Source: Synechococcus sp. WH 7805
Lineage (GTDB): Bacteria > Cyanobacteriota > Cyanobacteriia > PCC-6307 > Cyanobiaceae
Direction: 5' to 3'
NCBI RefSeq assembly: GCF_000153285.1
Contig: NZ_CH724168.1
Coordinates: forward strand, 2,519,455-2,583,454
Length of the DNA: 64,000 bases
Part shown: positions 1-64,000 of the stretch, piece after piece
How the letters are laid out: each line of letters starts with the position of its first letter
Numbering within the stretch: the stretch's first letter is position 1
Notes under the pieces: model-generated
Database searches by the model: none
What the model was told of the DNA's origin: nothing
Seen by the model: the letters and a program-made list of their open reading frames with translations, nothing else
Made by a program: the position numbers and the translations under genes

Positions 1-494
1 ACGGACGCATCTCCGATGGCCTGATGGACGGCCGTGATCACACCACGAACGAAGCGAGAGGGGCTGTCGAGACCTAAAAATTCAGCCATGCTTCTGCGCC
101 CGTAGTCGAGAAGCAAGCGCCTGAGATGGTTGTCCCTCACCTGGTGCAGGTCTCGCAGAGTTTGGGGCGCGATCTCGAGGAATGATGCGAAATCGTCCAC
201 TACGCCCACCATGCGTGCATCCACTTTCATGTCCACATAGGGAATGAGCACGAGGATCTGAATCAGCTGTTCCCGCTTGCTTCGATCCGCAATGAGCGCG
301 GGGTAATCAGGAGGATGGCGAATCTCTAGGGATTCGAGATCCACTGAGGAATGCAGAACATGGCGCTGAATGGCCTCCATCATTTCCAGCGTGATCGGCT
401 CTAGTGAAAGCACGCCTCCCGCCGTTCCCACTGTTTTGATCGCCTGCAGAAAGAGGCGTGCTTCCGTTTCCGTCCACTGAAGCTGCTGGGGCAT
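1..494 (-). CDS. TerB-like protein of unknown function (C-terminus cut by the window edge)
   Basis: An open frame runs leftward from an ATG at 494 off the window edge without a stop, giving the first 164 residues. The part from about residue 70 (REQLIQILVLIPYVDMKVD, then a stretch ending FASFLEI) has the helical, acidic look of TerB-like tellurite-resistance-type domains, but no catalytic motif is visible. No strong Shine-Dalgarno sequence precedes the ATG; an in-frame GTG lies about 30 nt upstream (near 524) and is an alternative start. It is divergent from the L,D-transpeptidase gene. The TerB link is pattern recognition only, and the protein could be a purely cyanobacterial family. Confidence 0.6.
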   Translation of the reverse strand, partial: MPQQLQWTETEARLFLQAIKTVGTAGGVLSLEPITLEMMEAIQRHVLHSSVDLESLEIRHPPDYPALIADRSKREQLIQILVLIPYVDMKVDARMVGVVDDFASFLEIAPQTLRDLHQVRDNHLRRLLLDYGRRSMAEFLGLDSPSRFVRGVITAVHQAIGDAS

Positions 495-653
495 GGGTCG
501 CGTTGCGGTGCTCCGATTTAGCACTCATGCCCTGGATGACGCCGTTGTTGTGCTGACCCGCTGTGCAGTTTCTTCAGAAAGTCCTCCGATGGTGGACGGT
601 TTTTGCTCTGGCCAATAAATAGCTTGAGACCAGTAAGTCTTGGGTGTCTCGAG

Positions 654-1163
654 GTGAAACGTCTTTGTTTTGGGCGGGGAGTCTGCTGCGCTACCGCTGT
701 CACCGCAGTGTTCCTTTGCGGCGCTGCTCCCGGTTCGGCCTCGATGGCATCTGCTCCGGCCGTTGAGGATACGCATATTCATCTCGATCTGAGACAGCGG
801 CGCATCAGCGTGATCCGCAATGGTCATCGCATTGGGCCCTGGCCTGTGGCCATCGGAGACCCAAGGACTCCCACGCCGACCGGCGTGTTTCAGGTTGAGA
901 ACAAGCGCGTGAATCCTCAGTACGAAAGTACCAAGTCAGGTCGTGTTCATCCTGTGACTGGACCCTCCAGCCCCCTGGGCCATCGCTGGATTGGTTTTCT
1001 TCGGCAGGGGCCCAACCAATTCGGGATTCATGGAACTCCCTGGCCCCATTGGGTGAAGATCCGCGCAGCAGTCTCCAATGGGTGCGTGCGCATGCTCAAC
1101 GCCCATGTGCAAAAGCTCTATGAACTTGTTGATGTGGGCACCCCGGTGAAGATCACGCGCTGA
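654..1163 (+). CDS. Secreted L,D-transpeptidase (YkuD domain)
   Basis: Predicted cell-wall enzyme that forms 3-3 crosslinks or attaches proteins to peptidoglycan. The protein has an N-terminal basic-hydrophobic signal sequence (about residues 1-30) followed by a YkuD domain. The conserved histidine lies in GIHGTPW near residue 126, and the catalytic cysteine in SNGCVRM near residue 144; the family usually has SHGC, so an Asn replaces the His. At about 169 residues it is a minimal YkuD protein. The frame stays open upstream to a TTG at 603, but the GTG at 654 (reading VKRLCF) places a normal signal peptide at the N-terminus and is preferred. It acts in the periplasm. Confidence 0.85.
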   Translation: MKRLCFGRGVCCATAVTAVFLCGAAPGSASMASAPAVEDTHIHLDLRQRRISVIRNGHRIGPWPVAIGDPRTPTPTGVFQVENKRVNPQYESTKSGRVHPVTGPSSPLGHRWIGFLRQGPNQFGIHGTPWPHWVKIRAAVSNGCVRMLNAHVQKLYELVDVGTPVKITR

Positions 1164-1197
1164 TGCCCAGCTCCCTCAACAGAGGGGAAGACTGCGG

Positions 1198-2157
1198 TCA
1201 GGCTTCGGGGCGAACCGCCTCGAAGATCTCCTGAAGGATTTCCCCTGCACCGCGGGATTTCAAGTCTGCGGCTAGGGCTCGTCCGATGGCTTCAGGATCG
1301 GTGAGGCTCCCTCGGCGCTCGTCACGGATCAGGCGCAGGCCATCCAGGCTGGCCACCATGCCAGTGAGGATCAGTTCCTGCCCATCGATGCGGCTGTTCA
1401 CACCGATCGGAACCTGGCATCCTCCTTCCAGTTCACGCAGAAAAGCCCTTTCAGCCAGGCAGCGTCCGGCTGTGGGTGCATGCTCGAGTACCTGAATGAT
1501 CTTCAGCACCTCAGGCCGATCACAGACGCACTCGATTCCAAGAGCACCCTGCCCAACGGCATGCAGGGAGATATGGCCAGGGATGATCTGGTGGATGCGG
1601 TCCCCGAATCCCAGCCGGCTCAGGCCTGCGGCCGCGAGAATCAAGCAGTCGTATTGACCTGCATCGAGTTTCTCGAGGCGGGTGATCACATTTCCGCGGA
1701 CATCTTTGAATTGGAGATGGGGGAAGTGATGGCGCAGCTGGGCCAATCTGCGTAGAGAGCTTGTGCCAACCACCGAGCCTTCTGGAAGGGTTTCCAGGGT
1801 GTGGTCAGCGTTTTTGCTGTTGACCACAAGGGCGTCTGCAGGATCTTCTCTCTCGGTGATGCATCCCAGCATCAGCCCTTCAGGGAGGTTGGTTGGCAGA
1901 TCCTTCAAGGAATGGACGGCGATCTCTGCCCTGCCCACAAGCATCTGCGCTTCAAGTTCTTTGGTGAACAGGCCTTTGTCACCGATCTTGGCGAGGGCCA
2001 CATCAAGGATCTTGTCGCCCTGGGTGGCCATGGCTTCAACTGAGATGGCCATGCCTGGGTGCGCCGACTCAAGCTCCGCCTTGACCCAGTTGGTCTGAAC
2101 CATGGCCAGCTGGCTGCGGCGGGACGCGATGCGCAGGTGCTCGAGAGCCATGGACAT
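1198..2157 (-). CDS. hemC: Hydroxymethylbilane synthase (porphobilinogen deaminase)
   Basis: Polymerises four porphobilinogens to hydroxymethylbilane, the first linear tetrapyrrole on the route to heme, chlorophyll, phycobilins and cobalamin. The N-terminus [14 protein letters not shown] and the internal [18 protein letters not shown] are typical of the family. The cysteine that carries the dipyrromethane cofactor is in [11 protein letters not shown] near residue 245. From the ATG at 2157 the protein is 319 residues, the usual size; the frame continues upstream to 2256, but that stretch does not resemble HemC. A second ATG two codons in (2151) is also possible. It is one of several tetrapyrrole genes scattered in this window (hemH, cobK, cobO, por, chlL/B/N). 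Confidence 0.95.
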
Positions 2158-2509
2158 TTCAAAACGATGGTCAACCCTACGAACCCTAGGGATCCAAAAA
2201 CCCTCAGCTTGAAGAGAGTGACACGGAATGAATGCGGTGGATTCCATCGCTGCCATTCATTCTTCGCGCAGTGCCGACCATCGGTCTTCGGTTGCCGAGT
2301 CTCGTGAGCCATCTGGCTCGGCCCTCTCGTCGCTGTGACCTAGGTGATCTGGCTGGGAACAGATCACTCTTGGGCCTCATTGAGCAGACCAGCCCAGGAC
2401 TCTCATCAATCGGCCTACGATTGAATCCCATCGATTGGGTTTCATGCCAGGACCTGTCGTTAACGGTGTGAAGGTGAGCCGTTCCGCATCCGGTGAAGCC
2501 GCTCATCAA
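2158..2509. other. Gene-free stretch between hemC and the unknown gene at 2510
   Basis: This 350-base region lies between the divergent hemC and the small unknown gene. Frames cross it, but none has a convincing start or composition. It presumably holds the hemC promoter (leftward) and the promoter of the gene at 2510 (rightward). I cannot point to a clear -35/-10 pair or hairpin. The 3' portion may be coding if the downstream gene starts at the ATG at 2444. Confidence 0.4.
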
Positions 2510-2896
2510 ATGGCTGAATCACTCCCTTTTCTGCCTGTGCTCAGTGAAGGAACGATCCGCGTGGTGTTACTCACCAGTGGGCTCTTGGTTGTGGCACGTC
2601 TCAGGCAGACCACCGATCCAGATGGCGATCGTGCTTATCAATTGATTCGCCCTATGCGCCTGGTCGGGGACCTCGATGGTGATGAATGGTCCTTACATCC
2701 GTTTCTTGCGGGGCTGACACCGCAGCGCAACATCGTGATGCTGAAGGCCGCAGTGGCGGCAGTGCTGGAGCCCGAAGCCAGGATTCTTCAGGTGTACACG
2801 CGCTCCACAAACCAGGAATGCCCACCGTCAGAAACCCCTGTGGAGCGGTTGAAAAAAGCGTTCCAGGAATTCACAGACAGTATTGAGACCGGTTGA
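2510..2896 (+). CDS. Conserved-looking small protein, function unknown
   Basis: Encodes about 128 residues starting MAESLPFLPVLSEG. The sequence is well composed and mixed alpha/beta, with a beta-rich N-terminal half (GTIRVVLLTSGLLVVARL) and a hydrophobic helix (NIVMLKAAVAAVLEP) that would suit a small cytosolic fold, then a polar tail. I do not recognise the family. Other in-frame starts are an ATG at 2444 and a TTG at 2435; the shorter form is chosen because the preceding residues look unstructured. No signal peptide or membrane helix is evident. It lies between hemC and rpoD, which are both on the other strand, so it is probably monocistronic. Confidence 0.65.
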   Translation: MAESLPFLPVLSEGTIRVVLLTSGLLVVARLRQTTDPDGDRAYQLIRPMRLVGDLDGDEWSLHPFLAGLTPQRNIVMLKAAVAAVLEPEARILQVYTRSTNQECPPSETPVERLKKAFQEFTDSIETG

Positions 2897-3419
2897 GTCC
2901 TTGTGAAGAGGAGTCATTGAGGCCAAATTGCAGCACTTGACTCACAAATTCGACGACAACGGTGAGCCAGTGATGCGTCGGGAGTTGGAGCCACAGCCCG
3001 TCTTCATGGGTAATGGTTCCCTGCCAGAGAAGACAACCTCTGCGTGTGCAGCATTCTGCTTCCACCAGAATCGATAGCGCTTGCACAACTCGCTGACTTG
3101 GAGATTCCCGCTGTCTTCAAGAAGAGCGGTTCTATCAAACTCTCGATCACGACATCGGGTACACGTTAAAAAGCCCCGCGTCAGCAGGGCATATGAATTG
3201 CGCTCAAAGAGCTAGACAAAACATCAAATAGGCAAGAGGCTTTATGATGCCAAACGACCAAAAGAGAGGAAAAGATCACAACAAGTGGCACAGGCTCAAA
3301 TACAATGCCAACTCGATATCTCTTCAAATACACATTTCCTGCCAAAATGAAACCCCTGAGAACCTTTGTCGAGCAAAAGCTTTCAGGGGCACCCGTTTTT
3401 TGCTCTTTAGAGCGTTGGA
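2897..3419. other. Long AT-richer intergenic region upstream of the rpoD 3' end
   Basis: This 520-base gap is one of the largest in the window and is visibly richer in A and T than its surroundings. It contains the putative rpoD terminator (3353-3389). On the minus strand a 71-codon frame (3086 to 2871, GTG start, rich in Cys and Trp) could be a small gene that overlaps the end of the neighbouring gene. On the plus strand a 72-codon frame from 3244 runs into the rpoD 3' end and looks like noise. No RNA gene is recognised. Confidence 0.4.
3353..3389 (-). terminator. Putative terminator downstream of rpoD
   Basis: Seven perfect base pairs (CCCCTGA with TCAGGGG) flank an inner, imperfect CAAAAG/CTTTG stem closed by a TCGAG loop. 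Read in the rpoD direction, the hairpin begins about 30 nt after the rpoD stop and is followed by a T-rich run (TTTCATTTT). That layout fits a rho-independent terminator, though the U-tract is interrupted. Confidence 0.55.
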
Positions 3420-4763
<1,344 letters not shown>

Positions 4764-5063
4764 GGAAAATCAGGCGAAGAACTTCGATTTCGAACGTGCG
4801 ACTGTGGTTTCTGAGAAAAGGTCAGAAAGTGTTCACTACGACTCCTGCTACCCGTTGCACTGGGGCAAACAACACAGGAGAGTGATCAAAATTCAGTCGA
4901 TAGGGGTGTGGGTTATGCAGGGCTGTCAGGGGCGTTCTCAGACCGGTGAGCCAAAGGGTTAAACCTGACTCGAGCATCGTGTCTTCCCACTGGACGGAAC
5001 TCTGCATTGTTCCGACAACAGCCTTTAGCTGTCCAACAGCTTCATCTTAAGAAAAAACATGTG
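4764..5063. promoter_or_regulatory. Divergent rpoD/priA control region with two hairpins
   Basis: This 300-base divergent region must carry the leftward rpoD and rightward priA promoters. Just upstream of priA lie two perfect small inverted repeats: CGGAAC/GTTCCG with an 8-nt loop (4995-5014) and ACAGC/GCTGT with a 5-nt loop (5018-5032). They would fold in the priA leader. An A-rich stretch precedes the chosen start. I could not assign -35/-10 elements with confidence. Confidence 0.4.
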
Positions 5064-7352
5064 ATGTCTGCAACCCCAGTGGAATCCAGTCAACCGAACG
5101 GGGCTCAGGGGCCTGTACGGGTGGTGGATGTCTGGCTTGAAGCAGGACGGGATGGCCGCACGTTCACGTACGGGGACTATCAGCAACTAGGGCTCGCTTT
5201 TGGGGATCTTGTGGTTGTGCGGCTGCGAGGTCGTCGACTTCAGGGTCTTGTCATCGACTCCCGTCCTTTGCGCGTTGAAACCCAGCAGCACTCGCAATCT
5301 CTTCAGCCCGTGGATGCTCTGCTCCAGCGGGCTGCGGTGGACCCCGACTGGCGAACCTGGCTCGATGCCATGGCAGCCGCCTGCCACACCAGTCCATTCC
5401 GAATGCTCAAAGCCGCGTTGCCACCAGGCTGGCTCGGGCAGCGCGGTCAGCCAGCCTCTCCAGGCCGAAAGCTCTGGTGGGTCGAACTAACGAGAACGCC
5501 CGGTGATCCCCATCCCAAGGCCGCCCGTCAACACGCCTTGCTGGAGAATCTGAAAGCAGCTGGTGGGGGGGCATGGCAACGGGATCTCCTGAACCAGGGG
5601 TTTCACGCCGGGATGGTGCAGTCTCTACAGGTCAAGGGCTATCTGCGTCGAGAGCAGCGGATTGCTCCGGCTTCCGAGCCCTCCTTAGAGCTCCAGGGTG
5701 ATCATTGCAACGAAGACGGGCTGGAACCACCGCGTGATCTCACCGATGAGCAACAGGCTGCGATCAATCGTTTTCAATCCTTGCCTGATGGAGGCGGCCT
5801 CCTCCTCTGGGGAATCACTGGCTCAGGCAAAACAGAGGTGTATCTGCAGTTGGCGGCTGCGGAGATCGCCCGCGGTCGTCATTGCCTTCTCCTCACCCCT
5901 GAAATCGGCCTGATTCCCCAGTTGGCGGACCGCTGCCGCAACCGCTTCGGTCGTCGAGTTCTCGAATATCACAGTGGTTGCAGTGATGGGGAGAGGGTGC
6001 GCTGCTGGCGCCGCTGCCTTCAAGCTGAGGAGCCGCTGGTGCTGGTTGGAACCCGCTCAGCGATTTTTCTCCCCTTGCGTCCCCTCGGCCTTGTGGTGCT
6101 CGATGAAGAGCACGACAGTTCCTACAAGCAGGAATCCCCGATGCCCTGTTACCACGCACGGGATCTTGCCCTTGATCGGATTCGTCGTCAGGGAGGGCGA
6201 CTTTTGCTTGGCAGTGCCACCCCATCTCTGGAGTCCTGGAGCCGGCTAAAGCCAAAGGGCCCCCTAGCGCTGGCAAGGCTTTCCTCCCGAATCTCCCGCC
6301 AACCCCTGCCCCCGGTTCGCATCATCGACATGCGTCTCGAGCTGGCGGAAGGCCATAAACAGCTCATCAGTCGCGCTCTGATGGACCGGTTGGCAGCCCT
6401 GCCTTCCAAGGGCGAACAAGCTGTTGTTTTGGTTCCGCGCCGGGGCTACAGCACCTTTCTCAGCTGTCGCAGCTGTGGTGAGGTGGTGATGTGTCCTCAT
6501 TGCGATGTGGCCATGACCGTTCATGGCAGCCGCTCGCAGCAGCAGTGGCTTCGTTGTCATTGGTGTGACCATCGCGCAGCCTTGACAGATCACTGCACAG
6601 CCTGTGGTTCGTCAGCCTTCAAGCCGTTCGGCGCTGGCACGCAACGCGTGATGGAACGGTTGTCCGAAGAGCTGGATGGACTTCGCCTGCTCCGCTTCGA
6701 TCGCGACTCAACGGGAGGGCGGGACGGGCACCGGCGCCTGCTGGCTCGATTCGCTGAGGGTGAAGCTGATGTCCTGGTCGGCACCCAGATGTTGGCCAAG
6801 GGGATGGATCTGCCCCAGGTCACTCTGGCTGCAGTGCTTGCGGCTGATGGCCTTCTGCACCGACCGGATCTGCGGGCTGGTGAGCAAGCTCTGCAGCTCA
6901 TGCTCCAACTGGCTGGCAGGGCCGGCCGTGGAGAGAAACCCGGTGAGGTGCTTATTCAGACCTACTGCCCGGATCACCCGGTGATCCAGCATCTGATCGA
7001 CGGGCGCTACGAACGGTTTCTCGAGGAAGAATCAACTCTCAGACAGCAGGCGGGGCTCGTCCCCTACGCGAGAGCCTGTCTGCTCCGATTGGCGGGGGAG
7101 TCCGCAGCTGCCACGGCGACGGCAGGAACTCTCCTGGCAGAACAACTTCGCCCTTTGTGCGCCGCTGCCGGTTGGCAGCTGCTTGGACCAGCGCCAGCTC
7201 CGGTCGCCCGGGTGGCAGGGCGCAGCCGCTGGCAGCTGTTGCTTCACGGCCCGCCGGAGACGCCCATTCCTCTGCCTCAGGGCTCAGTCCTTTGGGATCG
7301 ATTACCCAAGGATGTGACTCTTTCTGTCGATCCAGATCCCCTCCAGCTCTGA
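5064..7352 (+). CDS. priA: Primosomal replication restart helicase PriA
   Basis: 3'-5' DNA helicase that recognises stalled or D-loop forks and reloads the replicative helicase. The N-terminal DNA-binding domain is followed by a superfamily 2 helicase core with Walker A GITGSGKTEVYLQ near residue 250 and a DEEH box (VVLDEEHDSSYK) near residue 345. A zinc-binding cysteine cluster (CRSCG, CPHC, CHWC, CTACG) occupies about residues 465-515, and the late motif QLAGRAGRG is also present. The frame is open to a TTG at 5007; the ATG at 5064 (adjacent GTG at 5061) is chosen and gives 762 residues. It ends three bases before the oppositely oriented DUF3153 gene. Confidence 0.95.
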   Translation: MSATPVESSQPNGAQGPVRVVDVWLEAGRDGRTFTYGDYQQLGLAFGDLVVVRLRGRRLQGLVIDSRPLRVETQQHSQSLQPVDALLQRAAVDPDWRTWLDAMAAACHTSPFRMLKAALPPGWLGQRGQPASPGRKLWWVELTRTPGDPHPKAARQHALLENLKAAGGGAWQRDLLNQGFHAGMVQSLQVKGYLRREQRIAPASEPSLELQGDHCNEDGLEPPRDLTDEQQAAINRFQSLPDGGGLLLWGITGSGKTEVYLQLAAAEIARGRHCLLLTPEIGLIPQLADRCRNRFGRRVLEYHSGCSDGERVRCWRRCLQAEEPLVLVGTRSAIFLPLRPLGLVVLDEEHDSSYKQESPMPCYHARDLALDRIRRQGGRLLLGSATPSLESWSRLKPKGPLALARLSSRISRQPLPPVRIIDMRLELAEGHKQLISRALMDRLAALPSKGEQAVVLVPRRGYSTFLSCRSCGEVVMCPHCDVAMTVHGSRSQQQWLRCHWCDHRAALTDHCTACGSSAFKPFGAGTQRVMERLSEELDGLRLLRFDRDSTGGRDGHRRLLARFAEGEADVLVGTQMLAKGMDLPQVTLAAVLAADGLLHRPDLRAGEQALQLMLQLAGRAGRGEKPGEVLIQTYCPDHPVIQHLIDGRYERFLEEESTLRQQAGLVPYARACLLRLAGESAAATATAGTLLAEQLRPLCAAAGWQLLGPAPAPVARVAGRSRWQLLLHGPPETPIPLPQGSVLWDRLPKDVTLSVDPDPLQL

Positions 7353-7355
7353 CGT

Positions 7356-8447
7356 TCAGGAAGGGAGCTGCGGGTACCCGTAGCCGAGCGATTGCCGGAT
7401 CGACTGCAAGAGAGTGCTGACCAACAGGAGCCCCAGGATCACAAGGCTGCCCAGGCCGAGACGGCTCCATTGCCATCGATGCAACTGCAGATGGTTCACC
7501 TCGCCAGGGGCCAGAGACCAAACAAGACGTTGTTCCTCGAGCCGTGCAGGGACCGGCACGCTGTTCACGTGGCGCAGGTCAGTGCTGGGGCCAATGGTTA
7601 CTGCAAGGGAATCGCGGGGAAGCGAGTCGATCTCCGTCAGATCAAGCTTCAGGCTTAGGTTCTGCTGCACGCCGACCAACCAGTTCCGTTCATGGATGCT
7701 GAGATCAGGAGGTGGCAGCGACAGTCCTGCGGTGCGTCCCGCGCGTTCAACGGTGTCGGTCATCAATCTTGCGGCTGTATCAGCGTTCAGAGGCCGACTG
7801 GTGAGAGTGAGTTCACCCTCACGCAAGGTTGTCTGAGTCCAGATCGGGTTTGGATCGCGCACCGCTGATCTGAAATTGCTTTGCCAGGGCAATGTGCGGC
7901 CGCTCAGGCTGTTGATGTGCCAGGTCATTTCAAGTCGGTCTGGGCCCACCAGATCCAGATCCGCCCGGATCTGCATGCAGCCTCCCAGAAGAAGTGTGAG
8001 ACCGACGAGCACCACGATCACCACAGCGGCAAAGCCTGCCGATGGTCCTTTGGTTGGTCCCGTCGGCGGTGGGGGTGGCGGAGTCGGTTGTCGACGTCGT
8101 CGGCTGATGCGTGGCCGCTGACCCATGCGCGGCGTCATTTCAAGGGTGGGGAGCTGCATCGACCAGCGCGCAGGTCGTTCAAGGCTTGGAGCCTCCAGCA
8201 CACTCAGAAGCTGTTTGGCCCGGTTGCGCAGTTCCGGGTCCCTGCAGCGGGTGAGAAGCCTGCAGGTGGTCACCGCTCGACGATCTTCACCCTGTCCCAT
8301 CCATGCAGTGACCATCAGCATGCGGATCAACGCCCCTTCGGATTCGCTGATGGGGTGGGTGGATGCCAGCGGTTCCAGAAGACGGAGGCAGCGTCCATAG
8401 TCACCCCGATCCAGTGCCTGCTGCGCTTCTGCCAGGCCAATGATCAT
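7356..8447 (-). CDS. DUF3153-type membrane protein with N-terminal helical repeat
   Basis: Protein of 363 residues in three parts. The N-terminal 100 or so residues look like tetratricopeptide-type helices (AEAQQALDRGDYGRCLRLLE). Next come a basic, proline-rich linker and a hydrophobic segment (about residues 140-157) ending LLLGGCMQIRADLDL, which resembles a lipobox or a membrane anchor. The rest is an extracytoplasmic beta-rich domain with a second membrane helix near residues 328-347. The middle domain matches my memory of the cyanobacterial/chloroplast DUF3153 family; its function is unknown. argB lies 3 nt upstream on the same strand, so the two are probably cotranscribed. The gene converges with priA. 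Confidence 0.75.
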   Translation of the reverse strand: MIIGLAEAQQALDRGDYGRCLRLLEPLASTHPISESEGALIRMLMVTAWMGQGEDRRAVTTCRLLTRCRDPELRNRAKQLLSVLEAPSLERPARWSMQLPTLEMTPRMGQRPRISRRRRQPTPPPPPPTGPTKGPSAGFAAVVIVVLVGLTLLLGGCMQIRADLDLVGPDRLEMTWHINSLSGRTLPWQSNFRSAVRDPNPIWTQTTLREGELTLTSRPLNADTAARLMTDTVERAGRTAGLSLPPPDLSIHERNWLVGVQQNLSLKLDLTEIDSLPRDSLAVTIGPSTDLRHVNSVPVPARLEEQRLVWSLAPGEVNHLQLHRWQWSRLGLGSLVILGLLLVSTLLQSIRQSLGYGYPQLPS

Positions 8448-8450
8448 GGT

Positions 8451-9332
8451 TCAGCCGCGTCCGAGCACCATGGTGCCGATTCCAGCATCAGTGAACACCT
8501 CCAGCAACAGCGCATGGGGGACCCTGCCATCCACGATGTGAGCGGCGGAGACACCCTGGGCGAGTGCTCGGATGCAGCATTCGGTTTTCGGCGTCATGCC
8601 ACCAGCCACGACGCCGTCGTCGATCAGTTGCCTGGCTTCCGACAGCTTGAGTTGTCGGATCAGGGACTCCGGTGATTCGCGATCTCTGAGAATGCCTGGG
8701 GTATCGGTGAGCAGGATCAGCTTTTCTGCCTCTAACGCTGCAGCCAGCTCGCCGGCAACAGTGTCTGCGTTGATGTTGTGTGCGACCCCTTCAACGTTGG
8801 CGGCAACACTGGAGATCACCGGTACGTAGCCTCGATCCAGAAGAGGCTCGAGCACATCCGGATTGACGCGCGCGACATCGCCGACCAGTCCGTGGCTGCC
8901 ATCGCCCCAGGAGCGAGCTTCCACCAAGCTGCCGTCGCTCCCACTCAGGCCGACTGCTCTGGCTCCGAGGCGATTCAGTCCATTAACGATTTGTTTGTTG
9001 ACCCTGCCAACGAGAACCATTTCCACCACGTCCATCGTGGCTGGATCAGTCACCCGCAAGCCTTCGCGGAATTCAGGTGCGATGTCGAGTCGTTTCAACC
9101 AGTGGTTGATCTCAGGTCCGCCGCCGTGAACAACCACCGGTTGCACACCCACGCTTCGCAACAGGGCGAGATCCCTGAACACAGCGGTTTGCAGTGCGGC
9201 ATGGGCCATTGCTGCGCCGCCGTACTTCACCACGATCCGTCGCCCTGCGAATCGCTGGATGTACGGAAGGGCTTCGCTCAGGACGGAAACCCTGAGGGCA
9301 TCATCCATTGGTTCGTGATCAGGACTCACCAT
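8451..9332 (-). CDS. argB: Acetylglutamate kinase
   Basis: Phosphorylates N-acetyl-L-glutamate, the second and PII-controlled step of arginine synthesis. Family signatures include [11 protein letters not shown] near the N-terminus (phosphate-binding lysine and glycines), [31 protein letters not shown] and GGMTPK near the C-terminus. The ATG at 9332 (reading [15 protein letters not shown]) gives 293 residues and has a purine-rich AGGCGAG upstream; the ATG at 9308 is the alternative. The chosen start overlaps the end of the upstream DUF2854 gene by 14 nt, which suggests translational coupling. The N-terminal helix ([13 protein letters not shown]) is the type found in arginine-inhibited, PII-binding NAGKs. 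Confidence 0.95.
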
Positions 9333-9885
9333 GCTCGCCTGCCGAGGAGGCGCCCGCCGGCAGAAGGGTGAGATCGAGGCTGTCCCTGTCCAGTGGCGTG
9401 ATGGTTGCCGAGAGCCCTTTGGCGAAGAACCGACCGAGACGTTCCCTGCGCTCTTGCCAGCGCTCGAGTGGAACCGCCTCGCAGGCGAAGCGCATGCGCA
9501 GGCCATAGCCGGACTCACCATGGAGTTCCTCGATCTCGAGCAACTGAGGAGGGCGATCTTCGTCCCACAGTTTCAACGCCTCAAGGGAGCTCTCAAGGTG
9601 AGCTTTTTGACCGTATCTCCAGCGCGTGACATCGCCGAGCAGTTTGCCAAGTTCAGGCGCTGCAGCCTCCCTTTCCTGTTGGAGCTGATTCTTCGGAACA
9701 ATGCGTCTGGCGGGTGGCAGTTCCGATGACTTCAGTGCCAAGCCTCCAAGCAGGATCGGGATTCCATAGAAAATTGTGGGAAGGCTGAGATTGGCGTTGC
9801 CGGTGGTGTAGGCCACTGCACCGACCACGGTGAGCACGCCTCCGGCAACAGTGACCAGACTTCCCGGTGAAAGCAGATCCTTCAT
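9319..9885 (-). CDS. DUF2854 family membrane protein
   Basis: About 188 residues starting [11 protein letters not shown]. Two hydrophobic segments near the N-terminus ([19 protein letters not shown] and [13 protein letters not shown]) are followed by a soluble, charged domain of about 130 residues. This arrangement is that of the DUF2854 family of cyanobacteria and plastid-bearing eukaryotes, of unknown function. The frame extends upstream to 10014, but the added residues overlap the divergent small gene at 9953 and do not look like protein. It is coupled to argB by a short overlap. Confidence 0.75.
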
Positions 9886-9952
9886 TCGCTCTCGACAGTT
9901 GGGACATTCTGCCGGCGTAGGGGCCAGGATGGGTTGATTAACGATCACGCCG

Positions 9953-10162
9953 ATGGAGAGCGCCACACCCCGGGAACCCTTCACGCAGCCGGAGGAGGGG
10001 GCGTTGGAACTCATCCAACAGTTGGAACAGGACAGAGCCTGGCTGCTTGAGCAGATCGATCGCGGACGCTGGTCCGACTTCCGATTGGACCTGGCCGCAC
10101 TGGAACGCGAACTCGGTCAGCTGCTTCGCAGGGCTGCGGAGCAGCGACCGGCCGAGCGGTAA
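9953..10162 (+). CDS. Small conserved-looking helical protein, unknown function
   Basis: A 69-residue protein rich in Glu, Leu, Gln and Arg. The central part (LELIQQLEQDRAWLLEQI, then ALERELGQLLRRAAEQ) would form a helical hairpin or short coiled coil. It has an ATG start, no cysteines and no membrane segment. It is squeezed between the divergent DUF2854 gene and the convergent ssb-like gene, whose stop lies immediately next to its own. I do not recognise the family; composition and position support it as real. Confidence 0.6.
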   Translation: MESATPREPFTQPEEGALELIQQLEQDRAWLLEQIDRGRWSDFRLDLAALERELGQLLRRAAEQRPAER

Positions 10163-10627
10163 TCAGAAGGGAATGTCGTCCGTATCAGGCACCAGTGGAG
10201 CGCTGTTCCACTGCGCGGCGGGCTCTGATGCAGGAGGCTGCGAAGCTGGTGGCCGCGGCGTTGTCGGTTGAGAGGCTCGCTGGCCCTGGGGGGCGGCTGG
10301 AGTCGCCTGCGCTGGGGACGGTGTGGCGCCCACTGCATGCAGGCGGGACAAGGTGAACTCAGCCCGTTTCTCCTTGGTGCCGTCCTGCCGAGGAACAGTA
10401 TTCATGCGCAATCGACCTTCGATCAACAGACGTTGTCCCACCTGCACGCGGTTCTGGAGGTCTTGGGCGAGATTGCCCCACCCGACAACTTTCAGTTGCC
10501 CGCGGGGGTCATCCGGTCGAAGAGCATCGAAGCTCACGTCCATTTCCGCGATCGGAGTTTGATTGTCCTGGGTGTAACGGAGGGTGGGAGCCTGGAGCAC
10601 ATCCACTTCCAGAACGCAGTGATTCAT
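10163..10627 (-). CDS. ssb: Single-stranded DNA-binding protein
   Basis: Binds single-stranded DNA during replication and repair. About 105 N-terminal residues form an OB fold (including VVGWGNLAQDL and RLLIEGRLRMN). A Pro/Gln/Ala-rich linker follows, and the protein ends in the acidic DTDDIPF tip that docks SSB partner proteins such as PriA, which is also in this window. At 154 residues it is a usual length. Its start faces the cobK start, 14 nt away, so the two promoters must overlap the neighbouring coding sequences. Confidence 0.9.
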   Translation of the reverse strand: MNHCVLEVDVLQAPTLRYTQDNQTPIAEMDVSFDALRPDDPRGQLKVVGWGNLAQDLQNRVQVGQRLLIEGRLRMNTVPRQDGTKEKRAEFTLSRLHAVGATPSPAQATPAAPQGQRASQPTTPRPPASQPPASEPAAQWNSAPLVPDTDDIPF

Positions 10628-10641
10628 CCTCGATCGATGCG

Positions 10642-11451
10642 GTGAGCGCCATCCTGATGCACCGACGAACGAATCGCCAGAGCCACGTTCTTGTTTTCGC
10701 TGGCACCGGCGAGGGCCCTGCGCTGGTCGCGGCCCTCGGTCATGCCGGTCGGGGCGTCAGCGTCAGCGTCGTCACGGAATCGGCGGCTGAGGCGTATCGA
10801 TTGGCAGACATCAGAGATCTGCATGTGGGTTCGTTTCGCTCAGCTGAGGATCTCGGCTCCCATTGTTTGACCCACGCTGTTGATGCGGTGGTGGATGCCA
10901 CCCATCCCTTCGCGCTCACGATCAGCGCTCAGCTGCATCAGATGTGCATCGCCCATGCTTTACCGCTGGTTCGTTTTGAACGCCCGGGATGGACGGGAGA
11001 CCGGGCGTCCTTGCTCAGCGAGGTGCACGCGCTCGCCCATCAGCCCCTGCAGGGTCGCAGGTTGCTACTGGCTTTGGGCGCTAGGCATCTGGCGGCGGCC
11101 ACGCAGGCCGGCCGGGCTGCCGGTGCGATCGTGAAAGCTCGGGTGTTGCCGACACCTGCCGCGATCAGGCTTGCAGGGGCCGCGGGTCTCTCCGGAGAGG
11201 ATTTGGCGGTCTTGCGACCGCTGAGTGGAATTCGTCCAGGGGCCGTTGAGGCCGCTGTCTGCCGCCGCTGGGCCATCACCGATGTGCTCTGCAGGCAGTC
11301 AGGAGGTGCGGCCGATGCGCTCTGGAGCGCTCTTTCCGAGTCCGTCGGATTTCATCTGTGGAAGTTGAAGCGTCCTTCCCCCCCAGAGACTGTCCCTATC
11401 GTTCAGAGCCCGCAAGAGCTCCTCGCTTGTCTGGATGGTTTGTCGGTTTAG
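10642..11451 (+). CDS. cobK: Precorrin-6A reductase
   Basis: NAD(P)H-dependent reduction of the corrin ring precursor in cobalamin synthesis. The N-terminal nucleotide-binding motif (VLVFAGTGEGPALVAAL) and VVDATHPFALTISAQ near residue 85-100 are typical of CobK/CbiJ. The 269-residue length is normal. The start is GTG at 10642. The end overlaps the convergent PfkB gene by 4 nt. Together with cobO further along, this indicates that the organism makes B12-type cofactor (pseudocobalamin in marine Synechococcus, from general knowledge). Confidence 0.9.
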   Translation: MSAILMHRRTNRQSHVLVFAGTGEGPALVAALGHAGRGVSVSVVTESAAEAYRLADIRDLHVGSFRSAEDLGSHCLTHAVDAVVDATHPFALTISAQLHQMCIAHALPLVRFERPGWTGDRASLLSEVHALAHQPLQGRRLLLALGARHLAAATQAGRAAGAIVKARVLPTPAAIRLAGAAGLSGEDLAVLRPLSGIRPGAVEAAVCRRWAITDVLCRQSGGAADALWSALSESVGFHLWKLKRPSPPETVPIVQSPQELLACLDGLSV

Positions 11452-12461
11452 CTCAGGTGCTGGGCGACTAAGTCCTTGAGTGACACCTGGGAACGCGGCC
11501 CGAGCTGCGTCACGACCTGTCCAGCGCAGATGGAGCCGATCCGTCCGCAGGTCTCCAAGGCAAGTCCCTGGGTGTACCCGTGCAGAAAGCCCCCGGCATA
11601 GAGGTCGCCGGCGCCTGTGGTGTCGATCAGATCTCCCAGTGCATAAGAAGGAATGTCCCAGCGCTGGCTTCCACTGAGCACCACAGACCCCTGCTCGCTG
11701 CGGGTCAGTGCGGCCACACTGCAGCAGCCTTTCACCTGCGCGAGTGCGGAGTCGAAATCATCCGTGCTGTAGAGCGATGTGATTTCACTCTCATTGGCGA
11801 ACAGCACATCCACATGCCCGTTCACCAGTTCAAGGAAGCTGTCGCGGTGCCGGTCGACGCAGAAGCCGTCCGACAGGGAGAGTGCGACCTGGCCGCCCTC
11901 GCCCTTGCAGGCTTCAGCTGCAGCGATGAAGGCTCGCTTCGCTGCAGGACTGTCCCAGAGGTACCCCTCCAGATAAAGCACTTTTGTTTGCTTCACCATC
12001 GATAGATCCAGGTCATCTGGCTCGAGCTGCGTGGATGCACCCAGATACGTGCACATGGTGCGTTCGGCATCCGGGGTGACGTAGATCAGGCAGCGGGCGG
12101 TGGTGGATCCGCTGGTGGCCGCAGGTGTGTCAAAACGTGCACCCACGGCGCGGATGTCGTGGCTGAAGATCGATCCGAGCTGGTCATCCCGCACCCGTCC
12201 GATGAATCCGACTTGGCCGCCGAGTTGGGCGATGCCCACCATCGTGTTGGCCACCGAGCCACCGGAGGTCTCCAATCCTGGACCACTGGATCGGTAGAGC
12301 GCTTCTGCCTGCTGCTCATCAATCAGGGCCATGCCGCCTTTCTGAAGGCCTTGCTGCTCGAGAAATGCGTCATCGGTCTGCACGAGCACATCAACGATGG
12401 CGTTGCCGATCCCCACCACGTCAAACGTGGTGGTGGAGTTGGCGAATCGTGATGTGCTCAT
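11448..12461 (-). CDS. PfkB-family carbohydrate/nucleoside kinase
   Basis: Ribokinase-like kinase of 337 residues. The N-terminal VVGIGNAIVDVLVQ and the C-terminal signature DTTGAGDLYAGGFLHG, with the catalytic Asp, are clear. Overall similarity is to the adenosine/sugar kinase branch, including GGSVANTMVG near residue 65. The substrate cannot be told from the sequence; adenosine, fructose and ribose are all seen in this family. It lies 70 nt downstream of purA on the same strand, so a role in purine salvage is plausible but unproven. Confidence 0.85.
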   Translation of the reverse strand: MSTSRFANSTTTFDVVGIGNAIVDVLVQTDDAFLEQQGLQKGGMALIDEQQAEALYRSSGPGLETSGGSVANTMVGIAQLGGQVGFIGRVRDDQLGSIFSHDIRAVGARFDTPAATSGSTTARCLIYVTPDAERTMCTYLGASTQLEPDDLDLSMVKQTKVLYLEGYLWDSPAAKRAFIAAAEACKGEGGQVALSLSDGFCVDRHRDSFLELVNGHVDVLFANESEITSLYSTDDFDSALAQVKGCCSVAALTRSEQGSVVLSGSQRWDIPSYALGDLIDTTGAGDLYAGGFLHGYTQGLALETCGRIGSICAGQVVTQLGPRSQVSLKDLVAQHLS

Positions 12462-12531
12462 GGGGGCAGAACGCGTGAATTGGGGCAGTCTCGCTGTTCG
12501 TGGCCCCCTCGTTGCCGCACTCCCTGGTTGA

Positions 12532-13845
12532 TCAGGCGCTCAGCAGTGCCCGTTTCGGTCCGTGGATCGGATCCTCCACCACGATGGTCTGATCGCGGCT
12601 GGCACCGAGGGACACGATGGCGATGGGAACCTCCATCAGGTCGGCGAGGAAGCGCAGATAGGCCATTGCTTTCTCAGGCAGATCCTCCAGGCGGCGGCAG
12701 TCTGCGGTGGAACATTGCCAGCCTGGCAGTGTTTCGTAGATCGGCTTGCAGCGGGCGAATGCCTCGGAACAACTCGGGAAGTGGTCGATGCGCTCGCCAT
12801 CGAGTTCGTAAGCCACGCAGACCTGGAGGGCATCGATCTCATCGAGCACATCCAGCTTGGTGACGGCAAGGCAGTCGAGACCGTTGACCTCCACGGCGTA
12901 ACGTCCGATGACGCCATCAAACCAGCCACAGCGGCGACGGCGACCGGTGGTGGTGCCGAATTCACCACCTCGGTCACAGAGGTGATCGTTGAGGCTTCCG
13001 TCGAGTTCAGTCGGGAAGGGACCTTCTCCCACGCGAGTTGTGTAAGCCTTTGCCACGCCGATGACGCGGTCGATCAAAGTGGGGCCAACGCCTGCGCCGA
13101 TGCAGGCACCACCGGACACCGGATTGGACGAGGTCACGTAGGGGTAAGTGCCGTGGTCGAGGTCGAGGAGTGTTCCCTGAGCACCTTCGAAAAGAATGTT
13201 TTTCCTATTGCGGGCAGCTCCGTGGATGGCCCGGGAGCAGTCCACAACATGGGGGGCTAAGCGCTGGCCGTACTCGAGATACTCGGCGATGACTTCCTCG
13301 TCGTTGAGAGGATCCATTCCATAGATGGATTGAAGGAGCTGATTCTTCTCTTGAAGCGGTCCCTCGAGGCGATCTCTCAGCCGTTGTTCATCGAGCAGAT
13401 CAATGACCCGGATTCCACTTCTTTGAGACTTATCGGCGTAGGTCGGACCGATGCCCCTTCCGGTGGTTCCAATTCTGCGGTCGCCCCGCTGCCGTTCCAT
13501 CGCCTGATCGAGAAGACGGTGGTACGGCATCGTGACGTGGGCCGTTGACGCCAGCTGCAGGCCAGAGATGTCAATGCCATTTTTGATGAGCATGTCCAAC
13601 TCGCCGAGCATCACCCGCGGATCCACAACGGTGCCTGATCCGATCAGACAGATCGTGTCTGGGTAGAGAATTCCTGAGGGAATCAGGTGAAGCTTCAGCA
13701 CCTGATCATCAACAACGATGGTATGACCGGCGTTGACGCCTCCCTGATAGCGCACCACCACATCTGCGGAACGACTCAGAAGGTCGGTGATCTTTCCTTT
13801 TCCCTCGTCACCCCACTGAGCACCGATGACGACAACGTTGGCCAA
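12532..13845 (-). CDS. purA: Adenylosuccinate synthetase
   Basis: Condenses IMP with aspartate using GTP, the committed step from IMP to AMP. The GTP-binding loop and catalytic residues are at the very N-terminus ([19 protein letters not shown]). Further signatures are [22 protein letters not shown] near residue 130, and [16 protein letters not shown]. The protein is 437 residues, the usual size. A candidate promoter lies 40-70 nt upstream. Confidence 0.95.
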
Positions 13846-13885
13846 AGACTCGGCGGCCCGAAGCCGCGGTTCTGCACAATCCGTG

Positions 13886-13915
13886 ATTATCTCAGACTTG
13901 CGTGCCTAAGGTCAA
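13886..13915 (-). promoter_or_regulatory. Candidate sigma-70 promoter of purA
   Basis: Reading leftward, TTGACC (13915-13910) and GATAAT (13891-13886) are separated by 18 bp. That would place transcription initiation near 13879, about 35 nt before the purA ATG. The match to the consensus is good, but nothing more than sequence supports it. Confidence 0.45.
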
Positions 13916-13957
13916 AGATGCTTAGAACTATGTGACAGCGACAAGGTGGTCGTTGTG

Positions 13958-14383
13958 TCAGGTTCCGCGAAGAGCCGCCTTTTCCGCCTTGCTGAGCTCT
14001 TTCTCAACGCGAGTTTTGAGAGCATCCGGCACTGGACGATTGGTGTACGTGTTGTAGTGACCCTGCAGAGAATTGAGCGCCGTCTGCATGGTTGTGAATG
14101 AGCTCAATCCGTTCACCTGAGGCCGTGGACGGTACCGGGACATGTAGTCATTGATGAGATCGTGGGCTTCATGCTCGGAGTCCTGCAGACCCTCCGAGTC
14201 GGAAGGCAGGGCAAGTGTGTTCTGAAGCATGTGGACCACAGCCACGGTGTCTTCGACGTAATCCCCGGAAAGCAGCGAGGTTGTGCTGTCACCACAGGCG
14301 GTGAGCAGAAGAGTGAGTCCTAGGCAGAGCGACAGGGTGAGGCTTGTCAGCTGTCGGCCTAGACGGGTCAGCGCGGCGTGCAT
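13958..14383 (-). CDS. psb27: Photosystem II assembly lipoprotein Psb27
   Basis: Thylakoid-lumen lipoprotein that binds CP43-containing PSII intermediates and delays attachment of the oxygen-evolving complex during assembly and repair. From the ATG at 14383 the protein is 141 residues. It has a hydrophobic signal with lipobox LLTAC (Cys 30) and a four-helix-type domain (VEDTVAVVHMLQNTL, HEAHDLINDYMSRYRP, VNGLSSFTTMQTALNSLQGHY, and a Lys-rich last helix). The frame continues upstream to 14500, but that part overlaps proS. It lies 32 nt downstream of proS. Confidence 0.9.
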   Translation of the reverse strand: MHAALTRLGRQLTSLTLSLCLGLTLLLTACGDSTTSLLSGDYVEDTVAVVHMLQNTLALPSDSEGLQDSEHEAHDLINDYMSRYRPRPQVNGLSSFTTMQTALNSLQGHYNTYTNRPVPDALKTRVEKELSKAEKAALRGT

Positions 14384-14415
14384 GGCGTGGAGGATTTGCG
14401 GAACTTTAATGGGGG

Positions 14416-16212
14416 TCAGATCTCTGGTCGCAGGGTGTTGAGGATGGACTCCTTCACCTGTCGATAGGCCTTTTGATGGTCCATCGTTGTGGATTTGCAT
14501 GCCGATCTCTCCACCACCTCAACCTCCCCATCTCCAGCATCCCTTCCCACCACAATTCTCCAGGGGATGCCAATGAGGTCCGCATCCTTGAATTTCACGC
14601 CTGCCCTTTCATCGCGATCATCCAGCAAGGCATCGATGCCGGCGTCTAAAAACGACTGATAAAGCCCTTCTCCCAGGGCGACCTGGTTGGAATCCTTCAT
14701 CTTGGCGATGACCACGATCACCTGGAACGGGGCGATACCCACAGGCCAGCAGATACCGGCATCGTCGTGGTGCTGTTCCACAGCAGCCTGGGCAAGCCTG
14801 GAGATGCCGATGCCGTAGCAGCCCATCAGCAGTGCTTCCTGCTGTCCCGCACTGTTGGTGAATCGAGCATCGAGTGCTTCCGAATATTTTCGTCCGAGCT
14901 GGAAGATATGACCCACTTCAATTCCTCGGCATGCGGAAAGGGTCTGGGAAGGATCGTGCACACACTGTTCGCCAGGGTGGGCTGTCCTCAGGTCAGCTCT
15001 GATCTGCGTCGGTATCGCGTCCCATGTGCGGCCCCAAACGTGTTGATCTCTGCTGTTGGCTCCACAGACGAATCGCGACAAATCGAGTGCCGTTGCATCG
15101 GCCAGTCGCAGGAAATGGGTCTGCCAGGTGCGGCTTCCTCGTAGTGCGGTGTCGCTGAGATCGGGGCCAATGGATCCAAAAGGAAGCTCTGATAGCCCCT
15201 GCTGGCGAAGCTGCTGTTCGGAGATGGGACTGATTTCAAGAACCGTGGCATCAAGCGATCGACTCACCGCATTCGCCAGCTTCACATCATTGAGAACCTG
15301 ATCGCCCCGCAGGCTGACCAGAATCGGCTGCTCCCTTCCGTCGTCGAGGCGGGCGAGCAGTACGAGCACTTTCACGGTCTGGGTGGGCTCCAAACCATTG
15401 GCTGCACACAGCTGTTCGATTGAGGTTTGATCAGGTGTGTCGATCATTCGCTCTGAACCGGCCTCGAGCGTTTGGGCTATGGGGGGCAACGACGTTGCTT
15501 TCTCCTGATTCGCCGCGTACAGGCCATCGCTGCTGGTGAGAATCAGATCCTCGCCAGCTTCGGCAGTCACCATGTATTCCTGCGAGGCTGCACCGCCGAT
15601 CGCGCCGCTGTCGGCGTCTACGGCGACAGCCTCAAGGCCACACCTCTTGAAAATTCGCGCATAGGCCGCAGCCATCGCCTGATAGGTGCCTTCGAGGTCG
15701 TCCTGGTTGGCGTGGAAGGAGTAGGCATCTTTCATGATGAATTCTCTCCCGCGCATTAAGCCGAAGCGAGGACGGATCTCATCTCTGAATTTGGTTTGGA
15801 TCTGATAGAGCGTGACCGGCAGTTGTCGATAGGAGCGCAGCAGGTCTCCGGCCAGTTCGGTGATCACTTCTTCATGGGTGGGACCGAGACCGAGCTGGCG
15901 GTTTTGGCGATCCTCAAGGTGAAACATGATCCCTTCACCTGCTGTGTAACCCTGCCAGCGGCCGCTCCTCTCCCAGAGGTCTGCGGGTTGTAGCTGGGGT
16001 AGCAGGGTCTCGAGCGCTCCAAGGCTATCCAGCTCATCGCGAACAATCGCGTTGATCTTGCGAAGAACCCTCCACATCATCGGCAGGTAGGCATAGATGC
16101 CAGCGCCAATCCGTCGGATATACCCACCGCGAACCAGCAGTTGATGTGAGGGGATTTCTGCGTCAGCAGGGACGTCCCTCAGCGTCACCAGCATCAGGCG
16201 GGAGACGCGCAT
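14416..16212 (-). CDS. proS: Prolyl-tRNA synthetase (bacterial type with editing domain)
   Basis: Charges tRNA-Pro. Class II motif 2 region (YQIQTKFRDEIRPRFGLMRGREFIMKDAY split over residues 130-160) and motif 3 (LLMGCYGIGISRLAQA near residue 440) are visible. The YbaK-like editing insertion lies between them, and the C-terminal anticodon-binding domain follows (VIVVIAKMKDSNQVAL onward). The start is taken as the ATG at 16212 (MRVSRLMLVTLRDVPADAEI), giving 598 residues; an upstream TTG-type extension to 16230 is less likely. psb27 follows on the same strand. Confidence 0.95.
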   Translation of the reverse strand: MRVSRLMLVTLRDVPADAEIPSHQLLVRGGYIRRIGAGIYAYLPMMWRVLRKINAIVRDELDSLGALETLLPQLQPADLWERSGRWQGYTAGEGIMFHLEDRQNRQLGLGPTHEEVITELAGDLLRSYRQLPVTLYQIQTKFRDEIRPRFGLMRGREFIMKDAYSFHANQDDLEGTYQAMAAAYARIFKRCGLEAVAVDADSGAIGGAASQEYMVTAEAGEDLILTSSDGLYAANQEKATSLPPIAQTLEAGSERMIDTPDQTSIEQLCAANGLEPTQTVKVLVLLARLDDGREQPILVSLRGDQVLNDVKLANAVSRSLDATVLEISPISEQQLRQQGLSELPFGSIGPDLSDTALRGSRTWQTHFLRLADATALDLSRFVCGANSRDQHVWGRTWDAIPTQIRADLRTAHPGEQCVHDPSQTLSACRGIEVGHIFQLGRKYSEALDARFTNSAGQQEALLMGCYGIGISRLAQAAVEQHHDDAGICWPVGIAPFQVIVVIAKMKDSNQVALGEGLYQSFLDAGIDALLDDRDERAGVKFKDADLIGIPWRIVVGRDAGDGEVEVVERSACKSTTMDHQKAYRQVKESILNTLRPEI

Positions 16213-16358
16213 GACATCCAAACAAAACAACCTCCGAAAGTTATCACCGCTGATAAAAAGGTCGATCTGAGAAGTGTCCTTTTGGCTGTGATCGTTGCTG
16301 GCATCACGAGTCTCAGCTGCTATGGTCTGCGGAATCCAAGCCGTCCCAGTGCTGTCTC

Positions 16359-16823
16359 ATGTTTCCTCGCCCGCTTGATGGTTCGGTGTCTTCCGCGGCC
16401 GATTCAGTGGGGCTAAGTGAAGAAATTGGCTCTGTACTTTCACAGTCTGATTCTTTAGTGGGGATCGATGATGTGCAAAAGTCTCTGAATCGTTCGCGGG
16501 CTTCTGTTTACCGTTATACAAATACAGATCCTCGCAATCTCAATCCTCCTTTTAATCCTAGAAAGCTAAATCCTGAGTATCGGAGCGATCAGAAAGATCC
16601 TTTGTTGTTTCACCCCAACGAAGTGGCCCGTTTCGCTAAGGACGTGCTCAGGATTAAGGAGGTCACCGTTGAGGTTTTAAATTCACCGTCAACGGCGACC
16701 CAGCAGGTTCTCGCTGCAATTCTCGAGGAATTGCGTCTCATTAGGACTCAGTTGGACGGTATTCCTGCGGCTCCATCGGATTTGGCGTCTCGTCGTGACC
16801 GCCAGGAGCGGCCCGCTGCATAG
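16359..16823 (+). CDS. Predicted DNA-binding (HTH/AlpA-like) protein, function unknown
   Basis: A 154-residue protein. Residues about 33-110 read like an excisionase/AlpA-type winged helix: a recognition-type segment (VGIDDVQKSLNRSRASVYRY), a Pro/Asn/Arg-rich wing (NPPFNPRKLNPEYR), then FHPNEVARFAKDVL. A C-terminal helix (TQQVLAAILEELRLIRTQL) could dimerise. The gene is distinctly AT-richer than its neighbours and uses more A/T-ending codons, which could mean late acquisition or a selected difference. It stands alone between proS (divergent) and ppa. The DNA-binding assignment is an inference from the pattern. Confidence 0.6.
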   Translation: MFPRPLDGSVSSAADSVGLSEEIGSVLSQSDSLVGIDDVQKSLNRSRASVYRYTNTDPRNLNPPFNPRKLNPEYRSDQKDPLLFHPNEVARFAKDVLRIKEVTVEVLNSPSTATQQVLAAILEELRLIRTQLDGIPAAPSDLASRRDRQERPAA

Positions 16824-16849
16824 AGAGCCGAAAAGTGCCAGAATGGCAG

Positions 16850-16873
16850 TGGCAAGACATTAAAAACTTGCCA
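16850..16873 (+). other. Perfect inverted repeat downstream of the HTH gene
   Basis: TGGCAAG and CTTGCCA are perfect 7-bp arms around a 10-nt A-rich loop, 27 nt after the HTH gene stop. No T-run follows, so it is a poor rho-independent terminator. It could be an operator (for instance for the neighbouring HTH protein) or an RNA hairpin. Confidence 0.4.
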
Positions 16874-16944
16874 TTCCCGGTCGAGAGTTCAGTTTCTCGA
16901 TTCAGTCCGCGAGCTGAACCCGGGATGCCCCTGTTTTCCCCTTA

Positions 16945-17196
16945 ATGGACCCTGAGCCTGTCTTCGAGACCGCACCAGTATCTGCTCCGCTGGTCTCCCT
17001 CCCTTTGCTTGTTCTTCTGGGGTTCACGCTTGCCGTAACAGGGCTCAGCATTCCGATGGTCGCGGTTCTGAGTGACCGACCATCATCAAAGTCCTCCTCT
17101 GTCACGAAGAGCAATGGACCTAAGGGCTCTTACCCCATCTCCCTCTCCAGGACTGGTCAATCTCCTCGTGGAGATTCCAGCGGGAAGTCGCAATAA
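16945..17196 (+). CDS. Possible small single-pass membrane protein overlapping ppa
   Basis: An 83-codon frame. Residues about 14-43 form a good hydrophobic segment ([20 protein letters not shown]), and the tail is Ser/Lys-rich and polar. It overlaps the start of ppa by 83 nt in another frame. The N-terminal half looks like true protein and the tail less so. The overlap is longer than usual for real gene pairs, so a shorter true product, or no gene at all, remains possible. Confidence 0.4.
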
Positions 17197-17626
17197 ATAC
17201 GAGTATTACGAAGCTTGCGGAGTGATGGCTCTCGATCGAGTTCTCCACTCTTCAGTGCGTTACCCCTTCGATTACGGATTTATTCCCAACACCCTTGCAG
17301 CCGATGGATCTCCCCTCGATGCCATGGTGATCATGGAAGAGCCAACGTTCGCAGGCTGCCTGATCCAAGCCAGGCCCATCGGGGTCCTCGATATGCACGA
17401 CATGGGGCATTACGACGGGAAAATCCTCTGTGTGCCTGTGGCGGACCCCCGGCAACGAAAAATCCACAGTATTCATCAGATCGCTCCCAGCCAGCTCGAG
17501 GATGTTGCGGAGTTTTTTCGTACCTACAAAAATATGGAAGGGCGGGTGACTGAAATCGGTGGTTGGAGGGATTCGGAGGCTGTGGCCCCCTTGCTTCAGG
17601 CTTGCATCGAGGCCGCAGAGCGCTGA
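17114..17626 (+). CDS. ppa: Inorganic pyrophosphatase (family I), altered metal motif
   Basis: Hydrolyses pyrophosphate to drive biosynthesis. Clear family I features are [13 protein letters not shown] near residue 20, [12 protein letters not shown] near 55, [17 protein letters not shown] near 90 and [10 protein letters not shown] near 135. The signature that is usually DGDPLD reads DGSPLD, so one of the metal-binding aspartates (position of E. coli D67) is serine. The other metal residues are present. The ATG at 17114 ([10 protein letters not shown]) gives 170 residues, the normal length; an upstream in-frame start at 17072 is less likely. Confidence 0.9.
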
Positions 17627-17719
17627 GTCGAAGGTGACGTTCGACCAAAAATTGTCTGTTGGCTCCCGCCAAGTCCCCTGCTGCTTGTAAGTTGGTTCGC
17701 GCCAAGCCTGTGAACGACC

Positions 17720-18079
17720 GTGCCCACCATCCGTTTTGAGCAGGAAGGCCAGCAGGTCGGTTGTATCGAAGGTGCCAATCTGCGCAAAGCGGCTCTTGCT
17801 TCAGGCATTAATCCCTACAAAGGCCTGAATAACCTCAATAACTGCGGAGGCGTTGGCCAATGCGGCACCTGCGTCGTGGAGGTTCTGGAGGGTTCCCAGA
17901 ATCTTTCCCCCCGCAGCGATGTTGAAGAGGTCTATCTCTCTGATCGACCAGCCAACTATCGCCTCAGCTGTCGCACGAGTGTGAACGGAGACGTCACGAT
18001 CCGTACCCGTCCTGACGATGGTGTCGGCAAAGGTTCCAACAGCCTTCTCGGTGCTGTGAAGAGCCTTCTAGGCCGTTGA
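17720..18079 (+). CDS. 2Fe-2S ferredoxin
   Basis: Small plant/adrenodoxin-type ferredoxin fold of 119 residues, with ligand cysteines in NNCGGVGQCGTC near residues 41-51 and a fourth cysteine in YRLSCRTSVNGD near 88. The spacing differs from photosynthetic PetF (CxxxxCxxC) in the first cysteine, so this is a specialised ferredoxin with unknown partner rather than the main electron carrier. It starts with GTG at 17720. It is followed 7 nt later by the ArsC/Spx-like gene, probably in one transcript. Confidence 0.8.
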   Translation: MPTIRFEQEGQQVGCIEGANLRKAALASGINPYKGLNNLNNCGGVGQCGTCVVEVLEGSQNLSPRSDVEEVYLSDRPANYRLSCRTSVNGDVTIRTRPDDGVGKGSNSLLGAVKSLLGR

Positions 18080-18086
18080 TCGGTCC

Positions 18087-18446
18087 ATGGCGGATTTGAA
18101 GGTTTACAGCTACTCCCGTTGTGCAACGTGCCGCAAAGCTCTGGCATGGCTTGAGTCCCACGACATCAGTGCCGAGGTCATTGACATCACCGTCAGGCCC
18201 CCTGACCGGCAGACCCTTACGGATGCTCTTCAGCAGTTCGGGCAAGTGAAGCCTTTGTTCAACACGAGTGGTCAGAGCTACAGGGCTTTGGGTGCTGCTG
18301 TTGTTAAGGCCATGACAGACGACGAAGCCATCGACGCACTGGCTGCTGATGGAAAGTTGATCAAGCGACCCTTCGTTTGTTGCGCTGATGACTCCTTCCT
18401 GGTTGGCTTCAAGCCTGAGGCTTGGGCGGAAGCCTTTCTGAACTGA
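18087..18446 (+). CDS. ArsC/Spx-family thioredoxin-fold protein
   Basis: A 119-residue thioredoxin-fold protein with an N-terminal redox pair CATC in YSRCATCRKALAWL (Cys 13 and 16 region) and the downstream RPPDRQTL and KLIKRPFV elements of the ArsC/YffB/Spx group. The group includes arsenate reductases and transcription regulators. The context here (a ferredoxin gene 7 nt upstream, no ars genes) does not suggest arsenate resistance. Its last 38 nt overlap the 3' end of the convergent membrane protein gene. Confidence 0.8.
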   Translation: MADLKVYSYSRCATCRKALAWLESHDISAEVIDITVRPPDRQTLTDALQQFGQVKPLFNTSGQSYRALGAAVVKAMTDDEAIDALAADGKLIKRPFVCCADDSFLVGFKPEAWAEAFLN

Positions 18447-19914
18447 AGTTCAAGCCATCCAGCTCCGTAATCAGCTCATCAACATCTTTCTGAAGGCGGA
18501 GCTGACTCATGCTCGACCTCTTGAGATCTTCAAGAAAGACAGCGATGAGCTCCTGGCTGCGTTCGAGCACAGCCCCTGTCTCCAGCTTGTGAGCCAGTTC
18601 TTCCCAGAATCGATCCGCTGTCTCTACCCCAAGACTTTCAAGGACTGGATCCTTCTGGCCGAGCCGATCTCCGGCATTGCGCGACAGATTCAAAAGCGAG
18701 TCGACCAGACCGGCAGACAACGTCTGGCTCAGCTTCTGTTCAGCATTGTCGACTCCTGGGAGTGTTCTCAGGGCTCCTGGAATCGCTGTTTCCTCCAGAT
18801 TGCGCCGCAAGATATGGCCGATCAGGGCAACCAGTTGAGGGCGAAGGGCAGGACCGACCTGAATGAGAATGAGCGGGAGCCAGAGCCTGAGGAGTTCGGC
18901 AAGCTCTGGTTCCCCCTCGTCGATCACACTCTGATGGGTGCACAGTCGACGGATCTTCTCAGGTAGGCGGGGAGATTTCACCACATCCTGAGCGGTGTCA
19001 AGGATCCGCAAGGTGATCACTTCGAACAGTTCCAGAGCGAGAACAGCCACAACGCCGCGGCTGATCACAGCCCGCAGCGGCTCCAGTTGAAGCAATCGGG
19101 CACTGGACAGGCGCTCGGTGACTGGAATGATGCGTAGCAACCTCCAGAAAGGAATCAAAAGCGGTAAATCAATCCAGCGGCGCAGCAGTGCGTCACGCCA
19201 CGTGATGACGGGGTAACGCCGCTTCAGGCGAAAGCTGCGGATGAGGATGTCAAGTAGGAACAGGATCTGGAAGGGGGTATCGATCTGCCAGGATCGATCG
19301 ATCGCCTGTCCGTTCTCATCGGTTCCGCGCCAGTAATTCGAACCGGCCAAGGGGAGGATGCTCTTGTTCCAGAAGCGCCTTTCCTCCTCCCAGTTCTGTT
19401 CTGAGAGGTGGTCCTCTCCTAGGAGATGGGCAGCAGCCTGTTTTGCCGAATCCATGCCTGCTCTGGAACGGAGGCGGCTTTTGAGCTTCTCGAGTGTGCC
19501 CGCCTTCCCCGAACTCACGAAGGGATTTTCGTCGATCAGTTGGCTGTTGCGAACCACCATCTCGAGGCGGAGCTGCTGAACTTCTGGGTTGTCGATTCCT
19601 TTCGTTGCCGCGGCTGTTTCCAGGCGTCGGAAATGGTTGATGTATCCCTGCGTGTCCCGATGGGGTTCGATTCCCTTGACCCTGTCGTACGCCGGCGTGA
19701 TGTCTGGCAGCCATGGGAGGGGAATCGCCAGGTTGATCGAGGGCAGCGGAAACAGGGTTCGCTGGAGCCAGAAATTCCGGAGTGGAACGTAGGTCACATC
19801 AAAGATGACCCAGGCCAGATTGATCGCAGCGATGGTTGCGACAACCCTGTCCCAGCCCAGCCAGAAGCGCTTGGCCGCGCTGGGCCGCACGCCTTGCCAG
19901 CGGGGTCTGACCAT
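18409..19914 (-). CDS. Large membrane-associated protein of unknown function
   Basis: Protein of 501 residues. It has an N-terminal hydrophobic helix (VVATIAAINLAWVIFDVTYV), a charged extracytoplasmic or cytosolic stretch, a second hydrophobic zone near residues 215-260 (FQILFLLDILIRSF, then LLRRWIDLPLLIPFWRLLRI) and a long helical C-terminal part ending in a coiled coil. The middle zone superficially resembles the membrane-linker region of ion channels, but no pore or voltage-sensor motif is visible. I recall similar hypothetical proteins across cyanobacteria. It overlaps the convergent ArsC-like gene at its 3' end. Confidence 0.7.
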   Translation of the reverse strand: MVRPRWQGVRPSAAKRFWLGWDRVVATIAAINLAWVIFDVTYVPLRNFWLQRTLFPLPSINLAIPLPWLPDITPAYDRVKGIEPHRDTQGYINHFRRLETAAATKGIDNPEVQQLRLEMVVRNSQLIDENPFVSSGKAGTLEKLKSRLRSRAGMDSAKQAAAHLLGEDHLSEQNWEEERRFWNKSILPLAGSNYWRGTDENGQAIDRSWQIDTPFQILFLLDILIRSFRLKRRYPVITWRDALLRRWIDLPLLIPFWRLLRIIPVTERLSSARLLQLEPLRAVISRGVVAVLALELFEVITLRILDTAQDVVKSPRLPEKIRRLCTHQSVIDEGEPELAELLRLWLPLILIQVGPALRPQLVALIGHILRRNLEETAIPGALRTLPGVDNAEQKLSQTLSAGLVDSLLNLSRNAGDRLGQKDPVLESLGVETADRFWEELAHKLETGAVLERSQELIAVFLEDLKRSSMSQLRLQKDVDELITELDGLNFSSERLPPKPQA

Positions 19915-19992
19915 GGCTCCTCCTTCATGAAATGAGGCTAGGAGCTCATCGTTCCACGCCTATCTTGTGTTGCTTAAGGCCATAGGTTTCCG

Positions 19993-20724
19993 TTGCCCAA
20001 CGAGCAGCACGATTCATCGTCATCGGGTCCCAATTCGTCCGTGAAGGCGTCGAAGGCGTTGGTTGAATCCAACGTGTCCCGTTCTCATCCCTTCTGGGAT
20101 TTCTGGGGCCCTGTCCTGTTCACCCTGGCTCTGTACTTAGGCATCCGCCACTTCGTTGCTGAGGCCCGCTTCATTCCCTCAGGATCCATGCTCCCCGGTC
20201 TGCAGATTCAGGACAGGCTTTTGGTGGAAAAACTCACTTACAGCGGAAGGAGCCCGCAGCGCGGTGAGATTGTGGTGTTCAATTCGCCCCATGCATTCGA
20301 CCCTGCGCTCAAAGCAGCTGGCTCTCCCTCTCCACTGCGCTGCGGTCTGGTGAGTTTTCCACTCGTCGGATTGATTCCAGGGCTGGGGCATCCCGCTTGT
20401 GACGCTTACATCAAACGTGTGGTCGCTATTGGAGGTGACCGCGTGGTGGTCAATCCTCGCGGAGAGGTTTCCGTCAATGGCAAGGCTTTAGATGAGCCTT
20501 ACGTCACGAAGTTCTGCCCCCTGGATGACCAGGGCATGAGCCTTTGCCGAACTCTCAATGTGACAGTCCCCGAGGGGCATGTGCTGGCACTTGGTGATAA
20601 CCGCAGCAACAGCTGGGATGGTCGTTACTGGCCAGGCGGTCCTTTCCTGCCGGAGGACCAGATCATTGGCCGGGCGTTCTGGCGTTTCTGGCCCCTTAAC
20701 AGAGTCGGCTCTCTGGGATCCTGA
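19993..20724 (+). CDS. lepB: Signal peptidase I
   Basis: Removes signal peptides from exported proteins at the cytoplasmic or thylakoid membrane. A single N-terminal membrane helix (PVLFTLALYLGIRHFV) precedes the catalytic serine in IPSGSMLPGL near residue 63. The general-base lysine lies in YIKRVVAIGGD near residue 141, and the box GDNRSNSWDGRYW is near residue 200. At 243 residues it is longer than many homologues because of an insertion with paired cysteines (LRCGLV and HPACDAYIK). The start appears to be TTG at 19993; the GTG at 20041 is an alternative. Its 3' end overlaps the convergent dihydroorotase-like gene by 29 nt. Confidence 0.9.
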   Translation: MPNEQHDSSSSGPNSSVKASKALVESNVSRSHPFWDFWGPVLFTLALYLGIRHFVAEARFIPSGSMLPGLQIQDRLLVEKLTYSGRSPQRGEIVVFNSPHAFDPALKAAGSPSPLRCGLVSFPLVGLIPGLGHPACDAYIKRVVAIGGDRVVVNPRGEVSVNGKALDEPYVTKFCPLDDQGMSLCRTLNVTVPEGHVLALGDNRSNSWDGRYWPGGPFLPEDQIIGRAFWRFWPLNRVGSLGS

Positions 20725-21976
20725 GTCCGCAATGCATCACCTGGCCTTTCAGCTCGTTGCCTAGGAGAGGCTGATTGGCAGAGCAAGGACTCATGGGGTC
20801 GGAACGTGAGGGCGTCCACGGGTGCTCAGGGTCGAATAGCAGCCAGCGGTTGCTGCCCAGTGCCAGCACTTCTTCCTTCACTCCCAGCAGCGTGGATGGC
20901 CCGAAGCTGATGACCTGCCAAAGCTGTTCAGGGGTCCATCCTTCATCGACGACCAGGGTCTGCCAGAGGGACGGCAGTACTAGGTGATGCCCAGAGATCC
21001 CGCGAGAGCGCTGATCGGGCGGCAGGAGGCATTCCTCGTCGTCCAGTGGCGTGGCCTGAACGGCGACGGCCTGAATCAGGTTCTTTGCCAGTCCTTTAAT
21101 CAAAGCCTTGCGATCCGACCGTGATCCCAGGGATGGATCCACAAACCATGTGGATGCGGTGGCGCTGCTTTCAAAGGAATCAGCCACTACATGCCACCAG
21201 TTCACGGTGGCTTTCGGGCGTAATGGCATCTGTTGCAGCAGCTCTACAGCGTCAGCGGTGGAGAGTGCCATCAGCACCAGTCGGCGGTCTGGGTGACACT
21301 GCTGGAGTTGCCCAAGCTGGCTGAGGGGCAACGTCTCACTGCTCACCGGGTCCAAAGGCCATCCGGCCCTCAAGGCGTTCACTCCTTCCCGCAGGAGACC
21401 CTCGCCCCGTAGCGCTAAGTCAAGCGGTGGGATCAGCAGGGGTGCTGCGTTCATCTCTCCAAGCGTTAGTGCGCGATCGAGGAGGGCAATCGGTGGCATG
21501 GACCTGCCGTCACTGAGGCCGACGGCTCCGGCTTCCAGCAGATCGCCATGGGCCGTTAACTCCACTCCGGAGCCCCCGCTGCTGAAACCTCCCCAGAGGT
21601 GAACGCTGACATCACAGTCGCTCCGCTGGAATCCCTGCAGATGGTCTGGCTGTTCCCGTTGACCATGCAAAGTTCTTGGAAGCAGAGCGAGCTGGCCGAA
21701 GCCGGCCAATCCAGCTGTCCGCACCAAGCTCCCCAGGGTTTCTCCCCTGCCGTGGAACGGTTCTGGAAGTCCCGAATGACAATCCACCAGGCAGGGGGCC
21801 AGAAGCTGATGGCCGGCGTCCTGCGGCTCCAGAGCTTCGGATCGGCCCTTTCGGCGGGCTTCGTCCCCAAAGGCTTCAAGCCGCCGGTTCTTAATCAGAA
21901 CAGCGGATTGCTTTTCTACAGCCTGACCCGGTCCGACCAGGACCTGGACAGGATCCAGCAGCATTGATGCATCCAT
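20696..21976 (-). CDS. Dihydroorotase-like amidohydrolase, probably catalytically inactive
   Basis: A 426-residue amidohydrolase-fold protein with dihydroorotase-like layout: an N-terminal beta domain (VLVGPGQAVEKQSAVLIKNRRL), then a barrel. The metal-binding signature normally written as DxHxHxR reads VDCHSGLPEPF, so the second His and the Arg are lost. The region where the carbamylated lysine and later histidines occur is also not recognisable. It therefore looks like a degenerate PyrC homologue, comparable to the inactive dihydroorotase subunits that assemble with aspartate transcarbamoylase in some bacteria. It lies 6 nt downstream of nothing on its own strand but just left of the phosphatase gene, which is also leftward. 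Confidence 0.75.
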   Translation of the reverse strand: MDASMLLDPVQVLVGPGQAVEKQSAVLIKNRRLEAFGDEARRKGRSEALEPQDAGHQLLAPCLVDCHSGLPEPFHGRGETLGSLVRTAGLAGFGQLALLPRTLHGQREQPDHLQGFQRSDCDVSVHLWGGFSSGGSGVELTAHGDLLEAGAVGLSDGRSMPPIALLDRALTLGEMNAAPLLIPPLDLALRGEGLLREGVNALRAGWPLDPVSSETLPLSQLGQLQQCHPDRRLVLMALSTADAVELLQQMPLRPKATVNWWHVVADSFESSATASTWFVDPSLGSRSDRKALIKGLAKNLIQAVAVQATPLDDEECLLPPDQRSRGISGHHLVLPSLWQTLVVDEGWTPEQLWQVISFGPSTLLGVKEEVLALGSNRWLLFDPEHPWTPSRSDPMSPCSANQPLLGNELKGQVMHCGLRIPESRLC

Positions 21977-21982
21977 CAGGGT

Positions 21983-23338
21983 TCAGAGTGCTCCAGCAGC
22001 TGTTCTGTCCAGAACCCCTCCGAGATGGGAGGTGAGGTTCAGGCAAGCAACAACTGCAGGCTGCCCTGTTTCCGTGGGCATGTCGACCACGGTGACGCCA
22101 CCATTGCCTTGTTTGATAGCCCAGATGTCACTGGGACTGAGGCCAAGGAGTGAACAGAGAATGGTCTTGTTCACCGCATCGTGAGCGACCACCAGAGCGG
22201 TTTCAGACCGATCCAGGGATTCCGCAATGGTGTTCCAGCTGTGGACCGAGCGTTCCCATACATCCTGGATGGTCTCTCCTTCTGGCATCTGCACCGTTTC
22301 AGGTGTGCGTTTCCATTCATCAAGAAGCTCAGCCCATTCGGCCCTGATCTCTGATTCCAGCTTCCCTTCCCAGAGTCCATGGCCGATCTCAACCAGTCCG
22401 CGGGTGACCGTCAGCGGCACTCCGGGATGGGAGCGCAGGATTCCTTCGGCTGTCTGTCGCGGCCTGGACATCGCGCTGCTGTAAGCACGCTGAATCGACA
22501 CGGTTTCCAGAAAAGCCCTTGCTGCTTCGGCTTGGGCGTGACCATTGCTGTTCAGGGGGATGTCGATCTGCCCCTGAAAGCGCCCATCACGGTTCCAGTT
22601 CGTTTCCCCGTGCCGAACCAGAATCATCCTTGAACCGGCTCCTTTGGGAGGGAGCGGTGGATTGAGATGCGCCGTGCTGTTCAGGCACTCGATCTGTACC
22701 TGGTGGTCACTCCCCTGAGGGATGAGATTGAAGACAGACAAGGAGGCGTTGTCGAGTCGCAATCGGCGGAAGCCTCCCGCAGGATTGCCCAGCAATGTTG
22801 TGATCAGGCAGCGCAGGATGGCGTTGTGCCCAACCAGCAGCACTGTTTCGTTGCCGTCAACAGGATGACGGGCCAGCAGTGCGTCAAGAAACTGGCTGGC
22901 CTGTTGCATCAGTTCAGGCAGCGGTCGGTAGCGGGTGCCGTCGTGACGTGTCAGCTCCAGCTGCTCAGGATCACTCCTCCAGGCTGCGTACTCCTCTGGA
23001 AAACGCTCGGCTCGTTCGGCTGCCGTGAGGCCGCTCCAGGGTTCCAGATCGATTTCAAGAAGACCGTCATCGAAGCAAGGCTCAAGCGCATCGTTCCGGG
23101 CTGCCAGAACTCCTGCCGTGGTCGATGCAGCCCGTTTCAGCGGAGAGCTGTACACCGCCGTGATCGGCACGTCTGCGAGGGCCGTGCCGGTGCGGCGTGC
23201 CTGGTCCTCGCCTGTTTCAGTCAGCGTAGAGAGGTCATCCCGCCCCTGGATTCTGCGCTCCACATTGAAGCTGCTGAGTCCGTGGCGAACGAGGAGAAGA
23301 CGCAGGGTCACGGCTTCGTGCGTGCAGGGCGCCGCCAT
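21983..23338 (-). CDS. Tandem histidine-phosphatase (phosphoglycerate mutase-like) protein
   Basis: Two complete histidine phosphatase domains in one 451-residue chain. The first has LLLVRHGLSSFN near residue 15 and the second MILVRHGETNWN near residue 235; each also has a later catalytic histidine (LLVGHNAIL and LVVAHDAVN). Cyanobacterial members include phosphoserine and sugar-phosphate phosphatases, and the substrate here cannot be read from sequence. The ATG at 23338 (MAAPCTHEAVTLRLLL) is chosen; the longer frame to 23449 overlaps the divergent CPBP gene. The dihydroorotase-like gene follows 6 nt downstream. Confidence 0.85.
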   Translation of the reverse strand: MAAPCTHEAVTLRLLLVRHGLSSFNVERRIQGRDDLSTLTETGEDQARRTGTALADVPITAVYSSPLKRAASTTAGVLAARNDALEPCFDDGLLEIDLEPWSGLTAAERAERFPEEYAAWRSDPEQLELTRHDGTRYRPLPELMQQASQFLDALLARHPVDGNETVLLVGHNAILRCLITTLLGNPAGGFRRLRLDNASLSVFNLIPQGSDHQVQIECLNSTAHLNPPLPPKGAGSRMILVRHGETNWNRDGRFQGQIDIPLNSNGHAQAEAARAFLETVSIQRAYSSAMSRPRQTAEGILRSHPGVPLTVTRGLVEIGHGLWEGKLESEIRAEWAELLDEWKRTPETVQMPEGETIQDVWERSVHSWNTIAESLDRSETALVVAHDAVNKTILCSLLGLSPSDIWAIKQGNGGVTVVDMPTETGQPAVVACLNLTSHLGGVLDRTAAGAL

Positions 23339-23418
23339 CGTATGAGTGAGCCCCTGTTTGCTCTGGCCTCGCCCGCTGCACCCGTCACCGACCAGAATCA
23401 CTTTGAGTTGCCTGCGGC

Positions 23419-24789
23419 GTGTTGACCAGCCCACCTTCCGGACGTCCATCGGCTGACCGGTTTTTGAAGGTGTTTCTGGCCTTCGTCTCTCTCGTTCTGG
23501 CCACCTTGGTGTGGATCCTGGGATTGGTGGACAGCTTTGGAAAGCCGTCCGTTGCTCCGGCTTTGTCGTTGGAGCAAAAGGAGCTGTCCCTTTTGGCCCA
23601 GCCCAACATCCCAGAACCGCTTCGGCCTCTGGTGGTCGGTAAAGACCCTGCTGCTTCCCTGCTGGACACCCTGCGCGACACCCCGTTGGACCGACTGGAT
23701 GATCGCCAAATCCTTCTGTTCACGGCCCTTGAACAAGACGAGACCTACCGGGCGAGCCTTCGGCAGGTGACCATTGGCCAGCCAGAACTCATTCCGCTTC
23801 AGCAGGCCTTGCTTGGGAACGAGGGTCCCGAACAGGGACGATCCGAATTGCTGGCTCTTGCTCCCGACCCTCTCATCCGCAGAGTTTTGTGCAGTGCCTT
23901 GGGAGGCTCATCCGCTGACTGCGTGGATTCAGCTCAGGCCTCCGCCGCAGCGCGCCGTCTGGTCTTCAGCGAGGTGTTCCCGTTGGCGGCCCTGATTCTT
24001 GGAGGCCTGCTCTTGATCAGGCATGGGTGGCTGCTGCTGCGCCGTCGGTTGCCGTCCTGGCCGCCGCTTGTGTCGGCCCCCCTCAGCCCGCTCGACATGG
24101 TTCTGCTGGTGGCCGGTGGCTTTGTTGTTTTGGGGGAGGTGCTGGTTCCACTGTTGATCGCTCCATTCACTGCCTGGGTGAGCCGAGGCCTGTCTCCTGC
24201 ACTGATGCAAGGGTTGACCGTCCTTGTCGGGTATGCCGCTCTGGCGGTTCCTCCTCTGCTCATCCTTCGCCAGCAGTTGTCGCAATGCGATCAGGAGGCT
24301 CCTCCATCGGGGGGCTGGTTGCAGTGGCAGGCCCGCCCAATCTCCTCAGCCCTTCTCCAAGGTGCAAGGGGATGGCTGATGGTGATGCCGCCTGTGGTGT
24401 TGAGCGGTTGGCTCGTGAGTCGATGGATCGGGGATCAGGGGGGGAGCAACCCTTTGCTGGAGATCGTCCTGAACAGCCGAGACCCCTTGGCCTTGGCACT
24501 GCTGGCCATCACAGCTGTTGTTCTGGCCCCGCTCTTTGAGGAAACGATTTTCCGGGGGGTGTTGCTACCGGTTTTGGGCCGTTTCCTCGGGCGTGTCGGA
24601 AGTGTGTTGGTCAGTGCGCTTGTGTTCGCGATTGCTCACCTGAGCATCGGCGAGCTGCCTCCACTGCTCGTTCTTGGCGTCGGCTTGGCGTTGCTGCGGC
24701 TCAGTACCGGGCGCCTGTTCCCCTGTGTGGTGATGCATTCTCTCTGGAATGGCGTGACGTTCCTCAATCTCTTGCTGCTTGGGGCTTGA
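23419..24789 (+). CDS. CPBP-family intramembrane metalloprotease
   Basis: Polytopic membrane protein of 456 residues, starting with GTG at 23419. The C-terminal 200 residues carry the type II CAAX/CPBP (Abi) protease motifs: EETIFRGVLLPVLGRF near residue 373 (EExxxR), then AIAHLSIGELPP and VVMHSLWNGVTF. The N-terminal half has a signal-anchor helix and a soluble loop of about 120 residues that I do not recognise. Family members in bacteria process prenylated proteins, bacteriocins or unknown substrates. It is probably an integral inner- or thylakoid-membrane protease. Confidence 0.85.
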   Translation: MLTSPPSGRPSADRFLKVFLAFVSLVLATLVWILGLVDSFGKPSVAPALSLEQKELSLLAQPNIPEPLRPLVVGKDPAASLLDTLRDTPLDRLDDRQILLFTALEQDETYRASLRQVTIGQPELIPLQQALLGNEGPEQGRSELLALAPDPLIRRVLCSALGGSSADCVDSAQASAAARRLVFSEVFPLAALILGGLLLIRHGWLLLRRRLPSWPPLVSAPLSPLDMVLLVAGGFVVLGEVLVPLLIAPFTAWVSRGLSPALMQGLTVLVGYAALAVPPLLILRQQLSQCDQEAPPSGGWLQWQARPISSALLQGARGWLMVMPPVVLSGWLVSRWIGDQGGSNPLLEIVLNSRDPLALALLAITAVVLAPLFEETIFRGVLLPVLGRFLGRVGSVLVSALVFAIAHLSIGELPPLLVLGVGLALLRLSTGRLFPCVVMHSLWNGVTFLNLLLLGA

Positions 24790-24799
24790 TCGAAGCCCC
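24781..24799 (+). other. Hairpin overlapping the CPBP gene stop codon
   Basis: GGGGCTT-GATCG-AAGCCCC forms a perfect 7-bp GC-rich hairpin whose loop contains the end of the TGA stop. A second pairing, CTTGATC with GATCAAG, spans 24785-24813 and competes with it. No T-run follows, so it is at best a weak terminator or an mRNA-end stabiliser. Confidence 0.4.
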
Positions 24800-24873
24800 C
24801 AGTGTTGATCAAGGTTTCAGCCTTGCGGCTCTTCTCTTCAGGTGGTTCACTGGCGCATTGCTGAGTTTCAGCC

Positions 24874-25329
24874 GTGGTCGCGGTTCCACAACCCCAGCCG
24901 ATTTCCCCGCAACAGTCGTCCAACGCTGGAACTTTTGAGCTTATTCAGGGCTCCCTGTCGGCTCGTCGTGCTGCGCGCCATTCCCCTCTCCTGGCCGGAC
25001 TCCATCGCGTTGCCGATGGAGGGCTTCTCGGGGTTTTCGCGGCCGTTCTCCTGCTCAGCGGTCTCACACTTCACTGGCAGCATCGCTGGACTTTGGCGTT
25101 CAGGCAGCTTGAGTTGACTCGTGCTCTGACCCACCGTCTTACGGAGTCCACAGCGATGCTCGAACGGCACCTGCTGGAACACTCCAGGGTTCCAAAACGA
25201 ATGGTGCCCACGACCGTGGCCAACCTTCTTTACCTCGATAAGCCCGGAGCGGTTGTGCCTCAAGGCGAACCTGATCATCTGACCATGCTCGGCTCCCTCA
25301 TTGAGCATCCGATCAAGAACGGTTACTAA
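24874..25329 (+). CDS. Small bitopic membrane protein upstream of ftsI (FtsL-like candidate)
   Basis: A 151-residue protein: a cytosolic N-terminus of about 45 residues, one membrane helix (GGLLGVFAAVLLLSGLTLHW, residues about 48-67), then an Arg/Leu-rich helical periplasmic segment (WTLAFRQLELTRALTHRLTE) that could form a coiled coil. It begins with GTG at 24874 and ends 3 nt before ftsI. A small bitopic coiled-coil protein directly upstream of ftsI is the position and shape of FtsL in other bacteria. Sequence similarity to known FtsL is not evident to me, so this is inference from synteny and topology. Confidence 0.7.
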   Translation: MVAVPQPQPISPQQSSNAGTFELIQGSLSARRAARHSPLLAGLHRVADGGLLGVFAAVLLLSGLTLHWQHRWTLAFRQLELTRALTHRLTESTAMLERHLLEHSRVPKRMVPTTVANLLYLDKPGAVVPQGEPDHLTMLGSLIEHPIKNGY

Positions 25330-25332
25330 TTC

Positions 25333-27123
25333 ATGAGTCGCCCACGTGTCGTAGGACGGTCGATCCCGTCATCAACCCGTCGGAGGGTTGTGCCGCTGGA
25401 GCCCGTTCCTGTTGGACGCATGCGCTGGGTGTTTGCCCTGCTCTGTCTTGGGTTGTTCGGCCTGATGGGGAGGATGGCCTGGTTGCAGTTGTTCCAAGCA
25501 CAGGCGCTTGAAGCCCGTGCCAGGTCTGTGCAGACCCAGCGCACGCAGCCTCTCGGCATACGACGACCGATCGTGGATCGCACCGGACGGATCATCGCTC
25601 TCGATGAAGAGCGCTATCGCCTCTGGTTGCACCCCCGCTACTTCAACCTCCCTGGCGACGACCCAGTTCTCATTCGGCCACCTGCTGATGTAGCCGATCG
25701 CCTTGCCCCTCTTCTGTCGATCCCCTCCACGAAGATCCTCAAGCAGATCGGCGATCGGCCCTCCGGCATCAAGCTTCTCGAAGGACTCGATCCTGAAACG
25801 GCTGCCGCTGTTCGAGCCACTGGAATCAGTGGTGTGGATCTTGAGTCCTATCTCCATCGGGTTTATCCCCAGGGAGAACTGTTCGCCAATGTGGTTGGTT
25901 TTCTCAATCAGGAACGTGTTCCTCAGGCAGGTCTGGAACAGAGCCGTCACGACGATCTGCAGCGTCATGAACTGGCCAGGAGTCTTCGTCGTGGTGCAGA
26001 TGGAACCCCCCTGCCTGACAACCTCGATGCCGGCGTTTTCTTCGGTGATGATCTTCGTCTTCAACTCACCCTTGATGCGCGTCTTCAGGCTCTGGCTGCG
26101 AAAGCTCTGAGTGCTCAAGTGAAGAAATGGAACGCGAAAAAAGGTGTCGCCATCGTGATGGATGTCACCAATGGTGAGTTGCTCGCCCTCGCTTCAGTTC
26201 CTACTTACGACCCCAATCGGTATTGGGACTTTTCCTCTGCTCGATTCAGAGAATGGTCTGTTCAGGACCTCTACGAACCAGGCTCAACCTTCAAGCCCAT
26301 CAACCTGGCTATCGCTCTCCAGGAGGGAGCAATCAAGGCCAATGGGCAGGTTTATGACAACGGCATGATCAAGGTCGGTGGCTGGCCGATCAACAACCAC
26401 GATCGAAAGGTCAACGGAGTGATTGATTTCGCCACCGTTCTGCAGGTCTCGAGCAATGTGGGAATGGTGCAGGCCATGCGTCGTCTGCCGGCTGACAGCT
26501 ACTGGGACTGGCTCAGTCGTCTGCGTCTCGATGCTCGCCCTGATACGGACTTGCCCGGAGCGATTGCTGGGCAGCTCAAGTCAAAAGAACAATTCACCAA
26601 ACAACCCATCGAGCCGGCTACGGCATCCTTCGGTCAGGGATTTTCATTGACGCCACTCAAACTTGTTCAATTGCATGCACTTTTGGCGAATGGTGGTCGA
26701 TTGGTCAGTCCTCACATCACCAGGGGACTGAGTGCTGGTAATGCCCTGGCATCAGCTGGAACTCGTCAAGGTCAACAGCTGCTCAAGCCCGAGGTGACTC
26801 GCACGGTGCTCGCCTGGATGGAGTCTGTGGTGGAGAAGGGCAGTGGTAAGGGAGTACGAACTCCTGGATATCGGATCGGAGGCAAGACCGGAACCGCACA
26901 GAAAGCTCTTAATGGTGTGTATGTCCCTGGCGCCTTGATCTGCAGTTTCGTTGCCACTCTGCCGATTGAGGATCCGCGTTATGTCGTGCTGGTGGTTGTC
27001 GATGAGCCCCAGGGCGGAAATGCCTATGGCTCAACTGTGGCCTTGCCTGTTGCGAAGTCCATCATTGATGGCCTTTTGGTCATTGAGAAAATTCCGCCGA
27101 GCATCGCTCAATCCCCTGGTTGA
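25333..27123 (+). CDS. ftsI: Division-specific peptidoglycan transpeptidase (PBP2/PBP3 type)
   Basis: Class B penicillin-binding protein that crosslinks septal peptidoglycan. An N-terminal membrane helix ([20 protein letters not shown]) precedes the pedestal domain ([20 protein letters not shown]). The transpeptidase motifs are in order: STFK in [11 protein letters not shown] near residue 316 (active serine), SSN in [10 protein letters not shown] near 372, and KTG in [11 protein letters not shown] near 518. The protein is 596 residues, a normal size. It follows the FtsL-like gene by 3 nt and is presumably coexpressed with it. Confidence 0.93.
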
Positions 27124-27133
27124 ATTCAAAAGG

Positions 27134-27190
27134 GTTGGTCAGGGTTACAACGGCCTGTGCAGGGGGATACCCGCAAGGGTGCCAGCCAAC
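27134..27190 (+). promoter_or_regulatory. Structured leader candidate upstream of transaldolase
   Basis: The gap between ftsI and tal can fold. An outer GTTGG/CCAAC pairing (27134-27138 with 27186-27190) encloses ACCC-GCAA-GGGT (27169-27180), a hairpin with a GNRA-type tetraloop, and a GGCC-rich stretch lies between them. It matches no riboswitch class I know. It could be a 5'-UTR element or the end of the ftsI transcript. Confidence 0.3.
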
Positions 27191-27230
27191 GAAACCTAGC
27201 TACGTTGCACTTATCAAGACTTTCAGCGCT

Positions 27231-28403
27231 ATGGCCAGTCTTCTCGATCAGCTCTCAGCGATGACCGTTGTGGTCGCAGACACCGGGGATCTGGAGGCAA
27301 TCCGTAAGTTCACCCCGAGAGACGCCACGACGAATCCTTCTCTGATCCTCGCGGCTGCCCAGATTCCTGCTTATCAGAATTTGATCGATGAAGCTCTGCG
27401 ATCCTCTCGTCGACTGATTGGTGACACCGCACCGGTGGAACAGGTGGTGCGTGAAGCGCTGGATGAAATCAGTGTGATCTTCGGCAAACAAATTCTCAAG
27501 ATCGTTCCCGGGCGTGTGTCCACCGAGGTCGATGCCCGGCTCAGTTTTGACACAGAGGCCACGATCGAAAAAGGCCGCAAACTGATTCGCCTCTATAACG
27601 ATGCAGGCATCAGCAACGACCGTGTGCTGATCAAGATCGCCTCCACTTGGGAAGGCATCAAAGCTGCCGAAATCCTCGAGACAGAGGGAATTCATTGCAA
27701 CTTAACGCTGCTGTTCGGTTTCGGTCAGGCCGTGGCTTGTGCCGAGGCTGGTGTCACCTTGATTTCACCCTTCGTCGGTCGCATTCTCGATTGGTACAAA
27801 GCGGACACCGGTCGTGATTCCTACCCCGGTCCTGAGGATCCCGGGGTGCTGTCTGTGACCCGGATCTTCAACTACTTCAAAACCTACGGCTACAAAACCG
27901 AGGTGATGGGGGCCAGCTTCCGCAACATTGACGAAATCACTGAGCTCGCTGGCTGCGATTTGTTGACTATTTCACCCAAGCTTCTCGATCAGCTGCGTGA
28001 GAGCCAAGCCACTCTCTCCCGCAAACTCGACGGTGAGAATCCCTCCAGCAATGAAACTCAGATCCATGTGGACCGTGAGCAGTTCGAGGCCCTGATGAAG
28101 ACGGACCGCATGGCCACCGACAAACTTGCTGAAGGCATCAAAGGATTCAGCAAAGCGATCGAAACGCTTGAGAGCATGTTGGCCCACCGGTTGGCTGAAC
28201 TCGAAGGTGGTCAGGCTTTTGGTCATGCCGTTCAGGAAATCTTTCTGCTCAATGACATGAACGGTGATGGCTGCATCACCCGTGATGAGTGGCTCGGGAG
28301 CGATGCGGTGTTCGACGCGTTGGACTTGGATCACGATGGGCTTCTCACTCCAGAGGACGTCCGCAGGGGATTCGGTGCAGCTCTTGCCCTCACAACCGCC
28401 TGA
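27231..28403 (+). CDS. tal: Transaldolase with C-terminal EF-hand domain
   Basis: Transfers a dihydroxyacetone unit between sugar phosphates in the oxidative pentose phosphate pathway, important for night-time carbon use. The N-terminal 320 residues are a standard transaldolase, with [10 protein letters not shown] near residue 28 and the Schiff-base lysine in [11 protein letters not shown] near residue 135. The last 50-60 residues carry two EF-hand-like loops: [13 protein letters not shown] (about 340-352) and [13 protein letters not shown] (about 364-376). The frame reaches upstream into ftsI, but the ATG at 27231 is the natural start and gives 390 residues. Confidence 0.93.
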
Positions 28404-28469
28404 GTCGGCGATCCCATTACCCACTCTTGATCTGAGCTGATCAGAATTCCAAGAGATCTAGCTGCTTTC

Positions 28470-28856
28470 GTGAACGCTCTCGACACCATGCGTGGCCTCG
28501 CTCAGAAGAGCGAGGTTCACACGTTCAAGACAGGCGACATCATTTTTAAGGCTGACGACCCCGGGGCTTCGATGTTTGGAGTCCTTGAGGGTTCTGTTCG
28601 TTTGTCGTGGAAAAATGACGAGGGAAATGAGGGATATGAGCTCATCCACGCTGGGAATGTGTTCGGAGCCGGAGCCCTTGTCATGGATGGTCACCGTCGC
28701 CTAGGGACAGCGCAAGCTGAAAGTCCTTGCCGTCTGATTGAGATGAACAGGGAGAAGTTCCTGTTCGCTGTTCAGGAAGCGCCGATGTTCGCGATTGAGC
28801 TGCTGGCTTCTGTGGATGCGCGTCTTCGGGATCTGAAAATTACCTCCGTCGGCTGA
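28470..28856 (+). CDS. Cyclic-nucleotide-binding (Crp-type) domain protein without HTH
   Basis: A 128-residue cupin-like cyclic nucleotide-binding domain: FKTGDIIFKADDPGASMFGV, then a GNVFGAGALVMDG turn near residue 67, and a final helix of the dimerisation type (FAIELLASVDARLRDL). There is no DNA-binding helix-turn-helix after it, so it is either a stand-alone sensor or a partner subunit. The canonical phosphate-binding RxA is replaced by RRLGTAQAE, so ligand binding is uncertain. It begins with GTG at 28470 and is followed by the photolyase gene. Confidence 0.75.
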   Translation: MNALDTMRGLAQKSEVHTFKTGDIIFKADDPGASMFGVLEGSVRLSWKNDEGNEGYELIHAGNVFGAGALVMDGHRRLGTAQAESPCRLIEMNREKFLFAVQEAPMFAIELLASVDARLRDLKITSVG

Positions 28857-28897
28857 CTCGCTTTTCTATCGTCCGCGAATTCAAGCCGGCTCCGTCT

Positions 28898-30379
28898 GTG
28901 GTCCATGGCCTCCAGCTGGTCTGGTTCAAACGTGATCTGAGGCTGGTGGATCATCAGCCCCTGGCCAGAGCGCTGGCCAGGGGCCCTGTTCTGCCTCTCT
29001 ATATCGTTGAACCGGAACTCTGGAGTCAACCGGATTGCTCAGCCAGGCAATGGGCGTTCTGCCGTGAATCCCTGCAGGATCTTCAGGAAGCCTTTGCTGA
29101 GGTTGGTCAACCATTAATCATCCGGAGCGGCGATGCCGTGGATGTGCTCGAACGGGCCCGGCGTCAGCTCGGCATTTCGGCACTCTGGAGCCATGAGGAA
29201 ACAGGCAATGCCTGGACCTTTGCCCGGGATCGGCGGGTCGCTGCATGGGCGAGGGAACGGGGCATTCCTTGGCATGAACTGCCTCAGTTTGGAGTCGTCA
29301 GGCGGTTACAGACGCGCAGGGGTTGGGCCCGCCGCTGGGAGGAGCGCATGGGTGAGGCGATCACCCCGGCACCCACTGGCTTGACGCCCCTTTCTGGCAT
29401 CGCTCCAGGAGACCTGCCGACCAACGATGCTTTGGCTCTGCAGGCTGATCCATGCCCCTACCGGCAGCGTGGCGGCCGTCGGTTGGGCCTCCAGGAGCTC
29501 AATGATTTCCTCGCGCATCGGGTTCAGGGCTACTGCCGTTCCATCTCCAGTCCGAATCTGGCCTTCAAGGGCTGCTCAAGACTTTCCGCTTACATCACCT
29601 GGGGCTGCCTCTCCATGCGGGAAGTGCTGCAACGCAGCCGTGAATTCCAGGGGCGTGGGGTGAGCAGCTTCAGTTCGCGGCTGCACTGGCATTGCCACTT
29701 CATCCAGAAACTGGAAGATCAACCTCCGATCGAATGGGAGGACTTTCACCCCTTCATGCGCGGCATCCGTTCTCTGGATGACGCCCGCTTCGCGGCCTGG
29801 GCTGAGGGCCAAACGGGCGTTCCCTTCGTGGATGCCTGCATGAGGGCTCTGCGAGCCCATGGCTGGATCAACTTCCGCATGCGGGCCATGTTGATGTCTT
29901 TCGCCAGTTACAACCTCTGGCTTCCTTGGCGTGATACGGGTCTGCATTTGGCCAGGCAGTTCGTGGATTACGAACCAGGAATTCATTGGAGCCAGTGCCA
30001 GATGCAGTCGGGCAGCACCTCCATTAACACGATCCGCATCTACAACCCGATCAAGCAGGGGCATGATCACGACCCTGATGGAGCCTTCATCCGTCGTTGG
30101 TGTCCGGAACTCGAGGACGTGCCTGCCGTGCATTTGCATGAACCCTGGTCTCTTCTCGGTGCTCCCAGGTCGATGCCGATCGTTGATTGCGCGATTTCAG
30201 CGCGTGAAGCCAAAGAGCGCATCTTTGAGATTCGCCGCTCCGCAGGTTTTGATCGCCATGCGGATGCCATTCAGCAGCGCCATGGGTCCCGACGTTCAGG
30301 TCTGCCCTCGACCAGGCGGAGACGATCGAGCCGGCTGACCACTGACCCCGGCATTGAGCAACTGGCGCTGGATCTTTAG
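28898..30379 (+). CDS. Cryptochrome/photolyase-family flavoprotein
   Basis: A 493-residue member of the DNA photolyase superfamily: an N-terminal antenna-binding Rossmann domain (LVWFKRDLRLVDHQPLARAL) and a C-terminal FAD domain with SSFSSRLHWHCHFIQKLE, PFVDACMRALRAHGWINFRM and FVDYEPGIHWSQCQMQSG. Such proteins repair UV photoproducts using light or act as blue-light receptors. This one differs from standard class I CPD photolyases in the FAD domain (SQCQMQSGS instead of the usual GNWQW-type motif), so the substrate is uncertain. The start is GTG at 28898. It ends overlapping the convergent reductase gene by 4 nt. Confidence 0.85.
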   Translation: MVHGLQLVWFKRDLRLVDHQPLARALARGPVLPLYIVEPELWSQPDCSARQWAFCRESLQDLQEAFAEVGQPLIIRSGDAVDVLERARRQLGISALWSHEETGNAWTFARDRRVAAWARERGIPWHELPQFGVVRRLQTRRGWARRWEERMGEAITPAPTGLTPLSGIAPGDLPTNDALALQADPCPYRQRGGRRLGLQELNDFLAHRVQGYCRSISSPNLAFKGCSRLSAYITWGCLSMREVLQRSREFQGRGVSSFSSRLHWHCHFIQKLEDQPPIEWEDFHPFMRGIRSLDDARFAAWAEGQTGVPFVDACMRALRAHGWINFRMRAMLMSFASYNLWLPWRDTGLHLARQFVDYEPGIHWSQCQMQSGSTSINTIRIYNPIKQGHDHDPDGAFIRRWCPELEDVPAVHLHEPWSLLGAPRSMPIVDCAISAREAKERIFEIRRSAGFDRHADAIQQRHGSRRSGLPSTRRRRSSRLTTDPGIEQLALDL

Positions 30380-31506
30380 CCCCGCTGCAGAAGAAGGCGA
30401 CGGATCACCCGCTGGGCGATGTCTCCGTAGCCCATCTCACCGGAAAGGATCTGGGCAATTCGGCGGGGAGCCGTGGGACGCTTGATTCCAAGCTGATACC
30501 CCACACCGGGAAAGCGATAGAACACCTGGGCAATGCGGCGGCCCCACGCCATGGAGTCGCCCCAGCGGTGACGCATCACCGTGGAGTAGTCCGCGAGGGA
30601 TGCCACCTCATTGTTCAGCCAGCGGTCGAGACATTTCGCTGCCTCATATCCGCTCATCAGTGCCGGTCGCAATCCCTCAGCCAGAAATGGATCACACAGT
30701 GATGCCGCATCGCCGACCGCCACCATTCCGTCGCGGTGCAATGGACTGTGACCATTCCAGACCCTCAGGGCCGCCTGTTGGCGGAGTCCAGCGTCCGCTG
30801 GGAATCCAAGATCAGGAAGCAAGGCGCTGAGAACGGTTTCTGCATCCATCGCATTCCGGCCGATGAATGTGCCCACGCCCACGTTGATGCCTTCATTCAG
30901 GGGAAAGGCCCAGGCGAAACCGTGGTGGACAAGACCGAATTCGAAGCGAGCGACACCAGGGTTGAGTGTTCCAAGACCTTCCAGACGAACGGAGAGTGTG
31001 CTGGCGAGATGGAGGTCTCGTGGTCCAAGGCCGAACTGACCCGACCAGGGCGATGCCGAACCATCCGCAATCACCACCGCTCTGGTCGTCAACGACTTGC
31101 CGCTGTCACCGCGGATTGTCCATTGACCATCCTCACGTTCGACCTGCTGCACAAGACAAGGGCAGTGGAGCGTGGCTCCAGCCTCCAGGGCCTTCTCCAG
31201 CAGCAGACAATCGAGACGTTCGCGTCTCACGATCCAGAACGGTGCCTCTCCTGGTAGCTCAGCAACCACCGGATCGTCCAGGCACCAGCTGAAATCCACC
31301 CGGCGGATCACATCGTCGACCGCTGGGCTGAGATCGAAGGGAAACCACTGCTGAACTGATGACGCCATGCCGCCACCGCAGGGTTTGACGCGCGGTCCTT
31401 CTACCGCTTCCAGAACGCACACCCGATGACCGGCATTGGCGAGGTGAAAAGCTGCTGTGGAGCCGGCTGCCCCAGCTCCGATCACAGCGACGTCGTAGAC
31501 GCTCAC
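30376..31506 (-). CDS. Geranylgeranyl reductase-family FAD oxidoreductase
   Basis: A 376-residue flavoprotein. The FAD-binding dinucleotide motif is at the N-terminus ([18 protein letters not shown]), followed by the family hallmark RVKPCGGGM near residue 41 and [19 protein letters not shown] near residue 275. The layout is that of ChlP/GGR-type enzymes that reduce geranylgeranyl chains of chlorophyll, tocopherol or archaeal lipids. It is shorter and more divergent than the main chlorophyll ChlP, so I treat it as a paralogue of unknown substrate. Its start overlaps the frr stop by 4 nt, showing tight translational coupling in a pyrH-frr operon. Confidence 0.8.
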
Positions 31507-32051
31507 ACCTTCAGGATGTCGGCTTCCTTTGTGGCGAGATGCTTTTCCAGTTCGGCGATGAACTGATTGGTCAGCTTCTGGATCTCATCCTGTTGATCAC
31601 GGCTCTGGTCTTCGGAAAGGTCGCCATCCTTCTCCTGCTTCTTGATTTTGTCGATCGCATCCCGGCGGAGATTCCGCAGAGCCACCTTGCCTTCCTCGGC
31701 ATACTTTGAGGCCAGCTTGCAGAATTCCTTGCGGCGTTCCTCAGTCAGAGGTGGAACGTTGATGCGGATGACCTTGCCGTCGTTGTTCGGCGTAAAGCCA
31801 AGTTCGCTCATGGCGATCGCTTTTTCGATCGAGGCGAGCGCACTGATGTCGAACGGCTGAATCTGAATCGTCTGAGAATCCGGTGTTGAGAGGGTGGCCA
31901 GAGATTTCAATGGTGTGTCTGCCCCGTAGTACTCCACGCTGATGCGGTCGAGAAGAGACGAATTGGCTCGACCGGTTCGGATGGTGTTGAAGTTGCGCTG
32001 GGTGGCTTCCACCGACTTGCGCATGCTGGATTCGAGATCGGAGTGAGACAT
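31503..32051 (-). CDS. frr: Ribosome recycling factor
   Basis: Splits post-termination ribosomes together with EF-G. The 182-residue protein shows the family pattern throughout, e.g. [22 protein letters not shown] near residue 20-40 (shown in parts), [18 protein letters not shown] near 110 and [10 protein letters not shown] near 145. It lies 8 nt downstream of pyrH, the order found in most bacteria, and overlaps the start of the reductase gene. Confidence 0.97.
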
Positions 32052-32059
32052 GACGATGA

Positions 32060-32767
32060 CTAGTTACTGATGCGAGAACCGATGGGCTCACCTGCCACGG
32101 CACGGCCGATGTTGCCGGCTTCGAACAGATTGAAGACCACGATGGGGATGTTGTTGTCTTTGCAGAGGGCGATGGCGGTGCTGTCCATCACCGCCAATTC
32201 ACCGCTGAGAACCTGTTGGAAGGTCAGAGCGTCGTAGCGCACCGCATCGGCGTGCTTGTGGGGGTCTTTGTCGTAGACCCCATCGACCTTGGTGGCCTTG
32301 AACACCACATCGGCTCCGATTTCTGCAGCCCTTAGGGCTGCGGTGGTGTCAGTGGTGAAGAAGGGGTTTCCGCATCCTGCACCGAAGACCACCACACGAC
32401 CTTTTTCAAGATGCCGGATGGCCCGCCTGCGGATGTAGGGCTCGGCGACTTCTTGCATTTCGATGGCTGTCTGCACCCTCGTGGGGATGCCAGCCCGCTC
32501 GAGACCATCCTGCAAGGTGATGGCATTCATCACAGTGGCGAGCATTCCCACATAATCCGCCGTGGCTCGGTCCATTCCCGCGGCCGATCCTTTGAGTCCC
32601 CTGAAAATGTTGCCACCACCGACCACGATCGCCAGCTGGGTGCCGCTGGCCACGACACCGGCCACGTCTCGGGCGATGGCCTGAACAATGGCAGGGTCGA
32701 TTCCGTAGCCTTGATCTCCCATCAGCGCTTCCCCGCTGAGTTTCAGGAGTGCGCGCGCGTAGGCCAT
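32060..32767 (-). CDS. pyrH: UMP kinase
   Basis: Phosphorylates UMP to UDP in pyrimidine nucleotide synthesis; bacterial hexameric amino-acid-kinase-fold type. The N-terminal [18 protein letters not shown], the glycine-rich [10 protein letters not shown] near residue 55, [17 protein letters not shown] near 130 and [13 protein letters not shown] near 155 are diagnostic. It is 235 residues and is first in the pyrH-frr-reductase operon. Confidence 0.97.
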
Positions 32768-32869
32768 TCATCCACCTGATCCTGAAGACAGTAGCAAGCG
32801 AGATCGGACGGTCCCAACACTGGCGCGATCGTGCGCTAGCCGCTTGGATAGGGAAACGACAGGGAATCC

Positions 32870-33055
32870 ATGGCTGAAGAGAACGGCGCACGCAGTTCGG
32901 TAATGGCCCGTCTCACTCTTTCAGCCCTTGACCGTGCCAGTCACGATCCTTCCTGTTGGCGTGATCCCCTGGTTCACCGTGCACTCCTGGTGAGTGGATT
33001 GTCAGTTCTGACTGCGGCTATGGGGCTGTTGCGCAGCGATCTCGACCAGCAGTGA
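32870..33055 (+). CDS. Small protein with a C-terminal membrane helix, unknown function
   Basis: A 61-residue frame. The N-terminal half is polar and the C-terminal half hydrophobic (ALLVSGLSVLTAAMGLL), so it may be a tail-anchored or peripheral membrane protein. An AGGGAA purine stretch sits 4 nt before the ATG, an unusually good ribosome-binding site for this window. It lies between divergent pyrH and convergent cobO. No family is recognised. Confidence 0.5.
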   Translation: MAEENGARSSVMARLTLSALDRASHDPSCWRDPLVHRALLVSGLSVLTAAMGLLRSDLDQQ

Positions 33056-33058
33056 TCT

Positions 33059-33724
33059 CTAAAATTCAATACCCATCTGCGCTTTAACGCCCTGCTCGCG
33101 AAACGGGTGGTGAATCAAGGTCATTTCTGTGACCAGATCGGCAGCGTCCACAAGCTCTGCAGGGGCTCCTCGCCCTGTCACGGCTACGTGGGTCAGCGCG
33201 GGCCGTTCTCTCAACCCGGTTATGACGGTGTCTGCATCGATGTAGCCCAGCTTCAGAGCCACATTCAATTCATCGAGCAGCACCAGCTTCACCGCTTCAT
33301 CTCGCAGATACTCCAGGGCTGTTTTCCAGGCCGTTTCCACCAGCTGCTGATCCCGTTCCCGGTCTTGGGTCTCCCAGGTGAAGCCCTCGCCCAGGGCATG
33401 CCAGCGCACCTGGTCTCCGAAAGCTTTCAGCGCCCGTGCCTCTCCCGGTTCCCAGCCGCCCTTGATGAACTGCACGATGGCCACCCGCTCACCATGGCCA
33501 AGCATTCGCAAGACGAGACCCAGTCCTGCGGTTGTTTTCCCCTTGCCCTGGCCAGTGAACACGAGAATCAGGCCCTTTTCCTTGTTGCGTTCTTCCACCC
33601 GCTGCTTCTGGACCTGCTGGCGTCGCTCCATCCGTTTGCGATATCCGGCATCGTCTGGTTCAGGGGCAAGCTTGCCGCCCATGCCCAGCTCCGCTGCCGA
33701 TTGATCGAGATCCTTCGTACTCAT
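33059..33724 (-). CDS. cobO: Cob(I)yrinic acid a,c-diamide adenosyltransferase
   Basis: Attaches the 5'-deoxyadenosyl ligand to the corrinoid in cobalamin synthesis or salvage. The CobA/CobO fold is shown by the P-loop LVFTGQGKGKTTAGLGLV near residue 55, VQFIKGGWEPGEAR near 85, LLDELNVALKLGYID near 150 and VTGRGAPAELVDAADL near 185. The first 40 or so residues are a charged extension. Its ATG overlaps the stop of the upstream methyltransferase gene by 4 nt. Confidence 0.93.
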   Translation of the reverse strand: MSTKDLDQSAAELGMGGKLAPEPDDAGYRKRMERRQQVQKQRVEERNKEKGLILVFTGQGKGKTTAGLGLVLRMLGHGERVAIVQFIKGGWEPGEARALKAFGDQVRWHALGEGFTWETQDRERDQQLVETAWKTALEYLRDEAVKLVLLDELNVALKLGYIDADTVITGLRERPALTHVAVTGRGAPAELVDAADLVTEMTLIHHPFREQGVKAQMGIEF

Positions 33725-34368
33725 GGCTGTTCGGTTTGGATGGGACGCATGGCGGTGATCCGCTGCAGTGCCTGCCCTGCGAGAAGCTCCTGCTTCACAG
33801 ATGTGAAACCAAGCTGCTGAAGTTCGGAGGGCAGATCGTCCTCCAGCATGGCGGTCGCGGTGTCCGTTTCAAACAGCTCACAAAAGATCTGCTGAGGCAG
33901 GCGCAGCCAAGGACCAGCAGGATGTAGATCCACCAGCACCAGCCAACCGCCGGGTTGGAGCAGGCGTAGCGCACTGCTCAACACCATCGCCCTCTCACGG
34001 CGTGGAAACTCATGCAAGGCGACGCTCAGCTGGATGGCACTGAAACTCCCGGAACGCAGTGGGGGGGCCTCGGCAAGGCCCTCCACGCGTTGCAGCATCG
34101 GGTGGCGAGTTGCGGCCAGCTGCAAGGCACGAGGGGAGACATCGAGGCCCGTGACAGCAAAGCCCGCAGCCAGCCAGGGGGCGGCTGCCTCGCCGCTGCC
34201 GCAACAGAGATCCAGTACGGCAGCTCCAGTTTGTAGATGCGGTTGAAGGGCTTCAAGGCCTAACCCTCGCAGTTTCTCCACACCGCCCACGCTCAGGGAC
34301 GACACTGCCGTCACTGCGTCGTAAATCCAGCGATAGCGATAGGCCAGGGGGCGGAGAAATGACGACAT
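33721..34368 (-). CDS. SAM-dependent methyltransferase (UbiE-like class I)
   Basis: A 215-residue class I methyltransferase. Motif I is AVLDLCCGSGEAAAPWLAAG near residue 53, followed by the acidic end of beta-2 (VTGLDVSPRAL), and the post-motif LQPGGWLVLVDLHPAG sits near residue 145. The substrate is unknown. It sits between the recombinase-family gene (16 nt upstream) and cobO (4-nt overlap) on the same strand. Confidence 0.85.
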   Translation of the reverse strand: MSSFLRPLAYRYRWIYDAVTAVSSLSVGGVEKLRGLGLEALQPHLQTGAAVLDLCCGSGEAAAPWLAAGFAVTGLDVSPRALQLAATRHPMLQRVEGLAEAPPLRSGSFSAIQLSVALHEFPRRERAMVLSSALRLLQPGGWLVLVDLHPAGPWLRLPQQIFCELFETDTATAMLEDDLPSELQQLGFTSVKQELLAGQALQRITAMRPIQTEQP

Positions 34369-34383
34369 CTAGGGAAGGGGGGG

Positions 34384-35538
34384 TCAGGCTCGATGACGGG
34401 CTAAGGCCGCATCTACCGCCTGCTGCTGATCACGGCGGGTGATCCAGTGGTGATAGGTGCGCGTGTGAATCGCCACTGAGTGGCCCATCATCCTGGCGGC
34501 AACGGTGTCCGGCAGGCCGATGTGAATGGTGCGCACGGCCCAGGCATGACGCAGGTCGTAAGGGGTGATCGGCAGTGCATAGCGGCGGAACTGCTCGCTC
34601 ACCCGACGCCCCACCTGCTGCAGGGTGGTGCGTCGCAGGTCGGTGCGGATCGCCGGTAGCGCTTTCGGGTTGTCGGCCAGCTGTTGAAGGCCGAAGCGCT
34701 CGACCCACTCGGGATGGAAGGGCCAGCTCTGGTGCTCGCCAGTTTTGGTGGTGGGCAGGACCCGCAGCACGCGATCTCCGCCCTCGGCTAACGCGGAACA
34801 ATCGCAGAAGAACACTTCATGGTTGCGAAGTCCGTAGGTGGCCATCAGGCCGTAGGCCAGGCGCCAGCTTGGATTCGGGATGGTGAGTGCGGTTTCGAGA
34901 ATTTGGCGATCTGTGGGCAGCTGGCGGAACCGGGCCCGGTGCAGGCCATAACCTCCGGCTTCTTCGCGCCAGTCATCAGGCAGCGGAATCTCCATGAAGC
35001 GGGCCAGGGCCGCAAGCGCTGTGGCGCATTGCTGGCGACTGCGGCTCCCGTCTTCGTAACTCGTGAGAGTCTGCATCAACAGATCGGCATTGATGGTGCC
35101 GTCAGCGGACTGATTCGACAGACGGCGCAGGTAAGGAAGGTACGCACCGCTCCAGGTTGTGCGACTGCCAGATGGAGAGCGGCGACGCCTGGGATCTGAG
35201 AAAAAGGCTTTTTCGAAACGCTTCAAGGCGGAGTTAACCGCGTGGGGCGGCTCGAGTGCTTTGGCACCGCTTCGGCGGGATGACCAGGCTGACCAGTCAA
35301 AGCAGCCCTGATCGATATGCAGTCGAACCAAGGATGCGGCATTCAGGGCATGGTCGAGGCCCGCCGGGTCTGCCTTGACGCCGAGGCTAATGCGCTGGAG
35401 TTTTGTCTGCCCCGGATCCAGACGCAATGGCAGCACGCCGCGTAGGTTCAAGCGGGAGCCGCGTTGCTCGATTCGCAGTTTCGATCCCTGCGCCGCCAAC
35501 TGTGTATTGGCGGAAACCAGCGCCTTCTCGAACTCCAT
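34384..35538 (-). CDS. Tyrosine recombinase/phage integrase-family protein
   Basis: A 384-residue protein. The C-terminal domain carries tyrosine recombinase motifs: the box I arginine in ATYGLRNHEVF, box II as TPYDLRHAWAVR, the MMGHS histidine box and the nucleophile tyrosine in HTRTYHHW near the end. Box II normally begins with His and here has Tyr, while its Arg is present. The N-terminal half (about 200 residues) would be a core-binding/arm-binding region. The frame reaches an upstream TTG at 35586, but the ATG at 35538 is preferred. No tRNA, att repeat or other phage gene is nearby, so this is not an evident island. It lies upstream of the methyltransferase/cobO pair and divergent from hemH. 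Confidence 0.85.
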   Translation of the reverse strand: MEFEKALVSANTQLAAQGSKLRIEQRGSRLNLRGVLPLRLDPGQTKLQRISLGVKADPAGLDHALNAASLVRLHIDQGCFDWSAWSSRRSGAKALEPPHAVNSALKRFEKAFFSDPRRRRSPSGSRTTWSGAYLPYLRRLSNQSADGTINADLLMQTLTSYEDGSRSRQQCATALAALARFMEIPLPDDWREEAGGYGLHRARFRQLPTDRQILETALTIPNPSWRLAYGLMATYGLRNHEVFFCDCSALAEGGDRVLRVLPTTKTGEHQSWPFHPEWVERFGLQQLADNPKALPAIRTDLRRTTLQQVGRRVSEQFRRYALPITPYDLRHAWAVRTIHIGLPDTVAARMMGHSVAIHTRTYHHWITRRDQQQAVDAALARHRA

Positions 35539-35610
35539 AAATGTGTCGCCGACGCCAAGGATCGCGTTAATGGCCGCTACGCTCAACCCCCTTAACCCGG
35601 TGTGATTGCT

Positions 35611-36786
35611 ATGTCCCGCGTCGGCGTCGTACTGCTGAACCTGGGTGGTCCCGAGCGCATTCAGGACGTAGGCCCCTTCCTGTTCAACCTCTTCGCTGAC
35701 CCGGAGATCATCCGGTTGCCTATACCGGCGCTGCAGAAGCCACTGGCCTGGTTGATCAGCACCCTGCGAAGTGGGAAGTCCCAGGAGGCCTACCGCTCCA
35801 TCGGAGGAGGGTCACCGCTCCGGAGGATCACTGAGCAGCAGGCCAGGGAACTTCAGAGTTTGCTGCGTCAGCGCGGAATTGATGCCACCAGCTATGTGGC
35901 CATGCGCTACTGGCATCCCTTCACCGAATCCGCCGTTGCCGACATCAAGGCCGATGGCATGGATCAAGTGGTGGTTCTGCCCCTCTACCCTCACTTTTCC
36001 ATCAGCACGAGTGGTTCGAGCTTCCGCGAGCTTCAGCGGCTGAGGCAGGGAGATGCATCCTTTGAAAAGCTGCCGATTCGATGCATCCGCAGTTGGTTCG
36101 ATCACCCGGGATATGTGCGGGCGATGGCCGAGTTGATCGCCGAGGAAGTGCGCAAGAGCGACGATCCCACCCAAGCGCATGTGTTCTTCAGCGCTCATGG
36201 TGTTCCCAAGAGTTACGTGGAGGAAGCGGGAGATCCCTATCAGCAGGAGATCGAATCCTGCACGGATCTGATCATGAAGGCGTTAGGCGAGCTGATGGGC
36301 CATGAGAATCCCTTCACCCTCGCTTACCAGAGCCGGGTTGGCCCGGTGGAATGGCTCAAGCCCTACACCGAGGAAGCGCTCGAGGAACTTGGTCAGGCCA
36401 AGATCAACGACCTGGTCGTGGTGCCGATCAGCTTTGTCAGCGAGCACATCGAAACTCTCGAAGAGATCGACATTGAATATCGCGAGTTGGCCACGGAAGC
36501 TGGCGTGGTGAATTTCCGGCGTGTCCGAGCTCTTGATACCTATCCGCCGTTCATCGAAGGGTTGGCCGATCTCGTGGCAACCAGTCTGGACGGCCCTGAA
36601 GTCAGTCTTGATGCTGCAGCTGAGCTGCCCACGAAGGTCAAGCTTTATCCGCAGGAGAAATGGGAATGGGGCTGGAACAACAGCTCTGAAGTTTGGAACG
36701 GTCGCCTGGCCATGCTCGGATTCTCGGCGTTTCTTTTCGAGCTGATCAGTGGTCACGGACCGTTGCATGCCCTCGGGCTTCTCTGA
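35611..36786 (+). CDS. hemH: Ferrochelatase with C-terminal chlorophyll-binding (Hlip) helix
   Basis: Inserts Fe2+ into protoporphyrin IX to make heme. The N-terminal 320 residues are a normal ferrochelatase ([20 protein letters not shown]; active-site histidine in [14 protein letters not shown] near residue 195; [14 protein letters not shown] near 245; [16 protein letters not shown] near 275). After a linker, residues about 358-385 ([20 protein letters not shown]) form one helix of the light-harvesting-like type with the ExxNxR motif, as in other cyanobacterial and plant type II ferrochelatases. The ATG at 35611 is chosen over a GTG at 35602. Confidence 0.95.
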
Positions 36787-36868
36787 TGGTTGCAACAGGC
36801 CGCCTCAACGCCGGGCAGGAAAGCAGGTTGAACCTTAATGTTGATGAACAGTATGTCGTGATGCCGCT

Positions 36869-38722
36869 GTGACGCTGACCTCCGCTCCCAAGGTCGATGC
36901 AGCGTCCGGACTAGGGGATGGGTGCCGTATGACCGGTGCCAATGCCCTGATGGACGCTTTGCGTCGCCATGGAGTCGACACGATCTTCGGCTATCCAGGC
37001 GGCGCCATCCTCCCCATCTATGACGCTCTTCATGTGGCGGAAAGCGAGGGGTGGCTGCGTCACGTGCTGGTTCGGCATGAGCAGGGAGGAACGCATGCCG
37101 CCGATGCCTACGCGCGGGCAACAGGTCGCGTCGGCGTTTGTTTCGGTACCTCAGGACCTGGCGCCACCAATCTCGTCACCGGCATCGCGACGGCGCAGAT
37201 GGATTCTGTTCCGATGGTTGTGATCACCGGGCAGGTTCCCCGAACGGCGATCGGCACCGACGCCTTCCAAGAAACCGATATCTTCGGAATCACCCTGCCG
37301 ATCGTGAAGCATTCCTGGGTGGTTCGCGATCCTGCGGATCTTGCCTCGGTGGTTGCCCAGGCCTTTCATATCGCTGCCTCCGGGCGTCCAGGCCCGGTGC
37401 TGATCGATATCCCAAAGGATGTCGGACAGGAGGAGTTCGATTACGAGCCCGTTGAGCCGGGCACGGTGATTCCTGCCGGTTTCAGCGCCACTCCACCTCC
37501 AGATCTCACTGCGATTGCTGACGCGCTTGCGCTGATCAAGACGGCCAACCGCCCCTTGTTGTATGTGGGTGGTGGGGCTGTCGCCGCTTCCGCCCACGAC
37601 AGCCTGATGGTGCTGGCGGAGCGCTATCAGCTCCCCGTGACAACAACACTCATGGGAAAGGGGGCCTTTGATGAAAACCACCCACTGGCGCTCGGCATGC
37701 TTGGCATGCACGGCACCGCTTACGCCAATTTCGCGGTCACTGATTGTGACTTGCTCATTGCTGTGGGAGCGCGTTTCGACGATCGCGTGACCGGCAAGCT
37801 CGACACCTTCGCCCCCCGGGCACGGGTGATCCATTTTGAGATCGACCCTGCTGAAATCGGCAAGAACAGGCGAGCGGATGTGGCCGTGCTCGGGGACGTC
37901 GGGGCCAGCTTGGCTGCTCTGGTGGAACTGAGCCTGCAACAGGGACATGAACCTCGCACCGCAGCCTGGCTCGAAAGGATCAAGGACTGGAAACAGCGTT
38001 ATCCCCTAACAATCCCTCCTGCTGAAGGATCGATCTACCCCCAGGAGGTTCTTCTGGCGGTCAGAGATCTGGCGTCCGATGCCATCGTCACCACCGATGT
38101 GGGGCAGCATCAGATGTGGGCTGCCCAGTACCTGCGCAATGGCCCCCGAGGCTGGATCAGCAGTGCGGGTCTGGGAACGATGGGATTTGGCATGCCTGCG
38201 GCACTCGGCGCCCAGGTGGCCTGTCCCGATCGGAGGGTCGTGTGTATCGCAGGCGACGCCAGTATTCTGATGAACATTCAGGAGCTCGGCACGCTCGCGC
38301 AGTACGACTTGCCCGTGAAAGTGGTGATCGTGAACAACCACTGGCAAGGCATGGTCCGGCAGTGGCAAGAAAGCTTCTATGACGAGCGATATTCAGCATC
38401 CGACATGCTGAGAGGAATGCCGGATTTCGAGATGCTGGCGCGCTCCTTCGGCGTTGAGGGACTCAAAATTGTTGAACGTGCCGAGCTCAAGTCGGGACTG
38501 GCTGCAGCCCTCGCCTCACCCCATCCCACGATTGTTGATGTGCATGTCCGACGGGGGGAGAACTGCTATCCGATGGTGCCACCGGGATGCAGCAACGCCC
38601 AGATGGTTGGTTTACCCTCTCATCCTGAATTGGCCATGGATACCCAACGCAACTGTCCAGCTTGTGGTGCCGTCACCTCCAGTGATCACCGTTTCTGCCC
38701 TTCCTGTGGCAGTGCTCTGTGA
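36869..38722 (+). CDS. ilvB: Acetolactate synthase large subunit with C-terminal zinc ribbon
   Basis: ThDP enzyme that makes acetolactate or acetohydroxybutyrate, first common step of branched-chain amino acid synthesis. Family motifs include FGYPGGAILPIYDAL near residue 40, the catalytic glutamate in VRHEQGGTHAADAYAR near 71, and the thiamine-binding GDASILMNIQELG near 462 with VIVNNHWQGM. The chain then continues past the usual end (MVPPGCSNAQMVGL) with about 30 residues containing CPAC and CPSC pairs 11 residues apart, a zinc-ribbon pattern. The start is GTG at 36869; an internal ATG at 36930 is possible. The stop overlaps the start of the next gene by 1 nt. Confidence 0.93.
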   Translation: MTLTSAPKVDAASGLGDGCRMTGANALMDALRRHGVDTIFGYPGGAILPIYDALHVAESEGWLRHVLVRHEQGGTHAADAYARATGRVGVCFGTSGPGATNLVTGIATAQMDSVPMVVITGQVPRTAIGTDAFQETDIFGITLPIVKHSWVVRDPADLASVVAQAFHIAASGRPGPVLIDIPKDVGQEEFDYEPVEPGTVIPAGFSATPPPDLTAIADALALIKTANRPLLYVGGGAVAASAHDSLMVLAERYQLPVTTTLMGKGAFDENHPLALGMLGMHGTAYANFAVTDCDLLIAVGARFDDRVTGKLDTFAPRARVIHFEIDPAEIGKNRRADVAVLGDVGASLAALVELSLQQGHEPRTAAWLERIKDWKQRYPLTIPPAEGSIYPQEVLLAVRDLASDAIVTTDVGQHQMWAAQYLRNGPRGWISSAGLGTMGFGMPAALGAQVACPDRRVVCIAGDASILMNIQELGTLAQYDLPVKVVIVNNHWQGMVRQWQESFYDERYSASDMLRGMPDFEMLARSFGVEGLKIVERAELKSGLAAALASPHPTIVDVHVRRGENCYPMVPPGCSNAQMVGLPSHPELAMDTQRNCPACGAVTSSDHRFCPSCGSAL

Positions 38723-39078
38723 TGGGGCGTCATGTCCTGGGTGTTGCACTGGCGCTCATGCTGCTTTTGATTCAGCCCCTGCTCACCCAGGCCGCTGAAG
38801 TTCTTCAGGTTCGTGAAGCCACGCTTCTGCAGGTCGGTGATCGCAACCGCAATTACAGCGTTCGCTTGGCTTGTATCGAGGTGTCCCCGGAGGACCAGCA
38901 ACTGGCCGTCGACTGGTTGCGCCGGACACTACCCCGTCGCCGACGCGTCAATCTTCGTCCGGAAGGAAGTGTCGATGGTGTGCTCCTTGCACGGGTGACG
39001 CCGATCGGTGTTGAACAGGATCTGGGTGCTGCTCTGGTGGATGAGGGCCTGGCCCACGCCACCTGTCCCCCTGCTTGA
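38722..39078 (+). CDS. Secreted nuclease-like (SNase-fold) protein
   Basis: A 118-residue protein with an N-terminal signal peptide (VLGVALALMLLLIQPLLTQA) followed by a short domain whose pattern (VREATLLQVGDRNRNYSVRL, then SPEDQQLAVDWLRRTLP and LLARVTPIGVEQDLGAALV) resembles the thermonuclease/SNase fold. The DxR/Glu catalytic residues are not clearly conserved, so nuclease activity is doubtful. The ATG at 38722 shares a base with the ilvB stop (TGATG), and an in-frame GTG sits one codon earlier. The following 75-codon gene starts 2 nt after this gene's stop. Confidence 0.65.
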   Translation: MGRHVLGVALALMLLLIQPLLTQAAEVLQVREATLLQVGDRNRNYSVRLACIEVSPEDQQLAVDWLRRTLPRRRRVNLRPEGSVDGVLLARVTPIGVEQDLGAALVDEGLAHATCPPA

Positions 39079-39079
39079 G

Positions 39080-39307
39080 ATGGCGCGCAACCGAATCGCC
39101 TCCGGCATCGTGATGGTCCCGTGCTTCCTGCTCGGGTCGGCATTCTTCAGTACAGCGATCTGGGGGGATGCTGCCTCCGGCAATCGACCGCTTGCTCTGG
39201 GTATGGGAGCTCTGCTTGTTCTCGCCGGTTGTCTCGCCTTGCTGATTCAGGGGGATGCTCCAGACACACCGCAAGATCCTGTGACAAAACCCGACGATCC
39301 AGTCTGA
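39080..39307 (+). CDS. Small two-helix membrane protein, unknown function
   Basis: 75 residues with two hydrophobic helices (GIVMVPCFLLGSAFFSTAIW and ALGMGALLVLAGCLALLI) and a short acidic tail. The ATG at 39080 directly follows the stop of the secreted SNase-like gene, so translational coupling is likely. It has no recognisable family. Confidence 0.65.
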   Translation: MARNRIASGIVMVPCFLLGSAFFSTAIWGDAASGNRPLALGMGALLVLAGCLALLIQGDAPDTPQDPVTKPDDPV

Positions 39308-39341
39308 AATCTCTACGTTCAAAACCTGGGTGCGTTTTGTC

Positions 39342-40598
39342 ATGACCCATCCTTCTCAAGCACCTTCCAAGGTCCCTGCATCGGATGAACCCATTGCGGA
39401 GTCTCCTCCCGAGGAGTGTGTGGGTGGTCAGCCGCCTTTCGTTCGCTTCCTGCAATCCGGCTTTGTGCTTCTGGCCACAGTGATCGGTTGCCAGGCCTTA
39501 TCAGCCAGTGCCTCCTCGAGATCCTCTGTGGTTGCCATTTCGAACGGTGGTGGCTCTGGCGCGAATGCTGAATTCATGGCGGGGTTTGCTGTCGGTCTGG
39601 ATCAGGTCAGGGCGTGTGGCGTAGATCCTGCATCCGTTGACTGGTTGTCGGTTGCTCCAGGAGATGATCCATCGGCTCTTCTTGGCCAACAGGTGTCTGT
39701 GTTGGTGGCGCCTTTCTCCGCTGATCTGTCCATCTATGCCCAGCTCGCAAGCCAGCGCAAGCTTGGGGTTCTACTGCCCTATCAGCGTGGAGAATCCCTC
39801 AGGAGCCTTGCTGAACTGGATCCTGAAGGACGCCTCCATCCGGTTGTTCCTCCGTATCAGCAGGATCTCAATCAACTGATCGGTGACCTTCTCGACCAGG
39901 GCATTCGCAGGGTGATGGTGGTGGCCGATCCGACTGATCGGAGTGCCGATCAAGCGGAGAGTTTTGTTTCGGCCTTCCAGGGGGATGGCGGAATTGTGGA
40001 CTCTTACGAACCATCCCTGGTACAGACGGTCAGTGCAGATGATGCGGCCGCTCTGGAACGGTTGTTCAAGGATGTGTCCTGGAAGGGACCTCAGGCCATC
40101 GTTTTGGCCGCGGCTCATGACAGTGTCCTGGCTCAGAAACTGGATCGAGCTCAAGCTTCGGGCCGTCTCGGACAACGTCCTGAGGCCCTACTTCGGGTTT
40201 GGTTGCTGCCTCATCACCGCGTCAGCGATCTGTCTGAACGTTCCTGGCCACAGCTCATTCTCGATCAGCCCGCCCATGGCCCCGGTTGGGGTGACTTTGC
40301 GTCCATCTATCGCCGTTCACGTGGGGAACAGCCCACTCTTTTGGCGGCGTCTGGGTTCGATACCGCACGGCTGGTGGCTCTCTCCTCTCTGGCCCCACCA
40401 CCGGTTTCAACGGAGGGAACCCGGGACCCGCTGGGTTGGCTGGATCCTGCCCAAGAGCCGACACTCCTTTGTGATGCGATTGAGGATCGTCTTGGCGGAC
40501 AGCCCGTGCGTCTGATTGGTGCGGCAAGCGATCTGGTGCTGCGCCCTGGACAGTCTCCTTCAGGGCAAGCCACCATCCGCCGGATCCCCGGTCGGTAG
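39342..40598 (+). CDS. Periplasmic receptor-like protein (type 1 periplasmic-binding fold)
   Basis: About 418 residues: a 45-residue polar N-terminus, a hydrophobic anchor (VRFLQSGFVLLATVIGC) and then a two-lobed alpha/beta domain with the feel of ABC-transport substrate-binding or LpoA-like proteins (VLVAPFSADLSIYAQLASQ, GVLLPYQRGESLRSLAE, LLDQGIRRVMVVADPTD, RGEQPTLLAASGFDTARLVA). No ABC transporter genes are adjacent, so a transport role is not supported by context. Cell-wall regulation is an alternative. The start could be the ATG at 39342 or the GTG at 39330. Confidence 0.7.
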   Translation: MTHPSQAPSKVPASDEPIAESPPEECVGGQPPFVRFLQSGFVLLATVIGCQALSASASSRSSVVAISNGGGSGANAEFMAGFAVGLDQVRACGVDPASVDWLSVAPGDDPSALLGQQVSVLVAPFSADLSIYAQLASQRKLGVLLPYQRGESLRSLAELDPEGRLHPVVPPYQQDLNQLIGDLLDQGIRRVMVVADPTDRSADQAESFVSAFQGDGGIVDSYEPSLVQTVSADDAAALERLFKDVSWKGPQAIVLAAAHDSVLAQKLDRAQASGRLGQRPEALLRVWLLPHHRVSDLSERSWPQLILDQPAHGPGWGDFASIYRRSRGEQPTLLAASGFDTARLVALSSLAPPPVSTEGTRDPLGWLDPAQEPTLLCDAIEDRLGGQPVRLIGAASDLVLRPGQSPSGQATIRRIPGR

Positions 40599-40632
40599 GT
40601 TTTCAAGGGGGACGACTCGGGAGAGTGGACTT

Positions 40633-42300
40633 GTGCTGAGGCTGAGCGAGCTCCGTCTGGAGCTTGATCACACGGATGAGGATCTGGAACAAGCTGTTCT
40701 TCGCTGCCTGAAAATTTCACGGGAGCGCCTGCTCGAGTGCCATCTGGTGAAACGCAGCATTGATGCGCGGCGTCGCGATCGGATTCGCCTGATCTACAGC
40801 GTTGACGTGCAGGTGCGCGGAGAGGACGCCCTTCTGCGTCGGTTCGCTCAGGATCGCAGGATCCGTCGCAGCCCTGATGAGCGCTACCACTACGTCGCGC
40901 AGGCTCCTGCGTCCCCCTGCGCGGGTGGTCCGCTTCGTCCTGTTGTGATCGGCGCTGGCCCGTGTGGTTATTTTGCGGCACTTCTGCTCGCTCAGATGGG
41001 CTTTCGGCCTCTTCTGCTGGAGCGGGGGCAGCCAGTGAAGCAGCGCAGTGCCGACACATTTGGATTCTGGAGAAGGACCTCGGCGTTTCAGCCAGAATCC
41101 AATGTGCAGTTCGGTGAGGGAGGGGCAGGAACCTTCTCCGACGGAAAGCTCTACAGCCAGGTGAGTGATCCTGCCCACTACGGCAGGAAAGTGCTGGAGG
41201 AACTTGTTGCCTGCGGTGCCAACAGTGAGATCCTCACTCTGCATCGCCCCCATATCGGTACCTTCAAACTTGCCACCGTGGTGAGGGGCTTGCGGTCACG
41301 GATCGAAGCGCTGGGAGGTGAAGTGCGCTTTGGAAGCCGGGTGGATGCACTGGAGATCGAACCAGGATCATCGTCCGCCATGAAACCGTTGCAGCTCTCC
41401 GGAGTGAGGCTTTCTGATGGCACGCATCTGGCTTGTGACCAGCTGGTTCTGGCGCCGGGACATTCGGCCAGAGATACCTTCGAGATGTTGGAACGTGTTG
41501 GCGTTGCACTGGAACGCAAACCGTTCGCCGTAGGTGTTCGAATCGAACATCCTCAAGCCCTAATCGATCGCGCCCGCTGGGGAGACTGCGCCGGTCACCC
41601 GTTGCTCGGTGCCGCCGAATACAAGCTTGTTCATCACGCCAGCAACGGTCGGTGCGTCTACAGCTTCTGCATGTGCCCCGGCGGATTTGTGGTGGGTGCG
41701 ACCTCGGAGGCGGGCCGTGTCGTGACGAACGGCATGAGCCAACACTCCCGCAATGAGCGCAATGCCAACAGTGGGCTCGTGATCCCGGTCATGGACGATG
41801 ACCTGGAACCCCATGCCCGCTTCCTGGGTGATCCCTTGGCGGGTATGGCGTTTCAACGTGCACTTGAAAGCCGCGCCTTCGACCTGGGAGGAGGCGATTA
41901 CAGCGCCCCTATCCAGCGCTTGGAAGACTTCCTCAAGGGCCGTGCGTCCAAGGACATCGGCTCTGTGGTCCCGTCCTGCCAACCAGGTGTACGTCCTGCA
42001 GATCTCGCCGAACTGCTGCCAGAAACGATGATTGCTGCATTCAGGGAGGCCCTGCCGGCCTTCGCGGATCAACTCCCCGGATATGACCACCCTGATGCCG
42101 TGCTCACTGCCGTCGAAACGCGCACATCGTCTCCACTGCGCATCCCGCGCGATGAGGCGTTGGAGTCGATCAATGTTGCGGGTTTGACTCCCGCCGGTGA
42201 AGGTGCGGGGTTCGCGGGGGGAATCCTGTCCGCCGCGATTGACGGGATCCGGGTCGCTGAAGCTGTGGCTTTGCGCCTTTTGGAACGACCCTCGAACTGA
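40633..42300 (+). CDS. Uncharacterised FAD-dependent dehydrogenase (COG2509 type)
   Basis: A 555-residue flavoprotein. After an N-terminal domain (LRLSELRLELDHTDEDLEQ) a dinucleotide-binding motif VVIGAGPCGYFAALLLAQMG appears near residue 104. Characteristic segments follow: QFGEGGAGTFSDGKLYS near 160, LAPGHSARDTFEML near 275, CMCPGGFVVGATSE near 347 and GAGFAGGILSAAIDG near the C-terminus. The family occurs in many bacteria without an established substrate. The frame is open upstream to 40516, but the GTG at 40633 avoids a long overlap with the preceding gene. Confidence 0.85.
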   Translation: MLRLSELRLELDHTDEDLEQAVLRCLKISRERLLECHLVKRSIDARRRDRIRLIYSVDVQVRGEDALLRRFAQDRRIRRSPDERYHYVAQAPASPCAGGPLRPVVIGAGPCGYFAALLLAQMGFRPLLLERGQPVKQRSADTFGFWRRTSAFQPESNVQFGEGGAGTFSDGKLYSQVSDPAHYGRKVLEELVACGANSEILTLHRPHIGTFKLATVVRGLRSRIEALGGEVRFGSRVDALEIEPGSSSAMKPLQLSGVRLSDGTHLACDQLVLAPGHSARDTFEMLERVGVALERKPFAVGVRIEHPQALIDRARWGDCAGHPLLGAAEYKLVHHASNGRCVYSFCMCPGGFVVGATSEAGRVVTNGMSQHSRNERNANSGLVIPVMDDDLEPHARFLGDPLAGMAFQRALESRAFDLGGGDYSAPIQRLEDFLKGRASKDIGSVVPSCQPGVRPADLAELLPETMIAAFREALPAFADQLPGYDHPDAVLTAVETRTSSPLRIPRDEALESINVAGLTPAGEGAGFAGGILSAAIDGIRVAEAVALRLLERPSN

Positions 42301-42312
42301 CCCTGGCTGAAT

Positions 42313-43137
42313 TCAGGCCGCGGCCTGACCGACGATGCCACTCCATTGGACCGCCTTGACCTGGTCGCGTCGCCAGGAGTGGAAGAGGTCCGGTTCGCCG
42401 ACAGTACAAAGAGGACACAAGCTGATCCTGTCAGCTTGCAGGCCCCAGTCCACCAGCTGGGAGAAGGCGGCCCTGCGGATGTCGAGGCGATAGTGACCGT
42501 CCTGGGGATCATCACGAATGATTCCGTCCTGTTCCAGGGCCTGGAAAGATGCCTGCCGGCTCCCTAACGAGGCTCCAACTTTCTCAGCCACAGCCTCTTC
42601 AACCTGATAAAGCTCACCGCTCACGGCAGGACCCATCGCAACCAGGAGGCGGTCTTTTCGGGCACCCAGTGCTTCCAGTTGAGAGACCGCTTCCGGAAGA
42701 ATCCTGCTGGCCACGCCTCGCCATCCGGCGTGACAGGCCGAGGCGTGACCGGTGTCCGGATCGGCAATCAGTACAGGCGTGCAGTCAGCACCGCAGACCC
42801 AGAGACTTTGCCCGCCTTGATCGCTCACCAGCCCATCGGCCTCAGGCCAGGGTGATTCAGTCGCTTTCGAGGCTGGCAGAACGACGTTGCCATGCACTTG
42901 TTGAGGACGGTGCACACTGGCGCCCGCTGAGAGGTAGCCGGCGAGTTCATCAGGTCCCCGGCCCTGCCAGCGCCGGGTGAAAAAACCATGTTCAAACCCC
43001 GCTGCGTGCAGGAGGTCAGAGGTGAGGTAATACCCCCCGTAACAGCCGACCCATGTCCACTGCTCGAGAACATTGAAGCAGCGGTCAGGGCTCTGGAAGG
43101 GTCCGCCATTGCAGTCGTTGGTTTTGATTGGATCCAC
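42313..43137 (-). CDS. pgeF: Laccase-domain (YfiH/PgeF-type) protein
   Basis: A 274-residue protein of the YfiH family, whose members act on purine nucleosides or on mis-edited peptidoglycan precursors and bind zinc. The metal site histidines and cysteine appear in RPQQVHGNVVL near residue 80, VCGADCTPVLIADP near 115, and SACHAGWRGVASRI near 133. The start is GTG at 43137, 2 nt after the Tab2 gene stop, and no alternative start codon is available nearby. It is the last gene of the leftward S1-tab2-pgeF operon. Confidence 0.88.
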   Translation of the reverse strand: MDPIKTNDCNGGPFQSPDRCFNVLEQWTWVGCYGGYYLTSDLLHAAGFEHGFFTRRWQGRGPDELAGYLSAGASVHRPQQVHGNVVLPASKATESPWPEADGLVSDQGGQSLWVCGADCTPVLIADPDTGHASACHAGWRGVASRILPEAVSQLEALGARKDRLLVAMGPAVSGELYQVEEAVAEKVGASLGSRQASFQALEQDGIIRDDPQDGHYRLDIRRAAFSQLVDWGLQADRISLCPLCTVGEPDLFHSWRRDQVKAVQWSGIVGQAAA

Positions 43138-43139
43138 GC

Positions 43140-44054
43140 TCAGATCTCGGGTCGATCTCTGAGCATCCAGAAGCCATCAAACCGTTGGCTGTCCGGTGTG
43201 GTCTGTACGGAGATGAACTGAAGGCCGCGGCCCCTGCTGACCGAGTCCATGAGGGCCTCACGGCACTGATTCGCCTCCATCTGGCCAAGGTCGCTGACCA
43301 GCCAACTGTCATCCTGTCCGGCGTCAAGCACCAGTTGCTGGTTGCTTACTCGCAATCGGACCGGTTCCAGGCCTCCAAGCCAGCCAGCCAGCGCCAGGGC
43401 GCGGGTTTGGCTGAAGAGGCGCAGGCCTGGAACCGGCAGCTCAGGATCCATCCCCTCTGGAATCGGAAGCAGATCGTTGAATCCCATGGGCCATTCGCCG
43501 GCTTCAAGCAGACTTCCCAAAGGCAGGGCTGCCCAGCACCAGGCGTCTCCCCGAACGGCCTCAGGCAAGGGCAATGGAGGCGTGGCAATCGGTGCAGGAG
43601 GTGGAGCGATCGGGCCGGCCATGAACCCCTCATCCAGGGGATACACGCTGCGCTCTCGCTCCTCCAGCCAGTCGAGGAGTGCATAGGTTCTCCGGCTTGG
43701 AATCATCTCCAGACCCAGCTCGCTGGCTGCGCGTTGCACCATCGTGCGCATCGCGCTGCGCCAAGTGCGCAATCGTTTGGGCTGTAACCATCCCTGTTCG
43801 TTGGCTGCGGTCAGGGCTTCGCGAAGTGCGGAAGTTAGCCAGGTGGAGTTCACATCTCCTGCCGGACAGCGCTTTTCAAAGCGGAAACAGACCGGCTCTG
43901 TCGGGGTAGGAGTGCTTGTGATCAGAAGTTCCCATCGCTTCTTCCCATCGGCTTCCAGGATCGGTCTCGAATAGAAATCAAGTTCCCAGTCAGCCTGTTT
44001 CTGGGCCGAGGATTGCTCTCCATTGTTCCCGGCTGTCTGCGGAGCGGTGATCAT
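43140..44054 (-). CDS. Tab2/Atab2-family RNA-binding protein (DUF1092)
   Basis: A 304-residue protein of the Tab2 family. In chloroplasts this family activates translation of photosystem mRNAs (psaB and others); cyanobacterial homologues are expected to bind RNA. Typical segments are WELDFYSRPILEADGKKRWEL at the N-terminus (shown in part), the middle RTMVQRAASELGLEMIPSRR, LLDWLEERERSVYP and RGRGLQFISVQTTPDSQRF near the end. It overlaps the S1-protein gene by 4 nt upstream and pgeF follows 2 nt later, so the three are almost certainly cotranscribed. Confidence 0.85.
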   Translation of the reverse strand: MITAPQTAGNNGEQSSAQKQADWELDFYSRPILEADGKKRWELLITSTPTPTEPVCFRFEKRCPAGDVNSTWLTSALREALTAANEQGWLQPKRLRTWRSAMRTMVQRAASELGLEMIPSRRTYALLDWLEERERSVYPLDEGFMAGPIAPPPAPIATPPLPLPEAVRGDAWCWAALPLGSLLEAGEWPMGFNDLLPIPEGMDPELPVPGLRLFSQTRALALAGWLGGLEPVRLRVSNQQLVLDAGQDDSWLVSDLGQMEANQCREALMDSVSRGRGLQFISVQTTPDSQRFDGFWMLRDRPEI

Positions 44055-45343
44055 CCAGCTGACTGTTCCTGTTGCCTGAGGACGTTACGAGCTCTGTTGG
44101 CGCGATCGGTCGCTTCTTCCATCACTCCATCACGATTGATGAGGAGCTCGCCAGGCTGCCCTTCAAGCATGGCCGTGTTGAGGGCGATGCGTCCCCGTCC
44201 GGGATCTAGCTCAGTGATCAGCGCCTTGACGGAGTCACCATGATCGAAGACTTCCCGTATTGATCGCAGACTGCCGCCGGTGATCATCGACTGGTGAAGA
44301 AGTCCGCTGATGCCGCCGAGATCGATAAAGAGTCCATAGGGCTTGACTGCGGCCACATGGCCCTCCACCAGCTGACCGACTTCGAGTTCGGCGAAGCGGG
44401 CCGCTGTTGCAGCCTTTTTCTCGGACAGCACAAGCTTGCGTGTGTCGGGATTGACCTCTAAGAAGGCGACGCCAAGGGTCTTGCCAACAAGCGCTTCATG
44501 GTTCTCGCCATCCTGAAGCTGGGATCTGGGGATGAATCCACGTAGACCCTCGAGATCACAGGTGACGCCTCCACGGTTGAAACCACTGACCTTCACCTGG
44601 GCAACCTTGCCCTCCTTCTCGAGCTGCTTCACCTTGTCCCAGCTTTGACGCAGTGCCAGGGCCCTGCAGCTGATGGTGACCATGCCGTCGGCATTCTGCT
44701 CCCGAGTCACCAGCACCTGGATCTCGAGGCCTTTCGGGAAACGTTCCTTGAGATTTGTGATTACTCCCAGCCCGCACTCGCTCTTCGGCATGAAGCCAGG
44801 CGCTTTACCACCGATGTCGACATACACACCATCGCTTTCCATCCCGATCACCGTTCCTGTGACCACCTCGCCTGTGGTGCCGATGGGTTCGTTCTCGTCC
44901 AGGGCAGCCAGGAAGGCATCCTCGTCAAAGTCGAAATCATCAACACTGCGCTGAAGCCCTCCTGGGGCCTGCTGCATTTGAGCAGGCTTCCGGCGAGGCT
45001 CAGACCCACCCATGAGATCGGCCATGGTCATGCCGCCGAAATCGTCGTGATCGGGTGATCGGCTCGCCTGGGGTTCCGCTGTGCGGGGAGCTGCAGGCAC
45101 GGCTGCCTGGGGAGGCGGTGCAAGGGACGTCCCGGCTTCACGGGCCGCCTGCTCGAGCTGTTCTGCCTTCGCTGCCGCCGCATCTGCCGCAGCTCTGGCT
45201 TCTTCGGCTTCCCGGCGGAGACGGTCTTGCTCCTCACGCTTGCTGATGTGCATCACCTGCAAGGGCTTCTTCGGCGGCTGAGGGGAGGGAGTCAATGCCT
45301 TAGGGGATTCTTCAGATGAATTTTGACGTTCTGTGCCGGCCAT
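44051..45343 (-). CDS. S1-domain RNA-binding protein (ribosomal protein S1 paralogue)
   Basis: A 430-residue protein with three S1 repeats: GEVVTGTVIGMESDGVYVDIGG near residue 157, KVSGFNRGGVTCDLEGLRGF near 245 and GQLVEGHVAAVKPYGLFIDL near 325. The first 140 residues are a low-complexity extension with a charged Ala/Glu coiled coil (REAEEARAAADAAAAKAEQ) and Pro-rich linkers, unlike the housekeeping cyanobacterial S1. It is probably an mRNA-binding translation or decay factor, coupled by 4-nt overlap to Tab2. Confidence 0.88.
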   Translation of the reverse strand: MAGTERQNSSEESPKALTPSPQPPKKPLQVMHISKREEQDRLRREAEEARAAADAAAAKAEQLEQAAREAGTSLAPPPQAAVPAAPRTAEPQASRSPDHDDFGGMTMADLMGGSEPRRKPAQMQQAPGGLQRSVDDFDFDEDAFLAALDENEPIGTTGEVVTGTVIGMESDGVYVDIGGKAPGFMPKSECGLGVITNLKERFPKGLEIQVLVTREQNADGMVTISCRALALRQSWDKVKQLEKEGKVAQVKVSGFNRGGVTCDLEGLRGFIPRSQLQDGENHEALVGKTLGVAFLEVNPDTRKLVLSEKKAATAARFAELEVGQLVEGHVAAVKPYGLFIDLGGISGLLHQSMITGGSLRSIREVFDHGDSVKALITELDPGRGRIALNTAMLEGQPGELLINRDGVMEEATDRANRARNVLRQQEQSAG

Positions 45344-45394
45344 GGGACCCGTCGTCCTTGATCAGCCACTTTGACAGGAAATGGTGAAGTGCCG

Positions 45395-46240
45395 ATGGAA
45401 TGCTCGGACTCCCGCGGGTCGCGACGGCTTGATTTTCTGCATTGGCCTGATGCCGCGTCAGGGCTGAAAGCTCACCGTTCAACGCTGGTCTGGCCATTCG
45501 GAGCCCTGGAACAGCACGGCCCTCAGCTGCCTCTCGCCACAGATGCTCTCTTCGCGGAGCAGATCCTCAACAGGGTGCTGGAGTCACTCCCTGCCCAATG
45601 GCCGATCTGGTCCCTCCCGCCTCAGTCCATCGGTCTGTCTCCTGAACACCGCGGCTTTCCTGGAACCCTGAGCCTCAGTGCCGACCTGCTGATCCGGTTG
45701 GTCGTGGAGGTGGGGGAGCAGTTGGCGGACCAGGAGGTGAAGCGACTTGTGCTGTTCAACGCTCATGGTGGGCAGATTGGATTGCTTCAGACCGCGGCCA
45801 GGGAACTGGCGGTTCGGGCTCCTTCGATGGCCGTGCTCCCCTGCTTTCTGTGGAGTGGGGTCCCTGGGCTCGAGGCCTTGATCCCGCGCCAGGAGCTGCA
45901 GAACGGATTGCACGCAGGGTTGGCAGAAACAAGTCTCATGCTGGCGCTTGCCCCTGATCTCGTTGGCGTGGAGCGCCCCTGCGACGGCCTTCAATTCTCC
46001 ACGCCTCCTCCCGACGGATGGAGCCTCGAGGGTGCCGCCCCTTGTGCCTGGTTCACAGCCGACATCAGTCACAGCGGAGTTGTCGGAGACAGCCGTGGGG
46101 CCGACGCATTCCTTGGGCAGCGTCTGCGTGAGGTCCTGATTGAGCACTGGACCGGCCTCTTCAAAAGCCTGATGACTTCTGACTGGCCGCCCTCTGCCGA
46201 CGCCAGGCGTGTGAGAGGACCATCAACCGAACATCCATAG
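45395..46240 (+). CDS. Creatininase-family amidohydrolase
   Basis: A 281-residue protein with the creatininase/MftE-like pattern: STLVWPFGALEQHGPQLPLA near residue 30 (metal-binding Glu and His), the TDALFAEQIL aspartate following, NAHGGQIGLLQ near residue 122 and the glutamate in AGLAETSLMLAL near 178. Family members cleave amide bonds in small cyclic compounds, and the substrate here is unknown. The frame opens at a TTG at 45371; the ATG at 45395 is preferred. It is divergent from the S1-protein gene and precedes ADO by 49 nt. Confidence 0.85.
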   Translation: MECSDSRGSRRLDFLHWPDAASGLKAHRSTLVWPFGALEQHGPQLPLATDALFAEQILNRVLESLPAQWPIWSLPPQSIGLSPEHRGFPGTLSLSADLLIRLVVEVGEQLADQEVKRLVLFNAHGGQIGLLQTAARELAVRAPSMAVLPCFLWSGVPGLEALIPRQELQNGLHAGLAETSLMLALAPDLVGVERPCDGLQFSTPPPDGWSLEGAAPCAWFTADISHSGVVGDSRGADAFLGQRLREVLIEHWTGLFKSLMTSDWPPSADARRVRGPSTEHP

Positions 46241-46289
46241 TGGGTTGCACTAGTTACAGTCAGTCGCATCGATGAATACGGAAAGATCC

Positions 46290-47021
46290 ATGCCGACCCC
46301 TGTCACCTCCGAGGTCGCCGTCCTTGACGAGCAGGCTGGGTCCGCTTCGCTGCTCCCCGACTTTTCCAGCGAAGCCTATAAAGACGCTTACAGCCGGATC
46401 AATGCGATCGTGATTGAAGGTGAGCAAGAAGCTCATGACAACTACATCTCACTGGGCACATTGATCCCTGATCAGGCCGATGAACTGGCTCGCCTCGCCA
46501 GAATGGAAATGAAGCACATGAAAGGATTCACATCCTGCGGACGCAATCTGGGTGTTGACGCAGACATGCCTTTCGCAAAAACTTTCTTCGCTCCCCTTCA
46601 TGGCAATTTTCAGACGGCTCTGAAGGACGGAAAAGTTGTGACCTGTCTGCTCATACAGGCGTTGCTGATTGAAGCTTTCGCAATCTCCGCATATCACATC
46701 TACATACCAGTTGCTGATCCGTTTGCACGCAAGATCACTGAGGGTGTGGTGAAGGATGAATACACCCATCTCAATTATGGTCAAGAGTGGTTGAAGGCCA
46801 ATTTCGACGCAAGCCGCGAGGAATTGATGGAAGCCAACAAAGTGAATTTGCCGCTGATCCGTTCAATGCTCGAGCAGGTGGCCGAGGATGCCGCTGTCCT
46901 CAAAATGGAGAAGGAAGATCTGATTGAGGATTTCCTGATCGCTTACCAAGAGGCGCTTGAACAGATTGGATTCACCTCGAGAGATATCGCTCGGATGGCT
47001 GCTGCGGCACTCGCGGTCTGA
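46290..47021 (+). CDS. ado: Aldehyde-deformylating oxygenase (alkane synthesis)
   Basis: Converts fatty aldehydes to alkanes or alkenes plus formate using a di-iron centre. The ligand set of the family is complete and falls at the same positions as in PMT1231: E45 in [12 protein letters not shown]73 and H76 in [10 protein letters not shown], the mid-chain Glu in [11 protein letters not shown], and the pair in [11 protein letters not shown]. That agreement, plus GGAAAG 5 nt upstream, favours the ATG at 46290 over the ATG at 46272. The product is 243 residues. The acyl-ACP reductase that supplies the aldehyde is the next gene, after a gap with a strong hairpin. Confidence 0.97.
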
Positions 47022-47058
47022 ACCCGGAAACCTCGATCAGGTCCGGTTCTCCCACAGT

Positions 47059-47086
47059 CACGTTGTGCACAACACGTGCCAACGTG
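47059..47086 (+). promoter_or_regulatory. Strong hairpin between ADO and AAR genes
   Basis: CACGTTG-t-GCAC-aacac-GTGC-CAACGTG folds as an 11-bp stem with one bulged T and a five-base loop, 37 nt after the ADO stop and 72 nt before AAR. A competing pairing TCCCAC (47050-47055) with GTGGGA (47084-47089) can replace it. The element also contains the palindrome GTTGTGCACAAC (47062-47073). There is no T-tract, so it is not a classical terminator. Confidence 0.55.
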
Positions 47087-47158
47087 GGACCATGATCTAT
47101 CAGCCCACCTTCGCGTGAGCTTCTGTTCCATGCGTTCACACACGACCGTCGGCGGCAT

Positions 47159-48199
47159 ATGTTTGGTCTGATTGGACATTCCACAAGTTTCGAAGCCGCC
47201 AGGCGGAAGGCTTCCGACCTTGGGTTCGATCACATTGCCGAGGGAGATCTCGATGTGTGGTGCAGTGCTCCTCCTCAGCTTGTGGAGCATGTCGAAGTCA
47301 CCAGCCCCACAGGTAAATCCATCCAGGGTGCCTACATCGATTCCTGCTTCGTGCCGGAAATGCTGAGTCGTTTCAAGACAGCACGACGCAAAGTGCTCAA
47401 TGCCATGGAGCTCGCCCAGAAAAAGGGGATCGACATCACGGCTCTTGGCGGATTCACATCGATTATTTTCGAGAATTTCAACCTGCTTCAGCATCAGCAT
47501 GTGCGCAGCACAACCCTGGCTTGGGAGCGTTTCACTACGGGGAATACCCACACGGCCTGGGTGATCTGCAGGCAGGTTGAAAACAATGCTCCGTCTTTGG
47601 GCATCGATCTCAAAAAGGCCTCGGTTGCTGTTGTTGGAGCGACCGGCGACATCGGCAGTGCTGTGTGCCGCTGGCTCTCCTCCCGAACCGGGGTGGCTGA
47701 ATTGTTGCTCGTGGCCCGGCAACAGAAACCACTTGAAGATCTCCGGGATGAGCTGGGTGGCGGTCGGATTCTCAGTCTCGAGGACGCCCTGCCGGAAGCT
47801 GATGTGGTGGTTTGGGTTGCCAGCATGCCGCGCACCCTCGAGATCGATGCGTCACGACTGAAAACACCCTGTCTGATGATCGATGGTGGTTACCCCAAAA
47901 ACCTTGATGCCCGTGTGGCTGCCAAGGGTATTCACGTTCTGAAGGGAGGGATTGTTGAATTCTTCACTGATATTGGATGGTCGATGATGGAAATAGCAGA
48001 GATGGAGAAACCTCAACGGCAGATGTTTGCTTGCTTTGCCGAAGCCATGCTCCTCGAGTTTGAGTCGCATCACACCAACTTCAGCTGGGGGCGGAACAAC
48101 ATCACGCTTGAGAAGATGGACTTCATCGGTGGAGCGTCCGTTCGCCATGGTTTCTCCACCCTCAATCTGCAAGGCCTTCCGCAGGCTGCTGCTGCCTGA
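47159..48199 (+). CDS. aar: Acyl-ACP reductase (aldehyde-forming)
   Basis: Reduces fatty acyl-ACP with NADPH to the fatty aldehyde used by ADO. The 346-residue protein has the AAR N-terminus ([20 protein letters not shown]), a Rossmann motif [20 protein letters not shown] near residue 158, and the conserved C-terminal part ([20 protein letters not shown]). It follows ADO in the usual cyanobacterial order and precedes accA by 20 nt, linking it to fatty acid synthesis. Confidence 0.96.
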
Positions 48200-48219
48200 C
48201 CTCACTCTCCCGAACCGCA

Positions 48220-49209
48220 ATGCCACGCCGTCCGCTTCTCGAGTTTGAGAAACCCCTGGTCGAACTCGAACAGCAGATCGAACAGATCAGACAGAGAGCG
48301 AGAGATTCTGAGGTTGATGTCAGCCCTCAGCTCCAGCAGCTCGAAACATTGGCCGCACGTCGTCGTGAGGAGATTTTTAAATCCCTGACACCCGCTCAAA
48401 AGATTCAAGTAGCCCGTCATCCCCACCGCCCAAGCACGCTGGATTACATCCAGATCCTGTGTGATGACTGGGTTGAGCTCCATGGGGATCGGCGTGGCAG
48501 TGACGATCAGGCTCTAATCGGAGGTATTGGTCGTTTGGGAGATCGTTCAGTGATGTTGATCGGACATCAAAAAGGACGGGATACCAAAGAAAACGTGGCA
48601 CGGAATTTCGGGATGGCGACGCCTGGTGGCTATCGCAAAGCCCTCCGGCTGATGGATCATGCCGATCGCTTTCATCTGCCGATTCTTTCGTTTATCGATA
48701 CCCCCGGAGCCTATGCGGGCTTGCTCGCCGAGGAACAGGGCCAGGGAGAGGCGATTGCCGTGAATCTGCGCGAGATGTTCAGATTTGGAGTGCCGATTAT
48801 CGCCACAGTGATTGGTGAAGGTGGATCCGGTGGCGCTCTGGGTATCGGTGTTGCCGACAGGCTGCTGATGTTCGAGCACAGCGTCTACACAGTTGCGAGT
48901 CCTGAGGCCTGCGCTTCCATTCTTTGGCGTGATGCCGCCAAAGCCTCGGAAGCGGCGACAGCTCTCAAGATCACGGGCCCGGATCTGCTCAGTCTTGGTG
49001 TTGTGGATGAGGTGCTGCCTGAGCCAGTCGGCGGAAATCATTGGGCACCACTTGAGGCTGGTGAAATCTTGCGAGAGGCGCTCTCCCGAAATCTTGAGGC
49101 CCTGCTCGAGCTTTCCGAGCAGCAACTGAGAGAGCAGCGCTACCGCAAATTCCGGGCCATGGGGCATTTTCTTGATGGCTCATCGACGGAAGTCGTCTCA
49201 GATGACTAG
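48220..49209 (+). CDS. accA: Acetyl-CoA carboxylase carboxyltransferase subunit alpha
   Basis: Alpha half of the carboxyltransferase that makes malonyl-CoA for fatty acid synthesis. Helical N-terminus ([18 protein letters not shown]) followed by the crotonase-like domain, with [20 protein letters not shown] near residue 87, [17 protein letters not shown] near 157, [17 protein letters not shown] near 191 and [12 protein letters not shown] near 228. 329 residues is normal. Located 20 nt after AAR, it may be cotranscribed with the hydrocarbon genes. Confidence 0.97.
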
Positions 49210-49233
49210 GGTGCTGCAGCTCGCGCGGATTCA

Positions 49234-49941
49234 TTGCCTTCCGTACTGATTACAGGTGCATCCCGGGGAATTGGTCACGCAGCTGCAAAAGCATTTGCAG
49301 AGGCTGGTTGGGATCTCCTTCTGGTTTCACGAAGTGAGGCGGCTCTTCAGTCCCTTACGACGGAACTCTCAGCCAGTGGAGTCCGAGTTGTTTATCAAGC
49401 CATTGACCTCACTGACCCTTCAGTCATCGCTCCGGGTCTGCAAGATCTCCTCAACCAGGGTCTGCGTCCTTCGGTACTGATCAACAATGCGGGTGCGGCC
49501 TGGACTGGTGATCTGCTTGCCATGCCTCTTGATCGTTGGGCGTGGCTCATGCAGCTCAATCTCACAAGCGTTTTTCAAGTCTGTGCAAGCGTGGTTCCGG
49601 CCATGCGTCCCGCGGGCGGTCTTGTTATCAATGTCAGCAGCCATGCGGCACGTAACGCGTTCCCAGGTTGGGGGGCCTACTGCACTGTTAAAGCTGCTCT
49701 GGCAAGTTTCACTCGCTGTTTAGCAGAAGAGGAGCGGACGAATGGGATCCGCGCTTGCACGCTCACCCTCGGAGCTGTTGACTCGTCACTCTGGGATTCG
49801 CCCACAGTGGAGAGCAATTTCGACCGCCGTGCCATGCTTCCCGTGAATCAGGCAGCTGCCGCGCTCCTGCACCTTGCTCAGCAACCCGCCACTCAGGTCA
49901 TCGAAGACCTCACCCTGATGCCGGCCACCGGCGCATTCTGA
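49234..49941 (+). CDS. Short-chain dehydrogenase/reductase
   Basis: A 235-residue classical SDR with the cofactor motif LITGASRGIGHAAAKAF near the N-terminus, NNAGAAWTGDLL near residue 85, the catalytic serine in INVSSHAARN and the YxxxK motif in GWGAYCTVKAALAS near residue 150. The substrate is unknown. It appears to start with TTG at 49234, 24 nt downstream of accA, so it could be part of the same transcript. Confidence 0.87.
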   Translation: MPSVLITGASRGIGHAAAKAFAEAGWDLLLVSRSEAALQSLTTELSASGVRVVYQAIDLTDPSVIAPGLQDLLNQGLRPSVLINNAGAAWTGDLLAMPLDRWAWLMQLNLTSVFQVCASVVPAMRPAGGLVINVSSHAARNAFPGWGAYCTVKAALASFTRCLAEEERTNGIRACTLTLGAVDSSLWDSPTVESNFDRRAMLPVNQAAAALLHLAQQPATQVIEDLTLMPATGAF

Positions 49942-49953
49942 TCACAGCTCGAT

Positions 49954-50712
49954 ATGACTTCCACTCTTCCTGTCTCCACCAACGGCAACGGTTCCGTATC
50001 CCAGAACGGAAAGTTACCTGCTCTAGATTCGCGCGTTTCCGATCGCATCCGTGCGCGATTGCGGGAACAGGATGTGTCGTTTCTAGCCAATGACAATGTG
50101 GCTGACCACATCCTCCCTGGGGAGTTGGATGATTTGCAGGTTGAAGTTGCGGATCGTGTTCGTGATCTCCTTCATGCCTTGGTGATCGATATCGAGAACG
50201 ACCACAACACTGCGGAAACAGCAGAACGAGTGGCGAAGATGTATCTGCACGAAGTTTTTAAGGGTCGCTATCATCATCAGCCAAAAGTTGCAAGTTTCCC
50301 TAACGTTAAAAGGCTTGATGAGATTTATACAGTTGGGCCCATCACTGTGCGTTCTGCCTGTTCTCACCACTTGGTGCCGATCATGGGTAATTGCTGGATC
50401 GGCATCAAGCCTGGCGAGAGAGTCATTGGCCTCTCCAAATTCACAAGAGTTGCTGATTGGGTTTTTTCAAGACCTCATATCCAGGAAGAAGCTGTGATGA
50501 TTCTGGCCGATGAGATTGAGCGACTTTGCGAACCGCAGGGTTTGGGGATCATCATCAAAGCCCAGCACTACTGCATGAAATGGCGCGGCGTGAAAGAACC
50601 CCAGACCAGCATGGTGAATTCAGTGGTTCGGGGCGATTTCCGTCATGATCCCAGCCTTAAACAGGAATTCTTTGAGCTCGTTCGCCAGCAGGAAGCTCTT
50701 CTAAGTACCTAA
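49954..50712 (+). CDS. folE: GTP cyclohydrolase I
   Basis: Forms dihydroneopterin triphosphate from GTP, first step of folate and pterin synthesis. After a 60-residue N-terminal extension the enzyme core begins. It includes NDHNTAETAERVAKMYLHEV near residue 80, the zinc-binding VRSACSHHLVPIMGN near residue 133, VIGLSKFTRVADWVFSRPHI near 157 and the second Cys region QHYCMKWRGVKEP near 203. 252 residues in total. Its start is 12 nt after the SDR stop. Confidence 0.95.
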   Translation: MTSTLPVSTNGNGSVSQNGKLPALDSRVSDRIRARLREQDVSFLANDNVADHILPGELDDLQVEVADRVRDLLHALVIDIENDHNTAETAERVAKMYLHEVFKGRYHHQPKVASFPNVKRLDEIYTVGPITVRSACSHHLVPIMGNCWIGIKPGERVIGLSKFTRVADWVFSRPHIQEEAVMILADEIERLCEPQGLGIIIKAQHYCMKWRGVKEPQTSMVNSVVRGDFRHDPSLKQEFFELVRQQEALLST

Positions 50713-50743
50713 GGCAGATATTTTTACGGTTCTCTTTGGCTCC

Positions 50744-51235
50744 TTAGTTCCTGACAGGTCCGATCACATTGCTAGAAATCCGCTGGGCTTTCCCGTCAGA
50801 AGTTTCTACAACGAGAACGGCCATTAGTTGATCTCCGCGATCGCTTGAACGAATGCGGTAAGTACTTTCGCTGACGTTATCGACCAACTGCCAATTTCCT
50901 TGGTCGCTTCGTCGATACCAATGGATGTGGACTTCATCGAATCCTCCACCTTGAAGCATCAACTCAGCCTTGATCAGCTGCCCTTCTTTGGCTTCGCCGA
51001 TCAGTTCAAAGCGTTTTAATCCTTCGATCGCTTGCTCCAGCTGACCTTCGGTCCTTACGTCACGGTTGATCCTGCCGTCCAAAACCTGAATTTGCTGCTG
51101 GGGATCGGCTGTAAGTCCTGGAACGCACTGCAGGCTTCCGTTTTCGAGACGGCATCCAGGAAGTAGCCCCTGGGCTGACGTCCCTGCTGACAGGCCTGCT
51201 GTGATCACCATGAGCAGCGTTGGAAGTCGAAGCAT
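50744..51235 (-). CDS. Secreted protein of unknown function
   Basis: About 163 residues with an N-terminal signal peptide (LRLPTLLMVITAGLSAGTSA). The mature part contains paired cysteines (LLPGCRLENGSLQCVPGL), a helical stretch and a beta-rich C-terminal half (IHWYRRSDQGNWQLVDNVSE). No enzymatic motif is visible, and I do not recognise the family. The ATG at 51235 is used; the frame also opens from a TTG at 51259. It lies 25 nt downstream of trpF on the same strand. Confidence 0.7.
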   Translation of the reverse strand: MLRLPTLLMVITAGLSAGTSAQGLLPGCRLENGSLQCVPGLTADPQQQIQVLDGRINRDVRTEGQLEQAIEGLKRFELIGEAKEGQLIKAELMLQGGGFDEVHIHWYRRSDQGNWQLVDNVSESTYRIRSSDRGDQLMAVLVVETSDGKAQRISSNVIGPVRN

Positions 51236-51260
51236 GAAGCTGTGACTCAGAGCCTTCAAG

Positions 51261-51938
51261 CTATTTGAGCCTTCTGGCTCTGTCTTCCACAGAGTTCACG
51301 AGAGCGCGCACGCGGTTGAGATCCTTCACTCCGGGACGCACTTCCAACCGGCTTGATGCGTCTAATCCATAAGGATGGATCTTGTCCAAGCTCGGTACCC
51401 ATTCTGCGCAGACCCCACCGGCCAGCCACCAGGGGGGACCACCTGCGAGTTGATCTTGCACCCGCTTGAGCCAGGTCGGGTTCAGCTGGTGCCCCGTTCC
51501 CCCCAGTTGGTTGGAGCTCCAGGCATCAATTAGCAGTGCATCCACATGGCTCCAGTAGCGCTTGATCGTCTCGAGATCCGCATCATCACGAGGGCGCAGT
51601 GCCTTCCACCAGCGGATGCTCGGATGTCTGGAGCGGAGATCCGCGCAGCGTGCTTCTGATTCCTGACCATGAAGTTGAACCACCGAAGGCGTTCCCTGGC
51701 CGCTCAGGACTTCGTCGAGTTCATTGTCATCGGGGTCAGCAGACACCCAGACGCGCTCAACGTTTGATTGAGAGGCCAACTTGGCATAGATCTCCCTTCG
51801 CCTCTCGGAAGAGACGCAGCGTGGCGTTCCCTGCACTCCGATCACCCCGATGGCCTGCACCCCCAAGGCCGCGATGGCGCAAGCCTGAGCGCTGTCGGTC
51901 AGACCGCAGATCTTGAGGTGCAGGGCTTGGCCAACCAT
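51261..51938 (-). CDS. trpF: Phosphoribosylanthranilate isomerase
   Basis: TIM-barrel enzyme of tryptophan synthesis converting PRA to CdRP. The catalytic cysteine lies in LKICGLTDSAQACA near the N-terminus, followed by VVQLHGQESEARCADL near residue 92 and LLIDAWSSNQLGGTG (catalytic Asp) near 138. The phosphate-binding glycines are in PWWLAGGVCAEWV near 174. The ATG at 51938 (MVGQALHLKIC) gives 225 residues; the frame extends upstream to a TTG at 51959. No other trp gene is nearby. Confidence 0.92.
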   Translation of the reverse strand: MVGQALHLKICGLTDSAQACAIAALGVQAIGVIGVQGTPRCVSSERRREIYAKLASQSNVERVWVSADPDDNELDEVLSGQGTPSVVQLHGQESEARCADLRSRHPSIRWWKALRPRDDADLETIKRYWSHVDALLIDAWSSNQLGGTGHQLNPTWLKRVQDQLAGGPPWWLAGGVCAEWVPSLDKIHPYGLDASSRLEVRPGVKDLNRVRALVNSVEDRARRLK

Positions 51939-51995
51939 GGCGAGAAGCGACGATCGCAATCCTTTCTAGGATCATGGAATTGATGGCGACCGGCT

Positions 51996-53261
51996 TTGCC
52001 GGCGAATCTCTTGGCTGATGGCTGGCAACTGATGCGTATCGGTGGCATCCCGCTGCGGGTCCATCCCAGCTGGTTCATCATTTTGGTTCTCTTCACCCTG
52101 GCGTTCCAGAGTGAAGTGGCTCAGCTTCCGGAGGCGCAAGGGCTGCTCTGGGCTAGCTGGTTAACGGGTTTCCTGACCGCTCTTTTGCTGTTTGTCTCCG
52201 TTCTGCTGCATGAGCTGGGGCATTCGGTGATGGCGATCCGCGAGGGCGTCAAGGTCAGCAGCATCACCCTGTTCCTGCTCGGGGGTGTAGCCAGAGTTGA
52301 AAAGGAATGTCCCACGCCGATGGGGGCCTTGCGGGTCGCGGCGGCAGGGCCAGCTGTGAGTCTGCTTCTTGCCGCTGGTCTGCTGGCCAGCGTGCAGGCA
52401 GCCGGACAGGTGAATCCGCTGCTGGGAAATCTGGTTGCAAAGCTCGGTTGGCTCAATCTCATCCTTGCCCTGTTCAACCTGCTGCCCGGCTTGCCCCTCG
52501 ATGGTGGTCTGATCCTCAAGGCCCTTGTCTGGCAGTGGACCGGCAGCCAACGCAAGGGCATCCAGGTGGCAACGGCCAGCGGACGTTTCCTATCGCTTTT
52601 GGCGATGGTGATTGGGTTTTGGTTGATCTTCAAAGGTGCCGTCTGGCCAGGCCTTTGGTTGGTGATGCTCGGTTGGTTTGGCATGGGGGCCTCACGCAGC
52701 CAAACCCAAACTCTTGCTTTGCAGCAGGTTCTTCAAAACGAGACTGTCGGCAAGACGGCGTCCCGACGTTTTCGTGTTGTTGAAGCCGATCAGCCCCTGC
52801 GCACGCTGAGTCAGATGAGGCTTGGGGCTGTGGAGACGGATGATCCCCGCCTTTCCGACTGGGTTCTGGTCTGCAGGAACGGTCGATGGGTCGGATTCAT
52901 CACCGATCAACCCCTCAAAGACCTCCCTGTTCAGCAATGGGATCGGCAGACGATCAGCGATCATCTGCAGCCTTTGGACCTCTTGCCCTCAATCCAACAG
53001 TCATCGCCACTTTGGAAGGCGGTCCTCGCGCTTGAGAAGAGTGATCAGGGTCGTCTGCTTGTGCTGGGCCCCGCAGGACTCCCCGACGGCACCCTTGATC
53101 GCAGTGAGCTTGGTGAGGCCGTGCTTCGTGGGTTGGCTGTGAAGCTTCCTGATGCCATGTTGGAAAGCTCGAGGCGGAACAACACCTACCCCCTTGGTCT
53201 GCCCCTGCTGCAAGTGGTCAACAGCATGCAGGCGTCAGGACTTCTCAAGCGTCAGGCCTGA
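51996..53261 (+). CDS. Site-2 protease-like intramembrane zinc metalloprotease (M50)
   Basis: A 421-residue polytopic protein. The zinc motif HELGH lies in VSVLLHELGHSVMAIREG near residue 73, and the third ligand is in LFNLLPGLPLDGGLILKALV near 169. Multiple hydrophobic helices surround both. The C-terminal 190 residues are soluble and look like degenerate CBS-type repeats (LRTLSQMRLGAVETDD and LLVLGPAGLPDGTL), as in the M50B/CBS subgroup. The substrate is unknown; anti-sigma factor cleavage is a family possibility. It seems to start at TTG 51996; an ATG at 52032 is the alternative. Its 3' end overlaps the convergent ligase gene by 10 nt. Confidence 0.88.
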   Translation: MPANLLADGWQLMRIGGIPLRVHPSWFIILVLFTLAFQSEVAQLPEAQGLLWASWLTGFLTALLLFVSVLLHELGHSVMAIREGVKVSSITLFLLGGVARVEKECPTPMGALRVAAAGPAVSLLLAAGLLASVQAAGQVNPLLGNLVAKLGWLNLILALFNLLPGLPLDGGLILKALVWQWTGSQRKGIQVATASGRFLSLLAMVIGFWLIFKGAVWPGLWLVMLGWFGMGASRSQTQTLALQQVLQNETVGKTASRRFRVVEADQPLRTLSQMRLGAVETDDPRLSDWVLVCRNGRWVGFITDQPLKDLPVQQWDRQTISDHLQPLDLLPSIQQSSPLWKAVLALEKSDQGRLLVLGPAGLPDGTLDRSELGEAVLRGLAVKLPDAMLESSRRNNTYPLGLPLLQVVNSMQASGLLKRQA

Positions 53262-54025
53262 TCCGGTTCAAGGCAGTAACGGGTCGTGAGCTTGTCCATC
53301 TGCCGAATCTCCTCTTGGGATAGATCTTCCTCGCGCCAATTCAGACCTGGGTTGAGTGTTTGGAACGACTGCTTCAGAGCGAGCTCAAGGCTTGCTGGCG
53401 AGGGTGCCGAGGGCGTCCAGCGGGGGGGAGAGGATGCAAACACAGCCTCCCAGAGGCCTTCATGTGGATCCAGGGGGATTTCCCCGTGCTGAAGCAGGTG
53501 ACCCCGTTTCCAGAATTGGGCACTGCCGATGCGTTTGCAGCCGCCGGAATCGACCAAATCCGCTGTTGTGGACTGCGCAAAACAGTCAGCAACGATTGTG
53601 GTCGCTGAGGCAACCCCGGGCTTGAGATGCAGGCCCAGGACCTCCAATCCCTCTTGAAGGCACTGGTTCACCTGGGCATAAGCCTGCCGGCGTTGACGGG
53701 GTGGATCGGCCCAGATCAGGGCATAGGTGAGTCCGCCGGCATGCAGCACGGCGCCACCTCCGCTCGGGCGCCTTACCAGATCCAGGTCGCCGGCGGCGGC
53801 GAGCTGTCGCCACTGCTCGGTCGGGGGCCCCTGGTGGCGCCCTAAGGAGAGGGTGGGGCGACGCCATTGATAAAAACGCAGAATCAGGGCGTCAGATCCG
53901 CCGCTGCAGCTCTGCTCCAGAAGCAGGGCGTCAAGAGCCATCTGTTCAGCACCGCTGCGGCTCTGGGTCGGCACAAGCCGGGCTGGGCGGCGTCTGCCGG
54001 GCGGGCAAGATGCAGGCAGCGTCAT
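53252..54025 (-). CDS. Lipoate-protein ligase A-family protein
   Basis: Adenylates and transfers lipoate (or another acyl group) to carrier proteins, or acts as an octanoyltransferase. The 257-residue protein has the BPL/LPL pattern: MALDALLLEQSCSGG near residue 29, TLSLGRHQGPPTEQW near 57, RRPSGGGAVLHAGGLTYALI near 85 and the catalytic-type lysine in GGCKRIGSAQFWKRG near 165. An unusual point is that its preferred ATG (54025) overlaps, on the other strand, the ATG of the TauE gene. The frame is open upstream to 54106. Confidence 0.85.
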   Translation of the reverse strand: MTLPASCPPGRRRPARLVPTQSRSGAEQMALDALLLEQSCSGGSDALILRFYQWRRPTLSLGRHQGPPTEQWRQLAAAGDLDLVRRPSGGGAVLHAGGLTYALIWADPPRQRRQAYAQVNQCLQEGLEVLGLHLKPGVASATTIVADCFAQSTTADLVDSGGCKRIGSAQFWKRGHLLQHGEIPLDPHEGLWEAVFASSPPRWTPSAPSPASLELALKQSFQTLNPGLNWREEDLSQEEIRQMDKLTTRYCLEPDQA

Positions 54026-54803
54026 GACAGCGATGACTTTGGCAGAAGGTCTAGTGGTTCTGCCGATGGGATTGCTCGCGGGAGCCCTGGCAGGCCTGCT
54101 GGGCATCGGCGGAGGGCTGATTTTCGCGCCTCTGCTGCTGTGGATGGGGCTGACCCCGCATCAAGCCCTGGCCACCAGCACCTTTGCCATTGTTCCCACC
54201 GCCATCGGCGGAAGTTTCACCCATTGGCGGAGCCGTTCCTTGCCGCTGAAGGCTGCCTTTGTGATCGGCCTGACGGCCTTCGCGACCGCACTGATCTTCA
54301 GTCGTCTGGGAGGTCTGGTGGCCGGCTGGCACCTCCTGGCCCTGCAGGCCTTGTTGTATCTGGTGCTGGCCGGCTCAATCCGAGCTGATCGTGAGACGGC
54401 TCCGCAAACTGATGGGCAGCGTCCTTCTCCCTGGGGGTTGTCTGCTGTTGGAGCTGTGGCCGGTCTGTCCGGAGGACTGCTGGGTCTGGGCGGAGGTCTG
54501 TTGATGGTGCCCCTGATGGTGAGTGGACTGTCGATGCCCATCCGTCAGGCCATTCGACTGAGCACCTTGGCCGTGGCCTGTTCAGCCAGTGCGGCTTCGC
54601 TCCAGTTTCTCCAGGAAGGACGGGGACTTGCTTCGATGGGGTTGCTGTTGGGAGGTGTCGCTGCTGTTTCAGCCCAGTGGACTGCATCTCGCCTGGATCG
54701 CGTCAGGCCAGGAACGCTGGCCTGGCTTCTGCGGCTTCTTGCATTCCTGCTGGCCATCGACAGCGGACGACGGGCCATCACACTTGCACTGCAACTGAAC
54801 TGA
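54024..54803 (+). CDS. TauE/SafE-family membrane transporter
   Basis: A 259-residue polytopic membrane protein of the TauE/SafE (DUF81) family, implicated in sulfite, sulfonate or organic anion export. Its two repeats each begin with a glycine-rich element: GALAGLLGIGGGLIFAPLLL near residue 20 and GLSGGLLGLGGGLLMVPLMV near residue 150. Each is followed by hydrophobic helices (TPHQALATSTF, IRQAIRLSTLAV). No sulfonate metabolism genes are nearby. An internal ATG three codons in (54033) is an alternative start. Confidence 0.88.
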   Translation: MTAMTLAEGLVVLPMGLLAGALAGLLGIGGGLIFAPLLLWMGLTPHQALATSTFAIVPTAIGGSFTHWRSRSLPLKAAFVIGLTAFATALIFSRLGGLVAGWHLLALQALLYLVLAGSIRADRETAPQTDGQRPSPWGLSAVGAVAGLSGGLLGLGGGLLMVPLMVSGLSMPIRQAIRLSTLAVACSASAASLQFLQEGRGLASMGLLLGGVAAVSAQWTASRLDRVRPGTLAWLLRLLAFLLAIDSGRRAITLALQLN

Positions 54804-54805
54804 AC

Positions 54806-55813
54806 TCAGCCCCCAGTCCATGCGATTAGCGGCTGGAGGCCGAGAGCGATCACAAGGCTGACAATCACGCCGATGAATGCTTTCCAGAGATCACTGCCGA
54901 TGATCTTGCCGAGATTGCCTCCGGACCGATTGGTGAACACGTATTCGAATTCCTGTTCTTTGATGCGTAGGGCGATCTCACGTCCACCGAGCAGACCCAG
55001 GAAGACCCATGTTGTGCTTAATGGGAAGCTGCTCAGAAATGCCTTGTACAACAGGCAAAGCCCGAACATGAAATCAATCACCGTGGCTGAACGCAGATCA
55101 GCGGTGTTTGTTTTCGAGCGAAGTACACCCTGAATTGGACCACCTCCGATGGCCACGAGCACGCAAAGACCAATGCAGAGAATGGCGGTGCAGATCAGCA
55201 TCGGGAATAACCCGAGATTGCGTGGCAGAAAGACGAAAATGTTGGCGAGATCCTGAACCATCCACATGCTCCAGAGGAAGCCGGTGGAGAACCACTGCAG
55301 GCCATACCAAACCTTGTTGAAATCCTTGCCCTCCTGGGTACGCCGGAAGACCCAACGCTCCAGCAGCCACAGACCAAGCCCCCAGGCCGCCAGACCGAGA
55401 CAGAACGCCAAGAAATACCCGGAGAGAGAGCTTTCGAGAAGTTTGGGAATGTTCTTGGGAACAAACGCTGAAAGCACCAGGAAGGATGTGCTCACGGGTG
55501 CACCCCAGGCGGTGAGGCCCAGCACCGCAAGCGGAGGAATGATGTAAACCCAGGTGAAGTTTTCAGGAGTTGGGAATTTTGCCAGCCGTCCCCAGGCCGG
55601 GTCGCCGCCGTTAATGGACCAGCCGAGCATCAGCACGAAGATCGTGACCATGCAGATGAAGATCATCTGCACCACCTTGGGAGTGCGTTTTTTGTTGGAT
55701 GAAATGTAAGTGCCCAGTGTCTGAAGCGAATCGTTCGCCACCACTGAATAGGCAGCTAACAAAAAGCCAATAATCATCCAGATGTTGGCGTCCATCGATC
55801 CAAGGAATTCCAT
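54806..55813 (-). CDS. PiT-like inorganic ion (phosphate-type) permease
   Basis: A 335-residue polytopic membrane protein. Two features match the PiT phosphate permease signature halves: VVANDSLQTLGTYISSNKKR near residue 25 (compare the GANDxxxxxG box) and LTAWGAPVSTSFLVLSAFVP near residue 102. The remaining helices are hydrophobic (GWSINGGDPAWG, LICTAILCIGLCVLVAIGGG). A second ND-type box (VIDFMFGLCLLYKAFLSS) is poorly conserved, so the transported ion may not be phosphate. It ends 2 nt from the convergent TauE gene stop. Confidence 0.7.
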   Translation of the reverse strand: MEFLGSMDANIWMIIGFLLAAYSVVANDSLQTLGTYISSNKKRTPKVVQMIFICMVTIFVLMLGWSINGGDPAWGRLAKFPTPENFTWVYIIPPLAVLGLTAWGAPVSTSFLVLSAFVPKNIPKLLESSLSGYFLAFCLGLAAWGLGLWLLERWVFRRTQEGKDFNKVWYGLQWFSTGFLWSMWMVQDLANIFVFLPRNLGLFPMLICTAILCIGLCVLVAIGGGPIQGVLRSKTNTADLRSATVIDFMFGLCLLYKAFLSSFPLSTTWVFLGLLGGREIALRIKEQEFEYVFTNRSGGNLGKIIGSDLWKAFIGVIVSLVIALGLQPLIAWTGG

Positions 55814-55900
55814 CCGTTTTTAGGGACCGTTCTGGGGTGCTTGTGTGATGCGTACAACACGTGGATTGTTCGCAAATTGCGTGCTGTCTTCTTTCGAGAA

Positions 55901-56512
55901 TTAGTTCAACACGGTTAGTGATTGGATCTGGGACATTTTTGCCCAGCTTGCGAGGGCCTCCAGTGAGGTGCGATCTGGAAGACAGACGCAGCCACTGCCG
56001 GGGTTACAACCATGGATGCCCAAGCCGGAGCGGGTTGTTTCGAAGCGTGGCGTCAGGGTGAACCAGATGTCGTCTCCCCAGGCTTCAGGTAGACCCAAGG
56101 AGTAGTTGCCTGCAGGCAGGGGGGCTCCATTGCCGGGAGACCAGCGGCGATCGAGTGATTGGCTGGAAGCAAACCCGCTCACGGCCTCCCAGCTGGCCAG
56201 AAGTCGATCGTCTTGATGAAGCTCCAGTAACCAGAGGCGTTCTCCATCCGGACGTTCGCGTTCAGTGCGTCGAGCCGACAAAGAGAGAGGAGCTTGGCTC
56301 AGATTGGCCATAAGTTCTGGCGTTGGGCCGAGCTGCCCCGGTGGCGGAGGTTCCTGTGGCTGTGATTCTGATATCGCTGCAGGGATGGAGGCTCGCGCTG
56401 GTGCTGGGGATGTGAGGGCTTGTTCTGGTGGCGACCGCCTCAAGCAGCCCTGGAGAAGAACCCCCGCCAGCATGAGGCAGCACCATTGATATCTGGCTCT
56501 TCTCGGGGTCAT
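55901..56512 (-). CDS. Lipoprotein with L,D-transpeptidase-like domain
   Basis: A 203-residue lipoprotein: lipobox LLQGC near residue 22, a Pro-rich linker to about residue 65, then a domain whose end (TRSGLGIHGCNPGSGCVCLP) recalls the YkuD active site. The His-to-Cys spacing is short and the usual SHGC is replaced by SGC, with extra cysteines. It might be a variant L,D-transpeptidase, an inactive relative or a murein-binding protein. Its ATG overlaps the stop of the Crr6-like gene by 4 nt, so the two are coupled. Confidence 0.7.
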   Translation of the reverse strand: MTPRRARYQWCCLMLAGVLLQGCLRRSPPEQALTSPAPARASIPAAISESQPQEPPPPGQLGPTPELMANLSQAPLSLSARRTERERPDGERLWLLELHQDDRLLASWEAVSGFASSQSLDRRWSPGNGAPLPAGNYSLGLPEAWGDDIWFTLTPRFETTRSGLGIHGCNPGSGCVCLPDRTSLEALASWAKMSQIQSLTVLN

Positions 56513-57009
56513 CGCGCCTGGTCCAGCAGCTCCCAGAAGCCCCCATCCAACTCGAAGCCGAGGCTTGCCGCCATCAAGGAGAGATTGCCGCGTTGGTGTC
56601 CAGGAATCCCTGCATCTGCCCCATGCTGATCCAGAACCATCAGTCGGTGAGTGATCCAGAGCTCAAGGGCCTGAGGGTCGAAGCGGATTCCATCGCTCGG
56701 GCGAAAATCATGGGGAACGAGCATGGCCACATGCTGAACGAGGCAGCCCTTCGGGCGATCCAGCAGGAGTGGTAGCCAGGGATATTTGGCGTCAGCTCTT
56801 AAAGCCCAAAGTCTGGGTTCTGCACATTCACTCAGCTCCCGAGGATCTTCTGCCGGACGGGGCCATTCATAAGTCAACTCGAGAACAGCTCCGTCGTTCA
56901 ACAGCTTGGTCAGGGGCTTGTCCATCCAGCTGTCTAGGGCCCTCAGATCCAGTCGTTGAATCGCATCTGCGCCAATGGTCAGCGAAGACTGATGGCATCC
57001 GGCTTCCAT
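56509..57009 (-). CDS. Crr6-like NDH-1 assembly protein (DUF1817)
   Basis: A 166-residue protein that I align to the Crr6/DUF1817 family, needed in plants and cyanobacteria for assembly of the NDH-1 complex. Supporting segments are LDLRALDSWMDKPLTKLL near residue 17, ELSECAEPRLWALRADAKYP near 65, and QHVAMLVPHDFRPSDGIRFD near 100. The frame extends upstream to 57291, but that part would overlap psaM and the next gene, so the ATG at 57009 is preferred. It is divergent from psaM. Confidence 0.75.
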   Translation of the reverse strand: MEAGCHQSSLTIGADAIQRLDLRALDSWMDKPLTKLLNDGAVLELTYEWPRPAEDPRELSECAEPRLWALRADAKYPWLPLLLDRPKGCLVQHVAMLVPHDFRPSDGIRFDPQALELWITHRLMVLDQHGADAGIPGHQRGNLSLMAASLGFELDGGFWELLDQAR

Positions 57010-57087
57010 AAAGGTGTGACAGGCCTTTGCGAATGATGGCGCTCGAAGGGGGCTTGGCGAAAGAATGCAAGGGTTTCGAGGTTCGTC

Positions 57088-57192
57088 ATGGTCAGCTCCA
57101 TCACCCAGGCCGAAATCTTCATCGCTCTCGTGGTCGCTGCCCATGCAGGGGTGCTCGCTGTGCGTTTGTGCGTCAGCCTTTACCGAGCCTGA
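57088..57192 (+). CDS. psaM: Photosystem I subunit PsaM (very short)
   Basis: A 34-codon gene encoding MVSSITQAEIFIALVV then AAHAGVLAVRLCVSLYRA. The single membrane helix with ALVVA...AGVLAVRL...SLY is the pattern of PsaM (subunit XII), which sits at the trimer side of PSI. The gene lies in the gap between the divergent Crr6-like gene and the next plus-strand gene. It is below the usual length cut-off of gene finders, so it is easily missed. Function assignment is from the helix pattern and length. Confidence 0.8.
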   Translation: MVSSITQAEIFIALVVAAHAGVLAVRLCVSLYRA

Positions 57193-57253
57193 GCGGTCGA
57201 TGACCCCTGCATGATCCCCTTGGCACGGTGTTATCCCTGCGTTACAAGCGGGC

Positions 57254-57595
57254 ATGCGAAAAGCTGTTTCAGAACCGACCGACGCAGCCACTCTGGCTGC
57301 GCTCCTTCAACGGCAAAATGACCGCAGAGAGAAATTTTGCAGCTCTCTCGCGTTGTCAGTGAAACTCGGACTCATGCTCCTGGGCGTCGTGAGTTTGATT
57401 CGCCTTTCCATGGCTTACCAGGAGCGACTCGAACGGCATGGCGAGATGGCTGCTGTCGTTGATGTAGAAACATCCAAGCTCGAAAACCTGCAGCGGCGCT
57501 TCGACGCTTTTTTCACTCTGGGCGGTGATGATCGCCTAATGGATGAACAGGATCAGTGGATCGCACCGAACCGCCTGAGAGTGATCTGGCGCTGA
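57254..57595 (+). CDS. Small membrane protein between psaM and por, unknown function
   Basis: A 113-residue protein with one hydrophobic helix (LALSVKLGLMLLGVVSLIRLS, residues about 34-54), followed by a charged helical segment (LERHGEMAAVVDVETSKLEN) and an acidic region. It sits between psaM and por on the same strand. No family is recognised; a role in photosystem or chlorophyll biogenesis is suggested only by neighbours. Confidence 0.7.
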   Translation: MRKAVSEPTDAATLAALLQRQNDRREKFCSSLALSVKLGLMLLGVVSLIRLSMAYQERLERHGEMAAVVDVETSKLENLQRRFDAFFTLGGDDRLMDEQDQWIAPNRLRVIWR

Positions 57596-57630
57596 GTTTC
57601 GTGATCCTGCGGTGAGCGCTGCAGCACTGA

Positions 57631-59568
<1,938 letters not shown>

Positions 59569-59580
59569 TCAGCAGTAAAT

Positions 59581-59610
59581 GAAAGATCTGCTTTCAGAAG
59601 CTTTAGCTTC
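59581..59610 (-). terminator. Hairpin pair in the chlB-chlL gap
   Basis: Read leftward after the chlB stop, GAAGC-TAAA-GCTTC (59610-59597) is followed by GAAAG-CAGAT-CTTTC (59595-59581). Together they form two short stems in an AT-rich 151-nt gap. They could terminate or process the chlN-chlB transcript before chlL. The U-tracts are weak, so a regulatory or processing role is equally likely. Confidence 0.4.
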
Positions 59611-59656
59611 ACTGTTGATTATTGGTTGATTGGGTTAAATAATTGAGTGGAAATGC

Positions 59657-61243
59657 TCATGCTTTGTAGTGGGCTTTGGCGTCATAGAGCGTTTCGCTGC
59701 TGATTTCCTTGCATCCCACCTCCTTGGCATACGACTCGGCATTGCGGCGAACTTTCCCACGCACAAAGAAGGGGATCTTCTTCAATTCGGCTTCGCCATC
59801 GGCGGTCCAAACCAGTTGGCCGGATGAGGCCTCGTGATGGCTGTCAATTTCGTTTGAGACCTCAGTTCCGTTCTCAGCTCCCGCACCTCCTTGGTGCCCC
59901 AAATGACTTTGGTGCCCATCCACAAACTCGAAGTCGTGGCGGAACATGCCGATCAGGTGCTCCTCCAGGCCCATCATTAATGGGTGGACCCAGGCATCGA
60001 AGATCACATTCGCGCCTTCCCAGCCCATCTGAGGGCTGTGGCGTGCAGGAACATCCTGAACATGCATCGGGGTGCTGATCACGGCGCAAGGAATCCCAAG
60101 CCGTTTAGCGCTGTGCCGTTCCATCTGGGTACCCAGGACGAGTTCGGGAGCCGCTTCGGCCATGGCTGCCTCGACCGCCAGATAGTCATCGCAGATCAGG
60201 GCCTCAAGACCCAGCCTTTTGGCAGCGGCACGAACAGGTCTGGCCATTTCCCGGCTGTAGGTACCCAGCCCCACCACGGTGAATCCAAGTTCTTCGCTGC
60301 AGATCCTTGCTGCGGCAATGGCGTGGGTGCCGTCGCCAAAGATGAAGACCCGCTTGCCTGTGAGATAAGTGGAATCGACAGACTCGGAATACCAGGGCAT
60401 GCGGGATCGCTGGTATCCCTCTGCAGCCTCCGGGGGGGCCATCCCAAGCAGGGCATGCACCTCCACAAGAAAGTCGTGGGTTGCCCCCATTCCGATCGGC
60501 ACCGTTTTGCTGAAAGGGATTCCGAAGTTGCGTTCCAGCCAGCTGCAGCTGGATTCAGCCACTTCCGGATAGAGGCACACATTCAAGTCAGCCTGGGGCA
60601 GTCGAAGAATGTCCTTCACCCCTGCACTCAGCGGCGCGACAACGCCAACGTCGATGCCGTGAAGTGATAGCAGTCGCTGGATTTCAAGAACATCGTCTCG
60701 ACAACGGAAACCAAGCAGGGACGGCCCGAGCAGATTCACCCGTGGGCGACGCCCTTCCTGCTTCCAGGCTTTCACGTCATGGTTCGGCTGCGGCGGGACG
60801 GTTTGTTTCAGCAGCCCTCGCACCAGTTGGTAGAAGGTCTCAGCAGCTCCCCAGTTCTCTTTCTTGCTGTAAGCGGGAAGCTCCAGGGTGACCACGGGCA
60901 TCGGTAATCCCATTCCCTGCGCCAGAGCACCGGGCTGGTCTTGGATCAGTTCGGCCGTGCAGCTTTCTCCCACAAGCAGAGCATCGGGTTGAAAACGATC
61001 GGCTGCTTCTTGCACGTGCCGCTTGACCAGTTCTGCGGTGTCGCCTCCCAGATCTCTGGCCTGAAAGGTGGTGTAGGTCACCGGTGGTCGTTGCCCGCGA
61101 CGTTCGATCATCGTGAACAGAAGATCGGCGTAGGTGTCGCCCTGCGGTGCATGAAGCACGTAGTGAACTCCTTGCATTGAGGCGGCGATGCGCATGGCAC
61201 CCACATGGGGGGGGCCTTCGTAAGTCCAGAGCGTCAGTTCCAT
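59657..61243 (-). CDS. chlB: Dark-operative protochlorophyllide reductase subunit B
   Basis: NifK-like catalytic subunit of the light-independent protochlorophyllide reductase, paired with ChlN. 528 residues is typical. The N-terminal [20 protein letters not shown] and the cluster-binding Cys region ([19 protein letters not shown] near residue 90) match the family. The middle [20 protein letters not shown] and the C-terminal zone ([20 protein letters not shown]) also match. It starts 4 nt after the chlN stop. Confidence 0.96.
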
Positions 61244-61247
61244 CGAA

Positions 61248-63133
<1,886 letters not shown>

Positions 63134-63147
63134 ATGCGATTCGTCGT

Positions 63148-63555
63148 TCAGAGGCGACGGCGGAAGCGGTCATCGCCATAGCTTCCGCCCGATCTCTCGT
63201 CAGAAACTTCGATTTTCGTGAGCCGCCAGACATTGCGGCTCACGCGCTTGGCGCACAGCCCACCGCGCTCTACCTGTTCGGTTCCAGGTCGGGCACCGAG
63301 CAGGAAACCCACTTCCGCAGTACTCAGTGGTGCTCCGGTCTCCAGAGCCAATGCGGTGAGCTCCAGCCGTTGCCGCAGTTGATGCAGGGTCTGGGCTTTG
63401 TTTTCGTTTTGGGATGGCAACCAAGGCAGTTCGGCGTGTCCTTCTCGGGCCAAACGCTGCATCAGGCCATAGCTCACCAGTCCGAGCGCCTGTTCGGCAT
63501 TCAGTTCAGTGGCTGGATTTCCATCGTTCAGGCGGGGCTCCTGTGTCGAGGTCAT
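63148..63555 (-). CDS. Conserved-looking protein, function unknown
   Basis: About 135 residues from the ATG at 63555 (MTSTQEPRLNDGNP); an in-frame GTG at 63624 would add 23 residues. The middle is helical (EQALGLVSYGLMQRLAREGH, then TLHQLRQRLELTALALETG), and the C-terminal third is basic (LLGARPGTEQVERGGL, VSRNVWRLTKIEV). The short element STAEVGFLLGARPG resembles part of a small DNA-binding helix-turn-helix, but this is weak. It converges with the lipoprotein gene. Confidence 0.65.
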   Translation of the reverse strand: MTSTQEPRLNDGNPATELNAEQALGLVSYGLMQRLAREGHAELPWLPSQNENKAQTLHQLRQRLELTALALETGAPLSTAEVGFLLGARPGTEQVERGGLCAKRVSRNVWRLTKIEVSDERSGGSYGDDRFRRRL

Positions 63556-63650
63556 CGGTCTTGATGCATGTGGGCTGAAGGTATCGGCTGGCTTCAGCGA
63601 CGCAAGCGCAAAGCCCTTGCTCACAGTCGGCTTCCGGTAAGATCCGCGCC

Positions 63651-64000
63651 ATGAATCGTTTCGCCGGCTTCGATGCCAGGGAGCGGCGCGTCGGCGGCAG
63701 CGCCCTCGTTACCGGTACGGAAGTTCATCCTTCCGCGAGTGGAGCCAGCTGCGTTGTTACCACTGATTCCGAATCGTCACGCTTTACCCGCCGAAACAGC
63801 CATGTGCAGTCGATCGAACTGCGCACGCATGTCTTCATTGACTCCCTCCAGCCCCAACTAGCGGCGTATATGGGGTCTGTCAGCCAAGGTTTTCTTCCGA
63901 TCCCAGGAGATGCCTGTCTCTGGATGGAAGTGTCACCGGGAATGGCCGTTCATCGTGTCACTGACATCGCCCTGAAGGCCAGCAATGTGCGGCTCGGACA
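63651..64000 (+). CDS. csoS1D: Carboxysome shell protein CsoS1D-type (C-terminus cut by window edge)
   Basis: The first 116 codons of a bacterial-microcompartment protein. After a 50-residue polar leader the first BMC domain begins, reading [20 protein letters not shown], then [20 protein letters not shown] and [14 protein letters not shown]. This is the pattern of the tandem-domain shell protein CsoS1D, which forms gated pseudohexamers in alpha-carboxysomes. From general knowledge, csoS1D lies close to the cso/rbc operon in marine picocyanobacteria, so carboxysome genes probably follow beyond the window. ATG start at 63651. Confidence 0.85.

Follow-up and report, generated by a model that had tools for sequence, protein, structure and literature searches.

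The ado–aar gap of WH 7805

The window analysed here is a 64,000-nucleotide stretch of Synechococcus sp. WH 7805 (contig NZ_CH724168.1, positions 2,519,455 to 2,583,454 of the forward strand), in which ado and aar lie in tandem, separated by a gap at 47022–47158. Both open reading frames score above the cut-offs of their NCBIfam models (Table 1), and the identities of ADO and AAR are correct. The next gene after aar is accA, again by NCBIfam, which is followed by an SDR-like and then a folE-like ORF, both named from their translations. The ORF upstream of ado (45371–46240) is creatininase-like and falls below the cut-off of all three NCBIfam models that it matched. The nearest named relative is Synechococcus WH7803 (L031), with 94% identity over ADO in a scan of named genomes that may omit records of the own or a very near genome; its ado–aar gap is identical to that of L004.

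Directly upstream of ado, the core CACTRGTTACAGTC, which carries a TANNNT box, is strongly conserved across the genus and is a putative promoter belonging to ado itself. Relatives carry CACTGGTTACAGTC, CACTGGTTATTGTC or GTGGGTAAAGTC at the promoter-core position, and TATTGT and TAAAGT variants are seen in other lineages.

Table 1. Coordinates of features at the ado–aar locus, in positions of the window
Feature	Position	Strand	Evidence or reading
ado promoter core GCACTAGTTACAGTC	46247–46261	+	conserved; TACAGT at 46255–46260 as −10-like box; putative promoter
ado, aldehyde deformylating oxygenase	46272–47021	+	ORF; NCBIfam TIGR04059, 409.5 bits (cut-off 222.65)
CCGGTT	47043–47048	+	conserved element 5′ of the hairpin
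Nested fold of near relatives	47051–47088	+	outer CCCAC 47051–47055/GTGGG 47084–47088; inner GTCACGT 47057–47063/ACGTGCC 47074–47080
11-bp hairpin, 7 + 4 bp, one bulged base	47059–47086	+	minimum-energy fold; proposed ado mRNA 3′-end, terminator-like hairpin
Conserved block GTGGGACCATGAT	47084–47096	+	directly behind the hairpin; CATGAT at 47091–47096 a weak −10-like candidate for aar
CAGCCC	47101–47106	+	counterpart, in the alignment, of the −10-like TANNCT seen in Prochlorococcus-type gaps
CCCAC	47104–47108	+	complementary to GTGGG in the block; alternative pairing on the downstream side
Weak second hairpin	47106–47117	+	CAC/GTG in WH 7805; CACC/GGTG and, by eye, CCCT/AGGG in relatives
aar-proximal stretch	47120–47158	+	probable aar leader; conserved in A1
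aar, long-chain acyl-ACP reductase	47159–48199	+	ORF; NCBIfam TIGR04058, 623.6 bits (cut-off 449.7)

The 11-bp bulged hairpin described in the initial annotation is indeed part of the minimum-energy fold of the gap. Its arms, CACGUUG/CAACGUG and GCAC/GUGC with one bulged U, begin at the 38th base past the ado stop codon and give −14.9 kcal/mol when folded alone. The segments thought to compete with it, TCCCAC at 47050–47055 and GTGGGA at 47084–47089, are complementary as described, and both folds can be drawn; their supposed competition is unbalanced in WH 7805, however, as over 47050–47089 the 11-bp hairpin is worth −16.4 kcal/mol and the nested alternative −12.1 kcal/mol. Position 47058, a G in near relatives, is a T in WH 7805 and a mismatch in the nested fold; this substitution breaks the inner stem, and the 11-bp hairpin is thereby favoured. 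The reported absence of a U-tract is likewise borne out. No T-run stands behind the hairpin, where GGACCATG is found instead, and a terminator scan gave no match at the site. The WH 7805 hairpin is therefore not a canonical intrinsic terminator.

The hairpin of WH 7805 is moderately stronger than expected by chance, with folding z-scores of −1.7 to −2.4. The whole gap has a z of −1.68, and 12 of 200 shuffles fold equally well. For stretches chosen for the hairpin, which makes the values flattering, we obtained −1.98 at 47045–47095 (9 of 200 shuffles as good), −2.39 at 47050–47089 (3 of 200) and −2.27 for 47059–47086 alone (7 of 200). Using crude, ORF-based gene calls over 464 kb of the WH 7805 genome, folding at least as good as that of the 80 nt after ado is seen in 6 of 41 co-directional gaps with the ado gap included (5 of the 40 others), at 6 of 96 convergent gene ends and in 5 of 44 divergent gaps. 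The ado–aar fold thus belongs to the upper part of the gaps of its own genome and is not exceptional there. By a crude rule, a hairpin with a T-rich tail occurs at 8 of 96 convergent ends against 1.6 in shuffled sequence, in 4 of 41 co-directional gaps against 1.6, and in 2 of 44 divergent gaps against 0.8. Since only 8 of 96 convergent ends in this genome bear such a tail, a missing U-tract is little informative.

Hairpins and constraint among relatives

We detected AAR in 29 of the 31 genus genomes and 362 of the 400 family genomes searched. A gap could be extracted at 175 of 179 loci, the other four (L060, L085, L105, L144) having no complete ado–aar pair. Dropping L001 and identical gaps leaves 155 distinct gaps; 62 contain the block pattern RTGRGANNAT and 93 do not, the match in the short, Cyanobium-like L077 probably being due to chance. 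We folded 60 of the 62, leaving out L040 (N) and L077 (too short). Alignment A1 holds the 14 rows of the group of the window, and alignment A2 holds 28 of 30 candidates, L057 and L167 being left out. Group z-scores were calculated for 13 of the 14 gaps of the window's group (ABC, L007 left out) and for 18 of the 30 gaps of the g5 group (sister genus), in which L039–L057 were placed by sequence similarity only. The Prochlorococcus-type set of 32 comprises L095, L096, L099 and L102 from Prochlorococcus records and 28 gaps assigned by AT-rich sequence; where the block pattern was not found, the segment scored was placed 75 nt ahead of the ATG. L177 and L178, which are AT-rich with shorter gaps, were kept out of this set, and eight block-less gaps of the same genus (L021–L023, L025, L026, L028–L030) lie outside the alignments and group z-scores.

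The pairs drawn in the initial annotation do not hold up among close relatives. The 11-bp hairpin is the best fold in only 1 of the 14 A1 rows, that of WH 7805; its pairs are formed in 66.0% of cells, none is changed on both sides, and shuffled alignments do as well or better in 483 of 500 cases. The exact 11-bp fold is a peculiarity of WH 7805, and one half of the refutation set out in the initial annotation, a pairing not kept in relatives, is thereby observed. The covariation of the TCCCAC/GTGGGA pairing in relatives is not above that of shuffles. The nearest relatives, L003–L005, adopt the nested fold instead, with an outer CCCAC/GTGGG stem (CTCAC in L005) and an inner GGCACGT/ACGTGCC stem, and a weaker version is kept in L006. 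What had been called the alternative pairing is accordingly part of the fold common to near relatives. Across A1 the nested fold pairs in 85.1% of cells, again with no double change, so that neither fold shows covariation within the window's own group, where the arms stay largely the same in sequence. RNAalifold on A1 gives two loop-side pairs with double changes (in 2 and 3 sequences).

Two pairings on the other side of the block were also considered. The downstream CCCAC/GTGGG pairing is formed in 87.3% of A1 cells, a value reached by 1 of 500 shuffles; four cells are changed on both sides (0 of 500 shuffles), in two such pairs (20 of 500). The three AU cells of the main pair come from L008, L010 and L011, a single clade in which L008 and L010 are near-identical, and sliding the pairing by +3 gives a higher covariation score. 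For these two reasons the downstream pairing is not relied on here. The weak second hairpin covaries in A2, with 4 pairs and 23 double-changed cells (0 of 500 shuffles) for a structure that was derived from A2 itself; in A1 no covariation is seen. In L007 about 28 nt directly after the block are missing, which leaves that gap with neither a second hairpin nor a TANNCT-equivalent site; the hairpin and block are kept.

Beyond the window's group, a folding excess recurs at the same place. For the 50 nt before the block, the mean z is −1.10 in ABC (13 gaps), −1.01 in group D of the same genus (7 gaps), −1.39 in g5 (18 of 30 gaps) and −1.14 in the Prochlorococcus-type set (32 gaps), versus 0.14, −0.06, 0.22 and −0.05, respectively, in the 45 nt after the block, which served as the control. 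Values below −1.5 are reached by 4 of 13, 2 of 7, 6 of 18 and 10 of 32 gaps. As the rows within a group are akin to one another, these group means are not independent tests. Group g30, to which the named Prochlorococcus record L070 belongs, shows no such excess (upstream mean z −0.12 over 5 gaps; control 0.75). Over the 60 folded block-bearing rows, the mean z is −1.18 through the first six bases of the block and −1.92 when its first 13 are included.

The arms themselves vary by lineage, being ATCGACAG/CTGTCGAT in L043, ATCAGTCAC/GTGATTGAT in L125 and GGTTTGAGTGG/CCCACTTAAACC in L057. L041 too has a folding excess upstream of the block with different arm sequences, and L044 keeps complementary arms at another spacing. 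No hairpin is found in L042 or L135 (z +2.2, measured through the first six bases of the block), and z is clearly positive in L047, L050, L116, L117, L139, L150, L167 and L172; in L042, L047, L116, L135 and L139, for example, the hairpin is missing or weak though both flanking elements are kept. A hairpin thus occupies a constant place, with its sequence turning over, in three groups of marine Synechococcus as well as in the Prochlorococcus-type set, if not in every gap or group. The proposal of an RNA element in this gap therefore stands as regards position and folding excess, and not as regards the particular pairs drawn. By eye, the group D gaps L016–L020, L024 and L027 contain TCACGTAGC...TACATGCTTTCGTGRGAGCATG, a possible H-type pseudoknot in which TCACG would pair with CGTGA and CATGCT with AGCATG; L018 and L019 have variants of it.

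The closest counterpart with a canonical form is found in two Prochlorococcus-type gaps. In L173 and L174, the corresponding place holds a long hairpin with an extended T-run behind it, at z of −5.3 and −5.0. The two look like close relatives, so these T-run terminators count as one lineage. They share with the WH 7805 hairpin its location, past ado and ahead of the promoter-like box of aar, and differ from it in having a longer hairpin, a three-base loop and the T-run, which WH 7805 does not have.

The gap as a whole is under constraint. Compared with the four nearest relatives, L003–L006, the hairpin and block differ at 4–9 of 54 positions (7–17%) and the rest of the gap, from block to ATG, at 8–11 of 62, while four-fold sites differ by 30–41% in aar and 43–53% in ado. 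In more distant relatives the hairpin and block are no better conserved than the remaining gap. As they are not better conserved than the leader, we attribute the constraint to the entire stretch: selection holds the whole gap and not the hairpin in particular.

Conserved elements flanking the hairpin

Two short sequence elements bracket the hairpin. The upstream CCGNTT is invariant in 14 of 14 A1 rows, and its CCGGT form in all 28 A2 rows, as is TGGGA of the block; CCGGT and TGGGA are kept also in A2 rows that have no hairpin. The distance from the end of CCGNTT to the block is exactly 35 nt in 11 of the 14 gaps in the window's group and in 20 of the 30 in the sister group, and 34 nt in 1 and 5 more. 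With up to one mismatch allowed, the block pattern has one site in the window, against a chance mean of 1.36. The two-part pattern CCGGTT-N25-45-RTGGGANCATG occurs once in the WH 7805 genome and in 6 of 25 same-genus genomes, always in the ado–aar gap, and is absent from the other 19; its reversed control gives 3 matches in 2 of 40 genomes. GTGGGANCATG alone occurs five times in the WH 7805 genome versus once for its reversed control, and no CCGGTT lies within 60 nt before the four copies outside the gap.

A −10-like box is seen in Prochlorococcus-type gaps. In 26 of 32 of them TANNCT is located 40–75 nt ahead of the aar start codon (mean 6.3 and maximum 13 over 200 shuffles), and the extended TG-N3-TANN[CT][TG] is present in 22 of 32 (shuffled mean 2.2, maximum 7). 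The box aligns shortly past the place of the block. No TANNNT box is recognisable in the WH 7805 gap, and a sigma-70 match at 47135–47163 has its second hexamer overlapping the aar start codon. Immediately before the gene, the last two bases of the gap are AC or AA ahead of ATGTT in 12 of the other 13 A1 rows (CATGTT/AATGTT), and AT in WH 7805 and L013.

Other patterns are seen in gaps of different type. The eight block-less gaps of the same genus carry a conserved-looking GGGCGTCAATTTCGCCC ... GTTCACC ... CCGTGCTTAGGTGGG, with variants. Short gaps of Cyanobium type (L066, L069, L074, L097, L100 and others) have the near-palindrome GATGTAGCGTCNGCGACATCC shortly before aar, with TGTCGCCGGCGACA in L056. 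In the gaps of L026 and L028, GGGTTCGAATCCC resembles a tRNA T-arm, possibly by coincidence; a 15-nt tmRNA match of 10.9 bits (gathering 47) at 2604–2618 of L028, a gap with no block, is to such a T-arm-like string.

Probable separate ado and aar transcripts

Published data bear on whether the two genes share an RNA. According to Klahn et al. 2014, ado and aar are each transcribed from a start site of their own in all six cyanobacteria studied, among them Prochlorococcus MIT9313 and MED4; blots of four strains (Synechocystis, Trichodesmium, MIT9313 and MED4) show main RNAs that are not long enough to be dicistronic (PMC4094844). The single ado–aar transcript suggested in the initial annotation is thus unlikely, as the start sites are separate in six of six cases. 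In Synechocystis 6803 the ado mRNA ends 75 nt past the stop codon at a Rho-independent terminator (PMC4094844), and ado terminators are described in 6803 and strain SK1-2-1 (PMC12127877). In WH7803, aar is reported as specifically cold-induced in high-light cells, in a passage that names ADO as partner enzyme only and is silent on the behaviour of ado (PMC7393227). The literature searched yielded no mapped ado or aar transcript ends of marine Synechococcus; the terms alkane, decarbonylase and acyl-ACP are absent from the main text of PMC5069720 and PMC7368042. On termination in general, Cascino et al. 2026 describe cyanobacteria as having no Rho and, in S. elongatus, only 22% of units with ends like canonical intrinsic terminators; among 163 defined 3′ ends with no U-tract in S. 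elongatus PCC 7942, a strong upstream structure is present at only 75, and a 5′-TG-3′ dinucleotide at 56 (PMC13289151).

The reading that we prefer, at roughly even confidence, is that 47059–47086 is a 3′-end element of the ado message with the aar promoter or leader directly behind it, the genes giving two transcripts and the gap holding no one-transcript attenuator. RNA polymerase starting at the ado promoter would run past the ado stop codon and, less than 70 nt on, have transcribed the GC-rich hairpin. The message would then end at the hairpin, or be shortened as far as the hairpin and shielded there from further decay, and aar would be made as a separate RNA from the region directly behind. 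With separate RNAs, the ratio of ado to aar would be set by two promoters and by leak-through, and not by a switch within a transcript. In favour of this reading are the excess before the block in several groups, the T-run terminator of L173 and L174, the TANNCT box of Prochlorococcus-type gaps, the constraint on the gap and the published ado and aar units. Against it stand the missing U-tract, the lack of a recognisable −10 box in the WH 7805 gap, the weak or absent hairpin in several marine relatives and in g30, core pairs with no compensatory changes in the window's group, a hairpin and block no better conserved than the leader, and the small share of U-less PCC 7942 ends with strong structure. 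The position of the hairpin and its recurring folding excess with changing arms are observed, as are a terminator counterpart in one related lineage, the conserved block and the constraint; that an RNA ends at it in WH 7805, by whatever route with no U-tract, and that aar starts downstream are what we infer from the sequence.

Several other explanations account for part of these results. As the main rival, the gap could be an aar promoter acting at the DNA level, in which CCGGTT, CACAGGCACG and RTGGGANCATG bind RNA polymerase and an activator, the hairpin being a by-product of a dyad-like site with no need for RNA structure. The invariance of CCGGT and TGGGA in 28 of 28 A2 rows, those with no hairpin included, fits this, as do the exact 35-nt spacing (11 of 14 in one set, 20 of 30 in the other), the largely unchanged A1 arms with no double changes, and the confinement of the two-part pattern to the ado–aar gap, once in the own genome and in 6 of 25 same-genus genomes. 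Against it stand a folding excess that recurs with different arms (L041, L043, L057, L125), arms complementary at another spacing (L044), and a T-run terminator at the same place (L173, L174); the exact pattern is moreover absent from 19 of the 25 genomes, and its reversed control gives matches of its own. We regard this explanation as possible but on the unlikely side. A functionless, ordinary fold of a GC-rich spacer would be in line with the modest z-scores, with the 5 of 40 other co-directional gaps that fold as well, and with the exact hairpin being found in WH 7805 alone among A1. That the gap is constrained and that the excess recurs at one place across groups with a clean control make such a fold improbable.

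The intercistronic attenuator or processing site proposed initially, here in a form in which GTGGG pairs either upstream or downstream, with CCCAC at 47104–47108, and so sets read-through or cleavage in one ado–aar transcript, is quite unlikely in our estimate. Three complementary segments are present, and the downstream pairing exceeds nearly all shuffles in A1, both in cells paired and in double-changed cells. Its AU cells come from one clade, however, and the +3 slide scores higher; the upstream pairing shows no covariation, neither alternative pairing is populated in WH 7805 from 10 to 37 °C, and a dicistronic RNA is not the main product in the four blotted strains (PMC4094844). No known riboswitch or leader family is matched: Rfam 15 gives no match in the window at the gathering threshold, and at E up to 5 over 17 loci it gives four matches, all below gathering and none at the hairpin.

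Three further candidates were rejected. The cold induction of aar in WH7803 led us to consider an RNA thermometer or temperature switch; in a crude test on L004, pair probabilities shift little between 10 and 37 °C (0.67–0.78 upstream, 0.19–0.12 downstream). A leader peptide or an N-terminal extension of AAR starting in the block would stop at once in the window, reading GTG-GGA-CCA-TGA. Finally, the site is not a dispersed repeat, as window positions 46900–47300 match once in the own genome and the two-part pattern likewise occurs once.

Relation to known systems

A more specific version of the preferred reading, that a hairpin marks the end of the ado RNA, is that CCGGTT, the hairpin and RTGGGANCATG form a locus-specific composite element of marine picocyanobacteria, which would end the ado RNA with neither U-tract nor Rho and fire or tune aar behind it, for instance in the cold. 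We consider this unlikely. Were it true, the element would exemplify in compact form the non-canonical termination, so far unexplained, that has been reported in cyanobacteria. If the preferred reading holds, the alkane pathway of marine Synechococcus would consist of two separately controlled genes. One-promoter ado–aar constructs that keep the native gap would then under-express aar, a warning that Klahn et al. gave likewise for Synechocystis (PMC4094844). It would further offer a modest test of how transcripts end with no U-tract in cyanobacteria, which reportedly have no Rho, as the gap carries a T-run terminator in two relatives and a U-less hairpin in WH 7805.

Among known elements, the REP-like GC-rich hairpins that stabilise 3′ ends in E. 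coli are similar in being GC-rich, past a stop codon and free of a U-tract (PMC13289151); unlike REP elements, the WH 7805 hairpin is not repetitive, and 3′ trimming at it is only proposed. The U-less ends of PCC 7942 are also cyanobacterial, and the WH 7805 block begins with GTG at the hairpin, though a TG is often expected by chance; more than half of the PCC 7942 ends have no strong structure, in contrast to the structured site of WH 7805 (PMC13289151). The likeness to the ado and aar units of Klahn et al. lies in the ado–aar order and, in 6803, in a hairpin past the ado stop codon, together with a separate aar promoter, which is putative in WH 7805; the ado-aar-accA-SDR cluster named in the abstract of that report is the arrangement of WH 7805, the SDR by our own reading (PMC4094844). 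The 6803 end is a Rho-independent terminator (PMC4094844), whereas WH 7805 has no U-tract and no clear aar −10 box. An ado 3′-end hairpin with an aar promoter behind it would probably be mostly an extension of the arrangement known in other cyanobacteria.
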